Origin: Nocardioides piscis
Lineage (GTDB): Bacteria > Actinomycetota > Actinomycetes > Propionibacteriales > Nocardioidaceae
DNA length: 64,000 nt
Assembly (NCBI RefSeq): GCF_011300215.1
Contig: NZ_CP049866.1
Coordinates: 1,984,001-2,048,000 of the forward strand
Direction of reading: 5' to 3'
This document shows positions 1-64,000 of the stretch, piece by piece. Position 1 is the stretch's first letter. The number at the start of each line of letters is the position of its first letter. The notes beneath the pieces are model-generated. The model did no database searches, had not been told where the DNA came from, and was given only the letters and a program-made list of their open reading frames with translations. The position numbers and the translations under genes were made by a program.

Positions 1-22
1 CTGTCAGGAGACCGGGAGTCAT
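1..22 (-). CDS. Start of next Tad-operon gene, cut by window edge
   Basis: An ATG overlaps the TGA stop of the TadB-like gene in an ATGA junction, the spacing used throughout this operon. Only the first seven codons (M-T-P-G-L-L-T) are visible, so no domain can be read. By synteny with Flp/Tad pilus operons the next gene is usually a second TadB-type membrane protein, TadC. That identity is inferred from position only. Confidence 0.4.
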
Positions 23-876
23 GCCGCATCACCCGTCCGAGCGATCCGAGCTCCGAGGAATCTGGGCAACTCCCGGCCGATCGCCATCCGTTTCATCCAC
101 ACGAGCAAACTGATGTACGCCGCAAGAAGTCCGACGAGAATCACCTGGCCAAACGGGCTTCGGTACGGCTCAACGTACGTCCCGGATACTGCGAGCACGA
201 CGAGGACGCTGGCGCTGATGATCGTCACCCACCGCGCTGTCGCACGGGGCTTGGCTCGATCGGCCTCGACCTGCCGCCGAGCGCGAACGTCAGCTGCCAC
301 CGACTCCGCGAGGCCGTCGAGCACGCTGGCCAGGCCCGCCCCGCGACGTCGAGCGCCGAGGATCAGGTTGGCGGCAACGAGGTCCCCGGTGGAGTCGTCC
401 AGTTCGTCGGCGAAAGCGCGGAGGGCCTGTTCTGTCGACCAACGCGCCCGGAGCCGTGCCACGAGCCGTGTCACCTCGGGCGCGATTGCAGCGGGAGTGG
501 ATCGCAGCGTTGCGACCAACGCCTGCTCAAGTCCGACACCGACCGTGAGGACGCCCGCGAGCGACCGGGTCCATTCCTCCATCGCTTCGAGTCGCCCGAT
601 CCGCGTCTGAGCTGGGCCAGACGACAGCAGAGCGGGAAGGCCGACGAATGCGATCGGGACGAGCAAGAGCGCCATCGCCCAGCCCGTCACCATGACAGCG
701 ATCAGTCCGGTGATGGCTCCTGCGGCCAGAAGCCATTGGGTCTGCCTCGGTAGCGGCTTCAAGTGGCGTTTGCGTGGCGGTCGCTGCACGACTTCTGACG
801 GCGTCAGGCCGACGACGAGTGCGATCACTCCGCCGACGATCAACGCACCTGCGAGAGCCGGGACGAGGACGATCAT
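19..876 (-). CDS. tadB: TadB-like type II secretion F-family membrane protein
   Basis: Inner-membrane platform protein of a Flp/Tad-type pilus or secretion machine, working with the TadA ATPase. The protein is about 285 residues. An N-terminal TM segment begins right at the start (MIVLVPALAGALIVGG), a hydrophobic pair lies near residues 48-85, and two TM helices lie at the C-terminus. Between them is a soluble segment with the T2SSF look (SLAGVLTVGVGLEQAL, then GARRRGAGLASVLDGLAE). The ATG at 876 overlaps the tadA stop by 4 bases and begins at the first TM helix, so it is preferred over an upstream in-frame extension that is arginine-rich and non-homologous. Family membership is clear; the actual substrate (pilin or conjugative pilus) is not visible. 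Confidence 0.85.
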   Translation of the reverse strand: MIVLVPALAGALIVGGVIALVVGLTPSEVVQRPPRKRHLKPLPRQTQWLLAAGAITGLIAVMVTGWAMALLLVPIAFVGLPALLSSGPAQTRIGRLEAMEEWTRSLAGVLTVGVGLEQALVATLRSTPAAIAPEVTRLVARLRARWSTEQALRAFADELDDSTGDLVAANLILGARRRGAGLASVLDGLAESVAADVRARRQVEADRAKPRATARWVTIISASVLVVLAVSGTYVEPYRSPFGQVILVGLLAAYISLLVWMKRMAIGRELPRFLGARIARTGDAA

Positions 877-2342
877 GACGTGCGTCCTTGCTGGAGCAGG
901 TAGCCAGAGAGGTCGAAGCCGTGCACGGTGAGCGCCCGGTAGGCGTCGGGCAGAACATTCGGGGCGGCCACTCCGTTGGCGTCTGGCGAGAAGACGTGAG
1001 TCGTGGCGTAGCCGGTCTCTTTCTCGCCAGGATCGAGAGCGATGATCTCGGCCACCCGTCGCTGACGTGTCGGTCCGGCCGGACCAGTGGTCGTCTGGAG
1101 GTCGAGGTGGACGATGATGTCGACGGTCGCCGCGAGCTTGCTGGTGGCGAGTGCCTGAGTGACGTGAGATCCCGCCTCCATGGCGCATGTCACGAGCTTG
1201 CGGACAGCTGCGGCGGCATCTGAGGCGTGTGTTGTCGAAATGGAGCCGGTGCCGGACTCCATCGCCTTGATCATCGCCCAGATCTCCTTGCCCCGAACCT
1301 CGCCGACGATCTGGCGCGCGAGGTTGAACCGGAAGGAGTCGACGAGGGCTTCGTCGAGCGTGAACTCGCCCGCCTGCCGTCCGTCGGCACCGCGCTCGCC
1401 GGAGCCCGGCCTGGCTTCCCAGGGGTGCACGATTCGGTGCCGATCGGGCAGCTCGTGGAGGTGGAGCTCGTACTCGGTCTCGAACGTGCCGATCGCCTCA
1501 AGCGGGTCGATCTCGGCGCACAGAGCGCGCACGAGAGTGGTCTTGCCTGCTCCCTGACACCCCGAGACGACGATGCTCCGACGTGCCTTCACTGCGGCCG
1601 ACAGGAAGGAAGCGGCCACCGGCGTCAGCGTCTGACGATCGACGAGGTCCTCGAGCCTGACTTCCATGAGTCGGTGGCGGCGGATGACGACGGAGGGTCG
1701 AGGTGTGACCCAGGCCGCAGCTGCGAGCCGGGATCCGCCGTCCAGCCGCATGTGTAGGCGAGGCTGTGCCTCCGAGAAGCCGCGTGCGTTCACCTCGCTG
1801 CGAGAGGCGAGGAAGACCAGAAAGTCGATCAGGTCCTCGTCGGAGTCGGCGACCGCGGGACCTTCGAGCAGCGAACCGTCGATCAGTTCGAGCAGTACGC
1901 GGTCGTGGCCGGTGATGATGATGTTCTCGATGCGGTCGTCGTCGACGAGCGGTTGGAGGCGACCGAGCCGAAAGAGGGAGTCGAACACCGCGTGGGCCAG
2001 GCGGGACTGTTCAGCCGCTGACATCGACGCGGAGCCGGCATTCACCCGGTCGACCATGGCCGTGTCGATGAGCTCCAGGACGATGGCACGTCCGAGTTCC
2101 TGCTGGCCGGTCTTGTCGAGGCGACCGCGGTCAGCCGCGACTGCCTGACTGAGTTGGTCTGAGGCCTTCGCGCGCAGGGAAGCGACCACCTGCCAATCGA
2201 CGCCCTTGGCGGCTTGCGGGGGCGCGACTGGCATCCGCAACACGGACCCGACGTGGCGCGGCGTTGCAGCATCGACGTCGGCTGCCGGCTGGGCGAACAG
2301 CGGCAGGGACTTTGGATCGTCCACGAACCGCCCGGAAGTCAT
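873..2342 (-). CDS. tadA: TadA/CpaF-type secretion ATPase
   Basis: Cytoplasmic hexameric ATPase that powers pilin assembly in Tad/type II/type IV-like systems. The 489-residue protein has Walker A GCQGAGKTT at residues 261-269 and a Walker B-like GEVRGKE at 347-353. A His-box-like TTHASDA follows at 370-376. The N-terminal domain carries the CpaF-type nucleotide-sensing part (RLQPLVDDDRIENIIITG). It overlaps the upstream ParA-like gene and the downstream tadB by 4 bases each, so the genes are translationally coupled. Length and motif order match the CpaF family well. Confidence 0.92.
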   Translation of the reverse strand: MTSGRFVDDPKSLPLFAQPAADVDAATPRHVGSVLRMPVAPPQAAKGVDWQVVASLRAKASDQLSQAVAADRGRLDKTGQQELGRAIVLELIDTAMVDRVNAGSASMSAAEQSRLAHAVFDSLFRLGRLQPLVDDDRIENIIITGHDRVLLELIDGSLLEGPAVADSDEDLIDFLVFLASRSEVNARGFSEAQPRLHMRLDGGSRLAAAAWVTPRPSVVIRRHRLMEVRLEDLVDRQTLTPVAASFLSAAVKARRSIVVSGCQGAGKTTLVRALCAEIDPLEAIGTFETEYELHLHELPDRHRIVHPWEARPGSGERGADGRQAGEFTLDEALVDSFRFNLARQIVGEVRGKEIWAMIKAMESGTGSISTTHASDAAAAVRKLVTCAMEAGSHVTQALATSKLAATVDIIVHLDLQTTTGPAGPTRQRRVAEIIALDPGEKETGYATTHVFSPDANGVAAPNVLPDAYRALTVHGFDLSGYLLQQGRTS

Positions 2343-3106
2343 GAGTTCACCTGCGCGAGGAGTGCCGTGCGCCGTCGCTGGATGACTCCATGGATCGCCT
2401 CGATGCTGGCCCGGATGCTTCTCACGTACGGGGCCGTGTCGAAGTGCTTGGGCTGCTGAGATCCGCGGTGAAAGACCGCAGAGCCCTCGGCGTCGTCGGC
2501 GATGCTGGCAACCACAGGCTGACCCACGACCGAGCTCACCTCGGTGGCGCCATACGGCTTGCCTTCGCCGATCAGGAGGATGCCTGCCTGCCGCAGATCA
2601 CCTGCTGGTCGAGCAATCGCGTCTGCCCACGTCCGCGCTGCGGAGAGCGCCGGGAGGTTGGTGCGAGTAACCAACAGAGTCAGGTCCGCTGTGTCCATGA
2701 GTGCCTCCGGGGAGCCCGACAGTCCAAGCCGACCGGCGTCGATGACGACGTCCTGCCCGTTCTCCTCGAGCTGGCCCAGGGTCTCGGCTAGCGGTGTCCA
2801 CACATCACGTAGCGCGGCCGCCTGGGTGCGGGAGCGCGTGCCGGCCAGCAGGCTGACGTGCGTGTCGGGAATCAGTCCGATTGCCTCCCTGAGCGCGTCG
2901 GATGGCGGTAGCGCCGAGAGTGCGAGTTCGACGATGCCCACGTCGTACTCGCGGGTTCCTCGGAAGTAGCCGGCCAGGATGGCGGAACCGCCCGTCGGGT
3001 CGGCCTCGACCAATACCACCGGACGCGGCCAGAGGAACGCCAGGGCCACCGCGGTGGTGGTCACGCCGGGCGAGCCGGACGCGGACGTGAGAGCGATGAC
3101 AGCCAT
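2339..3106 (-). CDS. CpaE/MinD-like P-loop ATPase of the Tad operon
   Basis: A ParA/MinD-family ATPase, the usual localisation factor for Tad machines. A deviant Walker A (SASGSPGVTTTAVALA) occupies residues 8-23, followed by VVLVEADPTGG, the switch-like strand seen in CpaE proteins. At 255 residues it lacks the N-terminal receiver-like domain of longer CpaE homologues. The signature lysine usually found early in ParA P-loops is replaced (SGSPGVTT), as in several actinobacterial CpaE-like proteins. It is coupled by a 4-base overlap to tadA and abuts the SAF-domain gene upstream. Confidence 0.78.
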   Translation of the reverse strand: MAVIALTSASGSPGVTTTAVALAFLWPRPVVLVEADPTGGSAILAGYFRGTREYDVGIVELALSALPPSDALREAIGLIPDTHVSLLAGTRSRTQAAALRDVWTPLAETLGQLEENGQDVVIDAGRLGLSGSPEALMDTADLTLLVTRTNLPALSAARTWADAIARPAGDLRQAGILLIGEGKPYGATEVSSVVGQPVVASIADDAEGSAVFHRGSQQPKHFDTAPYVRSIRASIEAIHGVIQRRRTALLAQVNS

Positions 3107-3777
3107 CAGCGGTCCCGGGAGTCCAGAACCAGAGCCACACGACCTGTGGCGACCCGAGCCGCCAGCACTGCCGCGTCCTCGTGGCGAACGAGCAGGTCAA
3201 CGACGGTCTCGCCCGTCTCCTCGTTGACATGCACGGCGACTACCTCGGCCTCGCTGTACTCCGGAGTGCCGCCTGGTGCATCGCCGTCCTGGGCTGGTGT
3301 GACAACGACCCTGACGTGATCGCCCGAGTGCAACGCCGACCCGGGCGCCTGGGCCGATGTGAGTGCAACACCCACGACAGACTGGCCAGTCGGAGGCAGA
3401 GATGCGTTCGAGAAAGAGCCGGGAGTCAGCGCCGATCCGCTCGCAATATCGAAGGTCGCGCGTTGGCCGACCACAGACTCGAACCTGTCCGCTGACACCG
3501 GGGTGAGGGCCGGGTCGGAACTGAGGCGCACCGTCGTCAGATCGTTCTCGTCGATGACTGAGCCGCGCTCGATGTCCGTCCGTGCAACGAGGACTTCCTG
3601 ACTGTTGGTCGTCGCCGACCAGGTCCAGCCTGCGACCACCGCACCCAGACAGATGGCGACGATCGCGATCGCGACCATCCCGGGCTTCCGTCGAAGTTTT
3701 GGAGGCGGGGCGATCCCGCCGTCAGTCGCTTGCGGTTCGCGGCCGATGGTCTTGTCGTCCCGAATGGATGTCGTCAT
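3106..3777 (-). CDS. SAF-domain membrane protein (CpaB-like)
   Basis: A 223-residue single-pass protein: a basic N-terminus, one TM helix at about residues 34-54 (MVAIAIVAICLGAVVAGWTW), then an extracytoplasmic SAF domain (VLVARTDIERGSVIDENDLTTV). SAF domains are typical of CpaB/RcpC, the outer assembly protein of Flp pili. It sits directly upstream of the ParA-like ATPase gene in the same operon, which supports a pilus-assembly role. It is shorter than classical CpaB, so it may be a minimal actinobacterial version. Confidence 0.72.
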   Translation of the reverse strand: MTTSIRDDKTIGREPQATDGGIAPPPKLRRKPGMVAIAIVAICLGAVVAGWTWSATTNSQEVLVARTDIERGSVIDENDLTTVRLSSDPALTPVSADRFESVVGQRATFDIASGSALTPGSFSNASLPPTGQSVVGVALTSAQAPGSALHSGDHVRVVVTPAQDGDAPGGTPEYSEAEVVAVHVNEETGETVVDLLVRHEDAAVLAARVATGRVALVLDSRDR

Positions 3778-3810
3778 GGGTCCCTCGCTTGTCCTCCCCG
3801 CGCAGGTCGC

Positions 3811-4770
3811 TCAGTTCACGAGCACCTGCGCCTCTCCGATGGAGATCTCGACAGCACGGGTCAGGCCGTTCAGTCGGATCGTTCCGGTCTGCCCGGCGCC
3901 GGCCCAGGTGATGACCCAGTCCGAGGTGGCCGTGACGGTGTACTTGTCGCCGGGCTTGCCGGCGCTCGACTTCTGATATGTGTGGCCACACGTCGGTGAC
4001 GACTCGTCGTCGTACTCGGCCTTGTAGGGCGTTCCGGGCCCGTTGCAGGTGACCGTGGTGCCGTCGCCCATGTCCCACGTGACGCGATGGAGACGAGCGG
4101 TCGCGGTAACCGTGATTCCGCCGGCGGATGCCGAGGCGCTCATGGGCCCGACCGTGTGACTGTCGGGGTTTGCTGCCCACATCCAGACGGGCATGCCGAC
4201 GATGCCGATGCTGCCGGGTCCGGGCTTCGGGGCGATGCCGATGTTGATCGCCGACAGGTTCATCTGGTCGATTGCGAGAGTCGCGACCTCACGCGGGCTG
4301 GGTCCTGCGCCTGAGTTCGGCGGAGGGTCGGCGGACCAGATGTAGATGTCGATGTCGGTCTGCGGTTGGTAGCACCTATACACGGCGCCATCGCCCGGCT
4401 CGTGTCCTTGCCACGCTGGATCGCCCGCAGGCGGCTGTGGATCGACCAACTGGATGTAGCAGTTGTAGCTGTTGGACCAGTAGCCGTACTCGCTCGAACA
4501 CGGCACCGGCCCCGGCGGCGGCTTGTGGATGTTCTGAGCCGTCCCGTCCCAGTAGCAGGCCTGCCCGGACCCTGTGTCCTTCGGCCCGTCGTCTCCCGGA
4601 TCGCCCGGCTGGCCGGGACTCCCGGGAACCTCGATCCAGATCAGGCAGACGCCAGTTTCCGGGTCAGTGACCTGGCAGACCGTGTCGGCGGCTGCTGGCG
4701 ACCCAACGCTGAGGAGGAAGCTCGCGACGGCGAGCGGCAGGAGGACGGCATCGGTGATCAGGCGTCGCAT
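3811..4770 (-). CDS. Secreted hypothetical protein of the Tad operon
   Basis: I recognise no named family. The predicted product of about 319 residues starts with a Sec signal peptide (basic MRR, hydrophobic stretch, A-A-A cleavage region at about residues 25-30). It is followed by a short Gly-Pro-rich linker (GSPGQPGDPGDDGP) and a C-terminal beta-rich part with PKD/Ig-like wording (VTWDMGDGTTVTCNGPGTPY). Many cysteines in the mature part suggest disulfides. Starting at ATG 4770 gives the signal peptide at the N-terminus and a 13-base overlap with the upstream lipoprotein gene; a longer in-frame reading would place arginine-rich sequence first. It is probably a surface component of the pilus-like machine, inferred from position. 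Confidence 0.7.
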   Translation of the reverse strand: MRRLITDAVLLPLAVASFLLSVGSPAAADTVCQVTDPETGVCLIWIEVPGSPGQPGDPGDDGPKDTGSGQACYWDGTAQNIHKPPPGPVPCSSEYGYWSNSYNCYIQLVDPQPPAGDPAWQGHEPGDGAVYRCYQPQTDIDIYIWSADPPPNSGAGPSPREVATLAIDQMNLSAINIGIAPKPGPGSIGIVGMPVWMWAANPDSHTVGPMSASASAGGITVTATARLHRVTWDMGDGTTVTCNGPGTPYKAEYDDESSPTCGHTYQKSSAGKPGDKYTVTATSDWVITWAGAGQTGTIRLNGLTRAVEISIGEAQVLVN

Positions 4771-5372
4771 GGCGTTCGCTCGATGTCCTGGCTGGCGGCA
4801 ACACGCCACGCACCATCGGGATCGGAGTCCCACTGATAGTTCGCGACCGAGTAGCGGATCCATCCCGTGTCCGGTCGTTCCGGAGCTACGACGGACTTGC
4901 CGTCCGCGTCGAGTACGTCGACGCCGCTGACGTCGAAGCACACATCGATCTGCACGGTCGGGACCTTGCCGGCCTGCGGATCCGAGTTGTCGAGGTTGAC
5001 CGACTGGACCTGAAGCTCGACCACCTTCGTCTCGCCGGTCTGGTGCAGGCCTTGCTTGCGCTCCCGCTTGAAGAGTGTCTGCTGCGTCGTCAGCTCGGTG
5101 CTGATCGCCACTGACTTCAGCCTCGACAGCGGCTGGGTCGGGTCACGCCGGAGCTGGTTCCGGATCGCGTAGTAGTCGTTCACCGTCGCAGTCGCTGCCG
5201 CTGTCGCGGACTCCGAGGGGGACGTGGGCGTCGCGCTGCTGGAGGAAGGGCTCGACGCCGGCGGATTGGAACGCGGGTCGGTCGGATCGCCATCGTCATC
5301 CGCACACGACGTCCCTGCGACCAGCAGCAGTACCGCGGTCGCGAGTGAGAGTGCTCCTCGTGAGTTCGTCAT
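4758..5372 (-). CDS. Putative secreted lipoprotein, first gene of Tad operon
   Basis: A 204-residue protein with an N-terminal hydrophobic stretch ending in AGTSC (Cys about residue 24), which fits a lipoprotein signal. A Pro/Ser/Thr-rich spacer follows, then a compact C-terminal domain of alternating beta segments ending in W-R-V-A. The domain resembles the NTF2-like secreted domains common in actinobacteria, but I cannot name it firmly. It is the first gene of the minus-strand operon and diverges from the relaxase gene. The intergenic region between them may hold both promoters. Confidence 0.65.
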   Translation of the reverse strand: MTNSRGALSLATAVLLLVAGTSCADDDGDPTDPRSNPPASSPSSSSATPTSPSESATAAATATVNDYYAIRNQLRRDPTQPLSRLKSVAISTELTTQQTLFKRERKQGLHQTGETKVVELQVQSVNLDNSDPQAGKVPTVQIDVCFDVSGVDVLDADGKSVVAPERPDTGWIRYSVANYQWDSDPDGAWRVAASQDIERTPCDA

Positions 5373-5706
5373 GGCCGAGTCCCTGCGAAACTCCCCGAGA
5401 TTCCCCCGAGGAAGTTCAAACGGCGTCCGGCCAGCGGTCCGACGCGAACGCCGATCAGTCCTATTGAGTCACGACAAATGGTCCCTGCGCAACCGTTGCT
5501 CATCCGAGGCTCCTTTCCAAGTCGAGTGCCCGTCACCCTGCAGGTGTCGAAGGCCGCCCGTCCTGCAGCCACGCCGACCTCGATTTCGTCCTACACCTCT
5601 TGCAGAACGAGGCCCGGCCGGCTCCGCCGTCAACTGTGGACGAACACCCGCTGCTGGCGGGTTGTGGACCTGAACCGACACCTCCTGGTCGAGGAGGTGA
5701 GGCGCG
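5373..5706. other. Divergent intergenic region between pilus operon and relaxase
   Basis: About 330 bases with no convincing gene. It should contain the promoters of both divergent operons. Near its right end is a 6-bp inverted repeat (ACCCGC, loop TGCTG, GCGGGT). A strong Shine-Dalgarno (GAGGAGGTGAGG) precedes the relaxase GTG. Sites next to relaxase genes often hold the origin of transfer, so this is where I would look for oriT, but no known nick site was recognised. Confidence 0.4.
5646..5662. repeat. Small inverted repeat upstream of relaxase, possible oriT element
   Basis: ACCCGC and GCGGGT are separated by five bases, about 45 bases before the relaxase start. Such short hairpins often flank nick sites of MobF relaxases. 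The same position could equally serve an operator. The repeat itself is seen; the function is a guess. Confidence 0.25.
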
Positions 5707-8700
5707 GTGACTGTCTCCCTGCGCGTGATGTCAGCCGGCTCCGGCTACCAGTACCTGCTCAGGAGCGTGGCCGCCGGTGACGGCAACAGGCAGCTCTCAA
5801 CGCCTCTCACGAGGTACTACACCGAGGCGGGTACGCCGCCCGGCCGCTGGCTCGGGTCGGGACTCCACGCGCTCGGCAATGGGGAGATCCGCCACGGCGA
5901 TGTCGTGGGCGAGCAGCAGCTCGCGTTGCTTCTGGGTACGGGCAGCGATCCGGTGACTGGCCAGCCGCTCGGACGCGCGTTTCCAGTGCACGACGCGAAG
6001 GCCGATGAGTACGGCTCCAATGCTCGGCTCTCCGCCCGCAGGGCCGTCGCCGGGTACGACCTGACGTTCAGCGTCCCGAAGTCGGTGTCGGCTCTCTGGG
6101 GCGTGGCAGATGAGGGCACCCAAGCCTTGATCGTCGAGGCTCATCACCGCGCGGTGGCCGACGTCATGGATCTTGTCGAGCGCGAGGTCGCCGCCACCCG
6201 TCGAGGCGTCAGCGCGGGCAGCGGCGCCGTCGCCCAAGCCGACGTGGTCGGTGTGATCGCGACCGCCTTCGACCACTGGGACTCACGTCTCGGCGACCCG
6301 CAGCTCCACACTCACGTCGTCGTCTCGAACAAGGTCCGGACGACCGAGGACGGGCGGTGGCGCAGCCTGGACGGGCGCCCCCTCCACGCGTCGGTCGTCG
6401 CCCTGTCGGAGCATTACAACGCTGTGCTGGCTGACCGGCTCACACGCGCATTCGGAGTCGAGTGGGAACAGCGAACCCGCGGCGACAACCGGTCGTCCTC
6501 CTGGGAACTGGTGCCTGTGCCGGACGAACTGGTCCACGAGTTCTCCTCCCGATCACGCGGCATCGAACTGGAGACTGACCGCCTCGTCGAGGCGTACGTC
6601 CGCGAGCACGGAGGGCGCCCGTCCTCCGCCGCCATCATCCGGTTCAGAGCCATGGCGACTCTGTCGACGCGGCCCGAGAAGACCATCCGATCCCTGGCGG
6701 ATCTCACGGAGGAGTGGCGAGGACGGGCGGGTCAGATCCTTGGGACGGGCGCCCCCCAATGGGCGCGCCGGGTCACAGGACCGACGGGCGCCCGTCCTCA
6801 TCCCGCAGGGCTACTGCGCGCCGATGACATCCCGCAGGAGGCAGTCGACGAGGTCGCCGTGGCAGTCGTCGGATCCGTCAGCGAGAAACGGTCGACCTGG
6901 CGTCACTGGAACCTCTGGGCTGAGGCCTCACGCCAGACGATGGGATGGAGATTCCAGAGCGCCGACGACCGCGAGCATGTCGTCGGGCTGATCGTCGCCG
7001 AGGCCAAGGACCGGTCGGTCATGCTGACCCCACCCGATCTCGCGCCGGTTCCGGAGATGTTCCGCCGCACGGACGGCACCTCGCGATTCCGGCCGCACCA
7101 CTCGACCACGTACTCGTCGGCGGATCTGCTGGCCGCCGAGGACAGGCTCCTCGAACTGAGCCGCTTCACGGACGCGCCCTTTGTCGGCGCCGATCGAGTC
7201 GCCCGAGCCGCTCCCACGGAGGACGGTCAACACCCTCTCAGCGAGAGCCAGGCCGACGCTCTCGCGAAGGTCAGCACCTCTGGGCGTCAACTCGACTTAC
7301 TCGTTGGCCCGGCCGGTGCGGGGAAGACCACGGCCATGCACGCTCTCCAACGGGCCTGGCGCGCCGAGCACGGGCGCGACAGCGTCCTCGGTCTCGCGCC
7401 GAGCGCGGTGGCAGCCCAGGTCCTGGCTGAAGACCTCGGCATCGAATGCGAGAACACCGCCAAGTGGCTACATGAGTACGACCGCGGGCGAGTCGGATTG
7501 CACGCCGGCCAACTCGTGATCATCGACGAGGCGACCCTCGCCGGCACCCTGACGCTTGACCGGATCAGCCGAACCGCGGCCGAGGCTGGCGCCAAGGTGC
7601 TGCTGGTCGGCGACTGGGCCCAACTCCAGTCGGTCGACGCCGGCGGTGCCTTCTCGCTGCTCGTCAGCGAACGGCCGGATGTCGCCGAACTGACCGACGT
7701 GCATCGGTTCGTCAGCGAGTGGGAGCGCGAGGCGTCGCTCGATCTCCGCTTCGGACGCAGCGAGGTCATCGGCGTGTACGCCGAACATGACCGTCTGAAG
7801 GAAGGAACGACGGATGAGATGACGGACGCCGCGTACGCCGCCTGGCGCGCCGACACCAGGTCCGGCCGATCCAGCGTGCTCGTCACGGAGGCAGCGCGGT
7901 CCGTCCTCGAGCTCAACAAGCGGGCCCGGGCCGAGCGGATCCTCGACGGCGACACTCGGGCCAGCACCGAGGTCCGGCTCGTCGACGGAAGCCACGCCTC
8001 GGAAGGCGACCTCATCATCACCCGACGCAATGACCGGCGGCTCAAGCCGCTGCGAGGCGGCTGGGTCCGAAATGGCGACCGGTGGCAGATTCTGAGTGTC
8101 GGTAGGGACGGCTCCGCCGAGGTGCGCAGGGTCTCCGGCACCGGACACGGCACCGTCAGGCTGCCAGCGTCGTACGTCGCCGAACACGTCGACCTCGGGT
8201 ACGCCGTCACCGCTCATCGCGCCCAGGGCATAACGGTCGATACCTCACATGTCGTCGTCGCCGGCAACACCACTCGCGAGAACCTCTACGTCTCGATGAC
8301 CCGGGGGCGCGAGTGCAACACCGCGTACGTCGCGCTCGACCAACCGGACGACAGCCACGCCGCTCCCGAGCCCGACGAGGTGACTGCCCGAACGGTTATC
8401 TACGGCGTCCTCCAACACTCGGGTGTTGAGTTGTCCGCCCATCAAACGATCCGTACTGAGCAGGATGCCTGGAGCTCGATCGCCCAGTTGGCCGCTGAGT
8501 ACGAAACCATCGCGGCCGCCGCTCAACGAGACCGTTGGGTCGAACTGCTCGATCGCTCGGGACTCACGCGCCAACAGGTTGACGACGTCGTCCAGTCGGA
8601 CTCCTTCGGTCCACTGACGGCCGAGCTTCGACGAGCCGAGGCGAACCACTACGACCTCGACCTCGTCCTGCCGTCGGTTGTCGGGAGGCGGGGCTTCGGT

Positions 8701-9189
8701 GATGCCGTCGACGTCGGCGCCGTCCTCATGAGTCGCATCAGCCACGAGACCGGGCGTGCCCGTCGCGGGAAGCGCAGCGCCGAGCCCAACCTCATCGCCG
8801 GGCTGGTCCCGGCGACCGACGGTCCGATGGCGAGGGACATGGCGGACGCGCTGCGAGAGCGAGCTCACCTCATCGAGGATCGAGCACTTGCGCTCGCCGC
8901 ATCTGCGGTCGAAACCGATGCAGGATGGCTCAAGCGGCTCGGCGCGGCACCCGAGGACGACGCTGAGCGGCGGCGGTGGATGCGTGAGGTCGCGACTGTC
9001 GCCGCTTACCGCGACCGCTACGGGATCTCTGCTCGAAGGGCGCTCGGCGAAGAACCCGCGACGATGGCCCAACGCCGTGACGCCGGTCGAGCTGAACAAG
9101 CCATTCGCCGGGCACGGTCCACCTCGAAGGCTGAGGCCGCCAAGATCGATCACAACAGGGTGCTCCGACGCGCCGCTTCGATCGCGTAG
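5707..9189 (+). CDS. MobF-family conjugative relaxase-helicase (TrwC/TraI-like)
   Basis: Nicks DNA at oriT and unwinds the transferred strand during conjugation. The 1160-residue protein has an N-terminal TrwC relaxase domain with candidate catalytic tyrosines in RYYTE (about residues 36-40). The three-histidine metal site is seen in FDHWDSRLGDPQLHTH (188-203). A RecD-like helicase follows, with Walker A GPAGAGKTT near 533 and Walker B VIIDEATL near 604. The late motifs are TAHRAQG near 835 and ENLYVSMTRGRE near 858. The GTG start has a good Shine-Dalgarno 9 bases upstream. It diverges from the pilus operon, so transfer DNA processing and a pilus-like machine sit back to back. No coupling protein or VirB-type genes are in the window. 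Confidence 0.93.
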   Translation: MTVSLRVMSAGSGYQYLLRSVAAGDGNRQLSTPLTRYYTEAGTPPGRWLGSGLHALGNGEIRHGDVVGEQQLALLLGTGSDPVTGQPLGRAFPVHDAKADEYGSNARLSARRAVAGYDLTFSVPKSVSALWGVADEGTQALIVEAHHRAVADVMDLVEREVAATRRGVSAGSGAVAQADVVGVIATAFDHWDSRLGDPQLHTHVVVSNKVRTTEDGRWRSLDGRPLHASVVALSEHYNAVLADRLTRAFGVEWEQRTRGDNRSSSWELVPVPDELVHEFSSRSRGIELETDRLVEAYVREHGGRPSSAAIIRFRAMATLSTRPEKTIRSLADLTEEWRGRAGQILGTGAPQWARRVTGPTGARPHPAGLLRADDIPQEAVDEVAVAVVGSVSEKRSTWRHWNLWAEASRQTMGWRFQSADDREHVVGLIVAEAKDRSVMLTPPDLAPVPEMFRRTDGTSRFRPHHSTTYSSADLLAAEDRLLELSRFTDAPFVGADRVARAAPTEDGQHPLSESQADALAKVSTSGRQLDLLVGPAGAGKTTAMHALQRAWRAEHGRDSVLGLAPSAVAAQVLAEDLGIECENTAKWLHEYDRGRVGLHAGQLVIIDEATLAGTLTLDRISRTAAEAGAKVLLVGDWAQLQSVDAGGAFSLLVSERPDVAELTDVHRFVSEWEREASLDLRFGRSEVIGVYAEHDRLKEGTTDEMTDAAYAAWRADTRSGRSSVLVTEAARSVLELNKRARAERILDGDTRASTEVRLVDGSHASEGDLIITRRNDRRLKPLRGGWVRNGDRWQILSVGRDGSAEVRRVSGTGHGTVRLPASYVAEHVDLGYAVTAHRAQGITVDTSHVVVAGNTTRENLYVSMTRGRECNTAYVALDQPDDSHAAPEPDEVTARTVIYGVLQHSGVELSAHQTIRTEQDAWSSIAQLAAEYETIAAAAQRDRWVELLDRSGLTRQQVDDVVQSDSFGPLTAELRRAEANHYDLDLVLPSVVGRRGFGDAVDVGAVLMSRISHETGRARRGKRSAEPNLIAGLVPATDGPMARDMADALRERAHLIEDRALALAASAVETDAGWLKRLGAAPEDDAERRRWMREVATVAAYRDRYGISARRALGEEPATMAQRRDAGRAEQAIRRARSTSKAEAAKIDHNRVLRRAASIA

Positions 9190-9296
9190 GTCCACAGGTC
9201 GGCGTTGGTCGCGGTTATCCACCACTCCGCCCACAGCCAGTCCCGGCCGCGTCGGGCAGTACCACGTTCGGTCACACGAACCGAAGGGAGAACCCA

Positions 9297-9617
9297 ATGC
9301 TTGCCCTGCTTTGGAACATCAGCGCCGCCATCCGCGGTTACCTGCGCTTCTACATGCCGACCAACCGCGCCCTCGACTGGTTACGTACCCCGCGTGGCCT
9401 CAAATGGGCGATCCCAATCGCGGTCGTCGGGACGCCGTTGTACCTGTACGCGATGAGCATCGCTGCGGTCATTTCAGCATCGCCGGGATTCGGCTGGATG
9501 AACGTTCTCGTCATCATCTTCCTGTGGAACGCCCTCAAGTTCGCATGGGTCGCAGTCCTTGCGCCGCTGGCCATCTTGAGGCCGATGCTGGGGCGAGGGA
9601 CGGCAGCCACTTCGTAG
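9297..9617 (+). CDS. Small hypothetical membrane protein
   Basis: A 106-residue protein with two predicted TM helices (residues about 38-62, WAIPIAVVGTPLYLYAMSIA, and about 70-96, MNVLVIIFLWNALKFAWVAV). I recognise no named family. It lies 107 bases after the relaxase gene on the same strand. The upstream sequence GAAGGGAGAACCC gives a ribosome-binding site for the ATG. Being next to the relaxase suggests an accessory role in the mobile element. Confidence 0.7.
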   Translation: MLALLWNISAAIRGYLRFYMPTNRALDWLRTPRGLKWAIPIAVVGTPLYLYAMSIAAVISASPGFGWMNVLVIIFLWNALKFAWVAVLAPLAILRPMLGRGTAATS

Positions 9618-9965
9618 GCTCATTGCGTGAGGCGACCGTTGACGGCGTGGGGGATCGATCCAGCGATGCAACGCCCGGTCAGTCCGGCAGCAAGCGCCGA
9701 TCGCTGACTACGTGCCCCGGCCCAGTCGCTGCCTTCTTCGGCTAGGAGCGGCGGGTATCGCCTCGTTCTCCCAAGGATGTCGGCTCTCCTTACTAGGGTG
9801 GTCGAACCGGTCGCTCGTCGCGGCAGGGTCGAGAGATCGAGTAGCGCAGTCGCCCGTCGCGCAGGCTGCTCAACGAGAGCATGGAGTAGTAGTGGCGTTG
9901 AAGATGTGGAACCGGAACGCTTCGTTCCTCTGGAGCCCTAAGTCCCTGAGCAGGGGAGTCGTCTG
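9618..9965. other. Gene-free stretch upstream of hsdM
   Basis: Nearly 350 bases without a supported gene. It must hold the promoter of the restriction-modification operon, but I could not pick -35/-10 boxes with confidence. No clear repeats or operator palindromes were seen. Confidence 0.4.
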
Positions 9966-12371
9966 ATGGCTCGTCTCACACTCGCCAAACTTGAGCGCCA
10001 TCTCTTCGGCGCTGCTGACGTGCTCCGAGGCTCCATGGAGGCCTCGGCCTACAAGGAATACATCTTCGGCATGCTCTTCCTGAAGTACGCCTCGGACCAG
10101 TTCGAGGTGGAGCAGGAGAAGGTCATCGCAGACCAGCTCGCCAAGGGGCGCTCCCAGGCAGAGGCGGAGCAGCGCGCCGAGTCGCCGGCCTTCTACAAGT
10201 CGTTCTACGTCCCCAAGAGGGCCCGGTGGGATCAGCTCCGCGACCACCTCCACCAGAGCGTGGGTAGCGGCATCAACAAGGCGCTCGAAGAGCTTGAACA
10301 CTCGAACAGGTCTCTCGACGGCGTGCTGCAGCACATCGACTTCAACCGCAAGGTCGGCCAGTCGTCGATGTCGGACAAGAAGCTCCGCGAACTCATCATG
10401 CACTTCAACAGGGAGCCGCTTCGTCAGAAGGACTTCGAGTTCCCGGACCTGCTCGGTGCCGCCTACGAGTACCTGATCCGGGACTTCGCCGACTCCGCGG
10501 GGAAGAAGGGCGGGGAGTTCTACACACCTCGTGACGTCGTGCGACTGCTCGTCCAGATCGCTCAGCCCTCTGAGGGCATGAGCGTTTACGACCCGTGCTC
10601 CGGCTCCGGCGGCATGCTCATCCTCTCCAAGGAGTTCATCGAGGAGAACGGCGGCGATGGTCAGAACCTGCACCTTGCCGGCCAGGAGAAGGACGGCAGC
10701 GTCTGGGCCATCTCGAAGATGAACATGCTCCTGCACGGCATCGCCGACGCCGATCTACGCAACAACGATGAGGGCACGCTCGAGGATCCCGCGCATGTCG
10801 TCAACGGAGAACTTCAACGCTTCGACCGCGTCATCACCAACCCGCCGTTCTCTATGAACTACGTCAAGGACGGCATCCCGTTCCCCGAACGCTTCCGGTA
10901 CGGCTACACGCCTGAGAAGGGCAAGAAGGCCGATCTGATGTTCGTCCAGCACATGTTGGGGGTGACGAGACCAGACGGCGTCGTCACGACGGTCATGCCG
11001 CACGGTGTGCTGTTCCGAGCTGGCGACGAGGGCAAGATCCGCACGGGTCTCCTTGATGCTGATGCGATCGAAGCGGTTATCGGGCTTGGCCCACAGCTGT
11101 TCTATGGCACGGGTATCCCTGCTTGCGTCCTGGTTCTGCGTCCATCGGGTTCGAAGCCGGACGACCGCGCAGGCAAGGTCCTGTTTATCAACGCCGATCG
11201 TGACTATCGGGAGGGCCGTGCTCAGAACTATCTCGAGCCCGACCACATTGAGAAGATCGTCTCCGCCTTTCGGCGGTACACGGATATCCCGAACTTCGCG
11301 CGCGTTGTCACCCGCGCTGAACTCAGAGAGAACGACGACACCCTCAACATCCGTCGGTATGTCGACACCACGCCACCTCCGGAGCCCCAGGATGTGAGGG
11401 CTCACATGCACGGCGGCATCCCAACGGTTGAAGTCGAAGCGAAGGCGGAGCTCTTCAGCGCTCACGGATTGGATCCTGCTCGGCTGTTGGTCCCAAGGGA
11501 CGGTTCCTACTTGGACTTCGCTAGCAGCGTGGCGAAACGCAGTGACATCAAGGCGCTGATTGAGGTGGACACAGGTGTGTCCGCAGCCGAATCAGCCGTG
11601 ATCAGTTCGATCGGCCAGTGGTGGGCGGCCGAGGAACCCCGCTTCGACAAATTGCAGTCGGTGGGCGATCTCGTTGACCTCCACCGGGAATTCATGGGCA
11701 CCTTCCACACAGCCTTGGAAGCAACGAAGCTGCTTGACCGCTTCGCGATCAGTGGGGTCGTCGCATCTTGGTGGGGCAAGAGCCTCCCGGATCTAAAGGC
11801 CCTTGCGTCGATCGGGTACAAAGGCCTCGTAGAGGCTTGGGTGGCGACAGTTCTCGATGCCTTGGACGAAGAGAAGTCAAAGATCGACCCACTGGACCAC
11901 AAAATTGCCCGGGCCTTGATCCCCGACTACTTGCAAGCTCTGGCCGACCTTCAAGCGGAGGCAACTGAACTCGCCTCAACCATCAAGACGGCGACGTCGA
12001 CGGACGATGACGAGGATGAGGCAGAGGCGGATGAGGCTTCGCTGTCGCCCACCGAGATCAAGGCTCTCAAGACGAGATTGGGCGCTGTGAGGCGCAAGCT
12101 CAAGATCGAGAAGCAGGCGTTTGCAACCCAACTGGTCAAAGCGGGTGAGGCACTCGACAGTCAGTCCGCTCGAGAGGTCGTCCTCACTGCCTTGAAGCAT
12201 GACCTGTTTGGGGAAGCGGAGGACAGAATCACCCGCCACCGTCGTCAGGTGATCTCTGTTGTTGAGACGTGGTGGAACAAGTACCAGGTGCCGCTCTCAA
12301 GTCTTGACGCAGAACGCGAGAAGGCCAGAGAAGTCTTAGAAGCGCTGATGAAGGACATCGGGTATGTCTGA
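9966..12371 (+). CDS. hsdM: Type I restriction-modification DNA methyltransferase subunit
   Basis: Transfers a methyl group from S-adenosylmethionine to adenine N6 in the HsdMSR complex. The N-terminal helical HsdM_N part is followed by the SAM motif [11 protein letters not shown] near residue 207 and the catalytic NPPF motif near 292. At 801 residues it is much longer than usual for HsdM (about 500). The last 300 residues are charged and helical, with an acidic stretch ([18 protein letters not shown]) and coiled-coil-like sequence. The ATG follows GGGGAGTCGTCTG. Its end overlaps hsdS by 8 bases. Confidence 0.95.
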
Positions 12372-13542
12372 CACAACACTTGAGTGGCCAGACCGCACCC
12401 TGGAGTCACTAGCGACTTATCTCAACGGGTACGCATTCAAGCCTCGCCATTGGGGGGACGAGGGTTTGCCTATCGTGCGGATCCGCGAGCTCCTCGATGA
12501 AGATGTTGAACCCGACCGCTACGCGGGGAACGAAGCTGCTGCGTTCAAGATCGATGACGGTGACCTGATCTTCTCTTGGAGCGCCACCCTGGCCGCGCTG
12601 ATCTGGACGCGGGGTCCGGCCCTCCTCAACCAGCACCTCTTCAAAGTCAGTCCGGCCGCCGACGTCGACCGCGACTTCTTGAATCACCTGCTGAACTTCC
12701 ACCTCGAGGCACTGGCTGCGCGGTCACATGGAACAACCATGAAGCACATCACTAGGGGCGACCTGGCGAGCCATTCCGTACGGCTGCCGCAACGAAACGA
12801 GCAAGTGAGGATCGCCAAAGTCCTGAACACGTTGGACGAGCAGATCCGTGCGGCCGAATCGATCACGGAAAAACTGGTCACGATTGAGGGCGCTGTGCTC
12901 AATGACCTGCTCCGTGGCATTCCGGAAGGCTCGGACCGCCGACTCGGGGATCTGCTCCTGACCCCGCCCAAGAATGGATACTCGCCGGTAGCGGCGTCGG
13001 AGCAAACGGGGGCGTACATGCTCGGCTTGGGGTGCCTTACCAGGCGGGGGTTCGTTCCTAGGCAGCTCAAACACGCGCCTAGGAGAGATACCCGACTGCA
13101 ACCCTTCTTGCTCCGGGATGGCGATGTGCTCATGTCGCGATCGAACACTCGAGAGCTTGTAGGGCAGGTCGGAATCTTTCGTGACGTAGGGGCGCCCTGC
13201 TACTACCCCGACCTCATGATGAGACTAGTTCCGTCCGAATCGATCGGCGCTGAATACCTCGCGATCGTGCTCAACAGCGCAAGTGTCAGGCGCCAGATCA
13301 TGAATGTCGCGAGCGGGACATCCGGGAGCATGGTGAAGGTCTCGAGGTCGATTGTCGAAGCGTTGACTCTTCCTGTCCCCGCACCCGTGGATCAGGATCG
13401 GATCGTCGCGGCCGTTGTTGGCTTGAGGAGTGCACTCGACCTGGAACTGGAACAACTCCAGAAGACCAGGTTGCTCAAGGTCGGCCTAATGCGCGATCTG
13501 CTCACTGGTCTCGTTCGCGTTCCGTCAGGAGCGAGTTCATGA
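12364..13542 (+). CDS. hsdS: Type I restriction-modification specificity subunit
   Basis: Recognises the two half-sites of the target DNA and scaffolds HsdM and HsdR. The 392-residue protein has the typical duplicated plan. A first target-recognition domain ([19 protein letters not shown]) is followed by a conserved helix ([21 protein letters not shown]). A second target-recognition domain then ends in the matching helix ([20 protein letters not shown]). It overlaps hsdM by 8 bases and hsdR by 4 (ATGA). Length is normal and no phase-variable repeat tract was seen. Confidence 0.93.
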
Positions 13543-16500
13543 GCGATGGCCCCGAGTTCACAGAGGTGGAAAGGCCGCTTCTAGATCAGCTGGCCGGCCT
13601 CGATTGGGAGATCATCGAAGGATCCAAGTCGGATCCGACCATCACTGAACGCGAGTCATTCCGCGAGTCGATCTTGGAGGACCGGCTGCGAGCAGCCCTC
13701 GCCAAGATCAATCCCGGACCTGATGGCATGCCCTGGCTCGACGACGCCCGCTTGTCCGAGGCCGTCTCCGCATTGAAGCGCGTCGACGTGGGTCGCCTCA
13801 TCGAGATCAACGAAGTCATCACTGAGCGCCTGCTGGAGGGTGTGTCCGTGTCCGGCTCGCCGGATTGGGATCAAGGGCGCAGCCAGCGCATCAAATTCAT
13901 CGACTTCGACTGCCCCGAGAACAACGACTTCCTTGCGATCAACCAGTTCCGTATGGATGAGCCGGGTGGTCAGGCCAAGAAGTACGTCGCGCCAGACGTC
14001 GTGCTCTTCGTCAACGGCATCCCTCTGGTCGTGATCGAGTGCAAGAGCCCGTACATCACCGACCCGATGGCTGAGGGCATCAAGCAGCTGCGCCGCTACG
14101 CCAACCAGCGTGGGATGGGCATGCCCGAGGGCAACGAGCAGTTGTTCTGGACAAACCAGTTCGTCGTCTCGACGTATGGAGACCGTGCTCGTGTCGGCAC
14201 CTTCACTTCTGGCGCCGAACACTTCCTTGAGTGGCGTGACCCCGCGCCCATGTCTCTTGACGACCTCGCCGGTCACCTCGGCAAGCCTGCCGCGACGTTG
14301 ACTGGCCAAGAACGTCTCGTCGCAGGCATGTTTGCTCCGTCGAACCTGCTCGACATCGTCCGCCACTTCACGCTGTTCGCCGAGGGTGGCGGTAAGCGGT
14401 ACAAGATCGTTGCTCGCTACCAGCAGTACCGCGCTGTGGGTCGAGCACTGAACCGCATGCGTGCAGGCAAGACCCGGGCGCTCGACGGAGAGCACGATCG
14501 ACGCGGTGGCCTGATCTGGCACACCCAGGGATCGGGCAAGTCGCTCACGATGGTGTTCCTGGTTCGAGCCATGCGCTCCGATCCAGTTCTGCGTGCCTTC
14601 AAGGTCGTCATCGTCACCGACCGCACCGATCTGGAGAAGCAGCTCGCCGAGACAGCCAAGCTCTCGGGCGAGGTCATTCAGCGCGCAAGGAAAGCCGCCA
14701 AACTCCGATCCCTACTCTCTGAGAAGGGCCCAGCACTCGTCTTCGCCATGATCCAGAAGTATCGCGACACTGACGAGATCAAGGCGGGTGTGGGCGGTCA
14801 GACACTCGCCGGAGACGACTCCACCGAGACACTCGGAGTGCTCAACACAGACGAGGCCATCGTGATCATGGTCGACGAGGCCCACCGCTCACAGACGTCG
14901 ACGCTGCATGCCAATCTGATGGCAGCGCTCCCGAACGCCGCAAAGATCGGTTTCACGGGAACGCCGATCATGAGCGAGGGCAAGAAGAAGACGACCGCGA
15001 TCTTCGGCTCGTACATCGATGAGTACACGATTCGCGACGCTGAGGCTGACGGCGCCGTGGTTCCGATCTTCTACGAGGGGCGTACTGCCAAGGGAGCCGT
15101 GGCCGGCGGCACCGACCTCGACGAGCTGTTCGAGGACATGTTCGTTGAGCACACGCCAGAGGAACTGGAGAAGCTGAAGGCGCGCTATGCCACCACGGGG
15201 GCCGTGCTCGACGCACCCAAGCTCATAGCAGCCAAAGCGCGCTCGATGATCTGGCACTACGTGACGACTGTGCTTCCAGGTGGGTTCAAGGCACAGGTGG
15301 CTGCGAACGGCCGTCTGGCCACGATCCGCTACCGAGAGGCACTTCTTGCAGCCCGGGATGACCTCGTTGCCGAGATCGAGGGCCTGCCCCAGAACGTCGT
15401 CTCGGGCGCAGCTGACGGCACCCTGAACATCGACGGTCTTGATAGACGCACTCAGGGTCTTGTCCGCGCACTGCCCCAACTCGACCTGATTCGAATCCTG
15501 GACTTTGTGCCCGTCATCTCGGGTGACCACAACGACGACCCGACCTGGGCGCAGTGGACGGACAAGGCCCGCCAAGACACAGTCATCGCTGACTTCAAGA
15601 AGCCCCTCGGTCCGGCAGGGGACAATTCGAGCCCGGTCGCGTTCCTGCTCGTTCGCACGATGCTGTTGACCGGCTTCGACGCACCGATCGAGCAGGTGCT
15701 CTACCTCGATCGCTTCATCCAAGATGCCGAGCTGTTGCAAGCGATCGCTCGCGTGAATCGAACTGCTCCAGGCAAGCACGCGGGTCTCCTGGTCGACTAC
15801 TACGGAGTCGGAGCCCATCTACAGAAGGCGCTCAAGGCGTACGCCCCCGAGGATGCTGCGGACACAACGGGAGCGCTCGCCTCGATCAAGGACGAGGTTC
15901 CCAAACTCACGGATCGGCATGCTCGGACCGTGGCTGTATTTGCTCAGGCGGGTATCGACACCTTCGATACAGCCGAGGACATCGAAGCCTGTGTTGACGT
16001 GTTGGCCGATGAGGCTCTGAGGTCGCGTTTCGGCGTTCTGCTGAAGCAGTTCCTCAACACGCTGGACACCGTCCTGCCACGGCCCGAGGGCTTGCCATTC
16101 GTTCGGGATGCAAAGCGGCTGGGCATCATCCAGAAGGTGGCCCGGCGTCGGTATCGCGACGACGGGCTCGGCGACTTCGACCCGTCGCTGTATGGCGAGA
16201 AGGTGCGGGCACTCATCGACGAGCACGTCACCGCGCTGGACATCGCCACCAAGATCCCACCGGTGTCGATAACTGACCCTGACTTCCTTGCGAAGGTGAA
16301 GGGACTCACCTCGGACAAGGCCAAGGCTTCTGAGATGGAGCACGCCTTGCGGTTCCACATCCGCAAGAACTTCGACGAGGATCCGGCTCACTTCACAAAG
16401 CTGTCAGAGCGTCTCGACGAGATCCTCAAGACCCTGACTGGCAAGTGGGAGCAACTGAGCCTGGCGCTTGAAGAACTTCTCGATGACGCCAAGGAGGGCC

Positions 16501-16841
16501 CCACGGGCGCGGTGCACGACGACCCATTGATCGCTCGGTTCTACGGGGTTCTGGAGGCCGAGTTCGCGACAGGCTCCGACCTGCCGAGCGAGGTTCGCGT
16601 CGACATTGTCCGTCTTGCCGAGGACATCGTCATCGACGTTGTGCACTACGCGCGCATCGTCCGCTTCTGGCACAACGCACACGCCCAGGACGGGCTCCGT
16701 CGCTCATTGATCCATACCCTCGATGATTGCGACCTCTTCCCGTTCGAGGAGCAAGCGGCCGTGGCCGACCGATTGATGGAACTGGCCAAGGCGAACCAAC
16801 CGCTCATCGCTCAGCGCCATGGAGCGGGAGGGCCGGCATGA
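13539..16841 (+). CDS. hsdR: Type I restriction endonuclease motor subunit
   Basis: Translocates and cleaves unmethylated DNA. The 1100-residue protein carries a PD-(D/E)XK nuclease signature (DVVLFVNG then VVIECKSP) at about residues 153-171. The SF2 motor has Walker A TQGSGKS near 330, DEAH near 446 and the motif-III-like IGFTGTP. The C-terminal region is helical, as needed for binding the methyltransferase core. The gene overlaps hsdS and the following metallopeptidase gene by 4 bases each, so all are probably co-translated. Confidence 0.95.
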   Translation: MSDGPEFTEVERPLLDQLAGLDWEIIEGSKSDPTITERESFRESILEDRLRAALAKINPGPDGMPWLDDARLSEAVSALKRVDVGRLIEINEVITERLLEGVSVSGSPDWDQGRSQRIKFIDFDCPENNDFLAINQFRMDEPGGQAKKYVAPDVVLFVNGIPLVVIECKSPYITDPMAEGIKQLRRYANQRGMGMPEGNEQLFWTNQFVVSTYGDRARVGTFTSGAEHFLEWRDPAPMSLDDLAGHLGKPAATLTGQERLVAGMFAPSNLLDIVRHFTLFAEGGGKRYKIVARYQQYRAVGRALNRMRAGKTRALDGEHDRRGGLIWHTQGSGKSLTMVFLVRAMRSDPVLRAFKVVIVTDRTDLEKQLAETAKLSGEVIQRARKAAKLRSLLSEKGPALVFAMIQKYRDTDEIKAGVGGQTLAGDDSTETLGVLNTDEAIVIMVDEAHRSQTSTLHANLMAALPNAAKIGFTGTPIMSEGKKKTTAIFGSYIDEYTIRDAEADGAVVPIFYEGRTAKGAVAGGTDLDELFEDMFVEHTPEELEKLKARYATTGAVLDAPKLIAAKARSMIWHYVTTVLPGGFKAQVAANGRLATIRYREALLAARDDLVAEIEGLPQNVVSGAADGTLNIDGLDRRTQGLVRALPQLDLIRILDFVPVISGDHNDDPTWAQWTDKARQDTVIADFKKPLGPAGDNSSPVAFLLVRTMLLTGFDAPIEQVLYLDRFIQDAELLQAIARVNRTAPGKHAGLLVDYYGVGAHLQKALKAYAPEDAADTTGALASIKDEVPKLTDRHARTVAVFAQAGIDTFDTAEDIEACVDVLADEALRSRFGVLLKQFLNTLDTVLPRPEGLPFVRDAKRLGIIQKVARRRYRDDGLGDFDPSLYGEKVRALIDEHVTALDIATKIPPVSITDPDFLAKVKGLTSDKAKASEMEHALRFHIRKNFDEDPAHFTKLSERLDEILKTLTGKWEQLSLALEELLDDAKEGPTGAVHDDPLIARFYGVLEAEFATGSDLPSEVRVDIVRLAEDIVIDVVHYARIVRFWHNAHAQDGLRRSLIHTLDDCDLFPFEEQAAVADRLMELAKANQPLIAQRHGAGGPA

Positions 16842-17548
16842 ATACCGCGCTCGTCCTCGAACTCGACGGTATGACGGTTCCCGTGGACACGGACGATTCG
16901 ACTCGGAAGGCGCGACTGACCATCGAGGCCGACGGATCGCTGCGCCTCCGGGCGGCCGGCGACGTCGCTACGGATGAGCTGCAGCACTTTCTCGCCTCGA
17001 AGCGTGACTGGGTCTATCGGAAGTTGTCGGAGAAGGAACTCCTGCGACACGAACCAGTGACCAAGGAGCTTGTTGACGGAGAAGGCTTCCTGTACCTCGG
17101 CCGCAGCTATCGACTTCGAGTCGTCGATGACTCTGGAACCGTTCGTTTGGAACGCGGGAGGCTCCTGATGCCCCGCACGGATGTTGAGTCCGGTGAAGCC
17201 GCCATCATCGATTGGTACCGCACCCGCGGCCTTCAGTGGTTGCGGCCACGAGTCGCCGACTGGGCTCAGCGACTACGAGTCGAGCCAACTGAACTTGAGG
17301 TGGCTGACTTGGGGCACAAGTGGGGGAGCGCGACCGCCGGCCGACGCATCCGTGTTCATTGGGCAACCCTTCAACTAAGGCCCTCACTGGTCGAGTACGT
17401 GTTGGCTCATGAACTGGCCCATCTCAGAGAGCCGCACCATGGGCCGTTGTTCTGGCAACTGCTTGGGCGGGTTCTTCCGGACTTCGAGGATCGCAAGAAC
17501 GAGCTCGCTCGAGTCGGAGCTGGGCTCTGGATTGGAGGACCCTCATGA
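16838..17548 (+). CDS. YgjP-like zinc metallopeptidase in the RM operon
   Basis: A 236-residue protein of the YgjP/DUF45 metallopeptidase family. The zinc motif HELAHLREPHHGPLFW (HExxH from about residue 191, third His downstream) is complete. The preceding strand (KWGSATAGRRIRVHW) matches the family's usual KxRWGS-type segment. The ATG overlaps the hsdR stop (ATGA), which is why it is chosen over a longer upstream reading. Members of this family are often found attached to type I RM operons; their substrate is unknown. Confidence 0.85.
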   Translation: MNTALVLELDGMTVPVDTDDSTRKARLTIEADGSLRLRAAGDVATDELQHFLASKRDWVYRKLSEKELLRHEPVTKELVDGEGFLYLGRSYRLRVVDDSGTVRLERGRLLMPRTDVESGEAAIIDWYRTRGLQWLRPRVADWAQRLRVEPTELEVADLGHKWGSATAGRRIRVHWATLQLRPSLVEYVLAHELAHLREPHHGPLFWQLLGRVLPDFEDRKNELARVGAGLWIGGPS

Positions 17549-17659
17549 GCCTGGGCTGCCCAAGACTTGACCGTCGGGCTGATGTTAGAGCAGGCGGAAC
17601 TGTTCGCCTCGGGGACGGGAATGGCATGAGTTTGCTGACTGCCGACGCTGGAGCTCGCC

Positions 17660-20461
17660 GTGGATCGTGATCGCGGGGCGCACTTCCACCGGGCGGACTT
17701 CCAGGTTCACACGCCGAGGGATGGGCAGTGGAAGGGAAAGAAGCCAGTCTCTGATGACGACCGCGCGGCCTATGCGCAGTCGTTCGTCGCTGCCTGCCGC
17801 CGGATCGGGCTGAACGCGGTCGCGATCACCGACCACCACGACCTCGTGTTTGCTCCGTTCATCCGACGGGCTGCCGCAGAGGAACTGGACGAACACGGCG
17901 AGCACTACTCGCCCGCCCAGCGTCTGACGGTGTTCCCTGGTGTGGAACTCACATTGGCTCTCGCCCGACAGGCGCTCCTCATACTCGACGCCGACTTCCC
18001 AGATGATCGGCTGCCGTCGGTCCTCCAGGCTCTCGCGATTACCCCGCACGATCCGACCGCAGCAACCCTCCCCGACGTGAAGCCGCTGGATCACATCACC
18101 TCTCTGGCAGACCTGCACAAGAAGCTCGACGAGCACGATTGGCTGAAGGGCCGTTACATCGTCTTGCCTAACGCCAGCGACAGCGGCCACAAGACGATCA
18201 TGCGCAAGGGCATGCAGGCTGAGTACAAGGACATGCCCTGCGTGGGCGGCTACCTGGACGGCTCAGTCGACAAGATCGGGACGGGCAACCAGCGTATTTT
18301 CGCCGGTGTGGATGCCTCGTGGGGAAACAAGCCGCTCGCCATTTTCCAGACGTCCGATGCCCGATCCGAGGACTTCGCAAGCCTGGGTGCACCTTCGACT
18401 TGGGTTAAGTGGGCCGAGCCGACCGGCGAAGCGCTTCGGCAGGCATGCCTGGGACATCAATCCCGCATCGCGCATGTCGTCCCTCAGATTCCGACCGTCT
18501 TCATTTCACGGATCACCGTTTCCAACAGCAAGTTCCTTGGGCCCGTCGATGTCGTTTTCAACTCGCAGTACAACGCCATCATCGGTGGCCGAGGGACCGG
18601 TAAGTCAACGATCCTCGACTACGTCCGATGGGGACTGTGCGACCAAGCGGCGCAGGCGGGCGACGAGGAGTTGGCGAACCCGACGGTTCGGCGCGAACGG
18701 CTGATCGAGAACACCCTCAAGCCTGTTGGCGGCCAGGTCGAGGTCTTCTTCACCATCAACGAGATCCCCCATGTGGTGCGTCGTGACGCGGCCACGGGTG
18801 AGATCCAGTTGAAGGTCGGAGAGGAAGACTTCGCAAAGGTTCGAGAAGAGCACGTCCGATCGCTTCTGCCGGTCCACGCCTACAGTCAGAAGCAGTTGAG
18901 CAGCGTGGCGCTGCGGATGGATGAGTTAACGCGCTTCGTGACCGCGCCGGTGCAGCGATCGCTTGACAGCATCGACCAGCGGGTCGCGGAGTCGGCCGGC
19001 AAGTTGCGCGAGAACTACGCCAAGGTGCAACGGGCTCGCGAGCTGGACTCGTCCGTATCGCGCCAACAGTTGACCGAGCGATCACTTGCAGAGCAGGCAG
19101 CCAACCTGCGTGGAGCCCTCACCGATCTGTCCGAGGAGGATCGCGCCACACTCAGCGCGAAGCCACAGTTTGATTCGGTTCGGGAGTCCCTCGTCTCACA
19201 GGAGCGTGAGCTGCAGGACGCCTTCGCACAAGCGAACGCCGTAGTGGAGCGGCTTGGCGTTGTGCAGACCAACCTTGACGTCCCTGCCGATGTCCCTGCT
19301 GACATTGCTGATGCGGTTGCCGCCTTGGCCGCCGCTCGACAGCAGTTGATCCAGAACCTCCAGGGCGCCATTTCTGAGGCACTCAACACAGCGGCGTCTG
19401 CGCGCACCGAAGGGGCTGCGGAGCACGCCGCAGCAGTCACGATCAGCGAGGCCATCAGTTCGTTTAACGAGCGCTACGAGGAGGTCAAACGTCGCTCGAG
19501 TGCACACCAGGCCAAGTTGGATGAACTCGCAGGGGTCGAGGATCGCCGAACCCAGGCCGCCGGGCTGCTGGCTACTCACAAGCGCGATCGCCAGGCGATC
19601 GGGGATCCATTCAAGGCGCACACCGAGCTACGTGGCGAGCTGATCGCCCAGTACCGAGAGCGATCCGAACTGCTCAGCGAGGAAACAGCACGGCTGACTG
19701 GGCTATCAGAGGGGCTCTTGAGGGCAAGTATCAACCTGGGTCAGGGACTCGCACCCGTTGAAGAGCGATTCCGAGGTTACATTCAAGGATCCGGCGTTCG
19801 GGGCGGCAAGATCGACCAGCTGTTCGCCGGCCTTCGTGGAGAGACCGACCCACTCGGTACCTGGGAACTTGTTCTCACGGAGTTGGAGAGTCTTCTCCGG
19901 CTGGAAGCGGACGCCGTCCACACCTCAGAAACGACCCCCATTCTCACCCGTCTGGGCTTCCCGCTTGTTGACCAGCAGCGAGCGAGGACTCGCATGACGG
20001 CTGACGGGTGGTTGGATCTCGCCCTGACGCCGATTCGAGACGAGCCTCTCTTCGAGTACCAAACCAAGGAGAACGAGTTCATTGCGTTCAGTGCAGCCTC
20101 GGCTGGACAACAGGCGACGGCGCTGCTTCGGGTTCTACTGGCGCAGACCGGCGTGCCGCTGATCATCGACCAGCCCGAGGAAGACCTCGACAGTCAGGTC
20201 GTGCAGGACGTCGTGACCCGGATCTGGTCTGCCAAACAGAAGCGCCAACTGATCTTCGCGAGCCACAACGCCAACCTGGTGGTGAACGGCGATGCCGAAC
20301 TTGTCATTGCCTTCGACTACCGCAAACAGGGCGACCAGTCGGGCGGCCGGGTAAAGCTCGAGGGCGCGATCGACGTACCGGCAGTCCGGGACGAGATCAC
20401 TCGTGTCATGGAGGGCGGGGAAAAGGCGTTCAGGCTCCGTAAGGAGCGCTACGGGTTCTGA
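17660..20461 (+). CDS. PHP-domain/SMC-like ATPase, TrlF family
   Basis: A 933-residue protein joining an N-terminal PHP-type phosphoesterase domain (FHRADFQVHTP; AITDHHD near residue 56) to an SMC/RecN-like ATPase. Walker A GGRGTGKST lies near residue 309. A long coiled coil covers about 440-700, and the Walker B region IIDQPEEDLDSQ near 834 and SHNANLVV near 866 close the ATPase. This is the layout of TrlF-type AAA-like ATPases, which recur beside type I RM systems and probably act as defence nucleases. The GTG at 17660 is the only plausible start after an in-frame stop at 17636-17638. It is preceded by a weak CTGGAG site. Confidence 0.8.
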   Translation: MDRDRGAHFHRADFQVHTPRDGQWKGKKPVSDDDRAAYAQSFVAACRRIGLNAVAITDHHDLVFAPFIRRAAAEELDEHGEHYSPAQRLTVFPGVELTLALARQALLILDADFPDDRLPSVLQALAITPHDPTAATLPDVKPLDHITSLADLHKKLDEHDWLKGRYIVLPNASDSGHKTIMRKGMQAEYKDMPCVGGYLDGSVDKIGTGNQRIFAGVDASWGNKPLAIFQTSDARSEDFASLGAPSTWVKWAEPTGEALRQACLGHQSRIAHVVPQIPTVFISRITVSNSKFLGPVDVVFNSQYNAIIGGRGTGKSTILDYVRWGLCDQAAQAGDEELANPTVRRERLIENTLKPVGGQVEVFFTINEIPHVVRRDAATGEIQLKVGEEDFAKVREEHVRSLLPVHAYSQKQLSSVALRMDELTRFVTAPVQRSLDSIDQRVAESAGKLRENYAKVQRARELDSSVSRQQLTERSLAEQAANLRGALTDLSEEDRATLSAKPQFDSVRESLVSQERELQDAFAQANAVVERLGVVQTNLDVPADVPADIADAVAALAAARQQLIQNLQGAISEALNTAASARTEGAAEHAAAVTISEAISSFNERYEEVKRRSSAHQAKLDELAGVEDRRTQAAGLLATHKRDRQAIGDPFKAHTELRGELIAQYRERSELLSEETARLTGLSEGLLRASINLGQGLAPVEERFRGYIQGSGVRGGKIDQLFAGLRGETDPLGTWELVLTELESLLRLEADAVHTSETTPILTRLGFPLVDQQRARTRMTADGWLDLALTPIRDEPLFEYQTKENEFIAFSAASAGQQATALLRVLLAQTGVPLIIDQPEEDLDSQVVQDVVTRIWSAKQKRQLIFASHNANLVVNGDAELVIAFDYRKQGDQSGGRVKLEGAIDVPAVRDEITRVMEGGEKAFRLRKERYGF

Positions 20462-20768
20462 TCGCTGGCAAGACCGCGTGCAACGCCTGTTCGCCGAAGT
20501 TCCGAGCCTGCGTCGGTACCTCGCCCTAGGGTCGATGTATGCCGAAAGTCCAGATCAGCGCTGACCGCTTCAGCAGCCTGCGGCTAACCGAAATCGCTCG
20601 CGCCGGCCGGTCTACGGCTGAGGTTGCGATCGTCGTCCTCTTGGTGAGATGTGCGTCTGGCACCGACGCGCGATGCTGTGTTCACGACTGATGTCGGCGG
20701 TAGGTGTCAAGATCTGTCATGCAGCATGTTTACAAGTGTTCCGATGGGTTGAGAGGGGAGGTGGGTTC
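20462..20768. other. Junction between RM operon and MazG/TIR cassette
   Basis: About 300 bases without a firm gene. One short reading frame from ATG 20538 would encode about 50 residues (begins MPKVQISADRF). It has no recognisable domain and a poor ribosome site, so I do not call it. A strong GGGGAGGTGGG site at the right end serves the MazG-like gene. The stretch probably marks a boundary between two defence modules. Confidence 0.35.
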
Positions 20769-22085
20769 GTGGAGTTCGCCGAGTATCAGACGGTCGTTAC
20801 CGCGTTCCAAGGGGAGTTCGACACGGCACACGAACTCGTGCCGCTTCTCGGGACGGGTGCGCACGCGGGAGCGATTTTGGACGCTCAGCAGAGATTCTTA
20901 CGCGACCGAGTATCTGCGCCAGGTCGAACCCGTGCGATCGAGCGAGCCCTGGGTCGCCTGGTGCGTTGGTGTGCGGTAGTCGCGAATCAGAATGGCTTGG
21001 AACTTAACCTGATCGCGCACGCCAACCTACGCAAGGTCGATCGGCGGCATCGAGAGCTGGGACTCTCCGGAATCACCGCACTGGTCCCAGATATGGGCAC
21101 TGCACTCACGTTCTCGACCTACAGTCGGCTCGCGGCGGAGACGGACCAGGACATTGGAGTGGGCTCTGATCCGCTCGAGTTGAGCGTGCCGTTGCTAGGT
21201 ATGGCAGGCGAGGTCGGAAGCCTGTTTCTCGAGCAGAAGAAGCGTTACCGAGGTGACAGCGAGCGCGAAGACTGGCCGGCCTTCATCGCCGAAGAACTGG
21301 GCGACCTCCTTTGGTATGTCTCGGCGGTATGCCGGCATCTGGGATCGGACCTCGACGTCGTGATGCAGAGCGACGCGGACCGGCTGCAGGGCATGGAGTT
21401 CGCGGGCGCTACCAAGAGATTTCTGACCTTCGACGAGGACGCCCCGCTTGACGAACGGTTCCCTCGGCAACTTCAACTCCGCTTTGTTGAAAGCCAAGAG
21501 AGCGGCGAACCAGTCGTGACGATGATCCTTCGAGACGCCGTCCCGAATGCCTTTCCCGACGGCGCGATCCCACTGCCGAACGACAAATGGAAGGGCTACA
21601 CCGCAGGGGAACGACTGGGCGACCCGGTCAACGACAACTCCCACTCCAGCGACGCCTACCGCTATCACGACGCCATCCACCTCGGGTTCCTTGCCGTGCT
21701 CCAGTGGTCACCCAACCTGCGCAGCCTCCTGAAGGTGAAACGAAAGTTCGACCCGAAGATCGACGATGCCGAGGACGGTGCCCGCGCGATCTTTGCAGAG
21801 GAAGGGCTGGCTGCGATCCTGGCCAAGCAGGCCTTCGTCAACGACAACTACCTCGATGTGCGGAAGGTCCCCGAAGAACTACTGGAACTCATCGCCAGCG
21901 TGACCGACGACCTAGAAGTGTCTGTGCTTCCGTTGTGGCTCTGGGCCGAGGCGATCTGTCAGGGCTTCGCGGTGCTGGGAGCGCTCGCCCGAAATCGTGG
22001 CGGGTTCGTGTTGGCGGACTTGGACGCCGGCCACCTGAAATACTCCAAGACCCCTTTCACTATGCGGGATGGTGCTGATGAGTAA
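20769..22085 (+). CDS. MazG-like nucleotide pyrophosphohydrolase with C-terminal domain
   Basis: Probably hydrolyses a (modified) nucleoside triphosphate to the monophosphate. With the GTG start chosen from the strong upstream GGGGAGGTGGG, the protein is 438 residues. The MazG fold is seen in GEVGSLFLEQKKR (about 147-159) and AEELGDLLWYVS (about 174-185), giving the EExxE/ExxD metal-site pattern. A second helical part follows (RYHDAIHLGFLAVLQW; EEGLAAILAKQAFVND), resembling the C-terminal extension of MazG proteins found in phage and DNA-modification operons. It overlaps the next gene by 8 or 17 bases, so the two are coupled. The exact substrate is unknown. Confidence 0.8.
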   Translation: MEFAEYQTVVTAFQGEFDTAHELVPLLGTGAHAGAILDAQQRFLRDRVSAPGRTRAIERALGRLVRWCAVVANQNGLELNLIAHANLRKVDRRHRELGLSGITALVPDMGTALTFSTYSRLAAETDQDIGVGSDPLELSVPLLGMAGEVGSLFLEQKKRYRGDSEREDWPAFIAEELGDLLWYVSAVCRHLGSDLDVVMQSDADRLQGMEFAGATKRFLTFDEDAPLDERFPRQLQLRFVESQESGEPVVTMILRDAVPNAFPDGAIPLPNDKWKGYTAGERLGDPVNDNSHSSDAYRYHDAIHLGFLAVLQWSPNLRSLLKVKRKFDPKIDDAEDGARAIFAEEGLAAILAKQAFVNDNYLDVRKVPEELLELIASVTDDLEVSVLPLWLWAEAICQGFAVLGALARNRGGFVLADLDAGHLKYSKTPFTMRDGADE

Positions 22086-22872
22086 GTCGGATCCTGACGT
22101 CCGACCGCCGAACCCTCCGTGGCAGCCTCTAGTCGACAAGGGCGGGGGCTACCTGTCGGTCTATCTGAACGACCCTCTCGCGCGCTGGCCGGTGCGCGAG
22201 ATCACCAAGCCAGCCGACAACAAGAGCGACCCCAACATCGAGACAGGCAGCTACGGCCTGTTCTCCACCTGCGAGCCATCGATGCGCAAGGCGATCGTGG
22301 CTCGCGGTGCGAGTTCCATTTTCTTCATGACAACACGTGAAGGGGTGCGCTGGCTGACCGGTTACTACCACATCGGGTGGTACGCACCTGGAGTGCGCGG
22401 GGCTAGCCGCGGGGACTATGCGCTAGCAGCCGACGTCATCAGATTCGTCGATCCCATCGACCCCCGAACTCTCTCGCAACCGGCGAAGGCGGCGCTTCTC
22501 GTGAAGTTCCGCACCCAGAAGCCGATCGATGCTCAGATCGTCAATCAGCTGCGTAACGAGATCGATGGTCGGGACTCGCGAACCGACGAATACATCGGTG
22601 AAGTTGCACGGCTCGAGCAGTTCTCGCGCGAGCACTCAGAGTTCGCGTATCCCTCGTGGGGCCGCGAGGCCGGGTTTAACTGGTCAGACGCCGCCACCTA
22701 TCTGCCCCTGGATGATGCAACCCCGGCGGTCGATACTCCCAACAGCAGCCCCACCGGACGCTGGCGCTGCGGCAGTTGCGATCGGATCGTCGAAAACAAG
22801 GCATTGTTGAAGAGGTGCCCGGCCTGCGGTGAAACCGGAACACTCACACCCGAACTCGGCGGTGAGGGCTGA
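22078..22872 (+). CDS. Unrecognised protein with C-terminal zinc ribbon
   Basis: No named family recognised. The roughly 264-residue protein has an N-terminal globular domain (SYGLFSTCEPSMRKAI; TREGVRWLTGYYHIGWYA). Its alternating strands loosely recall PUA/EVE/ASCH-type nucleic-acid or base-sensing folds, but that is a guess. The C-terminus is a classic zinc ribbon (CGSCDRIVENKALLKRCPAC, CxxC-x14-CxxC). ATG 22078 overlaps the MazG stop; ATG 22069 is an in-frame alternative. Its stop overlaps the TIR gene start (TGATG), so the three genes form one operon. Confidence 0.75.
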   Translation: MSKSDPDVRPPNPPWQPLVDKGGGYLSVYLNDPLARWPVREITKPADNKSDPNIETGSYGLFSTCEPSMRKAIVARGASSIFFMTTREGVRWLTGYYHIGWYAPGVRGASRGDYALAADVIRFVDPIDPRTLSQPAKAALLVKFRTQKPIDAQIVNQLRNEIDGRDSRTDEYIGEVARLEQFSREHSEFAYPSWGREAGFNWSDAATYLPLDDATPAVDTPNSSPTGRWRCGSCDRIVENKALLKRCPACGETGTLTPELGGEG

Positions 22873-23330
22873 TGCGTCGGGTCTTCCTGTCCTATCAGCA
22901 CCGCGATCAGATGCGAGCCAAGGGCTTCAACCTGATGTCCTACAACAAGAACCTCAAACTGGATTTCTCGGTTCGCCACCTGGTGGACCCGGTCAAGAGC
23001 TCGGACCAACAGTACATCTCGCGAAAGATCAAGGAGCAGCTCAAGTACACCAGCGCAACGGTGGTCCTCATTGGAAAGGACACAGCCAAGAGCGATTGGG
23101 TGGCGCGCGAGATCGAGTGGAGCCGTGAGAAGGGCAACGCGATCGTCGGGATCCAGATTGACCCAGGTGCTGAAGTTCCGGCGGGCCTGCTCGAAGCAGG
23201 CGCTGAGATCCTTGATTGGAACAAGCCCGCCGACGTCGCCCAGTTCGGCCCAGCGGTTGAGCGCGCCGTCAAAGGGACAACAAGAGGTCAGAACATGCCT
23301 CGAAACTCGATCAGCCACTGCTCGCGTTGA
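22872..23330 (+). CDS. TIR-domain protein (ThsB-like/DUF1863 type)
   Basis: A 152-residue single-domain TIR protein. The opening MRRVFLSYQHRDQ is the TIR strand A and BB-loop start. The motif SDWVAREIEWS (residues 74-84) holds the likely catalytic Glu80, followed by the strand NAIVGIQID. Small TIR proteins of this type are the sensing/cyclising partner in Thoeris and related abortive-infection systems, where they make an NAD-derived signal or deplete NAD. It is the third gene of the MazG operon. Its last 20 bases overlap the convergent DUF4231 gene. No ThsA-like effector with a SLOG or SIR2 domain was seen nearby. Confidence 0.85.
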   Translation: MRRVFLSYQHRDQMRAKGFNLMSYNKNLKLDFSVRHLVDPVKSSDQQYISRKIKEQLKYTSATVVLIGKDTAKSDWVAREIEWSREKGNAIVGIQIDPGAEVPAGLLEAGAEILDWNKPADVAQFGPAVERAVKGTTRGQNMPRNSISHCSR

Positions 23331-24186
23331 GCACGCCGTTCCGAGCGCACCACATGACGTGCTCGCGGGAAATGGCCTCTTCGGCCTCGCTGACCACTCG
23401 CGGCCAGGACTCTTCATCTGCGCGACTGGCCAGTGAACTCGCCATCCCCAGTTCCTGGCAGGTCAGCGCGTAAGCGCTCGCGTTGATGGTGTGCTGCCGC
23501 AGCTGCGACTCGGCCACCAAGGCCGCGCCGAGCGCTGCGAATACGCCGAGGAGGTCAATCGAGATCACCATCTGCGCGCGGAGCACGCCGAGGACGAGAC
23601 CGACAATCGAGCTCGCGACGGCGCCGCCAATGAGTTGCTTCGCGCGCTTTCGATGGAAAGTGGCCTTGCCTGCGTACCAACCACGTTGATCCTCGATACG
23701 TCCCAGGACATACGCGTCCCGCCGTTCCTCAAACGTGGAAGCGCGGAGTTCGCGCATTCGGGCTGTGATCTGCTCACCGGTTGCTGCCTGAGTATCGACC
23801 TGGCTGAGTTCGCGGACGATTTGGCGCAGGCGGTCGATGAAGGTTTGGTCGACGTCCGCGGCGTCGATCGGGAACGGGTCGGCGCCCGTTGCGTAACTCC
23901 ACGTGAGCGACTTCACCGACTCGGCGGCAGCGCGGCCCTGGTACCAGGCCTCGGCGGGGCGGCGAAAAGCAAGCAGCAGCGCTAGGGCGCTTGAAGTCAG
24001 GAACGCGACCACCGAAACCCACCCCATGGCGTCCTGCGAACCGACCTTCCAAGTGACAGCACCTGCCAGGGCGCCGATGGTCAGCATCACCAGATACCAC
24101 CGCGTCTGCAGGAACGTGTTGTCCCGGCCCGTGGTCGACGTTGTGCTGGCGAACGTGTATAGGGACGGGTAGTCACTGTCTGCCAT
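23311..24186 (-). CDS. DUF4231/SLATT-like multi-TM protein
   Basis: A predicted 291-residue membrane protein with two hairpins of TM helices: about residues 28-70 (RWYLVMLTIGALAGAV and SVVAFLTSSALALLLAF) and about 180-225 (LIGGAVASSIVGLVLG and LLGVFAALGAALV). The central soluble part is helical and charged. This is the plan of DUF4231 proteins, related to the SLATT effectors that permeabilise membranes in nucleotide-signalling defence. ATG 24186 is chosen because GGAG lies 9 bases upstream; ATG 24234 is an in-frame alternative. It is convergent with the TIR gene and overlaps it by 20 bases. Confidence 0.75.
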   Translation of the reverse strand: MADSDYPSLYTFASTTSTTGRDNTFLQTRWYLVMLTIGALAGAVTWKVGSQDAMGWVSVVAFLTSSALALLLAFRRPAEAWYQGRAAAESVKSLTWSYATGADPFPIDAADVDQTFIDRLRQIVRELSQVDTQAATGEQITARMRELRASTFEERRDAYVLGRIEDQRGWYAGKATFHRKRAKQLIGGAVASSIVGLVLGVLRAQMVISIDLLGVFAALGAALVAESQLRQHTINASAYALTCQELGMASSLASRADEESWPRVVSEAEEAISREHVMWCARNGVLNASSG

Positions 24187-24349
24187 CACAGGTGGCTCCG
24201 GGTCAGGAGTAACCGCATCATTCCGTCCGAACATGATCGAGATGGTATCGGCCACAGTTGGGAGTCCAGGGCAGCGTCGACGGCCGTCGCATCGGACCCG
24301 CGGATCACGGGTCCCGGTTCTGGAGCCTCGCACGCCATAGGATCGATAC

Positions 24350-25333
24350 GTGGTGAAGACAGAGCCGACCCCTCGAACCGAGGCGTTCGATCTCTACTGG
24401 CGCTTCACGGCTGAACGTCACAATTCATTCGAGAAGCGACTTGCAGGTGAACCTGGGCCCTGGAGTGATGACGAGATCATCCAGACGTACAAGTTCTGCA
24501 ACGTCTTCAGAGCTGCGGACCGGGTATCTCAGTACCTGATTCGCGAGGTCGCTTACCACGCCGAGCCTTGCTCGTTTCACGACCGCGTGTTCCAGATCGT
24601 GGCGTTTCGAACGTTCAGCAAGATCGAGACCTGGGAGTCGATCCGGTTGCTACTTGGCCGCCACCCGACCCTGGAAGACCTGGCCGATGGATCCTTCGCC
24701 CGTGCCCTAGACGAAGCACGTGCGACTAACGGCGGCCTATACACCGGCGCATTCATCTTGTGTGCCACGGACGCCTACGGGCAGCGCCTTAAGCACCGCA
24801 ACCACGTCGAACTCTTTCGGCACATGTTCCTGACTGGATCCCTCGATGACGATGTCCTGCAAGCATGCTCGCTTGAAGAGGTCTTCCTGCTTCTTCGTAG
24901 GTTCCCGCTCATGGGTGACTTCATGTCCTACCAGGTCGCTGTCGATCTCAACTACTCAGAACTCATCAACTTTAGTGAGAACGACTTCACCCGGCCCGGA
25001 CCTGGAGCGCTGCGTGGCATCAAAAAGTGCTTTGTGTCGCTGGGCGACTACACGCCAACGGAGATCATCCACTGGATGGTCGAACGCCAGGTCATCGAAT
25101 TTGACCGTCTTGGCCTTGCGTTCAACGGGCTGTGGGGTAGGCCCCTGCACGCGATCGACGCGCAGAACCTTTTCTGTGAGACAGATAAGTACTGCCGAGT
25201 CGCGCTGCCCGAGCTGACGAGTGCGCGCACACGCATCAAGTCGCGATTCAATCCCCGATCGGATCCGATCTCGATGTTCTTCCCACCCAAATGGCAGCTC
25301 GCAGCCTCTGCCACTGAATTAGCAATGGTCTAA
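24350..25333 (+). CDS. 5-hmdU-DNA-kinase-type helical domain protein
   Basis: The 327-residue protein matches the helical domain family known from phage 5-hydroxymethyluracil DNA kinases and annotated as nucleotide kinase domain or DNA base hypermodification protein. Recognisable segments are FDLYWRFTAERHNSFEKR, TYKFCNVFRAADRVSQYL and HRNHVELFRHMF. No P-loop (GxxxxGKS/T) is present, so this is the helical part alone without the phage kinase domain. It begins with tandem GTG codons and is divergent from the DUF4231 gene. It belongs to the same cassette as the MazG-like and TIR genes, suggesting surveillance or handling of modified bases. Confidence 0.72.
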   Translation: MVKTEPTPRTEAFDLYWRFTAERHNSFEKRLAGEPGPWSDDEIIQTYKFCNVFRAADRVSQYLIREVAYHAEPCSFHDRVFQIVAFRTFSKIETWESIRLLLGRHPTLEDLADGSFARALDEARATNGGLYTGAFILCATDAYGQRLKHRNHVELFRHMFLTGSLDDDVLQACSLEEVFLLLRRFPLMGDFMSYQVAVDLNYSELINFSENDFTRPGPGALRGIKKCFVSLGDYTPTEIIHWMVERQVIEFDRLGLAFNGLWGRPLHAIDAQNLFCETDKYCRVALPELTSARTRIKSRFNPRSDPISMFFPPKWQLAASATELAMV

Positions 25334-25383
25334 CGCCGAACAGGACCTAAGGCGTTGAGGGGCTGGCGACCAATGTCGGGCTA

Positions 25384-25399
25384 GTCAGCCTTATCTGAC
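25384..25399. promoter_or_regulatory. Inverted-repeat site shared upstream of two recombinases
   Basis: GTCAG-N6-CTGAC lies 95 bases before this recombinase start. The closely related GTCAG-N6-GTGAC lies 80 bases before the paralogous recombinase at 56582 (GTCAGCCTTRTSTGAC in both). It could be a recombinase binding or core site, or a promoter operator. Confidence 0.4.
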
Positions 25400-25478
25400 C
25401 TTGCCTCCTCATGAGGGGTCGCCGGTGACCCGGCACCCGGTCCCGTGGCGGTGGGGGAGACGCCGCTACGACGGCGCC

Positions 25479-26492
25479 ATGACCAACCTCCTGACCGCCG
25501 CCCTGCCGGCCACCGCCATAGTTGCGCCCACCCCCGACCTCGACCTGCTGCCCGCCGGACTCACCGACCTCGACACCGCCCGCATCAGCTCGGCCATCGC
25601 GGCCGCCCGCACCGAGTCCACCCGCCGCCTCTACGCCCTGGTCTGGGCGCAATGGGAACGCTGGTGCGCCGCGCGCGGGATCGGTGCACTGCCCGCTGAC
25701 CCGCTCGCGCTGTGCGCCTACCTCACCGAGCGCGCCGAAGCCGGCAAGGCCACCGGCACCCTCGACATGGCCTGCACCGTCATCCGGCACGTCCACCGCA
25801 CCTGCGGCATCACCGACCCGGTCGACTCCGAGGCCGTCCGCCAGGTACGGCGCGGGCTGCGCCGCACCCACGGTGCCGCACCACGCCGACTCGCTCGGCC
25901 GCTCTCGGTGCAGGAGATCCGCCAGATCGTCGGCTGCATCGACCGCAGCACACCCATCGGCATTCGCGACGCCGCGATCATCCTGCTCGGTTTCGCCTCC
26001 GCGATGCGCCGCGCCGAGCTCGTCGCACTCCACCTCGCCGACGTCGAGCACAAGCCCGCCGGCCTGCTGCTCACCATCCGCCAGTCCAAGACCGACCAAG
26101 AAGGACACGGCCAGAGCGTCGCCGTCGCCCACGGCCAACACGCCCTCACCGACCCAGTCGCCGCCCTCAACGCCTGGCGAGCCGTACGCGGCGACGCCCC
26201 CGGCGCCCTGTTCACCCGGATCTGGGCCACCAAGGTCAGCCTGGAACCGCTCTCGGGTCACGTGCCCGCCCGCATGCTCCGCGCCCGAGCCGTTGCCGCC
26301 GGCCTCGACGGCACCCGGATCACCGCCCACTCCCTGCGCGCCGGACACGCCACCACTGCGGCGCTGGCCGGAGTCCCACTGCACCGGATCGCCGCCCAGA
26401 CCCGGCACAAGGACCTCACCGTCCTCGTCAACCGCTACATCCGCCCACTCGAAGCCCTCGCGCACACCTCTAGCAAGCATCTCGGCCTGTGA
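25479..26492 (+). CDS. Tyrosine recombinase (phage-type integrase)
   Basis: Site-specific recombinase of 337 residues. The N-terminal SAM-like DNA-binding half (STRRLYALVWAQWERWCAA) is followed by the catalytic domain. The catalytic set is visible: first Arg in ASAMRRAEL, HSLRAGH, the second His in QTRHKDL, and the Tyr nucleophile in NRYIRP. The ATG is at GCGCCATGACC; the longer upstream frame lacks homology. It is closely similar along its whole length to the recombinase at 56582. No tRNA-like att sequence was seen directly upstream, unlike the other two recombinases here. It opens the metal/sulfur island. Confidence 0.9.
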   Translation: MTNLLTAALPATAIVAPTPDLDLLPAGLTDLDTARISSAIAAARTESTRRLYALVWAQWERWCAARGIGALPADPLALCAYLTERAEAGKATGTLDMACTVIRHVHRTCGITDPVDSEAVRQVRRGLRRTHGAAPRRLARPLSVQEIRQIVGCIDRSTPIGIRDAAIILLGFASAMRRAELVALHLADVEHKPAGLLLTIRQSKTDQEGHGQSVAVAHGQHALTDPVAALNAWRAVRGDAPGALFTRIWATKVSLEPLSGHVPARMLRARAVAAGLDGTRITAHSLRAGHATTAALAGVPLHRIAAQTRHKDLTVLVNRYIRPLEALAHTSSKHLGL

Positions 26493-26552
26493 AGCCCCAC
26501 GGGATCCGGCCGCGCCAGACGACCACCGGCTCGTCCGCCGAGAGCCACCCAC

Positions 26553-26581
26553 TTGACGTCAGACCGCCACCCTCGGATAAC
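26553..26581 (+). promoter_or_regulatory. Promoter of the ArsR-CDF operon
   Basis: TTGACG and GATAAC are separated by 17 bases. The -10 box ends only 8 bases before the ATG of the ArsR-type repressor, which implies a leaderless or nearly leaderless transcript. Auto-repression by the ArsR protein is likely but no clear palindrome was seen here. Confidence 0.55.
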
Positions 26582-26589
26582 ATCGCCGC

Positions 26590-26973
26590 ATGACGATGAA
26601 AGCGACGGGCGCCGAGACCGACGTCCTCGACGAGAGCGCGGCCATGACAGCAGCAGCCTGCCTGTTCCACGGGTTCTCCGACCCGTCCCGGCTGACGATC
26701 GTGCGCCACCTCGCCCTCGGCGAGCACCGCGTGGTGGACCTGACCGATCACCTGGGCCTCGCGCAGTCCACTGTCTCCAAGCACCTCGCCTGCCTCAAGG
26801 ACTGCGGGCTGGTCACCTCCCGACCGGAGGGGCGGGCCTCGATGTGGTCGCTGAACCACACCGACACCGTCCTGGAACTGCTCTCGGCCGCCGAGCGGTT
26901 GCTCGCCGCGACCGGTGATGCCGTGACCCTGTGCCCGAACTTCGGTGCGGCCACCTTGGAGGGCAGTTCGTGA
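26590..26973 (+). CDS. ArsR-family metal repressor, CmtR-like
   Basis: Winged-helix repressor of 127 residues (FHGFSDPSRLTIVRHL, then QSTVSKHLACLKDCGLV). The recognition-helix region carries C-x3-C (HLACLKDC), the position of the Cd/Pb ligands in mycobacterial CmtR. A third cysteine in the C-terminal tail (VTLCPNF) matches the third CmtR ligand. It therefore probably senses soft or borderline metals such as Cd or Pb and controls the two CDF pumps downstream. Its stop overlaps the CDF start (GTGA). Confidence 0.85.
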   Translation: MTMKATGAETDVLDESAAMTAAACLFHGFSDPSRLTIVRHLALGEHRVVDLTDHLGLAQSTVSKHLACLKDCGLVTSRPEGRASMWSLNHTDTVLELLSAAERLLAATGDAVTLCPNFGAATLEGSS

Positions 26974-27764
26974 GCGCCCACGTGCACACCCATCAGGACC
27001 TGGACGTGACCGAGACGGCGCAGTTGGGGCGACGGGCGCAACTGCTCGCCGCCGCCTCGGTGGGCTACAACGTCATCGAGGCGATCATCGCGATCACCGC
27101 CGGCATCGTCGCCGGGTCCGTCGCCCTCGTGGGCTTTGGCCTGGACTCGGTGGTCGAGGTCTCCAGCGGGCTCATCATCTTGTGGCAGTTCCGTCACAAG
27201 CTCCCCGAGTCCCGCGAACAGCAGGCACTGCGGCTGATGGCGTTCTCGTTCTTCGCGCTCGCCGCCTACGTGACGTTCGAATCAGTCCGAGCCCTGACGA
27301 GCGGTCACGACCCGGATCCCTCTCCGGTCGGCATCGGGCTCGCAGCCGCCTCGTTGGTGATCATGCCGTTCCTGTCCTGGGCGCAGCGCCGCACCGGCAA
27401 GGCCCTGGGGTCCAACGCTGTCGTCGCCGACTCCACCCAGACGTTGCTGTGCACCTACCTGTCCGCCGTGCTGCTCGTCGGCCTGGTCCTCAACGCGACA
27501 CTCGGCTGGTCCTGGGCTGACCCGATCGCCGGGCTGGTCATCGCCGCCGTCGCGGTCAAGGAAGGACTCGAGGCCTGGCGCGGCGAGGGCTGCTGCGCGC
27601 CCACCGGCACGAGCACCCCCGACGCCGCCGCCGCCGCCGACGCCGACGCCGAAGCCGCCGCCGGCGCCGATGCCGATGCCGGCTGCGGCGATGGCTGCTG
27701 CACCCCTGCCCCGGACGGCCCGGTGCTCATGTCCCTCGGCGAGCTCAAGAAGGACAGTCGCTGA
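26970..27764 (+). CDS. CDF-type cation efflux protein with Cys-rich tail
   Basis: A 264-residue cation-diffusion-facilitator-like membrane protein with about six TM helices. Metal-site positions appear in GFGLDSVVEVSSG and VVADSTQTLL. The C-terminus is odd: a low-complexity Ala/Asp run flanked by two double-cysteine clusters (GEGCCAPTG and GCGDGCCTP), plausible metal-binding tails. The GTG start overlaps the ArsR stop by 4 bases, and its TGA overlaps the next gene (TGATG). It exports metal under CmtR-like control; the exact ion is unproven. Confidence 0.85.
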   Translation: MSAHVHTHQDLDVTETAQLGRRAQLLAAASVGYNVIEAIIAITAGIVAGSVALVGFGLDSVVEVSSGLIILWQFRHKLPESREQQALRLMAFSFFALAAYVTFESVRALTSGHDPDPSPVGIGLAAASLVIMPFLSWAQRRTGKALGSNAVVADSTQTLLCTYLSAVLLVGLVLNATLGWSWADPIAGLVIAAVAVKEGLEAWRGEGCCAPTGTSTPDAAAAADADAEAAAGADADAGCGDGCCTPAPDGPVLMSLGELKKDSR

Positions 27765-28681
27765 TGGGCGCAGGGCACGGACACGCCCACGCTGCGCCCG
27801 CCGGACATGCCGGTGGTCGCTACCGGACCCGACTGGCTGCGGCGTTCGCGCTTGTTGCCGGGTTCTTCGTCGTCGAGCTTGTCACCGGGATCGCGTCGGG
27901 CTCTCTCGCGCTTATCTCCGATGCCGGGCACATGGCCGCCGACGTAGTTGCCCTCGGTGCGGCCCTGGTCGCCACCAAGATCGCCACCCGACCCGACTCC
28001 ACCGGACGCCGCACCTACGGCTCCTATCGTGCCGAGGTGTTCGCCTCTGGCCTCACCGTCCTGATCATGCTGGGCGTCGCCGCCTACGTCGTGATCGAAG
28101 CGATCAGCCGGATCAGCGGCGAACCCGACGTCGCCTCGACCCCGATGCTTGTGGTCGGTGCCCTCGGCCTGGCGATCAACATCGCCTGCATGCTTCTGCT
28201 GCGGGCCGGATCCCAGGAGTCCCTCAACGTCAAGGGCGCCTACTTCGAGGTCGTCGCCGACGCCGCGGGCAGCGTCGGTGTGATCATCGCCGGTGTGCTG
28301 GTCACCCTGACCGGCAACGGACTGGGGGACACCCTGGTCGCTCTCGCCATCGGCATCTTCGTCGCCGTCCGCGCCGTCGTGCTCGGCCGCCAGGTCCTCG
28401 CCGTACTCGGCCAGCACATCCCCGAAGGCATGACGCTCGCAGAGGTCGTCGATGACCTGGAGTCGGTTCCGGGCGTCAGCGACATCCACGACCTGCACAT
28501 CTGGACCCTCACTTCGGGGATGAACGTCGCCACGGCCCACCTCGTCGTCGGCGACGGCGCCGCCGCCCAGGAGGTGCTTGCCGCGGCGCATCGTGTCCTC
28601 GCTGAGCGCCATCACATCGAGCACGCCACCCTCCAGGTCGAGGAAACGCCCACCAATCGATGCCACGAGGTGAACTGGTGA
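27764..28681 (+). CDS. CDF zinc/cadmium efflux transporter (CzcD-like)
   Basis: Typical 305-residue CDF antiporter. It has an N-terminal His-rich stretch (GHGHAHAAPAGHAGG) and six TM helices. The paired metal motifs are SDAGHMAADV (helix II) and FEVVADAAGSVG (helix V). A C-terminal cytoplasmic domain (VSDIHDLHIWTLTSGMNVATAH) follows. It is the second pump of the ArsR operon, coupled by TGATG upstream and GTGA downstream. It likely exports Zn(II) or Cd(II) in exchange for protons. Confidence 0.92.
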   Translation: MGAGHGHAHAAPAGHAGGRYRTRLAAAFALVAGFFVVELVTGIASGSLALISDAGHMAADVVALGAALVATKIATRPDSTGRRTYGSYRAEVFASGLTVLIMLGVAAYVVIEAISRISGEPDVASTPMLVVGALGLAINIACMLLLRAGSQESLNVKGAYFEVVADAAGSVGVIIAGVLVTLTGNGLGDTLVALAIGIFVAVRAVVLGRQVLAVLGQHIPEGMTLAEVVDDLESVPGVSDIHDLHIWTLTSGMNVATAHLVVGDGAAAQEVLAAAHRVLAERHHIEHATLQVEETPTNRCHEVNW

Positions 28682-29151
28682 CCGAGCCGCCAACGACGTC
28701 TCGCCGTCGCCCGGTCCCGCCCGTCGCAGTCCTCGGCGCGGCCGCAGCCGCCCAACACCTGCTCTCACGCAAACACCGACACATCGGGGCGGCCCGAGGG
28801 CTCGCGGGCGGTGCTCTGGCACTGGCCGCAGGCGGGTTCATCGCCGGATCGGTCCGCGAGTTCCGGCGCGCCCAGACCACCGTCAACCCCGTCGCACCCG
28901 ACAAGGCAACATCCCTCGTAACCGGCGGCCCTCACCAAAGGTCGCGGAATCCGATGTACGTCGGGATGGCTGGACTGCTCCTGGCACATGCGGTGACCCG
29001 GGGAAACTGGGTCGCAGGCTTGCCGGTCCTCGGGTTCGTCGCGGTCATCGACCGCGTCCAGATACCCGCCGAAGAAGCAGCCATGGCCGAGCTCTTCGGT
29101 CACGACTACGCCGAGTATGCCGCCCGAGCACCCCGATGGCTCAGCTTCTGA
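28678..29151 (+). CDS. Isoprenylcysteine-methyltransferase-like membrane methyltransferase
   Basis: A 157-residue membrane protein with the ICMT/PEMT-type signature: VTGGPHQRSRNPMYVG then EEAAMAELFGHDYAEYAARAPRW. The RNPMY-VG and E-x-x-x-x-x-x-F-G-x-x-Y segments form the SAM site of this superfamily. GTG 28678 overlaps the CDF stop (GTGA), so it is the fourth gene of the ArsR operon. The substrate is not known. Confidence 0.8.
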   Translation: MTEPPTTSRRRPVPPVAVLGAAAAAQHLLSRKHRHIGAARGLAGGALALAAGGFIAGSVREFRRAQTTVNPVAPDKATSLVTGGPHQRSRNPMYVGMAGLLLAHAVTRGNWVAGLPVLGFVAVIDRVQIPAEEAAMAELFGHDYAEYAARAPRWLSF

Positions 29152-29191
29152 TCTCCATCCTCCGCTCGCACGCACGAAGGAAGCCATCTGT

Positions 29192-29761
29192 ATGAAGAGC
29201 CGCCCGTACGCAGCCCTCGCACTCGCCACACTCATCGCACTGAGTGGTTGCGCCAACGACACCGATCCCATTGACCCCAGCTCAGATTCGTTGATGTCGA
29301 AACCCGGCTCCAATGGTGCTGCGACTGTCGACGACACCTCGATGCCGCCGTGGTCGGTGCCTACCGATGTGTCCGCTCGCGTGGCAGCCGCCGGACTTGA
29401 CCTGGGCCCGATGGGGACCGCCGAGCACTACCACCCGCAGCTGCGCATCATCATCGACGGCGCCGACGTCCCGGTTCCGTCCAACATCGGAGTCGACCCC
29501 GCCACCGGTGCGATGTCGGCGCTTCACACCCACGAGGGCGATGGAACCATCCATATTGAGGCCGACTCCGTGGGTGAGGTGTTCACCCTCGGTCAACTCT
29601 TCACCCAGTGGGGCGTGGACCTGACACGACAGCAGATCGGCGGCGTCCGTGCGGAGCCCGGGCAACAGGTCCAGCTCACCAGCAATGGCGCCGACGTCAC
29701 GGGAGACCCGGCCGAACTCCGCCTGGAGCCGAACCAACAGATCATCCTGACGCTTCGCTGA
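29192..29761 (+). CDS. Histidine-rich secreted lipoprotein
   Basis: No named family recognised. The 189-residue protein has a lipoprotein signal (LATLIALSGC, Cys23). Its mature domain has several histidines in conserved-looking blocks (AEHYHPQLRIIIDG, SALHTHEGDGTIHIEA). The HxH spacing suggests metal or redox binding outside the membrane. It follows the methyltransferase by 40 bases, with GAAGGAAG as ribosome site. It may end the same operon. Confidence 0.75.
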   Translation: MKSRPYAALALATLIALSGCANDTDPIDPSSDSLMSKPGSNGAATVDDTSMPPWSVPTDVSARVAAAGLDLGPMGTAEHYHPQLRIIIDGADVPVPSNIGVDPATGAMSALHTHEGDGTIHIEADSVGEVFTLGQLFTQWGVDLTRQQIGGVRAEPGQQVQLTSNGADVTGDPAELRLEPNQQIILTLR

Positions 29762-29847
29762 CTGCCGGGTTCCTCGTGGAGGCGTCCGAACGGCTCAAGG
29801 TCGGAATCAGGTGCCTGTGCGCCACCAGGCCGGCAGGGGACTAGCTG

Positions 29848-29881
29848 CTACGTCATTCCAACGATCCATGGAATGACGTAG
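29848..29881. promoter_or_regulatory. Perfect 13-bp palindrome, operator of MBL-rhodanese operon
   Basis: CTACGTCATTCCA and its exact complement TGGAATGACGTAG are separated by eight bases. The palindrome ends 10 bases before the ATG of the MBL-rhodanese gene. It is the natural operator for the ArsR-rhodanese regulator encoded at the end of the same operon. The closeness to the start suggests a leaderless transcript. Confidence 0.7.
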
Positions 29882-29891
29882 AGTGCGTGTC

Positions 29892-31247
29892 ATGAGCTTC
29901 TCCATCACCCCGGTCGTCGATAAGGGCCTCGGCAACTCCGCCTACCTGGTGGACCTTGCCGACGGTCGCGCGCTTGCCGTCGATGCCAGCCGGGACCTGC
30001 GCGCGTTGCGTGCCGAGGCCGATCGTCGGGGCCTTCGGATCGCGTACGCCGCCGACACCCACCTGCATGCCGACTTCCTCACCGGTGCGGTCCAGCTGGC
30101 CGCTGACGACGGCGCCACGGTGCTCGCGTCACGCGCCGGCGACAGGTTGTTCCCGCACCGGGGCCTGACGGACGGAGACGAGGTCGACCTCGGCGGGCTC
30201 CGACTGCGGACGCTGGCCACCCCGGGCCACACCCACGAGCACATCGCCTTCGAGTTGCTCGACGACCGACGAACCCTCGGCGTCTTCACCGGTGGCTCTT
30301 TGATCGTCGGCTCGGCGGCACGGACCGATCTGGTCTCACCTGATCGGACCGAGGAGCTCGCCCGTGCCCAGTACCGCTCCCTGCGCCGTCTTGCTGAGCT
30401 CGACGACGACGTCGCGGTCTGGCCGACCCACGGCGCCGGTTCGTTCTGCTCGGCACCTCCGGGCTCGGAGCGGACCACGACCATCGGCGCCGAACGGGCC
30501 ACCAACTCCCTGCTTCGTGCGGACTCCGAGGACACCTTCGTCAAGCAGCTGCTCGATTCCCTGGGCAGCTTCCCGCCGTACTTCCTGACCCTCGGCGAGA
30601 TCAACCGCCGCGGCCCGGAACTCGTGAAGGGCGAGAACTTTCCCGTCCTCACCGCCGACGAGGTGGTCCGGCTGCGCGCGAGCGGCGCACAGGTCGTCGA
30701 CGTCCGCCCGGTCCGGGATTTCGCTGACGCCCATGTGCCGGGCTCGGTGTCGATCCCGCTGCGACCGGTGTTCGCCACCTGGCTCGGCTGGCTCGTCGAT
30801 GCCGGCACGCCGATCGTCATCGTTCGCGACGCCGACCAGGACCCGGGCGAGATCCTCTGGCAGGCCCGCAAAGTGGGCTACGACCAGATCGTCGGGGAAC
30901 TCGACGGTGGCGTCGCTGCCTGGATCGCCGCCGGAGAGCCCACCGGCTCCATCCCGGTGGCGGGCGTGGAGGCGCTCGACGGTGCCCGCGTCCTCGACAT
31001 CCGTCAGCACAACGAGTACCGCGCGGGTCACCTGCCCGGCGCCGAGCACCTCGAACTCGGCGCGTTGATCGACCATGCCAGGGACGTCCCGAACGAGCCG
31101 CTGGTGGTGATGTGCGGCCACGGCGAACGTGCGATGAGCGCCGCCAGCATGCTGGCCCGCGCCGGCCGCCGTGACATCACCGTCCTCGAGGGTGGACCCG
31201 ACGACTGGGTCGACCAGACCGGCAACGCGCTGGAGGTCGGCCCGTGA
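29892..31247 (+). CDS. MBL-fold/double-rhodanese fusion (persulfide dioxygenase-like)
   Basis: A 451-residue fusion of a metallo-beta-lactamase-like domain (1-240) with two rhodanese domains, the layout of sulfur-handling ETHE1/CstB-type proteins. The MBL motif reads THLHADF instead of THLHADH, and TPGHTHEH is intact. The usual TGDxL aspartate is glycine (TGGSL), so one metal ligand is missing. The first rhodanese domain lacks the active Cys (IVIVRDADQDPG), while the second keeps it (VVMCGHGERA). It begins an operon with an MFS gene, an ArsR-rhodanese regulator and DsrE. The role is probably sulfane-sulfur removal, but the ligand loss makes the activity uncertain. Confidence 0.85.
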   Translation: MSFSITPVVDKGLGNSAYLVDLADGRALAVDASRDLRALRAEADRRGLRIAYAADTHLHADFLTGAVQLAADDGATVLASRAGDRLFPHRGLTDGDEVDLGGLRLRTLATPGHTHEHIAFELLDDRRTLGVFTGGSLIVGSAARTDLVSPDRTEELARAQYRSLRRLAELDDDVAVWPTHGAGSFCSAPPGSERTTTIGAERATNSLLRADSEDTFVKQLLDSLGSFPPYFLTLGEINRRGPELVKGENFPVLTADEVVRLRASGAQVVDVRPVRDFADAHVPGSVSIPLRPVFATWLGWLVDAGTPIVIVRDADQDPGEILWQARKVGYDQIVGELDGGVAAWIAAGEPTGSIPVAGVEALDGARVLDIRQHNEYRAGHLPGAEHLELGALIDHARDVPNEPLVVMCGHGERAMSAASMLARAGRRDITVLEGGPDDWVDQTGNALEVGP

Positions 31248-32557
31248 ACGCCACCGCCGAGGCCACCGGCACCGGTCGTGGCATCGAGCTGGGACTGCGG
31301 CAGAACGCCGCCCAGTTCACGCTGCTGGTCGTGGTCAACGCCCTGGTCGGGGGCATGCTGGGCCAGGAGCGGACGGTGCTCCCGCTTCTCGGCAAGCAGG
31401 AGTTCGGCCTCACCGCCTACACCGCCGGGCTGAGCTTCATCCTGGCCTTCGGCATCGCCAAGGCCGCCACGAACTACTTCGCCGGCGCCTGGATGGACCG
31501 GTTCGGTCGCAAGCCCGTCCTGGTGGCTGGCTGGCTGATCGCCGTGCCGGTGCCGTTCATGCTGATCTGGGCGCCCTCGTGGACGTGGATCATCGTCGCC
31601 AACGTGCTGCTGGGAGTCAGCCAGGGCCTGACCTGGTCGACCACCGTGGTGATGAAGATCGACCTGGTCGGCCCGGCGCGACGAGGCCTGGCGATGGGCT
31701 TCAACGAGGCCGCCGGCTACGGCGCCGTTGCGGTCACGGCGCTCGCCACCGGCTACCTGGCCGAGACCTACGGCCTGCGTCCCGAGCCGTTCTTCCTCGG
31801 CATCGCCTTCGCCGCCCTCGGCCTGGGGTTGTCGACCCTGGTGGTCCGGGAGACTCGCGAGCACGCCCGCCTCGAGGCGGCCGGGCACGTGGCCCGCGCC
31901 GACGGCAAGCACGACCACCTGCACGGTGAGCTGAGCAACGGCCAGGTGTTCGTGCAGACCAGCTTCAAGGAGCCCGCGCTGTCCTCGGCGAGCCAGGCCG
32001 GACTCGTCAACAACCTCAACGACGGCCTCGCCTGGGGGCTGTTCCCGATCCTGTTCGCCGCTGCTGGCCTGTCGGTCGGGAAGATCGGCATCCTGGCGGC
32101 CCTCTACCCGGCGGTGTGGGGAGTGGGGCAGTTGTTCACCGGCGCCATGTCCGACCGGTGGGGGCGGAAGTGGCTGATCGCCTCGGGCATGTGGCTGCAG
32201 GCTCTCGCCCTCGGACTGATTGCGCTGGCCGACTCGTTCCCGGTCTGGGCCGTCGCGGCGGTGCTGCTCGGCGCCGGGACGGCGATGGTCTACCCGACCC
32301 TGCTCGCGTCGATCGGCGATGTGGCGCATCCGGCCTGGCGGGCCCGCTCGGTCGGGGTCTACCGGCTCTGGCGAGACGGGGGCTTCGCGGTCGGGGCGCT
32401 GCTCGCCGGCATCGTGGCCGACCTCCTGGGAGTCCACGCCGCGGTGTGGGCAGTCGCCGTGCTCACCGCGATCTCTGGCCTTGTGGTGGCCCTACGCATG
32501 TACGAGACCCACCACCGACCCGTGATGGCCGAGCAGGAGGTGGCCAGCGATGAGTGA
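31244..32557 (+). CDS. MFS transporter of the sulfur operon
   Basis: A 437-residue, 12-TM major facilitator protein. The loop 2-3 motif GAWMDRFGRKPVL and its repeat in the second half (GAMSDRWGRKWLI) are both present. GTG 31244 overlaps the previous stop (GTGA), and the end overlaps the next gene by 8 bases, so it is co-translated with the rhodanese genes. It may export or import a sulfur compound. Substrate unknown. Confidence 0.87.
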   Translation: MNATAEATGTGRGIELGLRQNAAQFTLLVVVNALVGGMLGQERTVLPLLGKQEFGLTAYTAGLSFILAFGIAKAATNYFAGAWMDRFGRKPVLVAGWLIAVPVPFMLIWAPSWTWIIVANVLLGVSQGLTWSTTVVMKIDLVGPARRGLAMGFNEAAGYGAVAVTALATGYLAETYGLRPEPFFLGIAFAALGLGLSTLVVRETREHARLEAAGHVARADGKHDHLHGELSNGQVFVQTSFKEPALSSASQAGLVNNLNDGLAWGLFPILFAAAGLSVGKIGILAALYPAVWGVGQLFTGAMSDRWGRKWLIASGMWLQALALGLIALADSFPVWAVAAVLLGAGTAMVYPTLLASIGDVAHPAWRARSVGVYRLWRDGGFAVGALLAGIVADLLGVHAAVWAVAVLTAISGLVVALRMYETHHRPVMAEQEVASDE

Positions 32558-33215
32558 CCGATCCAGCAAGGAAGCCTTGTTCGCCGAGTTCGCCGCCGTC
32601 GGCAAGGTCCTCGGCAACCCCAAGCGACTCGAACTCCTCGACCTGCTCGCCCAAGGCCCTCGTAGCGTGGAGGAGCTCGCAGACACGGCGTCCCTGGGGA
32701 TGAGCACCTGCTCCGCGCACCTGCAGACCCTGCGGGAAGCAGGCCTCATCGAGCCCCGCCGCGAGGGCAAACGGATCTACTACTCGCTCAGCGGTGACGA
32801 CGTCGCCGCCCTCTGGGCACACCTGCGTCGGGTCGCGCAGATCCACCGCCCCCACACTGAGTTGGCCCGTCGCACCTACCTCGGCCCCGAGGACACCGAA
32901 GCCGTCGACACCGAGGAACTGCTGCGTCGGCTCGATGCCGGTGACGCCGTTGTGATCGACGTTCGTCCCACTCCGGAGTACGCCGCCGGCCATCTGCCCG
33001 GCGCGATCCACATCCCCTTGGAGGAACTGGCCACCAGGTTGTCCGAGCTGCCCAGCGACCGGGAGATCGTGGCCTACTGCCGCGGCCAGTACTGCGTGCT
33101 GGCCCACGACGCCGTCCGACTTCTGGCCGCCCACGGTCTGACCGCGCGACGGGCCGCCCAGGGGATCTTGGAGTGGAAGCTGGCCGGGATGCCGGTCGCC
33201 ACAGGCGCCGCCTGA
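32550..33215 (+). CDS. ArsR-rhodanese fusion regulator
   Basis: A 221-residue protein. The N-terminal ArsR winged helix (GNPKRLELLDLLAQGP; TCSAHLQTLREAGLI) is joined to a C-terminal rhodanese domain with active cysteines (VAYCRGQYCVLAHDAV). Such fusions are thought to sense reactive sulfur through the rhodanese Cys and release DNA. It probably acts at the 13-bp palindrome upstream of the operon. A Cys in the HTH (MSTCSAHL) could also be redox active. Confidence 0.9.
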   Translation: MSDRSSKEALFAEFAAVGKVLGNPKRLELLDLLAQGPRSVEELADTASLGMSTCSAHLQTLREAGLIEPRREGKRIYYSLSGDDVAALWAHLRRVAQIHRPHTELARRTYLGPEDTEAVDTEELLRRLDAGDAVVIDVRPTPEYAAGHLPGAIHIPLEELATRLSELPSDREIVAYCRGQYCVLAHDAVRLLAAHGLTARRAAQGILEWKLAGMPVATGAA

Positions 33216-33300
33216 GGGTCCTCGGCAAACGGCCATGTGACCCTCCTAGATGTGGCCTTCTTCCCTATGGCTACAGCACAAGGCGCGCGACCATCGGGGT

Positions 33301-33654
33301 ATGAAGAAGGTCCTGCTCATCCTCAACCAGCCCGCCTACGGGGCGGACGAGACCTTCAACGCGATCCGCCTGGCAACCGCGCTGACCAAGCGCGACGACA
33401 CCAACGTCACGGTCTTCCTGATGGGGGACGCGGTGACCTGCGCGATCGCCGGGCAGAAGACCCCGGACGGCTACTACACCCTGGACCGGATGCTGAAGAC
33501 CTTCGCCCGTCATGGCGGGCACATCGCCTGTTGCGGAACCTGCCTGGACGCGCGCGGGCTCACCAAGGAACACCTCATCGAAGAGGCGCCCCGGTCCAAC
33601 ATGGACGAGCTCGCGGCATGGACCGTAGAAGCCGACCAAGTCCTCACCTTCTGA
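33301..33654 (+). CDS. DsrE-family sulfur-carrier-like protein
   Basis: A 117-residue DsrE/DsrF-fold protein (KKVLLILNQPAYGADETFNA, then TVFLMGDAVTCAIAG). A C-terminal cysteine cluster HIACCGTCLDARG may bind persulfide. It follows the ArsR-rhodanese gene by 85 bases and fits a sulfur-relay role with the rhodaneses. Starting at ATG 33301 places the first beta strand at the N-terminus. Confidence 0.88.
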   Translation: MKKVLLILNQPAYGADETFNAIRLATALTKRDDTNVTVFLMGDAVTCAIAGQKTPDGYYTLDRMLKTFARHGGHIACCGTCLDARGLTKEHLIEEAPRSNMDELAAWTVEADQVLTF

Positions 33655-33722
33655 ACCCGGTCGTCGGCGAGAACAGCGCCGCCCGCCCTATCGATCTTCA
33701 CCCCTAACGAGAGGAGCCACCG

Positions 33723-34001
33723 ATGATGGGCTACGGGTACGGCATGGGCGCTGGAGGCTGGATCGCCATGACCATCTTCTGGGTCGCCCTGATTACCCTG
33801 ATCATCTGGACCATCTCCCGCGCCCTGCTCAGCGGGAATGCCTGGGGCCGCGACTCCACGCCGCCGCAAGACAACGGGGCAGACAGCGCCGAGGACATCC
33901 TGGACCGCCGCTTCGCGGCCGGGGAACTGGACGAAGAGACCTACCGGTCAATGCGAACCACCCTGCGCACTTCACGGGCCGGCCAGAACGAGCCCCGGTG
34001 A
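33723..34001 (+). CDS. SHOCT-domain small membrane protein
   Basis: A 92-residue protein: a Gly/Tyr/Met-rich start, one TM helix (IAMTIFWVALITLIIWTI), then a SHOCT-like segment (DILDRRFAAGELDEETYRSM). SHOCT proteins are often found beside metal-transport genes. Preceded by GAGAGGAG. Its stop overlaps the next gene, so the two are coupled. Confidence 0.85.
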   Translation: MMGYGYGMGAGGWIAMTIFWVALITLIIWTISRALLSGNAWGRDSTPPQDNGADSAEDILDRRFAAGELDEETYRSMRTTLRTSRAGQNEPR

Positions 34002-34663
34002 TGCGCACGGCAAGCAGACTGTGGGTCCCGCTGGTTGCCCTGCTCGCGATGCTCGGCTCCGGCGCGTGGCTGGCCACCCAAGAGGACGGCTTCGCAGGCG
34101 GGTCCGGTCCCTGGGGCGGGATGGGCGGCCCCATGATGGGCGGGCCCATGATGGGCGGCAACCCCAGGGCCGGGTGGCTGGCCGGGGATGGCGACCCCGT
34201 GAATGCCCTGGCCGAGGCGCGGGACCGAGCCGAGGAGTTCGCCGACAGACTCGCGCCGGACCTGCGCGTTGGCGAGGTGATGCGCTTCGCCAACAACTAC
34301 TACGCCGAGCTCGAGGAACCCGACGAGACCCTGGCCACCGAGGTGCTGGTCGACCCGTCCACCGGGGCCGTACAGCTGGAGTTCGGGCCCGCCATGATGT
34401 GGAACACCCGCTACGGGGTGATGGCCCGAGCCGGCGCCCCGACCCAGATCAGCCCCAAGCAGGCCCAGGAAATTGCCCAAGCGTGGTCCGCCGACCGCGA
34501 CGGTCTCACCGTCGCCGAACCGGACGCCTTTCCCGGCTACTACACCCTGCACACCCTCAACGACGGACGCATCGAGGGCATGCTCTCGGTCAACGCCATC
34601 ACCGGCGCCGTCTGGTACCACAACTGGCACGGTGACTTCCAAGAGATGTCCGAGGGCTCGTAG
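33998..34663 (+). CDS. Secreted/membrane-anchored PepSY-like protein
   Basis: A 221-residue protein with an N-terminal signal anchor (LWVPLVALLAMLGSGAWL) and a Gly/Met-rich linker with tandem MMGGP repeats. Two repeats of a PepSY-like fold follow (EVLVDPSTGAVQLEFGP; MLSVNAITGAVWYHNWHG). GTG 33998 or ATG 34001 overlaps the SHOCT gene stop. The Met-rich linker may bind copper or similar metals, which would fit the island. Exact function unknown. Confidence 0.7.
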   Translation: MMRTASRLWVPLVALLAMLGSGAWLATQEDGFAGGSGPWGGMGGPMMGGPMMGGNPRAGWLAGDGDPVNALAEARDRAEEFADRLAPDLRVGEVMRFANNYYAELEEPDETLATEVLVDPSTGAVQLEFGPAMMWNTRYGVMARAGAPTQISPKQAQEIAQAWSADRDGLTVAEPDAFPGYYTLHTLNDGRIEGMLSVNAITGAVWYHNWHGDFQEMSEGS

Positions 34664-34722
34664 CCAACCAAGCATGTTGGCCTGCCACGACCTGGGCGCC
34701 CACGAGGGCGCCTCGCGGCCCA

Positions 34723-35115
34723 ATGTGTAATCATATGCGCATGCGTGCATATGATGCTGCGGATGAAGGGCAGCCTGGCGACGAGCAGATCGACCTCGCA
34801 GTCGAGGTCTTCCGCATGCTCGCCGACCCGACACGGGTCCGGATCCTGTGGGCCGTACTCGCTGAGGAGCGGTCGGTAAACGAGATCGTGGAGATCCTCG
34901 GCAAGCCGCAGAGCGCGGTCTCCCAGCACCTTGCCAAGCTGCGGTTGGCCCGGCTCGTCCTTCCCCGCAAGCAGGGAGCCCAGGTCTTCTACCGGGTTGC
35001 CAACGATCACGTCCGGCAGCTCGTTGCCGACGCTCTGTATCACGCCGAGCACGCCGGTCCCGGGGTCCCTGCCCACCACCGCGGAGACGTCGTCGACCTC
35101 AAGGACGCTCGATGA
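34723..35115 (+). CDS. ArsR-family repressor with alpha-5 zinc/nickel-type site
   Basis: A winged-helix repressor of up to 130 residues (RMLADPTRVRILWAVL; QSAVSQHLAKLRLARLV). The C-terminal helix reads NDHVRQLVADALYHAEH, close to the D-x-H...H-x-x-H alpha-5 site of CzrA/NmtR-type Zn/Ni/Co sensors. The first D position is Asn here. Three in-frame ATGs (34723, 34735, 34741) lie around a palindromic operator; 34741 would give a leaderless message. It controls the CDF gene that its stop overlaps (ATGA). Confidence 0.87.
   Translation: MCNHMRMRAYDAADEGQPGDEQIDLAVEVFRMLADPTRVRILWAVLAEERSVNEIVEILGKPQSAVSQHLAKLRLARLVLPRKQGAQVFYRVANDHVRQLVADALYHAEHAGPGVPAHHRGDVVDLKDAR
34731..34754. promoter_or_regulatory. 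Operator palindrome overlapping ArsR start
   Basis: TCATATGC and GCATATGA flank an 8-base centre, with further partial symmetry inside. Its ATATG/CATAT arms resemble SmtB/NmtR-class operators. It covers the candidate start codons of the ArsR gene, so repressor binding would block transcription at its first bases. Confidence 0.6.
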
Positions 35116-36239
35116 CCCACGAACTCCCTCCCCACGAGCACGAGCCGGATCCCGAGGTCACCGAGGCGCTCCGAGCCCACGAGGCTGCGCATCGCGCCGA
35201 GCACGGTCACGGGCATGGTCACGGTCACGGGCATGAGGACGGGCCCCGTGGTGCGCTCCGGCGGTTCCTCGCAGAGACGTTCCGGCCGCACAGTCACGAC
35301 AGCGCTGACTCAGTGGACTCCGCGCTGGAATCCAGCACGCTGGGCATCCGAGCTGTCAAGGTTAGCCTGCTGGTGCTCTTGGTGACCGCCTTCGCGCAGG
35401 CGGTGATCGTCGTGCTGACCGGGTCGGTCGCGCTGCTCGCCGACACCATTCACAACTTTTCCGACGCCCTGACCGCCATCCCGCTGTGGATCGCCTTCGT
35501 CCTCGGTCGCCGACGCCCGACCTCGTCGTACACCTACGGTTATGGACGCGCCGAGGACCTTGCTGGGATCTTCATCGTCGCGATGATTGTCCTGTCCGCG
35601 GGGATCGCCGGGTACGAGTCGCTGCGCAAGCTGCTCGACCCTCAGCCCCTCTCATACCCGTGGGTCGTGGTCGCGGCCGGACTGATCGGCTTTGCAGGCA
35701 ACGAGCTCGTCGCGCTCTACCGGATCCGGGTCGGCCGACAGATCGGCTCCGCGGCCCTGGTCGCCGACGGCCTGCATGCCCGCACCGACGGCTTCACCTC
35801 CCTGGCTGTCGTTCTCGGCGCAATCGGGGTGCTGCTCGGCTTCCCCCTCGCAGACCCCATCGTGGGACTTCTCATCACGATCGCGATCCTGCTGGTGCTG
35901 CGCGACGCTGCCCGTGACGTCTACCGGCGGCTCATGGACGCCGTAGATCCCGAGCTCACCGCGACCGCCGAGACAACCCTCCGGCGCACCGACGGGGTCC
36001 GCGGCATCGAGCAGGTCCGGCTTCGCTGGATCGGGCACCGGCTCCGTGCTGAGGCCGGCATCGTCGTTGACAGCACGCTCGATATCGTCGCCGCGCACGC
36101 GATCGCCACCGACGCCCATCACCGGCTCCTTCACGCGATCCCGAAACTCGTCGGCGCGACCGTGCACACCAGCCCCAGCGACGAGAACGGCGACCCGCAT
36201 CAGGTGCTCGCCCATCACCACGTGTCGGCGCGCAACTGA
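35112..36239 (+). CDS. CDF cation efflux transporter, His-rich
   Basis: A 375-residue CDF transporter. The N-terminus contains a run of Gly-His repeats (HGHGHGHGHGHED), a metal-collecting loop. The metal motifs are LLADTIHNFSDALT and LVADGLHARTDGFTS (HxxxD in both). A C-terminal cytoplasmic domain is present. It is coupled to the ArsR gene by ATGA. It is the third CDF in the island and probably handles Zn, Co or Ni, given the alpha-5 type regulator. Confidence 0.92.
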   Translation: MTHELPPHEHEPDPEVTEALRAHEAAHRAEHGHGHGHGHGHEDGPRGALRRFLAETFRPHSHDSADSVDSALESSTLGIRAVKVSLLVLLVTAFAQAVIVVLTGSVALLADTIHNFSDALTAIPLWIAFVLGRRRPTSSYTYGYGRAEDLAGIFIVAMIVLSAGIAGYESLRKLLDPQPLSYPWVVVAAGLIGFAGNELVALYRIRVGRQIGSAALVADGLHARTDGFTSLAVVLGAIGVLLGFPLADPIVGLLITIAILLVLRDAARDVYRRLMDAVDPELTATAETTLRRTDGVRGIEQVRLRWIGHRLRAEAGIVVDSTLDIVAAHAIATDAHHRLLHAIPKLVGATVHTSPSDENGDPHQVLAHHHVSARN

Positions 36240-36439
36240 ACACCGGCGCCCGAGTAGGGGCATGCCTGTTAAACATGAAGGCCGCCCACCATTCGCGATC
36301 CTTGCCGCGCCGCCGTTGTTCTCGCACTGGCCAGCGCGTCACGGCAATCGGAAGGCCGTCTAAAACGCTGTGAATGGCTGACACCTGCCGGTGTTGAGTC
36401 GCACCGAGATTTGGACCCGGTCGGTGCGAGACTGTCGAT

Positions 36440-36766
36440 ATGACGGGCGGCGACGTAGATCCGCGCTATTCGCTCGCCAACGAACGGACGTTCCTGGCTT
36501 GGATCCGTACGTCGTTGGGCATGCTGGCGGTGTCTGCAGGTTTGGTCGCCGTTGACCTGCCCTGGCCCGCCTTCGCGGAACGGGGACTCGCGGTGCTGCT
36601 TGCTGCGGCGGCAGCGGCGGCAGCGGTGATCGCTTGGGATCGCTGGCGGAAGGTGGAAGCTGCGATCTTGGATGGGCGACCCGCACCGCCGCCGCGCGCC
36701 CACGCGGTCCTTGCCGTCGTTGTCGGTGTCGTGTCGCTCGCGGTCATCGTTCTGGTCCTCACCTAA
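36440..36766 (+). CDS. DUF202 (YidH-like) membrane protein
   Basis: A 108-residue protein with the DUF202 opening YSLANERTFLAWIRTSLGML and three TM helices. The family is widespread and of unknown function. It stands alone, 200 bases after the CDF gene, and just left of the tRNA-derived repeat. Confidence 0.85.
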   Translation: MTGGDVDPRYSLANERTFLAWIRTSLGMLAVSAGLVAVDLPWPAFAERGLAVLLAAAAAAAAVIAWDRWRKVEAAILDGRPAPPPRAHAVLAVVVGVVSLAVIVLVLT

Positions 36767-36980
36767 CTGGAGCGGCCCATCGCCCACTCGGCTGGCGACA
36801 TGTGGGCCATCCCGGTGTCAAGGATTCAACACGTCATCAGAAGGTCATCGGAAACGATGAGCAACTGTTCCGAGACGTTCCGATAGAGTTGAAGGCGTTC
36901 GATGGGGAACCTCCTCAACCACCCGAGGTTTCCCAGAGGAACCCGAAGTTTGATGTAGCGCGAGCAGGCACTCCGATCTT

Positions 36981-37020
36981 GTCCAGAGGTCGCAGGTTCA
37001 AATCCTGCCCCCGCTACAAA
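36981..37020 (+). repeat. tRNA-derived attachment site copy (att, left)
   Basis: Forty bases identical to the copy at 56395-56434. They form the 3' part of an initiator-type tRNA: a T arm (GCAGG-TTCAAAT-CCTGC) and acceptor 3' strand CCCCGCTACA. The anticodon and D arms are absent, so it is a partial tRNA typical of an integration scar. With the second copy it encloses an element of about 19.4 kb. A recombinase gene follows within 170 bases. Confidence 0.85.
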
Positions 37021-37021
37021 G

Positions 37022-37055
37022 TTCAGGCTCGGAATCTACGGATTCCGAGCCTGAA
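37022..37055 (+). terminator. Strong hairpin after left att
   Basis: A perfect 15-bp stem (TTCAGGCTCGGAATC pairing with its complement) with a TACG tetraloop sits right after the tRNA 3' end. It lacks a long U-run but should terminate tRNA transcription. The equivalent hairpin after the right att has a related stem. Confidence 0.75.
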
Positions 37056-37186
37056 AGCATTTAGAGACTTGATTCTCGTACCACTTACGGCTGAGTTATC
37101 CGGACCAACCACGTCCCCGCTTCGCGTCGTAGTCGTCGGCCTTTGCTGAGCGCGTGACGCTGACGGCCCGCTGGTCGGTTGTCGCC

Positions 37187-38113
37187 ATGACTGACCTCAC
37201 TACCACCACCGCCCGCGACCTCCTGCCCGAGTGGCGCCTCGCGCTCACCTCCGAGCGCAAGAGCCCCAAGACGATCGCCCTCTACCTCGACGCCGTCGGC
37301 CGCTACCTGACCTGGACCGAGACCCAGGACCTGCCGCCGATGCGACGCACCAGCCTGCAGACCTGGATCACGACCATGCTGGCTGCCGGTCGGTCGCCCA
37401 GCACGGCGCGGATCCGGCAACAGGCCGTGCGCCGCTACGCTGCCTGGCTTCTCGCAGTCGGGCACCTGGATGGTGCCCCGTTCCAGGGCATGACCTCGCC
37501 CAAGCTGGACCAGCCCGTGGTCGACCCGCTCACTGTCGCGCAGGTCCGCGCGCTCCTGCAGACCTGCCAGCCGGAGGCCGCCGACGTTCCCGCGACGGCG
37601 CGTCCGCTACGGCACGCCCGCGACGAGGCAATCATCCGGCTGATGGCCGAGACCGGGATCCGGCTCAGCGAGGTCATCGCCCTCACCGCGGGCGACCTCG
37701 ACCTCGCGACTGGCCTCGTCACGATCCGGCGCGGCAAGGGCGGCCGCGGCCGCGTCATCCCCATCGGCCAGGCCACAGCTACCGCGATCCGCACCTACCT
37801 CGCCGTTCGCACCACCCAGCCCCATGCCGATCGCGAAGAACTCTGGCTCGGCGAACGTCGCTGCGGGCTCGCCGCCGACGCCCTCTACCGCTCCCTGCGC
37901 CGACGCGCCGAACGAGCCGGCATCACCGGGTTCCGACCCCACCGACTCCGCCACACCGCGGCCCACCGCTGGCTGGCCGCCGGCGGCTCCGAGTCCGGCC
38001 TGATGGCCATGGCCGGCTGGACCCGCGTCGAGATGCTCATCCGCTACACCCGCGCCAACGCCAGCGAACGCGCCGCCGCCGAAGCCCGGCGTCTCGACCT
38101 CGGGAACCTGTGA
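37187..38113 (+). CDS. Tyrosine recombinase (XerD-like integrase) of the tRNA-bounded element
   Basis: A 308-residue recombinase with an N-terminal SAM-like domain (TSERKSPKTIALYLDAVGRYL). Catalytic residues: Arg in ETGIRLSEVIAL, Lys in RRGKGGRGR, HRLRHTAAHRW, a Trp in place of the second His (MAGWTRVEML), and Tyr in IRYTRAN. It belongs to a different subfamily from the recombinases at 25479 and 56582. Because it abuts the left att copy it is the likely integrase of the 37-56 kb element. ATG 37187 follows the TGTCGCC context also seen in the other recombinases. Confidence 0.9.
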   Translation: MTDLTTTTARDLLPEWRLALTSERKSPKTIALYLDAVGRYLTWTETQDLPPMRRTSLQTWITTMLAAGRSPSTARIRQQAVRRYAAWLLAVGHLDGAPFQGMTSPKLDQPVVDPLTVAQVRALLQTCQPEAADVPATARPLRHARDEAIIRLMAETGIRLSEVIALTAGDLDLATGLVTIRRGKGGRGRVIPIGQATATAIRTYLAVRTTQPHADREELWLGERRCGLAADALYRSLRRRAERAGITGFRPHRLRHTAAHRWLAAGGSESGLMAMAGWTRVEMLIRYTRANASERAAAEARRLDLGNL

Positions 38114-38219
38114 ACGCGTTGGAGCCTCGGGAGAGCGGAAGAAGACCCACCCGAAGATTGAAACGCTCCGTTTGCTTCGAGTATTGCGAATTCGTGCCCG
38201 CCTCGAGAAAAGAAGCACC

Positions 38220-38560
38220 ATGACCGCATTGACCACTCGTCCCGTCCAACCCCGGCAGCGCCGCCGTCGCGCCGCGCCGCACGTCAAGGACGACCTCGCC
38301 ACCCACCCCGACAGCGTCATCCGACTCCTCCCGGCCGCGACCCCAAGGAGACGCTTGTTGTGCTGGCGCAGTCGAGCTCGCCACCCAGCAGGCCGCAGAG
38401 CTCCTCGACGTCAGCCGGCCCTGCCTCATCGGTCTGCTCGCCGCCGGCGACCACGAGTACCGCAAGGTCGGCAAGCACCGCCGGATCAAGGCCAGCCCCT
38501 GATGGTCTACATGGCCGTGATGAACAGGGGCCGCCCCGCGACGCCGCCGACGGACTGACC
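38220..38560 (+). pseudogene. Decayed excisionase-type HTH antitoxin
   Basis: Pieces of one protein appear in three frames in order. [11 protein letters not shown] and [12 protein letters not shown] come first, then ETLVVLA, then [18 protein letters not shown] with [13 protein letters not shown]. Last comes LMVYMA, back in the first frame. Together they match the excisionase-like HTH antitoxins that pair with PIN toxins in actinomycetes. At least three frameshifts are needed, so no product is expected. A PIN remnant follows directly. Confidence 0.75.
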
Positions 38561-38581
38561 AGGAGAAGGGCGTGCTTGACG

Positions 38582-38820
38582 GTGCTGTTCGTCGTCCTCT
38601 GCGACGCAGACGTGCTCTACCCGAGCATCTCCGGGACTCGCTGATGGGCATTGGCCGAGACGGGCTCGTCCAGGCGGAGGGGATGGACTAGATCCTCGAC
38701 CAGGTCTTCCCGACCTCGTCGCGAGCCGACCCGGCCTCGACCCGCAGAAGCGTGCCCGTACGCGTGAGCTCATGAACCGTGCCGTCCGTGACTGCTTGGT
38801 ATCTGTCGGTGCCCATGCCT
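38582..38820 (+). pseudogene. Decayed PIN-domain toxin
   Basis: The start VLFVVLCDADVLYPS is a PIN-domain N-terminus with its first acidic residue. After a frameshift come GLVQAEGMD, a stop, ILDQVF, another frame change, and then RPGLDPQKRARTRELMNRAVRDCLV. These pieces follow the order of the VapC-like toxin partnered with excisionase-type antitoxins. The remnant ends inside sequence shared with the opposite-strand membrane gene. Confidence 0.7.
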
Positions 38821-38822
38821 TC

Positions 38823-39366
38823 TTAGCTGCCGCTTCGCATCCGGATTGCCAGCCGCCGGTTCCACCAGCCCGGCTGGGCGGCCGCTTGCGCCAGCAGACG
38901 GTCGTACTCGCGCGGTGTCAGCCAGCGCAGTGCCGGTACGGCGACGAGGCCGGCCGCGAGCGAGCGCCCACGGCCAGGCGCTGAGGTTCTCGACCAGTCC
39001 GCCCACGACGGCCACGGCCGACACCTGGAGCACCATGTTGTAGGGAACGATCAACACGCCCTCGATCCCCTCGCACTCCACCAGCCAGGGGAGTCCGTGC
39101 CAGGTCGCCCGCGGCCAGCTCGCATAGTGCGAGATCACCGCGGCCGCGAACAGCCCGTTCGCGGCCGCGAACCTACGGTCTCCGCGCGGGCCAGGGAGAC
39201 GACCGGCGGTCCGGTAGGCGCCGGCGGTCGCCAGGGCGTACCCCGCGACGGCGGGCCGCACGCCGATCCGCGGGGCACCCGGCACCCCGACCCCGACGGC
39301 TAGCTCGTAGCCGAGGTGGCTGGCCACGGCGACTATCCCGAGCCGGGTCCAGCGACGGTAGGGCAT
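38823..39366 (-). pseudogene. Membrane protein gene with C-terminal frameshift
   Basis: The N-terminal part is a hydrophobic protein (LGIVAVASHLGYELAVGV; LLVECEG-like and YNMVLQVSAVAVVGGLVENLSAWPWALA) of unknown family. In the current frame the tail is arginine-rich and runs to a stop at 38770. A one-base shift near 38970 restores a sensible tail (VPALRWLTPREYDRLLAQ ... WWNRRLAIRMRSGS) with a stop at 38823. Either the gene is broken or the base call is wrong there. The uncorrected reading would be 38770-39366, 198 residues. Confidence 0.6.
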
Positions 39367-39726
39367 GCGTCTCAGGGTACCCGCGCGGCTACTGGTCAGC
39401 GGACGTCCTCGGACCGGGACAGGAGTCCGCACTCGCGCGTGTGCGGACCGGCGGAGTGGTCGACCAGACCGTGACGAAACGGCGGCGAAGTTGACGTTCG
39501 CACAGGGTCGTGACCACAGCATTCCCGGAGCGTCTCGACGGCATGCCGCAGCCCTCGATGACCGTGCCCTCCCAGTCTTGGAGGTCGCCGTAGGTGCTTG
39601 GCTCGGCTCTGCGGTGGACGACCCGTGCCAGGAGCCAGCGGAGCGTCTGCGACGTCCTCGGTGTCGAGGACACGGTGCGGGTCGATCGCGGATCGTCTCG
39701 TATGTCGTCCGTTCCGCGTTGGGCGT
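39367..39726. other. Gene-free stretch before the P450 gene
   Basis: About 360 bases in which no frame reads like a real protein on either strand. No repeats or hairpins stood out. It may be the worn remains of the decaying left end of the element. Confidence 0.4.
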
Positions 39727-40905
39727 CTACTGCATGGGCAGCGAGATGTAGCCCCGGATCGGGCCGGAGTGGAGCCTGACGGCCGCGTCGAGGTCGACGT
39801 CCCAGTCAGGACGGCGAGTCAGCAGTGTCTGGAGAGCGATGCGTGCTTCGAGGCGGGCCAAGGATGCGCCGAGGCAGAAGTGGATGCCGCGTCCGAAGGC
39901 AACCTGTCGTTCGGGGTGCCGGTTGACGTCGAAGCGGTCTGCGTGGGGAAAGGCGTGATCGTCGCGGTTGGCCGAACCGAAGAGAAGCAGCACCGTGTCA
40001 CCGGTCTGCATGCTTTCCCCGTGCAGCTCCACCGGCGCGGTGAGGGTTCGCGCGAGGCCCTGGACGGGTGAGTCGAAGCGAAGTAGTTCCTCGACCGCGG
40101 CCGGCACGAGTTCTGGGTCGTCCGCCAGCTGCTGTCGGACATCGGGGTGCTGGGCGAGCACCACGGCGCTGTTGGAGAGTAGGTTGGTGGTGGTCTCGTG
40201 CCCGGCGACGAGCAGCAGTAGGCAGAACCCGAGCAGCTCTTCTTCGCTGAGGTACTCGCCGTCGACTTCGGCCTGGACGAGTGCCGTCATGAGGTCGTCT
40301 TGAGGGTGCGCGCGTCGCTCGGCGAGGAAGGCTGTGAAGTACTCGTAGAGCGCGGCGGCGGCATCCAGCCCGGCGCCGAACTCTCCTCGGACAGGATTCG
40401 ACTGGATCAGCGTGGTGGACCATGCCCGGAACTGATCACGGTCGTCACGCGGAACGCCGAGCATGTCCGCGATGACGATGGCGGGAAGCGGGCCGGCGAA
40501 CCCGGAGACGAACTCCCAATTGCCTGCCTCCGGAGTTTGGTCGAGGAGGTCCTTGACCAAGGTCTCGATGTGCGGCTCGAGCGCTGCGATGCGACGCGGG
40601 GTGAAGGCTCGACTGACGATCTGGCGCAGCTGGGTGTGCCGGGGTGGATCGCTCATGATGAGCATCGGCAGGAACAGTTCCGTCATGTCGACCCCGGGTG
40701 GGGTTGGGAAGATGCCCGACGCTGAGGAGTACGTCGCCGGGTCGGCCAGGGCGGCGGAGACGTCGTCGTACCGGCTGAGTACCCACGAGTTGGCCTCGCG
40801 CGACCAGTGGGCCGGGGAGTTGGCCCGCAGCTCTCGGTAGACGGGATAGGGGTCAGCTATCACCTCGGCGTCGAACGGGCTGTAGGTCAGTGGCTGATCG
40901 CTCAT
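39727..40905 (-). CDS. Cytochrome P450
   Basis: A 392-residue soluble bacterial P450. It shows the I-helix AGHETTTN (about 234-241), ExxR in EELLRF (273-276 region), and the haem loop FGRGIHFCLG with Cys344 as thiolate ligand. The ATG has a good Shine-Dalgarno (AAGGAGA, 7 bases upstream). It is divergent from a TetR gene with a palindromic operator in between, which suggests substrate-induced expression. The substrate is unknown; no ferredoxin is adjacent, so it may borrow the redox partners of the CYP153 operon. Confidence 0.92.
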   Translation of the reverse strand: MSDQPLTYSPFDAEVIADPYPVYRELRANSPAHWSREANSWVLSRYDDVSAALADPATYSSASGIFPTPPGVDMTELFLPMLIMSDPPRHTQLRQIVSRAFTPRRIAALEPHIETLVKDLLDQTPEAGNWEFVSGFAGPLPAIVIADMLGVPRDDRDQFRAWSTTLIQSNPVRGEFGAGLDAAAALYEYFTAFLAERRAHPQDDLMTALVQAEVDGEYLSEEELLGFCLLLLVAGHETTTNLLSNSAVVLAQHPDVRQQLADDPELVPAAVEELLRFDSPVQGLARTLTAPVELHGESMQTGDTVLLLFGSANRDDHAFPHADRFDVNRHPERQVAFGRGIHFCLGASLARLEARIALQTLLTRRPDWDVDLDAAVRLHSGPIRGYISLPMQ

Positions 40906-41046
40906 CGAACATCTCCTTCGCGGTCGCTCCTTCATCCGCAGCCCTCGGCTGTGATCGATGTCGAGTACGGACAGTGGGCGGGGGCGACGACCGTGCCGCC
41001 CACCGACCGTCGCTCGGTGGGCCGCGTCATCTTCTGAACTCTTGGT

Positions 41047-41063
41047 TTGTACTGTGAGTACAA
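41047..41063. promoter_or_regulatory. TetR operator between P450 and TetR genes
   Basis: TTGTACT-GTG-AGTACAA is a 17-bp palindrome located between the divergent P450 and TetR genes, 72 bases before the TetR start. It is the best candidate site for TetR repression of both directions. Confidence 0.65.
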
Positions 41064-41134
41064 CATACGATGTCGCATAGGTCGAGACCCGCGACCTCAC
41101 CGAGATCGACGGCACCCGAACGGAGACGTGTGGG

Positions 41135-41761
41135 ATGAGGAAGCTTCCGGCGAAGTTGGCCAGTCAGCTCTACGGGGCGGCGGAGCTGATCGCGGAGCGC
41201 GGTCTGGACGGCACCAAGATCGAAGACATCGCCGAAGCCACGGGCATCCCCAAGGCCACGATCTACTACCACCTCGACGGCAAGAATGCCGTGCTGGAGT
41301 TTCTCCTCGGCGACCTGTTGGACATGATCGCCGGAGCCGTCGGTGTTGCGGTCACGAGTGAGGAGAACGCGCGGACCCGACTCGAGGCGGCTGTGCTGGC
41401 GCAGCTGGGCGTGATGCTCGAGCACCCGTCCTTGTGCCGGGCACTGGTCGGCGACCTCGGACGCGCGACCCGGCTGCCCGAGTTGGCGGCGGCACTGCGG
41501 ACTGCCTTCTACGAACCGATCGAGCAACTATTGGCTGACGGTGTCTCCGACGGGTCCCTGCGCCAGGTCGCCGACCCGGCAGCCGTGGCCTTGAGCGTCT
41601 TCGGTGCCATCACCGTCGCTGGCCTCAGCGCGGCCGTCGAGGGGCCCTCCGCCGACCCGTCCGCCGACGCAGCACGGTTCTCCGCCGCGATCACCGAGCT
41701 GGTCCTCGACGGTCTCGCGACACCTGGCAGTCGCGACCAGCGGCGGGGTGACCCGCTGTGA
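41135..41761 (+). CDS. TetR-family regulator
   Basis: A 208-residue TetR protein. The N-terminal HTH (AAELIAERGLDGTKIEDIAEATGIPKATIYYHLDGK) spans about residues 13-50 and a helical ligand domain follows. It is divergent from the P450 gene, and its stop overlaps the thioesterase start (GTGA). It probably represses both the P450 and its own operon through the palindrome upstream. Ligand unknown. Confidence 0.9.
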   Translation: MRKLPAKLASQLYGAAELIAERGLDGTKIEDIAEATGIPKATIYYHLDGKNAVLEFLLGDLLDMIAGAVGVAVTSEENARTRLEAAVLAQLGVMLEHPSLCRALVGDLGRATRLPELAAALRTAFYEPIEQLLADGVSDGSLRQVADPAAVALSVFGAITVAGLSAAVEGPSADPSADAARFSAAITELVLDGLATPGSRDQRRGDPL

Positions 41762-42246
41762 GCAGCATGGAGGAGCTCCTCGCCAGCTGGAACGAGAAGT
41801 TCCGGCTGCACGCTGATGGTGCTCAACTTCCCCCGCACCACACCCTCTGCCTCGCCTGTGGACCCGACAACCCGCACGGCCACCACCTCACCGTCAATCG
41901 TCGAGGAGAGGAGGTGCACGCGACCCACGTCTTCGATGAACGTCACGTGGGCGCACCCGGGATCGCCCACGGCGGTGCCGTAGCAACCGTTTTCGACGAC
42001 CTCTTCGGGTTCCTGCTCTACCTCACGGGCGGTCCTGCGGTGACCCGGAAGCTCGAGGTGCTCTACGACTCACCGGTCATCCTCGGCACTACCTACGACC
42101 TCGCCGCCAGGGTCACCCGCACAGAAGGGCGCAAACTCTTCATGGAAGCCGACATGAAGCAGCTCGGAGGGTCACGTGTCGCCTCCGCCTCGGCCCTCTT
42201 CCTTTCTGTGGACGTGACCCACTTCAACCAGGGCTTGCCAATCTGA
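41758..42246 (+). CDS. PaaI-like hotdog thioesterase
   Basis: A 162-residue hotdog-fold acyl-CoA thioesterase-like protein. The core helix motif is GIAHGGAVATVFDDLFGF, and an N-terminal CLACGPDNPHGHHL segment is typical of this subfamily. It likely hydrolyses an acyl- or aryl-CoA. GTG 41758 overlaps the TetR stop; ATG 41767 is an in-frame alternative. It is co-transcribed with TetR, linking it to the metabolism of the P450 product. Confidence 0.87.
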   Translation: MSSMEELLASWNEKFRLHADGAQLPPHHTLCLACGPDNPHGHHLTVNRRGEEVHATHVFDERHVGAPGIAHGGAVATVFDDLFGFLLYLTGGPAVTRKLEVLYDSPVILGTTYDLAARVTRTEGRKLFMEADMKQLGGSRVASASALFLSVDVTHFNQGLPI

Positions 42247-42579
42247 CGCAGACAGTCCGGCGCCGTTCTTCCGGACCAGAGGGTTCCGAGCCGCGCTCGT
42301 GGGGGCCGCTCGATCCCGCCGCGCAAGTGCACCTTCTGGGCGCCACGCACCAACAACGTCAGCTCCTGCTCGATTGTCTCCACCGAGACCAGCTCGCCCT
42401 CCGCTTTTTGTTGCATGTAGCACCCATACCGCTAGCCGAGGGGGAATCCTGCTCTGTCTCTTGCGCCATAGCCGGGGACGCCTGCGCAGGCGCCGCGACC
42501 CACGGGTGGCGGTGGGCAGGCTGCAAGCCGACGCGGGTCGAAGATAGGGCCGAGTGTCCGCGGGCAGACGGACGCCGTG
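42247..42579. other. Convergent intergenic stretch
   Basis: About 330 bases between the convergent thioesterase and TetR genes. No convincing gene, repeat or terminator hairpin was identified. Confidence 0.4.
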
Positions 42580-43224
42580 TCAGGAGATGTTGCCGACCAG
42601 GTAGCGCTGCAACGTAGGAGCAAACGCGGCCACCAGCTCGTCTTGGCTTGCCGAGGTCAGATCTTCGAGTCCGACGACGTGGCGAGCCACGGCAATGCCC
42701 AGGATCTGCGACATGACGAGCACGGCGCGCAATGGTGCCTGCCCGGCTCCGAGCTGGGACACGATCGGTTCCAGCACCCCCGTCGTGAACTTGTCCCGAA
42801 TCATGCGGGCAGTGTCGGCTTCGACCCCGGCGGTGCGGATGATTGCGAGGATACGCTGCCGCCGGCCTGCTTCATCGAGGGCTTCGATCAGGCACCTGGC
42901 TAGGCGCTCGCCGACGTCCCTGGAGTCGCCGTCGAGGAGCTGAGCCCTCAACGCGGCCGAATCGAAAGAGAGGACGGTCACCTCGTCGAAGAGCTCCCGT
43001 TTCGAGCCGAAGAAGTATGCCACCAGGGCGGCATCGACGCCTGCCTGTGCCGCGATTGACCTCATGGTCACGCGGTCGTAGCCGCCGGCGGCGAACTGCT
43101 CGCGAGCGGCCCGAGCTATCTGCTCGCGTGTCACGCTGTGCCCCGGTCGGCGTCCTGAACCTCCCGGGCTGAGCCTGGGCGTTGCCGTCCCGGGGGTCTT
43201 TGTTCGGCCAGAAGGTTGCTCCAT
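42580..43224 (-). CDS. TetR-family regulator
   Basis: A 214-residue TetR protein. After a Pro/Gly-rich N-terminal tail, the HTH reads AREQFAAGGYDRVTMRSIAAQAG, followed by VDAALVAYFFGSKRELFDEV. The C-terminal domain resembles the AcrR-like regulators whose HTH includes the YFFGSK segment. ATG 43224 is preferred over a TTG two codons upstream. No target gene is directly adjacent, so what it regulates is unclear. Confidence 0.87.
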   Translation of the reverse strand: MEQPSGRTKTPGTATPRLSPGGSGRRPGHSVTREQIARAAREQFAAGGYDRVTMRSIAAQAGVDAALVAYFFGSKRELFDEVTVLSFDSAALRAQLLDGDSRDVGERLARCLIEALDEAGRRQRILAIIRTAGVEADTARMIRDKFTTGVLEPIVSQLGAGQAPLRAVLVMSQILGIAVARHVVGLEDLTSASQDELVAAFAPTLQRYLVGNIS

Positions 43225-43436
43225 ACACAACTCACTCCGTGCTCAGTGTGGATGCTGGCGTCGCCTCTCCGTCCCGGGGATCGCCGGCGGAGCCGAATCG
43301 ACGCTGACAAGGCTCGATAGCGCGCTTCCCGAATCTACCCTGTTCCTCCTATGTATTTCGGCGTACCGTGGGCTGTGCCACTGTGGCTGGGGTGATCGTG
43401 AGGCCCGGCTCGCCGCTAGGGGTGGAGGTGAACGAA

Positions 43437-43772
43437 GTGAGGTACGGAGATCCGTACGGGCCGGCATGGCAACAGCTGGGAAGCGCGTTGTGGGATGCGT
43501 TGGCAGTCGTGTTGTGGACGCTGGTGGCTGGCAGCATCGCGTTCGGCTCATGCTGGTTCATGGGCCAGTTCATGTACACCGCGTGGGTTCGCGAGCATCC
43601 GCCTCCGCGCCTCCGGTTCGTTGCCGAACGCAAGCTGCGCAGGGATATCGCCCGAGGGCTGGGCGACCTCGAGGAGTACCTGCGCGAACGCGGTCCAGCC
43701 TGCCCCCACGATGTTCCTTCTCGTCCCGCGCGGTTTCGCACGTGGAGGCGCCCAGGCGCGCCCCGGCGGTAA
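43437..43772 (+). CDS. Hypothetical single-TM protein
   Basis: No family recognised. The 111-residue protein has one long TM segment (LWDALAVVLWTLVAGSIAFGSCWFMG) followed by a basic cytoplasmic tail. GTG 43437 is chosen because GGAGGTG lies 7 bases upstream. An upstream in-frame GTG at 43368 would add 23 residues. Isolated gene. Confidence 0.55.
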   Translation: MRYGDPYGPAWQQLGSALWDALAVVLWTLVAGSIAFGSCWFMGQFMYTAWVREHPPPRLRFVAERKLRRDIARGLGDLEEYLRERGPACPHDVPSRPARFRTWRRPGAPRR

Positions 43773-44094
43773 GCCAACCTCCATCGCGCCGGACGCCCTC
43801 GGTCAGCCGTTCGCTAACTCATCGCTGATGGGCGGGCCCAGACACCCCGTCCGGGGGCCCGGCGATGGCGGCCACCAAGCAACTCCATCAACCCCAGCAG
43901 CGACGTTGAGCGCTTTCCGCGCAGCGAGCTGGCACTAACGGAGCTGCGCTTGTGTGACTCGCGGAGCGGTCCAGGCTGACTGTCGAGCCAAAGGGCCGAT
44001 GGCCGCCCACGTTCAGAGAGGCTGGCAGACGCCGTAGGTCTGGGGCGGCTCCTGAAACATCGCCCGACGTTCGACTCTGGAAGCTTCGCCTACT
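43773..44094. other. Gene-free stretch before the MMPL gene end
   Basis: About 320 bases with no supported gene on either strand and no obvious hairpin. It separates the single-TM gene from the convergent MMPL transporter. Confidence 0.4.
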
Positions 44095-46434
44095 TCAGTT
44101 GCGGACCTCGAGGTGTTGACGACCCGGAGCCTCAGCCTCCTCGTTGAGCATCGTGAGCAGTTTGTCCCCCTCGATGTCGAGGTCTGGCAGCACGCGGTCG
44201 AGCCAGCGGGGCAGCCACCATGCTCGCTCGTTGAAGACGGCCATGAGCGCCGGGACGAGCGTCAGCCGGACGACGAAGGCGTCGATAAGGATGCCAGCGG
44301 CGAGGGCAAAGCCGATCTGCTTGATCATGATGTCGTGGCTGAAGATGAAGCCGGAGAAGACCGCGACCATGATGATGGCGGCTGCGACGACGACCCGGCT
44401 GGCTTGGTCGAACCCGTGGACGACGCTCTGCCGTGCTCCCTCACCGTGGATGTGTGCCTCGCGCATTGAGGAGACCAGGAAGACCTCGTAGTCCATGGCC
44501 AGTCCATAGAGGATGCCGGTGACGATGATCGGCATGAAACTCATCAGCGGCCCCCCGGTGTCGAACCCGAAGAGGCTGCTGAGCCAGCCCCACTGGAAGA
44601 CGGCAGTGGTGGCGCCGAAGGTGGCCAGGATGCTGAGCAGGAAGCCGGCTGTGGCCTTGATCGGGACGACTACCGAGCGGAAGACCAGCATCAGGATCAG
44701 CACGGAAAGCGCGATGATGATGCCGAGGTAGAGCGGAAGGACGTCGGCGAGCTTGTCGGACATGTCGATGCCGATGGCGGTGAACCCAGTTACGCCCAAC
44801 TGTACCTCATTGTCGCCGGCGATCGCGTTGTCGGGCTCGCGCAGCGAAGTCACCAGGTCGCTGGTGACCTCGTCGCTCGGGCCGGAAGTGGGGATGACGC
44901 TGAACACGGCCAGGTCGCCGGCTTCGTTGACGCCGACCGGGGCGGCCAGCACGATGTCGTCTCGGTCCTGGAGGTCGGCGATCAGTTTCGCGGTCAGCTC
45001 GGGTGTGACGCGGCCGGCGGTGCCGGTGGGTTCTGCGGTGACGAGTAGGGGACCGTTGAATCCCTCGCCGAAGCCTTGCGAGACTGCCTCGTAGCTCTGC
45101 CGGGCGGCGGTGTCCTGGTTCGCGGTGGCCCCGGTGGGGATGCCCAGGTTCATGCTGGCGGCGGGGATCGCCATCACGCCCAGGATGGCGACCACACCCA
45201 CTATGACGGGCCACCGGAACCTGATCACGCCTTTGACCCAGTGGTCGGCGACACTGTGTGATTCCTCCTTGACCTTGGCGCGGCGTTGGGCTCGGGCCTT
45301 GTCCGAGCAGATCCGCTCACCGACCAGCCCTAGCAGTGCGGGCAGCAGGGTCAGCGCGATGAGGACGGCCAGGGCCACCGTGGACGCCGCGACCAGGGCC
45401 ATCGTGGAGAGCATGGCGATGCCGATCACGGTCAGTGCGGTCAGTGCGATGAGGACGGTCACGCCGGCGAAGAAGACGGCACTGCCCGCGGTGCCGACTG
45501 CTCTGCCGGCCGCCTCCTGCGCGGTGAGTCCGCGGTCGAGGATGAGCCGTCGCTGCCGGTTGACGACGAACAGCGCGTAATCGATGCCGACGGCGAGGCC
45601 CACCATGAGACCGAGCACTGGGGTGGCGGAGTTCATCTCGACGGCCGTCGAGAGCGCGTACGCTCCGCCGACGCCGATGCCGACCCCGACCAGCGCGGTG
45701 ACCAGGGGAAGGCCGGCCGCGATCAGCGAGCCCAGGGTGAGCACCAGCACCAGGGCGGCGACGGCGAGACCGATCACCTCGCCGATGCCGACCGGGATCT
45801 CGATGGCCTTGAGCGAGTCGCTCGGGAGCACGGTGATCCCGGTCCCGTGCTCCGCGCGCTCCACCACCTCGACCACCGAGGTGACGTCATCGTCGGTCAA
45901 GGAGGTCGAGGCGACCGTGAACTGGAATTGGAACAGCGCGACCTGACCGTCGGAGGACACCAGCACGCCGGGCACAGGTGCTCCGTCCACCAGCAGCGGC
46001 TGGTAGGGAGGCGTCTGCCCCTGCGCCGATCCCGTCGGGGGAGTGCCCGGTGCATTCTCCTCGGGAGTGCCTGGAGCGCCTTGATCAGCCGCACCCGGAG
46101 CAAGGTCGAGGGGGTTTACGACCTTGTCGAGGTCATAGACGTCGTTGACGGTGTTGGTGATCACCGAAAGGCGGTCCGCGGTGTCGAGTCGTTCACCCTC
46201 CGGGACGGTGAAGACGACGCTGGCCTGACCTCCCGAGGCTGCAGGCAGCTCATCGGCTACGCGGTCGAGCACGGTCTGTGCCTCGGTGCCCTCGATCTTC
46301 ATCTCGGAGCTGACACTGACCCCGTTGATAGCGACCGCACCGACGACCACGGCGAGGACCGCGAGCCAGCCCGAGATGAACAGCCACGGCTTGCCGAAGG
46401 CGGTTCGTCCGAGCCGGTACAGGAAGGTGGACAT
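44095..46434 (-). CDS. MMPL-family RND transporter
   Basis: A 779-residue export protein with 12 predicted TM helices in two halves, each with a large external loop. MMPL signatures are GLMVGLAVGIDYALFVVNRQRR in the first half and GLAMDYEVFLVSSMREAH in the second, carrying the proton-relay Asp-Tyr pairs. The first external loop contains a Pro/Gly-rich insert (APGTPEENAPGTPPTGS). Such proteins export lipids or toxic compounds in actinobacteria. It lies 31 bases after a TetR gene and is probably repressed by it. Confidence 0.93.
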   Translation of the reverse strand: MSTFLYRLGRTAFGKPWLFISGWLAVLAVVVGAVAINGVSVSSEMKIEGTEAQTVLDRVADELPAASGGQASVVFTVPEGERLDTADRLSVITNTVNDVYDLDKVVNPLDLAPGAADQGAPGTPEENAPGTPPTGSAQGQTPPYQPLLVDGAPVPGVLVSSDGQVALFQFQFTVASTSLTDDDVTSVVEVVERAEHGTGITVLPSDSLKAIEIPVGIGEVIGLAVAALVLVLTLGSLIAAGLPLVTALVGVGIGVGGAYALSTAVEMNSATPVLGLMVGLAVGIDYALFVVNRQRRLILDRGLTAQEAAGRAVGTAGSAVFFAGVTVLIALTALTVIGIAMLSTMALVAASTVALAVLIALTLLPALLGLVGERICSDKARAQRRAKVKEESHSVADHWVKGVIRFRWPVIVGVVAILGVMAIPAASMNLGIPTGATANQDTAARQSYEAVSQGFGEGFNGPLLVTAEPTGTAGRVTPELTAKLIADLQDRDDIVLAAPVGVNEAGDLAVFSVIPTSGPSDEVTSDLVTSLREPDNAIAGDNEVQLGVTGFTAIGIDMSDKLADVLPLYLGIIIALSVLILMLVFRSVVVPIKATAGFLLSILATFGATTAVFQWGWLSSLFGFDTGGPLMSFMPIIVTGILYGLAMDYEVFLVSSMREAHIHGEGARQSVVHGFDQASRVVVAAAIIMVAVFSGFIFSHDIMIKQIGFALAAGILIDAFVVRLTLVPALMAVFNERAWWLPRWLDRVLPDLDIEGDKLLTMLNEEAEAPGRQHLEVRN

Positions 46435-46465
46435 GGGTCTGGTGCTCCTTGAGGGCGAGGGGGTT

Positions 46466-47068
46466 CTAGAGGCCGTTGCGTAGGTAGTCGAAGGTCAGGT
46501 CGAGAAACGAGCTGTAGTCCATCGCGGCGGAGCTGAGGTCGCTCTCGCCGCTGAGGTGGACGTCGAGGGTGCCCTCCAGGGCGGCCATCACGGCGCCGTA
46601 CACCGCGCCGAACAGCAGCGGCACATAGATCGAGGGGTACCGGTCCCCGGCCACCGACCCCAAGAGCTCCTGGGCGGTATGACGCATGCGCTGCTGAACA
46701 CCCAGGACGTAGGGCTCCAGGGTCGGGTACTGCCGCGCCATCGTCATCAGCTCGCGCATCGTCAGCAACGTGTCTTCGGTGAACTGCTCCCTCATGACGG
46801 CCAGCAGGGCATCGAGCAAGGGCAGGTCTGCGGGGAGGCTGGTCAGGATCTCGCTGACGTCGTCGACCCGGCCGAACGCGACCGAAGCGACCGCCTCTTC
46901 CTTGCAGGAGAAGTGGTTCGCGAAGGTGCGTCGCGAGTAGCCCGCTCGGTCGACCACGTCCGCGGTGACGAAACCGAACAGGCCACGCTCTCGGGTGAGC
47001 TGGAACGCCGCCACGGCCAGCGTCTGTCCCGTCGCCTCTCGCTTGAGGTCACGCAGTCCACGATCCAT
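46466..47068 (-). CDS. TetR-family repressor of MMPL transporter
   Basis: A 200-residue TetR protein (AAFQLTRERGLFGFVTADVVDRAGYSRRTFANHFSCKEEAV as HTH region, residues about 15-54). It sits upstream of the MMPL gene in the same operon. Two overlapping palindromes lie 20 to 45 bases before its start. ATG 47068 is preferred because upstream in-frame codons overlap that operator. It likely represses itself and the MMPL pump until a substrate binds. Confidence 0.9.
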   Translation of the reverse strand: MDRGLRDLKREATGQTLAVAAFQLTRERGLFGFVTADVVDRAGYSRRTFANHFSCKEEAVASVAFGRVDDVSEILTSLPADLPLLDALLAVMREQFTEDTLLTMRELMTMARQYPTLEPYVLGVQQRMRHTAQELLGSVAGDRYPSIYVPLLFGAVYGAVMAALEGTLDVHLSGESDLSSAAMDYSSFLDLTFDYLRNGL

Positions 47069-47088
47069 GTGCGCAGTATGACCTGTCG

Positions 47089-47111
47089 TGCCCAATGGGC
47101 AACATTGCCCA
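47089..47111. promoter_or_regulatory. Overlapping TetR operator palindromes
   Basis: TGCCCA-A-TGGGCA and TGGGCAA-CA-TTGCCCA overlap by six bases, forming a compact double operator just upstream of the TetR-MMPL operon. Two repressor dimers could bind on different helix faces. Confidence 0.65.
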
Positions 47112-47248
47112 CCGAGCAGAGCCGTGGCTTCGGGGCGCCATGGACCGCAACAGTCCGACGCGCTCGGTAGCGTGGCGGCAACAGCTCGCCATCGCCCTCC
47201 GGCGCCGCGGGTGGCATTGGGTGGGCGTCCAAGGATGGGAGTGCGCGC

Positions 47249-47734
47249 ATGGGCACTGCGGGGGATGGGACGGACGCTGGACGCGTAGCGGACCTCACGC
47301 AGCTGGCTGACGGCGCGCAGTTCGCTGACGCCGTGCTGGCTCTACTGGCGGTCGCTCGGCGGACCAGGGGCCGACTGCAGCCCCTCTTCGAGGACGTCAC
47401 CGTGCCGCAGCTGGTACTGCTGGATGCTGTCCAGGCCTGCGGGCGGGAAGGCATCGTCGCAATCTCGGAGTACACGTTGCTCAGCCAACCGACCGTGACC
47501 CAGCAGGCCGCCGCGCTAGAAGCCGCCGGGCTTCTGCGTCGCATCGCAGCCGAGAACGATCGGCGCCGGCGGGTCCTCACGCTCACCGAACGCGGTGAGG
47601 ACCTCCTGGCATCTAAGCGCGGACTGGTTGCCGACCGGTTATCAGTGGCCTGGGCATCGCTCAGCGCCGAGGAGCGGTCGATCGCGGTCCCGCTGCTGCG
47701 TCATATCATTGACCTTGTCTCGGAGTTGGCCTGA
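47249..47734 (+). CDS. MarR-family regulator
   Basis: A 161-residue winged-helix protein (SEYTLLSQPTVTQQAAALEAAGLLRRI as recognition helix, then NDRRRRVLTLTERGEDLL as wing). It is transcribed away from the TetR-MMPL operon with about 140 bases between and may share that promoter region. The long alpha-1 (LLAVARRTRGRLQPLF) is typical of MarR dimerisation. Target unknown. Confidence 0.87.
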   Translation: MGTAGDGTDAGRVADLTQLADGAQFADAVLALLAVARRTRGRLQPLFEDVTVPQLVLLDAVQACGREGIVAISEYTLLSQPTVTQQAAALEAAGLLRRIAAENDRRRRVLTLTERGEDLLASKRGLVADRLSVAWASLSAEERSIAVPLLRHIIDLVSELA

Positions 47735-48134
47735 CACTTGCACGCACGGACGCGGGAGGAGCCGGCGCCTGCGGCCGGCCGATCGGGACGAGCGCGCTCG
47801 GGTGGTGCGTGGCCAGCTGTTGGCACGGGCGGCGACGGCCGAGCCCATCCGACTACGACCGACGGACTGACGCGAGGGCCCGCATCTCCCCTGCGCCCCG
47901 TCGTAGGACCTGCGAGGGTCTGACCTAAGCCGCCTCCATCAGGGCGAAGTGGGGCCGCGCACGTTCGCCGGTTCGAGAAGTTGGAGACGCCTCTGTTTCG
48001 GGCACACCCACCATCGGAGATGCAGGCACGAGAGTCACCAGGAGGCCGGTGTAGCAGACAAACGTCCGAGCCAGCAGTCCCGAGCTCGGCGGTGGTGCTC
48101 GCGTGCTGGCGTTCGCTGACTTGCCTACGATTGG
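47735..48134. other. Gene-free stretch after MarR gene
   Basis: About 400 bases between the convergent MarR and BtrH-like genes. No frame reads as a protein with family features, and no repeats were noticed. Confidence 0.4.
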
Positions 48135-49232
48135 TCACCCATCGCTGAGTTCGCCCGCCGCTTTGCGCATCTGAGAGATGGCATGGTCTTCGTCTCTGGG
48201 GAGCGTCGCGACGAGCTCATTCACCCGTCGCCAGCGGTCGAACGTCGCTGCGTCGCTACGGCCGGCCGCAGCCAGCGCCGACCACGTGTCCGCGCAGCGC
48301 AGGAGCGCGGTTCCGGCCTTCGCCATCTCAGCGGACCCCGTTAGCCGAGCCACGTCGGCACAGAAATGTGCCTGCAACCGGCGGAACAGGCCGCCGCCGG
48401 TCCCTGCCTTCTCCACAAAGGCGTGGAGTGAACGCAGCGCGACGTCTAGTTCCGGTTCGGGCATGAGCCCCGGCCACCGGTCGACATCCTCGGCGAATAC
48501 CGCGACTCCACTGATCCCCGCAGCAGCAACGGCATCCGGCGGCAGCGCCGACGTATCCGGGATAATCGCGGTTACCGGCGCTTGCATGTTCTCGACCGAG
48601 GCGACGAGGGCCGAAGCCGCGGTCGGGCGGAGACCGGGCAGGCTCTGGGGCCAGTTCACGAAGTACGTGGTGTGCCTCGTGGGCACGGGGAACGACCGTG
48701 ACGCGCGCGCCCGCGCAAGAGCCTCGTAGGAGACTTCCTGCACCTCGGCTCGGTCGTTGTCCACCACAAAAGCCTTCTCCGTCTCGTCGTCATAACCGAT
48801 CACGACGATGTCATGCCGACTCATCTGAAGGCGGACATTGAGGTAGGGCAGCTCAGCAATGTCCGCCCACATCAGCACGGGACGGCCTCGCTGGAGCTCC
48901 CTGCGGACCCAGCCCCAACCGGTCACGGGGTCGTCGGTGCCACGGACGTCGACCTCTGCACCGAGCCTCGAAAGAAGGTCGACCTCAAGGTCGCTGCTAC
49001 GCCCGACGAAGTAGATGGGCGGGGTGAGAGCCGGCACGCGCAGATAGGTGAAACCCAGACCGCCGCCCATCCCGAAGACCAGACCTTCGCTCGGTACCTC
49101 CTCCCAGCCGAGACCGGCCCACTCCAGGAGGTCTCTCAGCGCTCCGGAACCGCAATGACCGGCCTCGCGGTGGGGATAGTCCAGCAGGATCCGCCGCGGC
49201 TCCGGCTGTCGGGGCAGGAACTCAGCTGACAT
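48135..49232 (-). CDS. BtrH-N-terminal/DUF4872 protein
   Basis: A 365-residue protein. The N-terminal BtrH-like cysteine-acyltransferase domain starts with YPHREAGHCGSGALRDLLEW (candidate Cys in GHCGS), includes MGGGLGFTYLRV, and has the His-Asp part in MSRHDIVVIGYDDE and FVVDND. The C-terminal helical DUF4872 half follows. BtrH acts in butirosin acyl transfer, but homologues occur outside antibiotic clusters. ATG 49232 has CAGGAG upstream. It is followed by no biosynthetic genes, so its acyl donor and acceptor are unknown. Confidence 0.8.
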   Translation of the reverse strand: MSAEFLPRQPEPRRILLDYPHREAGHCGSGALRDLLEWAGLGWEEVPSEGLVFGMGGGLGFTYLRVPALTPPIYFVGRSSDLEVDLLSRLGAEVDVRGTDDPVTGWGWVRRELQRGRPVLMWADIAELPYLNVRLQMSRHDIVVIGYDDETEKAFVVDNDRAEVQEVSYEALARARASRSFPVPTRHTTYFVNWPQSLPGLRPTAASALVASVENMQAPVTAIIPDTSALPPDAVAAAGISGVAVFAEDVDRWPGLMPEPELDVALRSLHAFVEKAGTGGGLFRRLQAHFCADVARLTGSAEMAKAGTALLRCADTWSALAAAGRSDAATFDRWRRVNELVATLPRDEDHAISQMRKAAGELSDG

Positions 49233-49365
49233 GGCAACTCCTGGATGGGCTCGCAGCGCTCTGTGCGTACGCCGGTGGGTCGGGCGCGGCGGGTTCCGCG
49301 ACTCTACATTTCGCTGAGGCACGCAGGGGCTCGCGGTCGACGGCGGTCGTGAGGGCTGGTGCAGG

Positions 49366-49977
49366 TCACGATTCGAGGGACAGGAACCGGACGGCGACGT
49401 CGGAGATCTTGCGCGCCGTCGCGGTTCGGTCCCACTTGGGGAGCGCCAGATGACTGACCGTCAGGCGCACCATGGTGTCGGCCGCGTCGACGACGTCGTC
49501 TGGGGGAAGACTCGGGTAACTCTTCGCCACCCATGCGGCTAGGGTGTCGGAGGCGAGGTCGAGAAGCCGCGCGGATGTCGTGAGCAGCGGGAGCATCCCT
49601 GTGGACGGCTGACTGCCCGCATCCAGGTCTCGGTTGGAGATGAGCACTGCCTTGAGCAGGGGGCTGCGCTCGGCCTCGATCAAGGTGTAGTCGACGGCTG
49701 CTGCGATGCCGCGTTTCGCATCGCCGATGTGTGCCTCCAGCGCCTTCTGGATGCCCTCCAGGAAGCGCGAGGCCTCGCGGAGCACGAGGGCTTCTCCAAG
49801 GCCGGCCTTGTCACCGAACTCCTTGTAGAGCGCCGCTCGCGACACCCCGGCACGATGCGCCACCTCTCCCATGCGCACCCGGTCCCAGCCGCGGTCGACG
49901 ATCAGGTCGTGGGCAGCCTCGAGGACAGCGGCGCGCATGTGCTCCCTGAACCGTTCGCGCATGGAGGGTCCCCGCAT
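49366..49977 (-). CDS. TetR-family regulator of CYP153 operon
   Basis: A TetR protein of about 203 residues (AAHDLIVDRGWDRVRMGEVAHRAGVSRAALYKEFGDK as HTH). It is the last gene of the minus-strand CYP153 operon, just after the acyltransferase. ATG 49977 (MRGPSMRERF) is chosen; a longer in-frame start at 50034 would overlap the acyltransferase gene by 16 bases, and ATG 49962 is also possible. It may adjust expression of the operon in response to fatty acid or alkane products. Confidence 0.87.
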   Translation of the reverse strand: MRGPSMRERFREHMRAAVLEAAHDLIVDRGWDRVRMGEVAHRAGVSRAALYKEFGDKAGLGEALVLREASRFLEGIQKALEAHIGDAKRGIAAAVDYTLIEAERSPLLKAVLISNRDLDAGSQPSTGMLPLLTTSARLLDLASDTLAAWVAKSYPSLPPDDVVDAADTMVRLTVSHLALPKWDRTATARKISDVAVRFLSLES

Positions 49978-50018
49978 GTCAGAGAGGTTAGCGATTCGTG
50001 TCTCGCGACCGACTCGCG

Positions 50019-50807
50019 TCACTGACCTGGACACGCCCGCACGCTCCTAGCGTGCTCGTGGGCCAGTTGGTCGACCATGACGGCGAGGGTGTCCTGAAGC
50101 CTCTGCACCCCTACAGCGACTGCCGTCGCCCTCGGCAACTCTCGGAGGTCCTCGAGTTGCACCGGGTCCCCGACCAGCAGGGTGACCCGACGACGGCGGC
50201 GGCCCAGCACCACCCTCCCTTCGTAGGCTGGCACGATCGCCTGCACGCCCCATTGAGCAACGGGAATCAATGGAGCCGACGTCTCGAGTGCGATGCGGAC
50301 AGCACCCGACCTGAGCGACATCAGACGTCCATCCGGTCGCTTTGTGATCGATCCTTCCGGATACACCACGACAAGAGCGCCACGCTCCACGGCTTCGACC
50401 GCGGCACGGATCCCTGACCGGCCGTCGGACCGATCGACCTCGACGTGGCCGGCCGACCGGAACCACCAGCCGACTGCTCTACTTTGAAACAGGCTCGCCT
50501 TGGCCATGAACCGGGGGGTCCGGCCCTGGGCGAGGATCATCTCCCCCAGGAACAGCGGGTCGGCCTGGGAGACATGGTTGGCCGCCAGCACCGCGCCTCC
50601 CGACCCGGGCAGGCGCTCCGTACCGCGCCAGTCCGCTCTCCTGCCCAGCAGCAGCAGCGGTTTGCAGACGAGCAACGCCAGCCACCACGCAGGCCCGCGG
50701 GCGTCTCTGGGGACGCCTCTCGCGCCCGCGGACCGACCCGAGTCACGCAAGTCCGGAACGATACGCAGGACTCCCATCGCCGTCCAGACCGTCGACCTCC
50801 AAGCCAT
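50019..50807 (-). CDS. 1-acylglycerol-3-phosphate acyltransferase-like (PlsC)
   Basis: A 262-residue membrane-associated acyltransferase. The catalytic motif is NHVSQADPLF (residues 77-86, NHx4D) and the glycerol-phosphate motif is YPEGSITKRPDG (149-160). It would place fatty acyl groups on lysophosphatidate. Its position after the P450 and ferredoxin reductase suggests that oxidised fatty acids are channelled into lipid, or that membrane lipids are remodelled during alkane growth. The gap to the reductase gene is 62 bases. Confidence 0.88.
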   Translation of the reverse strand: MAWRSTVWTAMGVLRIVPDLRDSGRSAGARGVPRDARGPAWWLALLVCKPLLLLGRRADWRGTERLPGSGGAVLAANHVSQADPLFLGEMILAQGRTPRFMAKASLFQSRAVGWWFRSAGHVEVDRSDGRSGIRAAVEAVERGALVVVYPEGSITKRPDGRLMSLRSGAVRIALETSAPLIPVAQWGVQAIVPAYEGRVVLGRRRRRVTLLVGDPVQLEDLRELPRATAVAVGVQRLQDTLAVMVDQLAHEHARSVRACPGQ

Positions 50808-50869
50808 CCTTGCTCACCTCGGCGGGCAATGGCTCGATGGTGACCACGACCAGCGGTCACTGCGGCTTC

Positions 50870-52072
50870 TCACACCGCCACCTCCGCTGTCAGGGCGGCC
50901 ATGTCGGCCGCAGTCCCCTGGGTGAGCATGCGTTTGGTGGTCATGAAGTCCCGGGGACGGTTGACACAGTCAGCAGCTATCGGCTCGCCCTTCCGGAGGT
51001 AGTAGCAGGTGAAGTCGCGGTCACGGGTCGGGTCACCGCTCATGACGATGTCGTCATAGGCGGTGTTGAGTCCCGCGATCTGGAGCTTGAGGTCATACTG
51101 GTCCGACCAGAACCACGGGAGCGCCGCCACCTCCTTGTCATTTCCACAGATAGTCGCCGCTGCCACCTTGGCCTGCTCCACTGCACTCGGGACCGACTCC
51201 AGCCTGATTCGTCGGCCGTAGCGGGGGATGTCCTGCGACGTACAGTCCCCGGCCGCCACGATGTCAGGGTCACTGGTGCGGGCGTGGGCGTCGATGAGGA
51301 TCCCGTCGTCCACGACCAGGCCGGCTGCCTCGGCGAGTTCGGTGGTCGGCTCGATCCCGATCCCGACGATCACAAAGTCCGCTTGGACCGACTCGCCACT
51401 GGCCAGCACCACCTCTCGCACGCGGGTGTCGCCGACCAGGGCCTCTACCGAGGCGTTCGTCCTCACGTCGACGCCCTCTTCTTGGTGGATCCGTGTGAAG
51501 AAGGCCGACACCTCAGGGGCAGTGACCCGCTCGAGGACCCGGTCTGCGGCCTCGAGGACCGTGACGTGGAGGCCCAACGAGCGCAGCGAGGCGGCGGTCT
51601 CCAGCCCGATGTACCCACCACCCACGATGACGGCGTTGCGCCCGGGGATCGCGTCCTCGCGGATCCGCTCCACCCCCGACGATTGACGCAGGTAGTGCAC
51701 CCCGTCGAGGTCGGCACCCTCGGCGCGGAGACGTCGGGGGTGCGCTCCCGTGCACAGAGCAAGAGCGTCATAGGACAAGCGGTCCCCGGTGCCGAGCACG
51801 AGCTCGCCCGCCGGCCGGTCGATCTCCTGCACGCTGGCAGTCACGCGCTCGACGTCCTGCTTGACGTAGAAGTCCTCCGACCGGATGGCCAGCTCCTTCA
51901 GCGAGCACTTCCCGGCCAGATATGCCTTCGACAACGGAGGCCTTTGGTACGGCAGCGCCGACTCGTCACCGACCAGCACGATCTCACCCGACCAACCCTC
52001 TCGGCGGAGGCTGGTGACCAGCTGCACCCCGGCATGGCTGGCGCCGACCACCACCGCGCGCCCTGAGCTCAT
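50870..52072 (-). CDS. FAD-dependent ferredoxin reductase
   Basis: A 400-residue NAD(P)H-ferredoxin reductase of the putidaredoxin reductase/rubredoxin reductase type. The FAD-binding Rossmann motif is VVVGASHAGVQ (7-17), the NADH motif is VIVGGGYIGLE (148-158), and the second FAD motif is DPDIVAAGDC. It passes electrons to the 2Fe-2S ferredoxin encoded two genes upstream. Its start overlaps the P450 stop by 4 bases. Confidence 0.93.
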   Translation of the reverse strand: MSSGRAVVVGASHAGVQLVTSLRREGWSGEIVLVGDESALPYQRPPLSKAYLAGKCSLKELAIRSEDFYVKQDVERVTASVQEIDRPAGELVLGTGDRLSYDALALCTGAHPRRLRAEGADLDGVHYLRQSSGVERIREDAIPGRNAVIVGGGYIGLETAASLRSLGLHVTVLEAADRVLERVTAPEVSAFFTRIHQEEGVDVRTNASVEALVGDTRVREVVLASGESVQADFVIVGIGIEPTTELAEAAGLVVDDGILIDAHARTSDPDIVAAGDCTSQDIPRYGRRIRLESVPSAVEQAKVAAATICGNDKEVAALPWFWSDQYDLKLQIAGLNTAYDDIVMSGDPTRDRDFTCYYLRKGEPIAADCVNRPRDFMTTKRMLTQGTAADMAALTAEVAV

Positions 52073-53475
52073 CCGCTGCCCTTGGGGGTGAGCTCGACCA
52101 TCAGCTTGCTGATGCCGCGAACAAAGTTGGACTGCACGTACTGCGGCTCACCGACCACATCGATCCTCTCGAAGCGCGGGAGCAGCTCCTCCCAGAGGAT
52201 CCGCAGCTGCAGCTCGGCCAACCGGTTGCCCATGCACCGATGCACGCCGAAGCCGAAAGCGATGTGGTTGCGGGCGTTGCGACGGTCGATGATCAGCTCG
52301 TCCGGCCGCTCGAACACCGTCTCGTCGCGGTTGCCGGACGCGTACCACATCACCACCTTGTCGCCCTTGCGGATGAACTGACCGTTCAGCATGGTGTCGG
52401 TCTTCGCGATCCGCCGCATGTACGCGAGCGGCGTCTGCCAGCGGATGATCTCCGAGACCATGTTCGGGATCAGGTCCGGATTGGCCTTGAGCTTCTCGAA
52501 CTGGTCGGGGAACTGGTTGAGTGCAAGAACTCCGCCGCTCATCGAGTTGCGTGTGGTGTCGTTGCCGCCCACGATCAGCAGAACAAAGTTGCCGATGAAC
52601 TCCATCGGACGCTTGATCAGGTCCTTGGTGCTCTCATCGCTCTGCAGCATCGTGACCAGGTCGAACCCGGGCTCTTCGCCGGCCGCGAGCCGGGCGGCCT
52701 TGTCGTGCCAGAGTTCAGTGAGTCCTCGCGCCATCTCGAGCATGCCCCGGAACAGCTCGTCGTTGTCGGTAGTGGCCGGGCCGCCGTTGGTCTGCTCCAT
52801 CGAGGTTGCCAGGTCCGACCACTCGACGAGCTTGTGCCGCTCCTCGAAGGGGAAGTCCAACAGCGTGGCCAGCATGCGGGCGGTCAGTTCGATCGACACC
52901 GTGCTCACCCAGTCGAACGGTTCGTTGACGGGCAGGTTGTCCAGGACGTCCCTGACGCGCTCGCGAATGAGGTCCTCCATCTCGTGGAGGTTCTTCGGTG
53001 CGACGACACCTTGTACGGCGCGCCGCTGTATGTCGTGCTTGGGCGGGTCCATGGCGATGAACATCGCGACGTCCATGAACCGCGGGGGTGTTCCGATGAC
53101 GATGAGAGGCTCGGCGGAGAAGACCTCGTGGTTCTTGTCCACCGCCATGATGTCGGCGTGACGCGTCACCGACCAGAACGGGCCGAAGGGACTGTGGGGC
53201 TGGTAGTGGACCGGAGCCTCGTTGCGCAGACGTTCGAAGTAGGACGCCCACCGCCCCTGTCGGTAGAGGAACGGGTTGCTGAGGTCGATCTCGGCGAGGG
53301 GGACCTCTTCGACCGGCGGGATCCGGGCCTCGACGAACATCGGCCCGTTCGCGCCGGTGACCCAACGCCGGCCCTTGTCGTAGAGGCGCGCGCCCTGGAT
53401 CTGTCGCTCCAGGGGGATGGCGGACTCCACCTTCGTTTTCACTGTTTCTGGGATCTTCACTTCTGGGAACTTCAT
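52069..53475 (-). CDS. CYP153-type cytochrome P450 alkane hydroxylase
   Basis: A 468-residue P450 with the CYP153 hallmark I-helix GGNDTTRNS (303-311). The ExxR lies in SEIIRW and the haem loop FGFGVHRCMG has Cys414. CYP153 enzymes hydroxylate the terminal carbon of medium-chain alkanes, fatty acids or similar chains. ATG 53475 is preceded by GGAGGG. It lies 17 bases after the ferredoxin gene and overlaps the reductase, giving a complete three-component oxygenase. Subfamily assignment is from motif memory and is likely but not proven. Confidence 0.9.
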   Translation of the reverse strand: MKFPEVKIPETVKTKVESAIPLERQIQGARLYDKGRRWVTGANGPMFVEARIPPVEEVPLAEIDLSNPFLYRQGRWASYFERLRNEAPVHYQPHSPFGPFWSVTRHADIMAVDKNHEVFSAEPLIVIGTPPRFMDVAMFIAMDPPKHDIQRRAVQGVVAPKNLHEMEDLIRERVRDVLDNLPVNEPFDWVSTVSIELTARMLATLLDFPFEERHKLVEWSDLATSMEQTNGGPATTDNDELFRGMLEMARGLTELWHDKAARLAAGEEPGFDLVTMLQSDESTKDLIKRPMEFIGNFVLLIVGGNDTTRNSMSGGVLALNQFPDQFEKLKANPDLIPNMVSEIIRWQTPLAYMRRIAKTDTMLNGQFIRKGDKVVMWYASGNRDETVFERPDELIIDRRNARNHIAFGFGVHRCMGNRLAELQLRILWEELLPRFERIDVVGEPQYVQSNFVRGISKLMVELTPKGSG

Positions 53476-53492
53476 CGGGCTTGACCCTCCTG

Positions 53493-53813
53493 CTACATCT
53501 GGAACTCGGGCAACTGCACCGTCAAGCCGTCCCACGATTTGCAGACCTTGACTTGGCACGACAGGCGAGACGTCGGCTGTCGCTCGGGGTTCATCGACAG
53601 CATCTCCTCCTCCTCGGGACCGGACCGGCCGACCTTGTCGGCCCAGGCGCGATCAACGATCACGTGGCAGGTGCCGCATGCGGCCTCGCCGCCGCAGTCG
53701 GCATCGATGCCCGGGATGGCGTTGTTCGTCGCCACCTGCATCAGCGAGCTGCCCTCCTCGAGCGGGGCCTCGTGCTGCTCCCCATCGTGCGACATGAAGG
53801 TGACCACTGCCAT
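53493..53813 (-). CDS. 2Fe-2S ferredoxin of the CYP153 system
   Basis: A 106-residue plant/adrenodoxin-type ferredoxin. Cluster ligands are Cys40, Cys46, Cys49 (CGGEAACGTC) and Cys86 (RLSCQVKV). ATG 53813 has AGGAGAA 7 bases upstream; a TTG two codons earlier is an alternative. It is the first gene of the CYP153 operon and carries electrons from the reductase to the P450. Confidence 0.93.
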   Translation of the reverse strand: MAVVTFMSHDGEQHEAPLEEGSSLMQVATNNAIPGIDADCGGEAACGTCHVIVDRAWADKVGRSGPEEEEMLSMNPERQPTSRLSCQVKVCKSWDGLTVQLPEFQM

Positions 53814-53938
53814 CGACAATTCTCCTACCTTTGCCTACCGGATAGACGTTTCGATGATGATTGTTGTCGACTGTCCCCGGCAAAGCCATGTCGTATCGTG
53901 TCAGTATGTTGTGAATTCGGATCACGTGAGGATTGCCT

Positions 53939-54949
53939 GTGAGGACAGACGAGCCAGGCGTCCCGTCGCTGGCCTTCGTGCAACTGCTGAGCAGTCCGGC
54001 GATCGACGCGGACGCCGTCGAGCGTTTTCGCGTCATCATGGCGCGCGAGGGAACCGGTGAGCTGGCTCTCATCCGGACCCAGGGCGAGGCACCGCTGCGA
54101 TGGTTCCGCGAGGTCTATCCCGACCTCGACATCGAGCAGGCCACCCGGCTCGGGATCGCCTGCGCAGAACACGCGCAGCTCACATCCTTCGGACCGTTGA
54201 GTGTCCCGTTGGTCAGCGCGTGCACCGTCGAAGAAGTCGTGGAGCTGCTGACCTATCTGCCCTTGATCACCAACGCGGTCACCACGCAGTTCCAACCGCA
54301 GCAGGACGACCTGACGATCCGGCTGTCGGGGAACGCAGGCGACCCCGATCTCGACTGTCTGGTCGTCACCTACTGCGGACTGGCACTCCTACGGCTGATC
54401 GACCTGGTGGTCGTCGAGGCCTCGGAGGCAACCATGCACAGCCACTGGCCGGAGCCGAGCGTGCTACCCCGAGAGGCCGCGAGCCGGTCCCGGCTCGAGT
54501 TCGACGCCCCCTTCTCCTACCTGCACATGCCCGCGAGGACGCTTCAGGCTGCCTGCCGCTTCCCCGACCCGATCTCCTACGAACTCGCCGTCACCGAGCT
54601 CCAGCAGGCGCTCGCGTGCCGAGCCGACACCCCGGAGTTCACCCGCAGAGTCTGGGCGTTGCTCGACGACGGGTCCGGGGCAAGGACGATCCAGTCCGTC
54701 GCGGACGAGTTCTCGATGTCCTCGAGCACCCTGAAACGGCGCCTCGCCGCTGAGGGGACCAGTTTCCGCGAGCTGCTGCAGCAGTCGATGGTCGACCGCG
54801 CCAGGAAGCGGCTTCTCGACCCCTCCACGTCGGTCGGCGAGGTCGCCAACGAGCTGGGCTACAGCGATCTCACCAACTTCTCGCACGCCTTCAAGAAATG
54901 GACCGGCAGCTCACCGAGCCACTTCCGACGTGAGCACGAGGTCCGTTGA
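53939..54949 (+). CDS. AraC-family activator of the CYP153 operon
   Basis: A roughly 336-residue AraC protein. It has a large N-terminal arabinose-binding-like domain (LGIACAEHAQLTSFGPLSVPL) and a C-terminal double HTH (SVADEFSMSSSTLKRRLAAEG; VANELGYSDLTNFSHAFKKWTGSSPSHF). It diverges from the ferredoxin-CYP153 operon, the usual arrangement for alkane-responsive regulators. GTG 53939 or TTG 53933 may start it. A TGTCGTAT/TGTCAGTAT pair lies in the 125-base intergenic region as a possible binding site. Confidence 0.88.
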   Translation: MRTDEPGVPSLAFVQLLSSPAIDADAVERFRVIMAREGTGELALIRTQGEAPLRWFREVYPDLDIEQATRLGIACAEHAQLTSFGPLSVPLVSACTVEEVVELLTYLPLITNAVTTQFQPQQDDLTIRLSGNAGDPDLDCLVVTYCGLALLRLIDLVVVEASEATMHSHWPEPSVLPREAASRSRLEFDAPFSYLHMPARTLQAACRFPDPISYELAVTELQQALACRADTPEFTRRVWALLDDGSGARTIQSVADEFSMSSSTLKRRLAAEGTSFRELLQQSMVDRARKRLLDPSTSVGEVANELGYSDLTNFSHAFKKWTGSSPSHFRREHEVR

Positions 54950-54960
54950 GGCGAGAGTGC

Positions 54961-55732
54961 TCAGTCCGAGCTTCCTGACGGGTCCACGGGTGCATGCTCG
55001 CCGGCCTCCCCGGCGTTCCCAGGACCAATGAAGGCGTCGTCGGCAAGCCCGACGCCGGGGGCCATGCGGCCGTAGGTCTGCTCGAGGGCCGTCTGGATCC
55101 GGTCCAGCGGGAGGTCGTCGAAGCTGCCGTGGTCCCGCACGTACTCCATGTGCCGGGTGCCGTCGGAGGGTGAAGGCGTGCATGAGCGCGTCGCTCTGTC
55201 CGTCGAAGTCCACCGGGGGCACGTCGAAGCGCTCGCACAGCTCGACATTGAAGGCCGGCGTCGCCTTCATCCATCGCCCGTCGAGGTGGACGCTGCAGTA
55301 CCCGTGGTACACGAACAGGTCCGTGCCACCCATGACGGCCCGTAAGGTGTCGGTCTGCAGGTGGTTGCGGACGTCAGCGAAGCCCAGCCGGGCGGGGATG
55401 CCCACGGCCCGCAGCACCGCGGTCAGAAGCACCGCCTTGGGAACGCAGTAGGCGCGGCCCGCCTCGAGCACGTAGCTCGCCCGGTAGTGCGCAGGATCTC
55501 GGGACACCGAGTAGGGGTCGTACCAGACCCTGTCCCGGACCGCTGCGAAGAGGAGGCTCGCTCGCTCACGAGGGCTCGACGCGCCGGCGATCACCTGCTC
55601 GGTGAAGTCGCGCACCGAAGCGCTGTCGTGATCAAGGAAGAAGGTCGCTCGAGGTGCGGTCCCGCGGTCGGCGTCATCGCCGCCGCCAGTGGGCATTGCT
55701 ACTACGAGCAGGGCAGTCCCTTCTTGAGCCAT
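54961..55732 (-). pseudogene. Transglutaminase-like gene with frameshift
   Basis: The N-terminal part reads as a transglutaminase-like cysteine protease. It has AGRAYCVPKAVLLTAVLRAVG with the candidate Cys, VYHGYCSVHLDGRWMKATPAFN with the candidate His, and FDVPPVDFDGQSDALMHAF. After about 55170 the frame becomes arginine-rich. A one-base shift restores PSDGTRHMEYVRDHGSFDDL and continues to a stop at 54961. The uncorrected frame would end at 54911. Either the gene is inactive or there is a sequence error. It is convergent with the AraC gene. Confidence 0.65.
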
Positions 55733-55946
55733 GCCTCGTCACGGTGATCGGCGGGCTGCAGACCGATAGTGAGCCACACCAGAACAGCCGGTGGGCAGCC
55801 GCGTGGAGAGCTCCCCGCCGATCACCTGGACCGAGTCTGGCCAGACACCGGCCCTACGGGAATCGTCTAGTAGCCGCGAAGGTCGCACTCACCCGGACTT
55901 CGCCCGTCGCGGTCGCGAGGTGGGTGGGTCGTGGCAGTCTGAAGCT

Positions 55947-56045
55947 GTGACCGAGCAGGATCCGTGGGTAGAGGCTGAGACTTACACCTGGGAGCAGGAC
56001 ATGCGACGGGAGTTGGCCGACTCCGCGAGCGGCGAAGATGCCTGA
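55947..56045 (+). CDS. Very small hypothetical protein
   Basis: A 32-residue acidic peptide (starts VTEQDPWVEAETYTWEQDM) from a GTG. It overlaps the next small gene by 8 bases, which argues for coupled translation. No family recognised. It is near the right end of the tRNA-bounded element, a common place for small excision or regulation genes. Confidence 0.4.
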   Translation: MTEQDPWVEAETYTWEQDMRRELADSASGEDA

Positions 56046-56232
56046 GCCGCCGTGGCCAAGCCCGGACAACCCGATGCTGGCCGCGTTGCTGCACGACGCT
56101 GGCAAGAACGTCGACGCTCTCGGCGTAGACGCCGCGTTCATCCAGTTAGCGACGCACTGTTGGTTCGAGGGCGGGATTGAGGCCTACGACCGTGGCCAGC
56201 GCGATGCTCGCGGAGCGCCCGCCGAAGGCTGA
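56038..56232 (+). CDS. Small hypothetical protein near right att
   Basis: A 64-residue protein (PNPMLAALL-like DNPMLAALLHDAGKN; FIQLATHCWFEGGIEAYDRG). The sequence is balanced and looks like a real small helical protein, but I recognise no family. Coupled to the preceding 32-residue frame. It ends about 160 bases before the right att copy. Confidence 0.5.
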   Translation: MPEPPWPSPDNPMLAALLHDAGKNVDALGVDAAFIQLATHCWFEGGIEAYDRGQRDARGAPAEG

Positions 56233-56394
56233 CAGGGGATTCGACCCGGTACCACTTACGGTCCACATTGGGCCCGCGCTACTCGGTGCCAGGCGGGTAT
56301 CCTGAGATCGGACGCGAGGGCGCATCCCTCACCACACCGTGCGAATCGGTAGCTTCCGATCCAGGACCGAAGTAGTCGCGACGCCCTCGACGGC

Positions 56395-56434
56395 GTCCAG
56401 AGGTCGCAGGTTCAAATCCTGCCCCCGCTACAAA
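56395..56434 (+). repeat. tRNA-derived attachment site copy (att, right)
   Basis: Identical over 40 bases to 36981-37020, then one mismatch and eleven further matching bases. It is again only the 3' part of an initiator-type tRNA (T arm and acceptor strand), not a complete gene. It marks the right boundary of the inner element and the left boundary of whatever the next recombinase brought in. The intact tRNA must lie outside the window. Confidence 0.85.
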
Positions 56435-56435
56435 A

Positions 56436-56471
56436 TTCAGGCTCGGTTCCCTCTGGGGAACCGAGCCTGAA
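56436..56471 (+). terminator. Strong hairpin after right att
   Basis: A perfect 16-bp stem (TTCAGGCTCGGTTCCC with its complement) and a four-base loop directly follow the tRNA-derived repeat, followed by AGCTTT. The first 11 stem bases match the hairpin after the left copy, and the remainder has changed in a compensatory way. Confidence 0.75.
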
Positions 56472-56501
56472 AGCTTTCTAACTTGACTCGGTCATCACAA
56501 A

Positions 56502-56517
56502 GTCAGCCTTGTGTGAC
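56502..56517. promoter_or_regulatory. Inverted-repeat site shared upstream of two recombinases
   Basis: GTCAGCCTTGTGTGAC, nearly identical to the site at 25384, lies 80 bases before the recombinase start. The matching location upstream of both paralogues suggests a recombinase or regulator binding site. Confidence 0.4.
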
Positions 56518-56581
56518 GTCGCCGGTTCCGTCGCGCCGGCCGTGGCGCTTGCGTAACCGAGCCGACCGCTACAACCCCAGC

Positions 56582-57604
56582 ATGACCACTTGGATGAGCG
56601 CCGCCCTTCCGGCCAGCGCCAGCTCCCATGCCCACCCCTCCTTCGAGACCGCCACCGGCCTTCCGTCCGGTCTGACCGAGGCTGACGCCGCGCGCATCGC
56701 AGTGGCCATAAGCGCCGCGCGCACCGAGGCCACTCGCACCGTCTACGCCAACGTGTGGAGCCAGTGGGAACGCTGGTGTGCCGCCCGCGGCATCCCGGCA
56801 CTGCCCGGCGACCCACTTGCGCTGTGCGCCTACCTGACCGAACGTGCCGAAGCAGGCAAAGCGACCGGCACCCTCGACATGTCCTGCACCGCCATTCGAC
56901 ACGTCCACCGCATGACTGGCGCCGAGGACCCCGTCGCCTCCGAAGCCGTCCGGCAAGTACGCCGCGGACTGATGCGCATTTACGGCGCGGCACCACGGCG
57001 CCTGGCTCGCCCTCTCGCCGTGAACGAGATCCGCCAGATCCTCGGGAGCATCGACCGCACCACCCCCATCGGCATCCGCGACACCGCGATCATCCTGCTC
57101 GGCTACGCCTCCGCCATGCGCCGCGCAGAGATCGTCGCGCTCACGCTCGCCGATGTCGAGCCCAAGCCCGCCGGGCTGCTGCTCAACATTCGCAAGTCCA
57201 AGATGGACCAGGAAGGCCACGGCCAGGTCGTCGCGGTCGCCCACGGACAACACGCGCTCACCGACCCCGTCGCAGCACTCGGTGCCTGGCAGGCCATGAG
57301 GGGCGAGACGCCGGGCGCGCTGTTCACTCGGATCTGGGCGAGCTCGGTCAGTCTTGAGCCGCTGTCCGGGCACGTCGTCGCCCGTATGCTCCGCGCCCGA
57401 GCCGTTGCCGCCGGCCTCGACGGCACCCGGATCGCCGCCCACTCCCTACGCGCCGGCCACGCCACCGCCGCAGCATTGGGAGGCGTGCCTCTCGATCGGA
57501 TCGCGGCCCAGACCCGCCACAGGGACCTGACCGTGCTCGTGAACCGTTACATCCGCCCCCTTGAGGCGCTCGCGACAACGTCGAGCAGGGAACTCGGGCT
57601 ATGA
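56582..57604 (+). CDS. Tyrosine recombinase, paralogue of the one at 25479
   Basis: A 340-residue phage-type recombinase, closely similar to the one at 25479 from the N-terminal helices (ATRTVYANVWSQWERWCAA) to the C-terminus. Catalytic features: ASAMRRAEI, HSLRAGH, QTRHRDL and NRYIRP (Tyr). The ATG follows CCCCAGC and begins without an obvious ribosome site. It sits 110 bases after the right tRNA-derived hairpin. Its stop overlaps the end of an IS481 remnant on the other strand. Confidence 0.9.
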   Translation: MTTWMSAALPASASSHAHPSFETATGLPSGLTEADAARIAVAISAARTEATRTVYANVWSQWERWCAARGIPALPGDPLALCAYLTERAEAGKATGTLDMSCTAIRHVHRMTGAEDPVASEAVRQVRRGLMRIYGAAPRRLARPLAVNEIRQILGSIDRTTPIGIRDTAIILLGYASAMRRAEIVALTLADVEPKPAGLLLNIRKSKMDQEGHGQVVAVAHGQHALTDPVAALGAWQAMRGETPGALFTRIWASSVSLEPLSGHVVARMLRARAVAAGLDGTRIAAHSLRAGHATAAALGGVPLDRIAAQTRHRDLTVLVNRYIRPLEALATTSSRELGL

Positions 57605-57760
57605 CTGGGGTTGGTAGGTCTTGTTGGTGTCGGTGGTGAGCTCGGAGGAGTTCGCCGGTGGTGGCGTTGAGGACGCGTACCTCGTGGTCCTGGATGAGCA
57701 GGATGACGCGGGTTCCTAGGTGGGACCTCCCGAGGTGGTGTGGCGCCGGCGCGCTACCCT
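57599..57760 (-). pseudogene. IS481-type transposase C-terminal remnant
   Basis: On the minus strand, HHLGRSHLGTRVILLIQDHE then VRVLNATTGELLR matches the C-terminus of IS481-family transposases. After LLR the frame breaks; a shift restores ELTTDTNKTYQPQS and a stop overlapping the recombinase stop codon. Only about 50 codons remain and no terminal inverted repeats were recognised. It lies between the recombinase and the cobalamin riboswitch. Confidence 0.7.
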
Positions 57761-57764
57761 CGTC

Positions 57765-57945
57765 GGGCCAGTCGTACTCCGAGCAACGTGGAGTCAGGGA
57801 ACCCGGTGCGAATCCGGGGCTGACGCGCAGCGGTGAGGGTGACGGGCGGAGCACGCTGCCTCTCCGGAGGTGGCAGCCACTGGAGCACCGGCTCCGGGAA
57901 GGCGCGCCGTCCCGATTGATCCCGAGTCCGAAGACCTGCTGGCCC
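57765..57945 (+). promoter_or_regulatory. Cobalamin riboswitch upstream of cob operon
   Basis: The region contains the conserved cobalamin-aptamer pieces in order: CCCGGTGCGAATCCGGGG with CTGACGCGCAGCGGT (core), GCCACTGG, and the closing AGTCCGAAGACCTGC. A GCGGC-AATC-GCCGC hairpin follows at 57949-57962 and could be part of the expression platform. Adenosylcobalamin binding would lower expression of the cobG-bluB operon. Confidence 0.88.
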
Positions 57946-58011
57946 TAGCGGCAATCGCCGCCAGGTCGAGAGTGGTCCCGCGAACGGGCCCTGACCAGAC
58001 AGGCGAAAGCA

Positions 58012-58854
58012 GTGTCCAGCACCCGCAGCCGAGGCGACCTTTGTCCGGGCGCGATGCGGCCGTGGCCCGCCGACGACGGACTGCTCGTCCGCCTGCGCCT
58101 GATCGGCGGCCGGGTGTCGTCGGCGTCGCTGCGTGCCTTGGTCGAGGTGGCGGAGCAGTACGGCGACGCTCGGGTCCACGTCACGTCTCGCGCCAACCTT
58201 CAGGTGCGCGCCCTGCCCGGCACTGACGGAGCCCTCGCACCCGAGGTGATCGCGGCGATCGAGGCGACCGGTCTGCTGCCGACCCGCACCCACGAGCTGG
58301 CCCGCAACGTCATGATGTCTCCGCAGACCGGTCTGGCTGGTGGTGTCGTCGATCTCCGACCGGTGGCCGCCGACCTGGACGCGCGGCTGTGCGGAGACCC
58401 GGGCCTCGCGATGCTGCCCGGCCGATTTCTGTTCGTGCTCGACGACGGCCGCGGCGACCTGGTCGACCGGGGTTGTGACCTCGGGTTGATCGTCCTCGAC
58501 AAGGAGTCGGCCCAGCTCCGGGTCGGCGACGGGCTCGGCCCCGTGGTCCCCATCGACACCGTCGCCCAGCGGGTCGCGGCGTTGGCCCACGAGTTCGCCG
58601 TACGCCGAGGCGAAGGCCCCACGGCGCCATGGCACGTCGTCGAGCTGGTCGAACCGCTCGTGCGTCCCGACGACCCCGACCCACGTCTGCCGGAGGCCGC
58701 ACCACCCCTGCCGTTCGGCGACGTGCCGGGGGGCCGGCACGTCGAGGTCACTGCTGGCCTCGACCGGCGGACCGTGGCCGGGCTGACCGCCGGTGTCGCC
58801 GACGTCGTGATCACCCCATGGCGTGGCGTCCTCGTCCCCCAGGAGAACACATGA
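58012..58854 (+). CDS. cobG: Precorrin-3B synthase-like protein, short form
   Basis: CobG of the aerobic cobalamin pathway oxidises precorrin-3A to precorrin-3B using a sirohaem-like 4Fe-4S fold. This 280-residue protein has the ferredoxin-like half (LLVRLRLIGGRVSS; DARVHVTSRANLQVRAL) and the family ending DVVITPWRGVLVP. It is shorter than classical CobG, and the C-x5-C/C-x3-C cluster motif is absent, so its catalytic activity is doubtful. GTG start after the riboswitch; the stop overlaps cobH (ATGA). Confidence 0.8.
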   Translation: MSSTRSRGDLCPGAMRPWPADDGLLVRLRLIGGRVSSASLRALVEVAEQYGDARVHVTSRANLQVRALPGTDGALAPEVIAAIEATGLLPTRTHELARNVMMSPQTGLAGGVVDLRPVAADLDARLCGDPGLAMLPGRFLFVLDDGRGDLVDRGCDLGLIVLDKESAQLRVGDGLGPVVPIDTVAQRVAALAHEFAVRRGEGPTAPWHVVELVEPLVRPDDPDPRLPEAAPPLPFGDVPGGRHVEVTAGLDRRTVAGLTAGVADVVITPWRGVLVPQENT

Positions 58855-59528
58855 ACGAGACGACGGCAGAGCTGCGACGCCCGCGCCGGCACTACGACTA
58901 CGTCGACGTCGGGCCGGACATCTACCTCGACTCGTTCGCCACGATCCGGCGCGAGGCCGACCTCTCCGGGGTGCCCGCCGAGGCCGAGAAGCTCGCGGTC
59001 AGGATGATCCACGGCAGCGGACAGGTGGACCTGGCCCAGGATCTCGTCGTCCACCCCGGACTGACTGCGGCCGCGCGGACCGCGCTTGAGGCCGGGGCGC
59101 CGATGTTGTGCGATGCCACGATGGTCGCCACCGGGGTGACCCGGAGCCGGTTGCCGAGGGACAACGACGTGCTGTGCTTCCTCAACGATGAGCGAGTCCT
59201 GGACCTCGCGCGGTCGTGGCGCACGACCCGCACCGCCGCGGCCGTCTCGCTGTGGGAGCCCCATCTCGAGGGTGCCGTGGTGGCGATCGGCAACGCCCCG
59301 ACGGCGCTGTTCCACCTGCTCGAGCTGATCCTCGACGGCGGCCCCAGGCCGGCCGCGATCGTCGGCTGCCCGGTCGGCTTCATCGGCGCCGCCGAGTCCA
59401 AGCAGGCACTGATCGACCTGAATACCGAGCACGGGATCGACATCCCCTACGTCACCGTCCGCGGCCGCCGAGGCGGCTCGGCGATGACCTCGTCCGCGCT
59501 CAACGCACTCGCGCAGGAGAAGGAATGA
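58851..59528 (+). CDS. cobH: Precorrin-8X methylmutase
   Basis: Converts precorrin-8X to hydrogenobyrinic acid by methyl migration. The 225-residue protein shows the family segments RMIHGSGQVDLAQDL (with the catalytic His), PMLCDATMVATGVTRSRLP, VVAIGNAPTALFHLLEL and GCPVGFIGAAESK. It overlaps both neighbours by 4 bases. Confidence 0.95.
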   Translation: MNETTAELRRPRRHYDYVDVGPDIYLDSFATIRREADLSGVPAEAEKLAVRMIHGSGQVDLAQDLVVHPGLTAAARTALEAGAPMLCDATMVATGVTRSRLPRDNDVLCFLNDERVLDLARSWRTTRTAAAVSLWEPHLEGAVVAIGNAPTALFHLLELILDGGPRPAAIVGCPVGFIGAAESKQALIDLNTEHGIDIPYVTVRGRRGGSAMTSSALNALAQEKE

Positions 59529-61039
59529 AGACCGGCCACTTCTACGGCGTGGGCGTCGGACCCGGCGACCCCGAACTGATTACCCGTAAGGGCGCCCGGC
59601 TGATCGAGCGGGCCGACGTGATCGCCTTCCACGCTGGCGTCGGCAAGGAGTCGAACGCCCGCCGCATCGCTCGCGGACTGTTCCCCGCGGGCGTGGTCGA
59701 GGAGCAGTTGACCTACCCCGTGACCACCGGAGCTACCGACCACCCGGGCGGCTACGCCGGCGCGCTCGCGGACTTCTACGAGGAGTCCGCGGTCCGGCTC
59801 GCGGACCACCTCAACGCCGGGCGCGATGTGGTCCTGCTCGCCGAGGGCGATCCCCTGTTCTACGGCTCCTTTATGTACATGCACGATCGGCTGGCCGAGC
59901 GTTTCCCGACCGAGATCGTCCCCGGCGTGCCCGCGTTCGTGGCCGCGACCGCCGCCGCCGCCAGCCCGCTGGTCCGGCAGACCGACGTCCTGACGGTGCT
60001 CCCGGGCACGATGCCCGAGCCCGAGCTCGCGCGCCGCCTGGCCGACACCGACGCCGCGATCATCATGAAGCTCGGCCGCACCTTCCCCGCCGTACGCCGA
60101 GCGCTCGAGGCCGCCGGTCGGCTGGACCACGCGCTCTACGTCGAGCGCGCGTCGATGCCCGAGCAGCGCTGGTTGCCCGTGGCCGAGGTGGACCCCGAGT
60201 CGGTGCCGTACTTCTCCCTCATCGTGGTCACCGGCGACTCCCTCAACGGGTCCCGCTCGCGCCACACCTCGGCGGTGGCCGAGGAACTCACTCTCGCGAC
60301 GAGCGGCGCTGCCGAGCTCCTCGTCGTCGGTCTCGGCCCCGGCCCCGACGCCTGGCTGACACCCGAAGTGAGCGAGGCTCTGGCGAGGGTCTCGCACGTC
60401 GTCGGCTACGGGCCGTACATCAAGCGGGTACCGCAGCGTGCGGGGCTGACCCGGCACTCCTCGGGCAACACCGTCGAGGTTGACCGGGCCAGGCTCGCCC
60501 TCGACCTGGCGAGGTCGGGGGAGAAGGTCGCGGTCGTCTCGGGCGGCGACGCGGGCGTCTTCGGGATGGCCGCGGCCGTCTTCGAGGCGGCCGAGGACCC
60601 GGCGTACGCCGACGTTCCGATCCGCGTCCTGCCGGGCGTCAGCGCCGTGCAGGCGGTGGCGGCGCGGGCCGGTGCCCCGATCGGTGGCGACTTCGCCGTG
60701 GTCTCGCTCTCCGACCGGCTCAAGCCGTGGCCGGTGGTCGAGCGCCGGCTGCGCGCGATCGCCGAGGCCGACCTGGTGCTCGCGATCTATAACCCGGCCT
60801 CCCGCTCGCGCACCGAGCAGGTCGCGACCGCGCAGCGCGTGCTGCTGGAGCACCGCAAGCCCGAGACCGTCGTGGTCGTCGGCCGCGACATCGGCCGGGA
60901 CGAGGAGTCCCTCACCGTGACCACGCTCGCAGAGCTCGACCCGGAGAGCATCGACATGAAGTGCCTGCTCATCGTCGGCGCCGAGAGCACCCGCGTCAGT
61001 CCCGCGGGTGTCTGGACCCCCCGATTTGTGGAGGCCTGA
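59525..61039 (+). CDS. cobIJ: CobI-CobJ fusion: precorrin-2 C20- and precorrin-3B C17-methyltransferase
   Basis: A 504-residue bifunctional SAM methyltransferase. The N-terminal half (FYGVGVGPGDPELITRKG; LLAEGDPLFYGSFMYMHDRL; IVPGVPAF) is CobI, acting at C20. The C-terminal half from about residue 262 (LLVVGLGPGPDAWLTPE; VVSGGDAGVFGMAAAVFE; YNPASRSRTEQ) is CobJ, acting at C17 with ring contraction. The fusion is common in actinobacteria. ATG 59525 overlaps the cobH stop; the stop overlaps cobM (TGATG). Confidence 0.95.
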   Translation: MKTGHFYGVGVGPGDPELITRKGARLIERADVIAFHAGVGKESNARRIARGLFPAGVVEEQLTYPVTTGATDHPGGYAGALADFYEESAVRLADHLNAGRDVVLLAEGDPLFYGSFMYMHDRLAERFPTEIVPGVPAFVAATAAAASPLVRQTDVLTVLPGTMPEPELARRLADTDAAIIMKLGRTFPAVRRALEAAGRLDHALYVERASMPEQRWLPVAEVDPESVPYFSLIVVTGDSLNGSRSRHTSAVAEELTLATSGAAELLVVGLGPGPDAWLTPEVSEALARVSHVVGYGPYIKRVPQRAGLTRHSSGNTVEVDRARLALDLARSGEKVAVVSGGDAGVFGMAAAVFEAAEDPAYADVPIRVLPGVSAVQAVAARAGAPIGGDFAVVSLSDRLKPWPVVERRLRAIAEADLVLAIYNPASRSRTEQVATAQRVLLEHRKPETVVVVGRDIGRDEESLTVTTLAELDPESIDMKCLLIVGAESTRVSPAGVWTPRFVEA

Positions 61040-61791
61040 TGACCGTTCACTTCGTGGGCGCCGGCCCCGGGGCCGCCGACCTGCTGACCGTTCGTGCAAC
61101 CCGGCTGCTCGCCACCGCCGACGTGGTCCTGTTCCCGGGCAGCTACCTCGACCCCGAGGTGCTCGGCCACGTCAGTCCCGACGCGGCCCTGGTCGACACC
61201 CAGGACCTCGACCTCGACCAGATCACCGAGCGGCTCGTCGAGGCCCACCGTGAGGGCCGGGACGTCGTCCGCCTCGCGTCGGGCGACTTGTCGGTCTACT
61301 CCGCCCTGGCCGAGCAGACCCGGCGCCTCGACGCTGCCGGGGTCTCGTGGGACGTCACGCCCGGGGTCCCGGCCTACGCCGCGGCCGCCGCGCTCGTCGG
61401 CCGGGAGCTGACGGTGCCGCTCATCTCCCAGTCGGTCGTGCTGACCCGCACGCAGGCCAGGTCCACCGCTATGCCCGTCGGCGAGTCGCTGGCGGCGTTC
61501 GCCGCGACCGGCGCCACCCTGGTGCTGCACCTCGCCATCACCCGGACACGTGAGCTGATGGTCGAGCTCGAGGCCGAGTACGGCGCCGACTGCCCGGTCG
61601 CCGTTGTCCACCGTGCCAGCCAGCCCGGGGAGCAGGTGCTGCGCGGGACCGTCGGCACCATCGCCGACCTGGTCGAGGAGGCAGGATTGAGGATGGCCGC
61701 GGTAATCCTCGTCGGGCGGGCGCTCGATCCGCGTCCGGGCGGCGAGTCCTTCCTGTACGCCGCAGGGCGCGAGCGGAGCAGCAAGCAGTGA
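61039..61791 (+). CDS. cobM: Precorrin-4 C11-methyltransferase
   Basis: A 250-residue tetrapyrrole methylase that methylates C11. Its motifs are VHFVGAGPGAADLLTVR, VLFPGSYLDPE, RLASGDLSVYSALAEQ and VTPGVPAYAAAAA, matching CobM/CbiF. It is translationally coupled upstream and overlaps bluB by 4 bases (GTGA). Confidence 0.95.
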   Translation: MTVHFVGAGPGAADLLTVRATRLLATADVVLFPGSYLDPEVLGHVSPDAALVDTQDLDLDQITERLVEAHREGRDVVRLASGDLSVYSALAEQTRRLDAAGVSWDVTPGVPAYAAAAALVGRELTVPLISQSVVLTRTQARSTAMPVGESLAAFAATGATLVLHLAITRTRELMVELEAEYGADCPVAVVHRASQPGEQVLRGTVGTIADLVEEAGLRMAAVILVGRALDPRPGGESFLYAAGRERSSKQ

Positions 61792-62417
61792 ACGACCTCT
61801 ACGACGTGATCAACCGGCGGCGCGACACCCGCAGCGAGTTCACCGGGCAGCCGGTGGACCAGGACGCGCTGGAGCGGGTCCTGGCGGCGGCGCACTGCGC
61901 GCCCAGCGTCGGGATGAGCCAGCCGTGGGACTTCGTGCTCGTCCGGTCTCCGCAGACTCTTGCGGCCTTCCGCGCCCACGTGGCACGCGAGCGCGAGGTC
62001 TTCGCCGGGTCACTGGAGGGTGAGCGGGCGGAGACCTTCGCCCGGATCAAGGTCGAGGGGATCGTCGAGTCCGGGCTCGGCGTCGTCGTCGGCTACGACC
62101 CCAGCCGCGGTGGGTCCCACGTCCTGGGGCGCCACGCCATCGCCGACGCCGGGCTCTACTCGGTCGTCTGCGCCATCCAGAACCTCTGGCTCGCGGCGAC
62201 CGCCGAGGGGCTTGGCGTCGGGTGGGTCAGCTTCTACCGCGAGGAGTTCCTGCGCGAGCTGGTCGGCTTCCCGGCCCGCGTCCGACCCGTGGCCTGGTTG
62301 TGCGTCGGGGCGGTCGGCCACCTACCCGAGGTGCCGGACCTGGAGCGGTTCGGCTGGCGGCACCGGTCGCCGCTTGCCGAGGTGCTGCACGAGGAGCGAT
62401 ATCAGCCGCGGGTGTAG
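61788..62417 (+). CDS. bluB: 5,6-dimethylbenzimidazole synthase
   Basis: Makes the lower ligand of cobalamin from reduced FMN and oxygen. The 209-residue nitroreductase-fold protein has the BluB wording RRDTRSEF near the start, AAAHCAPSVGMSQPWDF, and LGVGWVSFYREEFLRELVG. It completes the operon, indicating that this organism makes true B12 rather than pseudocobalamin. It is convergent with cobL, with a 16-base 3' overlap. Confidence 0.93.
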   Translation: MNDLYDVINRRRDTRSEFTGQPVDQDALERVLAAAHCAPSVGMSQPWDFVLVRSPQTLAAFRAHVAREREVFAGSLEGERAETFARIKVEGIVESGLGVVVGYDPSRGGSHVLGRHAIADAGLYSVVCAIQNLWLAATAEGLGVGWVSFYREEFLRELVGFPARVRPVAWLCVGAVGHLPEVPDLERFGWRHRSPLAEVLHEERYQPRV

Positions 62418-63655
62418 GCCCACTGGGTGACCGTGCGGGCCGGCGCCCAGCCGGTGAACCGGCCGACCGGCGCCGCGGTCTCTACCGCGATCCGGGTCAG
62501 CTCGCCGCCGTGCTCGCAGTAGGCCTGTGCCAGCAGCTGCTCGGTCTCGATCGTGACACCGTGCACGACCAACCGGCCGCCGGGCGCCAGCGCGGCCAGG
62601 CACGCGTCGAGCACGCCGGGTGCCGTGGCGCCGCCGCCGACGAAGATCGCGTCGGGCGGGCGGAGCCCGTCGAGCGCGGCCGGGGCGCGCCCAGTGACCA
62701 CCGCGAGGCCGGGCACGCCCAGCCGGGCCGCGTTTCGGGCGATCCGAGCGGCGCGCTCGTCGTTGCCTTCGACGGCGGTCGCGCGGCAGGTGGGGTGGGC
62801 GCGCATCCACTCGATGCCGATCGAGCCGGCGCCGGCGCCGACGTCCCACAGGTGCTCGCCGGGCACCGGTGCGAGCCTCGCCAGGGCGGCGGCCCGCAGG
62901 TCGCGCTTGGTGAGCTGGCCGTCGTGCTCGAAGGCGTCGTCGGACAGGCCGGTCGCCCAGCCGGCCACGGACGGGCCGGCCAGCTCGAGCGCCAGCACGT
63001 GCAGGCGAGGTGACGTAGCGGACCAGCCGGCCGCCGTGCCGCTCATGTGCGACTCGTCCGGGGCGCCGAGTTGACCCAGGACGTGGAGCACGCTTCCGCC
63101 ATACCCCACCTCCGTCAGCAGGGTCGCGACCCGGGCGGGTGTGTGCTCATCGGACGAAAGCACCAGGACGCGGCGTGCCGGCGCCAGCTCGCGGCGCACC
63201 AGTGCGATGTCTCGACCGACGAGGCTGATCACGGCGCACGACTCCGCGGGCCAGCCGAGCCGGGCTCGGGCCAGCGCGACCGACGAGACGGCCGGATGGA
63301 TGAGGACGCGGTCGCGACCCAGGACCTCGATCAGGGTCGCGCCGATGCCGGAGACGAGCGGGTCGCCGGACGCGAGGGCGACCACGGGCGATGTGCCGAG
63401 GTCCGCCACGAAGTCGGGCAGGCCCACGCGCAGAGGGGCCGGCCACGCCAGTCGCCGCTGCCCGGCGACGTCGGGGAGCAATGCCAGGTGGCGCTCGCCG
63501 CCCACGACGACGGCAGCCTGCAGGACGGTCTCGCGGAGGGGATCGGGGAGTCCCGACCAGCCGTCGGCGCCGATCCCGACGACCGTGACGACCTTGTCGG
63601 TTGGCGTCGTCGGTGGGGGAGTCGAGTCGGGCACGAGAAAGCACGCTATCGTCAC
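62402..63655 (-). CDS. cobL: Precorrin-6Y C5,15-methyltransferase (decarboxylating)
   Basis: A roughly 417-residue fusion of a CbiE-type tetrapyrrole methylase (VVTVVGIGADGWSGL; VALASGDPLVSGIG) with a CbiT-type SAM methyltransferase (LTKRDLRAAALARLAP; LWDVGAGAGSIGIEWMR). It methylates C5 and C15 and removes the acetate carboxylate. GTG 63655 is chosen; GTG 63634 is an alternative, and neither has a good ribosome site. It is divergent from the second riboswitch. Confidence 0.92.
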   Translation of the reverse strand: MTIACFLVPDSTPPPTTPTDKVVTVVGIGADGWSGLPDPLRETVLQAAVVVGGERHLALLPDVAGQRRLAWPAPLRVGLPDFVADLGTSPVVALASGDPLVSGIGATLIEVLGRDRVLIHPAVSSVALARARLGWPAESCAVISLVGRDIALVRRELAPARRVLVLSSDEHTPARVATLLTEVGYGGSVLHVLGQLGAPDESHMSGTAAGWSATSPRLHVLALELAGPSVAGWATGLSDDAFEHDGQLTKRDLRAAALARLAPVPGEHLWDVGAGAGSIGIEWMRAHPTCRATAVEGNDERAARIARNAARLGVPGLAVVTGRAPAALDGLRPPDAIFVGGGATAPGVLDACLAALAPGGRLVVHGVTIETEQLLAQAYCEHGGELTRIAVETAAPVGRFTGWAPARTVTQWAYTRG

Positions 63656-63659
63656 CGCA

Positions 63660-63830
63660 GGCACGAGGTGCCCCAACGGCCTGTCCATCGGAAACGGTGA
63701 GCCATGGTCGGCGGGGAGAATCTGGGAAGCCGGTGAGAGACCGGCACAGGCCCGCTGCGGTAAATCAGGCCCTTGAACGAGTTGGGACCCGACAAGTCCG
63801 AAGACCGGCCTCGCGTCAGACCATGTCGAT
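63660..63830 (+). promoter_or_regulatory. Second cobalamin riboswitch
   Basis: Aptamer landmarks in order: a GGCACGAGGTGCC-type helix near the 5' end, then GGGAAGCCGGTGAGAGACCG, CACAGGCCCGCTGCGGTAAA, and the closing AAGTCCGAAGACCGGCCT. The closing element lies about 55 bases before the chelatase ATG. It should repress the downstream gene when cobalamin is plentiful. Confidence 0.9.
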
Positions 63831-63866
63831 TGCACAGGATCGATGGCGAAGCGAGCGGGAGCCTCA

Positions 63867-64000
63867 CATGCCACAGCACTACCCATTTTCTGCCGTCCTC
63901 GGTTGCGAGGCCGACGCCCTCGACGACATGGGCCTCGCTCTCGTCCTCACCACGATCACCCCCGAGATCGGTGGTGTCCTGGTGCGCGGCGAGAAGGGAA
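63867..64000 (+). CDS. Magnesium/cobalt chelatase-type AAA ATPase, cut by window edge
   Basis: Only the first 44 residues are visible: YPFSAVLGCEADALDDMGLA, then TPEIGGVLVRGEKG leading into a P-loop. This is the N-terminus of BchI/ChlI-type chelatase ATPases, which in actinobacterial cobalamin loci support cobalt insertion. The riboswitch directly upstream supports that role. Confidence 0.8.

Follow-up and report, generated by a model that had tools for sequence, protein, structure and literature searches.

What joins the five adjacent genes at positions 20769 to 25333 of the window, the 64,000-nt stretch of Nocardioides piscis DNA analysed here, and what would set them off? To our knowledge, little is understood of how infection is sensed by bacterial TIR immune proteins. 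Here, the order of the genes suggests that the trigger lies in the chemistry of thymidine, which is known mainly as a phage weapon. The initial annotation had listed a MazG-like, a zinc-ribbon (ZnR), a TIR, a DUF4231 membrane and an hmdU-kinase-type helical protein. Pfam searches and open reading frame positions confirmed all five genes and their coordinates:

20769..22085, plus strand: MazG + MazG_C protein, 438 aa, GTG start (Pfam PF18722, 2e-52; PF03819, 1e-4)
22069..22872, plus strand: ZnR, with a C-terminal rubredoxin-like zinc ribbon and a body whose model weakly resembles YTH proteins; putative reader
22872..23330, plus strand: ThsB-type TIR protein, 152 aa (PF08937, 5e-20); putative NAD-cleaving signal maker
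23316..23327, plus strand: His-Cys-Ser-Arg codons of the TIR C-terminal tail (C-x-R motif)
23311..24333, minus strand: SLATT_3 + SLATT_1 (and DUF4231) protein, 340 aa (PF18184, 2.5e-41; PF18181, 2.5e-28; PF14015, 2e-13); putative membrane effector
24350..25333, plus strand: HMUDK_hel protein, 327 aa, GTG start (5e-97), lacking a kinase domain, with a glycosylase/PUGT-like fold
25401..26492, plus strand: tyrosine recombinase adjoining the cassette (PF00589, 4e-14), a mobility gene outside the system
17660..20461, plus strand: TrlF-family PHP/SMC-like ATPase (NF045780, 506 bits, cut-off 350), a separate neighbouring defence-type gene

The MazG and ZnR genes overlapped by 17 nt, which falls to 8 nt with the ATG at 22078 as the ZnR start. 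The ZnR and TIR genes overlapped by 1 nt. The TIR and SLATT genes overlapped tail to tail by 20 nt; the SLATT start may lie downstream, for example at 24255 or 24234. The window had island character: it held TrlF and integrase genes, and type I RM genes were recognised by eye.

Recurrence was counted over 18 further loci carrying the ZnR family, one of which (L020) held ZnR reduced to a fragment at a contig end. A ThsB-type TIR gene directly followed ZnR in all 18, and HMUDK_hel was nearby in 14, with three of the four absences at contig ends. The next gene encoded a SLATT protein in 12 loci and a second TIR in its place in six; TIR and SLATT genes were adjoining in the window, 12/18 relatives and an archaeal locus. 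HMUDK_hel, ZnR, DUF4231 and TIR genes occurred all together on a haloarchaeal plasmid. The gene set was found in actinobacteria, and its recurrence spanned distant genera and reached a Chloroflexi bin and the archaeon; carriers included Micropruina glycogenica and Isoptericola halotolerans. A single set of 396 genomes from the phylum held MazG_C in five and HMUDK_hel in six. The HMUDK_hel gene lay within 5 kb of MazG_C in 5/5 cases, and a ThsB TIR within 3.3 kb of the HMUDK_hel gene in 3/6 (chance estimates of 8e-11 and 7e-9, respectively, which ignore the clustering of defence genes). ZnR was found only in this genome among 296 genomes of the phylum, with misses possible at the eight or fewer candidates scored per genome where counts were shown, and in one record among 72,556 plasmids. 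Ten stretches of viral contigs fitted a ZnR pattern and none was confirmed. The initial annotation had suggested searching for conserved neighbourhoods of the zinc-ribbon protein and had regarded rare co-occurrence as speaking for a chance cluster; the set recurred, even in an archaeon, and the cassette withstood this search.

With the TrlF, HsdR, HsdM and HsdS proteins of the window as queries, searches of the 6 kb around ZnR detected no relative in the 18 loci, and these genes were therefore left out of the system. A relative of the Nmad2 type (L034), in which MazG_C is next to HsdM- and HsdS-like genes, speaks against this exclusion.

The TIR protein was affiliated with the ThsB family (PADLOC ThsB, 6e-19), and its relatives in the PDB were the TIR 8fz9 and ThsB1 9b7d. 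The active-site Glu of the V-x-x-E motif was kept in 15/15 aligned sequences. A Cys-x-Arg C-terminal end, present in 94 of 104 relatives of the cassette TIR, is a new feature of this TIR family; a Cys within the last five residues occurred in none of 18 other ThsB TIRs. An origin of the tail from overlap with the next start codon was rejected, because the tail was kept whether the next gene was overlapping (L004), separated (L005) or convergent (window, L003 and L017), as well as in the archaeon (L044), and its Cys and Arg codons differed among loci. The membrane protein, described as a multi-TM DUF4231 protein by the initial annotation, was indeed of the SLATT/DUF4231 kind; it comprised two tandem SLATT domains, and the number of hydrophobic segments was corrected to two or three in a simple scan. 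In relatives, the alternative to SLATT was a TPR-S protein with the second TIR.

The hmdU-kinase-type assignment held for the helical domain alone. Pfam detected only PF18723, at residues 10-290 of 327, and the P-loop kinase domain of HMUDK was absent, so that the protein is not a kinase by itself. HMUDK_hel had no match in the PDB by sequence; some of its Asp and Lys positions were invariant. Its model shared the fold of DNA glycosylases, DUF2419 and the phage 5-phosphomethyl-dU glycinyltransferase (PUGT), an enzyme that acts on DNA, and the closest folds included a queuine salvage enzyme whose structure contains queuosine-5'-monophosphate.

For ZnR, no Pfam family scored above the cut-off and the rubredoxin-like C-terminus gave the only match, a weak one. 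The four zinc-ribbon Cys were invariant in 23 aligned sequences. The model matched YTH-type modified-base readers weakly, and ZnR is a putative reader. ZnR as a remote Nmad2 was rejected, at an hhalign probability of 0.2 percent and with no Nmad match in Pfam. A short aligned stretch of ZnR and Nmad2 has the common motif PN...TC-[EK]-P-x-[MI]-R.

The MazG slot was variable. A thymidylate-synthase-like (TS-like) and a kinase-like gene stood there instead in 13/18 ZnR loci, and variants comprised MazG, synthase plus kinase, and synthase plus methyltransferase. The synthase-like gene was present in 14/18 relatives, and its product had a nucleotide 5-hydroxymethylase as nearest match. Among the window proteins scanned in Pfam there was no TS or dNMP kinase, and in locus L019 neither HMUDK_hel nor a synthesis gene was found. 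Radical SAM and methyltransferase genes were also located beside HMUDK_hel in relatives, and further neighbours were dCTP deaminase and dihydrofolate reductase. In the MazG-like protein, the metal motif ExxD was kept in 9/9 aligned relatives; the fourth position of ExxE, the other MazG metal motif, was Ser/Thr in 8/9. The protein is a possible nucleotide pyrophosphohydrolase.

The gene set looks like a candidate virus-defence system. Our preferred reading, held tentatively and with slightly less than even confidence, is a Thoeris-like abortive-infection (suicide) system with a trigger coupled to modified thymidine. HMUDK_hel, with its glycosylase/PUGT fold, would act on deoxyuridine modified at position 5, either within DNA or at the nucleotide level, and MazG may trim the pool of nucleotides. 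Most relatives have, in place of MazG, a dUMP-hydroxymethylase-like enzyme and a P-loop kinase, which would make the modified nucleotide. ZnR would sense the modified base, or its disturbance in infection, and switch on the adjacent TIR, which would cleave NAD+ to an ADP-ribose-type signal. The SLATT protein, or elsewhere the TPR-S protein and second TIR, would respond by membrane damage. The initial annotation had the system detect modified nucleotides or bases of phages. The link to modified thymidine is supported by the TS-like and kinase-like substitutes and by the fold of HMUDK_hel, and weakly by that of ZnR, which is YTH-like. The phage origin does not follow: most relatives have their own synthase-like gene, and a host-made modified nucleotide is therefore at least as likely as a phage-made one.

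Host DNA might itself carry hypermodified thymine, introduced by the modification genes. On such marked DNA, ZnR would restrain the TIR; destruction of that DNA, or a predominance of unmarked phage DNA, would set the TIR free. The genes that neighbour HMUDK_hel (TS-like, kinase-like, methyltransferase and radical SAM) resemble a biosynthetic pathway, and the PUGT-like fold is that of a 5-phosphomethyl-dU enzyme. However, the window variant has no obvious synthesis gene and none was found in L019, and we consider such self-marking unlikely. A little less likely again is a guard of the nucleotide pool, in which MazG_C, TS, kinase, dCTP deaminase and HMUDK_hel would watch or alter dUTP/dTTP, and a change caused by the phage would fire the TIR with no DNA base being read. 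Enzymes of dUMP/dTMP metabolism are encoded by several of the alternative neighbours, a dihydrofolate reductase among them, and the nucleotide-bound queuine salvage enzyme among the HMUDK_hel folds fits this account, which leaves the YTH-like fold of ZnR and the methyltransferase and radical SAM partners unexplained.

More doubtful still is plain TIR-SLATT abortive infection, where the TIR would sense a phage protein directly and the other genes would be independent neighbours. Thoeris TIRs can sense capsids, according to the available part of PMC12578639, TIR-SLATT neighbourhoods of firmicute phages are described without these genes in that of PMC9503650, and L019 yielded no HMUDK_hel; the constant ZnR-TIR pair, HMUDK_hel in 14/18 loci and the contig ends at three of the four absences argue against it. 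Chance clustering inside a defence island, for which the TrlF, integrase and by-eye type I RM genes might speak, is ruled out with hardly any residual probability by recurrence in distant genera, the Chloroflexi bin and the archaeon and by the 5/5 proximity of MazG_C to HMUDK_hel.

If the preferred reading, a suicide system coupled to modified thymidine, is true, thymidine chemistry is what feeds a suicide alarm in bacteria and an archaeon. The exchange of MazG, synthase plus kinase and synthase plus methyltransferase, and of SLATT and TPR-S/TIR, provides natural variants to compare, and the Cys-x-Arg tail offers a one-residue way to probe TIR control. Very improbably, the tail might serve as a handle, its C-terminal Cys being joined by the PUGT-like HMUDK_hel, or held by ZnR/Nmad2, at activated 5-hydroxymethyl-dU, either a nucleotide or a site in DNA. 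The TIR, tethered in this way to modified thymidine, would be freed or activated once a phage breaks down or substitutes the DNA concerned, or depletes the nucleotide. Control of a TIR immune protein through a modified nucleobase was not met in the literature searched.

No earlier description of the gene set was met in the open literature searched; the most likely place for one is Burroughs 2015, which reportedly deals with SLATT and SLOG and with nucleotide systems related to them. Like Thoeris, the cassette has a ThsB-type TIR with its Glu and a two-part signal/effector logic. Unlike Thoeris, it has SLATT, or a TPR-S protein and second TIR, in place of ThsA, and it adds ZnR, MazG, HMUDK_hel and the Cys-x-Arg tail. 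Pfam and PADLOC detected no ThsA with SIR2-SLOG or TM-macro among eight proteins in and around the cassette. Compared with YTH/EVE readers, ZnR has a weakly similar predicted fold but adds a zinc ribbon and showed no YTH/EVE match by sequence in Pfam. In the firmicute phage neighbourhoods, the TIR likewise adjoins a SLATT membrane protein, at times with an HTH or zincin-like peptidase gene, whereas thymidine-modification genes and ZnR are not named in the available part of PMC9503650. TS, dNMPk, 5hmdUk and NMAD domains are reported, in one operon or in several, in validated E. coli defence systems found with DefensePredictor (PMC13092281), whose section 7 analyses other systems. The E. coli systems with these domains have in common with our loci an HMUDK-type protein and, as in 13/18 relatives, TS and kinase; the NMAD-like place is held by ZnR or Nmad2 in the cassette and relatives, and TIR, Toll, Thoeris and SLATT are absent from the available main text. 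Phage thymidine hypermodification (M6, ViI and PaMx11), with 5hmdU chemistry as covered in the available part of PMC6449724, has the HMUDK_hel family and a PUGT-like fold in common with the cassette, which is located in chromosomes and plasmids instead and accompanied by TIR and SLATT genes.

The cassette comprised five genes and was followed by a recombinase gene:

20769-22085, plus strand: MazG protein with a MazG_C domain, cassette gene 1
22069-22872, plus strand: ZnR, unclassified protein with a C-terminal zinc ribbon, cassette gene 2
22872-23330, plus strand: ThsB-type TIR protein, cassette gene 3
23311-24333, minus strand: SLATT_3 and SLATT_1 protein, cassette gene 4
24350-25333, plus strand: HMUDK_hel protein, cassette gene 5
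25401-26492, plus strand: tyrosine recombinase, next after HMUDK_hel

The reading frames of the MazG, ZnR and TIR genes overlapped. The G+C content was 0.60-0.63 at 10-26 kb versus 0.64-0.73 in the flanking 2-kb windows on both sides, which is consistent with an acquired island. Upstream of the cassette lay a gene for a YgjP-like peptidase. A TrlF-family PHP/SMC-like ATPase (17660-20461; NF045780, with a weaker match to the anti-phage protein Ppl) was encoded between type I RM-like genes and the cassette. By eye, three upstream genes were read as type I RM subunits and a large protein at 5707-9189 as a MobF-type relaxase/helicase; the latter reading would agree with a conjugative or mobilisable island.

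The protein database contained no fewer than 396 members of the ZnR family, 120 of them listed. Profile A1, comprising the window ZnR and 22 family members, was searched via two peptide patterns in 84,980 species genomes and yielded 18 loci, 17 actinobacterial and one from a Chloroflexi bin. Host genera included Terracoccus, Promicromonospora, Micropruina, Isoptericola, Brevibacterium and Microbacterium. The 18 loci were not independent: L004-L014, L016 and L018 were mutually close, and L009 and L010 had identical match scores. Loci were clipped at 10-kb flanks, and genes in unannotated loci were called by a simple ORF picker.

A TIR gene followed ZnR in all 18 loci, with L020 holding only a ZnR fragment at a contig end. 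SLATT, the putative membrane effector, came next in 12 loci. In the remaining six (L005, L008, L011, L012, L018 and L020), another TIR gene was located roughly 2 kb further downstream. Three of them (L005, L012 and L020) were inspected, and in each a 647-aa protein lay between the two TIRs and, with the second TIR, stood in place of SLATT. Pfam assigned a TPR-S domain to the L005 protein, the sole one scanned; by eye only, the N-terminal part appeared SLOG-like. HMUDK_hel was near ZnR in 14/18 loci. It was missing in L014, L017 and L020, each with a contig end on that side, and was not found in the 16.4 kb covered of L019. The enzyme slot was filled by thymidylate-synthase-like (TS-like) and kinase-like genes in 13 loci, by a TS-like gene with a TylF-type methyltransferase in one (L015) and by MazG_C in two (L003 and L017); no enzyme-slot genes were seen in L019 or in the cut locus L020. 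A plasmid of the archaeon Natronomonas gomsonensis carried neighbouring genes for HMUDK_hel, a ZnR with 33.5% identity, an unknown protein of 191 aa, DUF4231 and ThsB_TIR.

Two further observations concerned the surroundings of these loci. Just upstream of the L003 cassette (6233-7451), an 8xMP membrane protein adjoined a nucleoside-deoxyribosyltransferase-like protein (below cut-off), perhaps a further defence pair. In Kocuria palustris L016, a CHAT-domain protein (6533-7627) was encoded immediately downstream of SLATT.

Independently of ZnR, a single set of 396 genomes from the window's phylum was surveyed. HMUDK_hel was present in 6 genomes, MazG_C in 5, Nmad2 in 2 and ThsB_TIR in 32. All five MazG_C genes and both Nmad2 genes were less than 5 kb from HMUDK_hel. 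A ThsB TIR lay within 3.3 kb of three of the six HMUDK_hel genes and 50 kb away in G237, and was absent from two of the six genomes. The chance estimate for MazG_C being nested in HMUDK_hel genomes was 8e-11, and that for the TIR neighbours was 7e-9 (41 TIR matches entered, 40 listed); both ignore the general clustering of defence genes.

HMUDK_hel was also found with other partners. Together with TIR and Nmad2, it was present in the genomes G347 and G263 and on plasmids of Rhizobium beringeri, Sinorhizobium chiapasense and Parabacteroides. TIR was called as ThsB by Pfam in three of these five loci and by annotation in two, Nmad2 by Pfam in four and by alignment in L036. The G347 locus additionally had, in between, a SLOG cluster 2 protein and a TIR-like protein of 435 aa. 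Among the 15 of 21 HMUDK_hel plasmid records inspected, four were of the TIR type (one being the ZnR-type archaeal record), seven of an HTH/ImmA type and four of neither. The HTH and ImmA/IrrE pair occurred on plasmids of Allocoleopsis, Haloarcula, Streptomyces (three), Sinorhizobium fredii and Rhizobium ruizarguesonis; an acyl-carrier protein or phosphopantetheine enzyme was annotated close by. This set, shared by bacteria and a haloarchaeon, is another candidate defence system. Its loci (L038, L040, L041, L045, L048, L049 and L050) added TS, kinase, dCTP deaminase or MazG-type genes. Of the plasmids of neither type, two encoded DNA polymerase III subunits, one came from Mycobacterium intracellulare and one from Acinetobacter. 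In the first two (sphingomonad plasmids L046 and L047), HMUDK_hel adjoined genes of the exonuclease/epsilon type and for DNA polymerase III alpha, and a methyltransferase was close by; this suggests a role in plasmid DNA modification or replication. The Acinetobacter HMUDK_hel (L043, 6980-7932) was annotated in two pieces and is perhaps broken. In the Nmad2-type locus L034 (285-3013), HsdS- and HsdM-like genes directly adjoined the MazG_C gene; their proteins were 25-27% identical to those of the window. The varied neighbours therefore point to HMUDK_hel as a core plugging into different sets. The window HMUDK_hel was 60% identical to that of the Rhizobium Nmad2 locus L036 versus 41% to the protein from L003, a locus with the same gene set as the window; judged by these identities, HMUDK_hel is exchanged between partner sets.

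The cassette TIRs shared a Cys-x-Arg tail, encoded in the window at 23316-23327. It formed the C-terminus of all 19 ZnR-adjacent TIRs (window and 18 loci), and the Natronomonas gomsonensis cassette TIR ended in CGRS. Among 104 TIR relatives collected by sequence alone, 94 carried C-x-R at most two residues from the end. Six of the other ten had a Cys among their six final residues; the remaining four, which lacked one there, were short (107-122 aa). Upstream of C-x-R, Met-Pro-x-Asn-Ser was present in about 58 of the 94, the others being Gly/Ser-rich at that position. All five Nmad2-linked TIRs had a Cys among the last three residues. None of 18 other ThsB TIRs, fetched from the 40 survey matches, had one in the last five. 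In the second TIRs of L005 and L012, the fourth-last residue was a Cys; no Cys was present in the last eleven residues of the second TIRs from L019, L036 and L037 (two). The tails of EcThsB2 and ThsB subfamily 9 fold back on the TIR, and tail-less variants were insoluble (PMC11204291); that text nowhere mentions cysteine.

Our preferred reading is an abortive, Thoeris-like system tied to modified thymidine. It is based on gene content, folds from two structure predictions and conserved residues, from which we infer each later step of the scheme. According to PMC13092281, the newly validated E. coli defence domains include TS and 5-hydroxymethyluracil kinase; dNMPk and NMAD stand in the same legend, and MazG, MazG-C, aGPT-Pplase and NMAD are listed, with a citation of Burroughs 2015, among predicted, unvalidated defence domains. 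The thymidine part of the concept has therefore already been published. A prior description of the TIR/ZnR/SLATT coupling, the archaeal copy or the Cys tail was not found in the open literature searched. No ThsA was found among the eight proteins scanned in and around the window cassette, which is thus not classical Thoeris. By its members it belongs with the TIR-SLATT systems, to which it adds a thymidine module.
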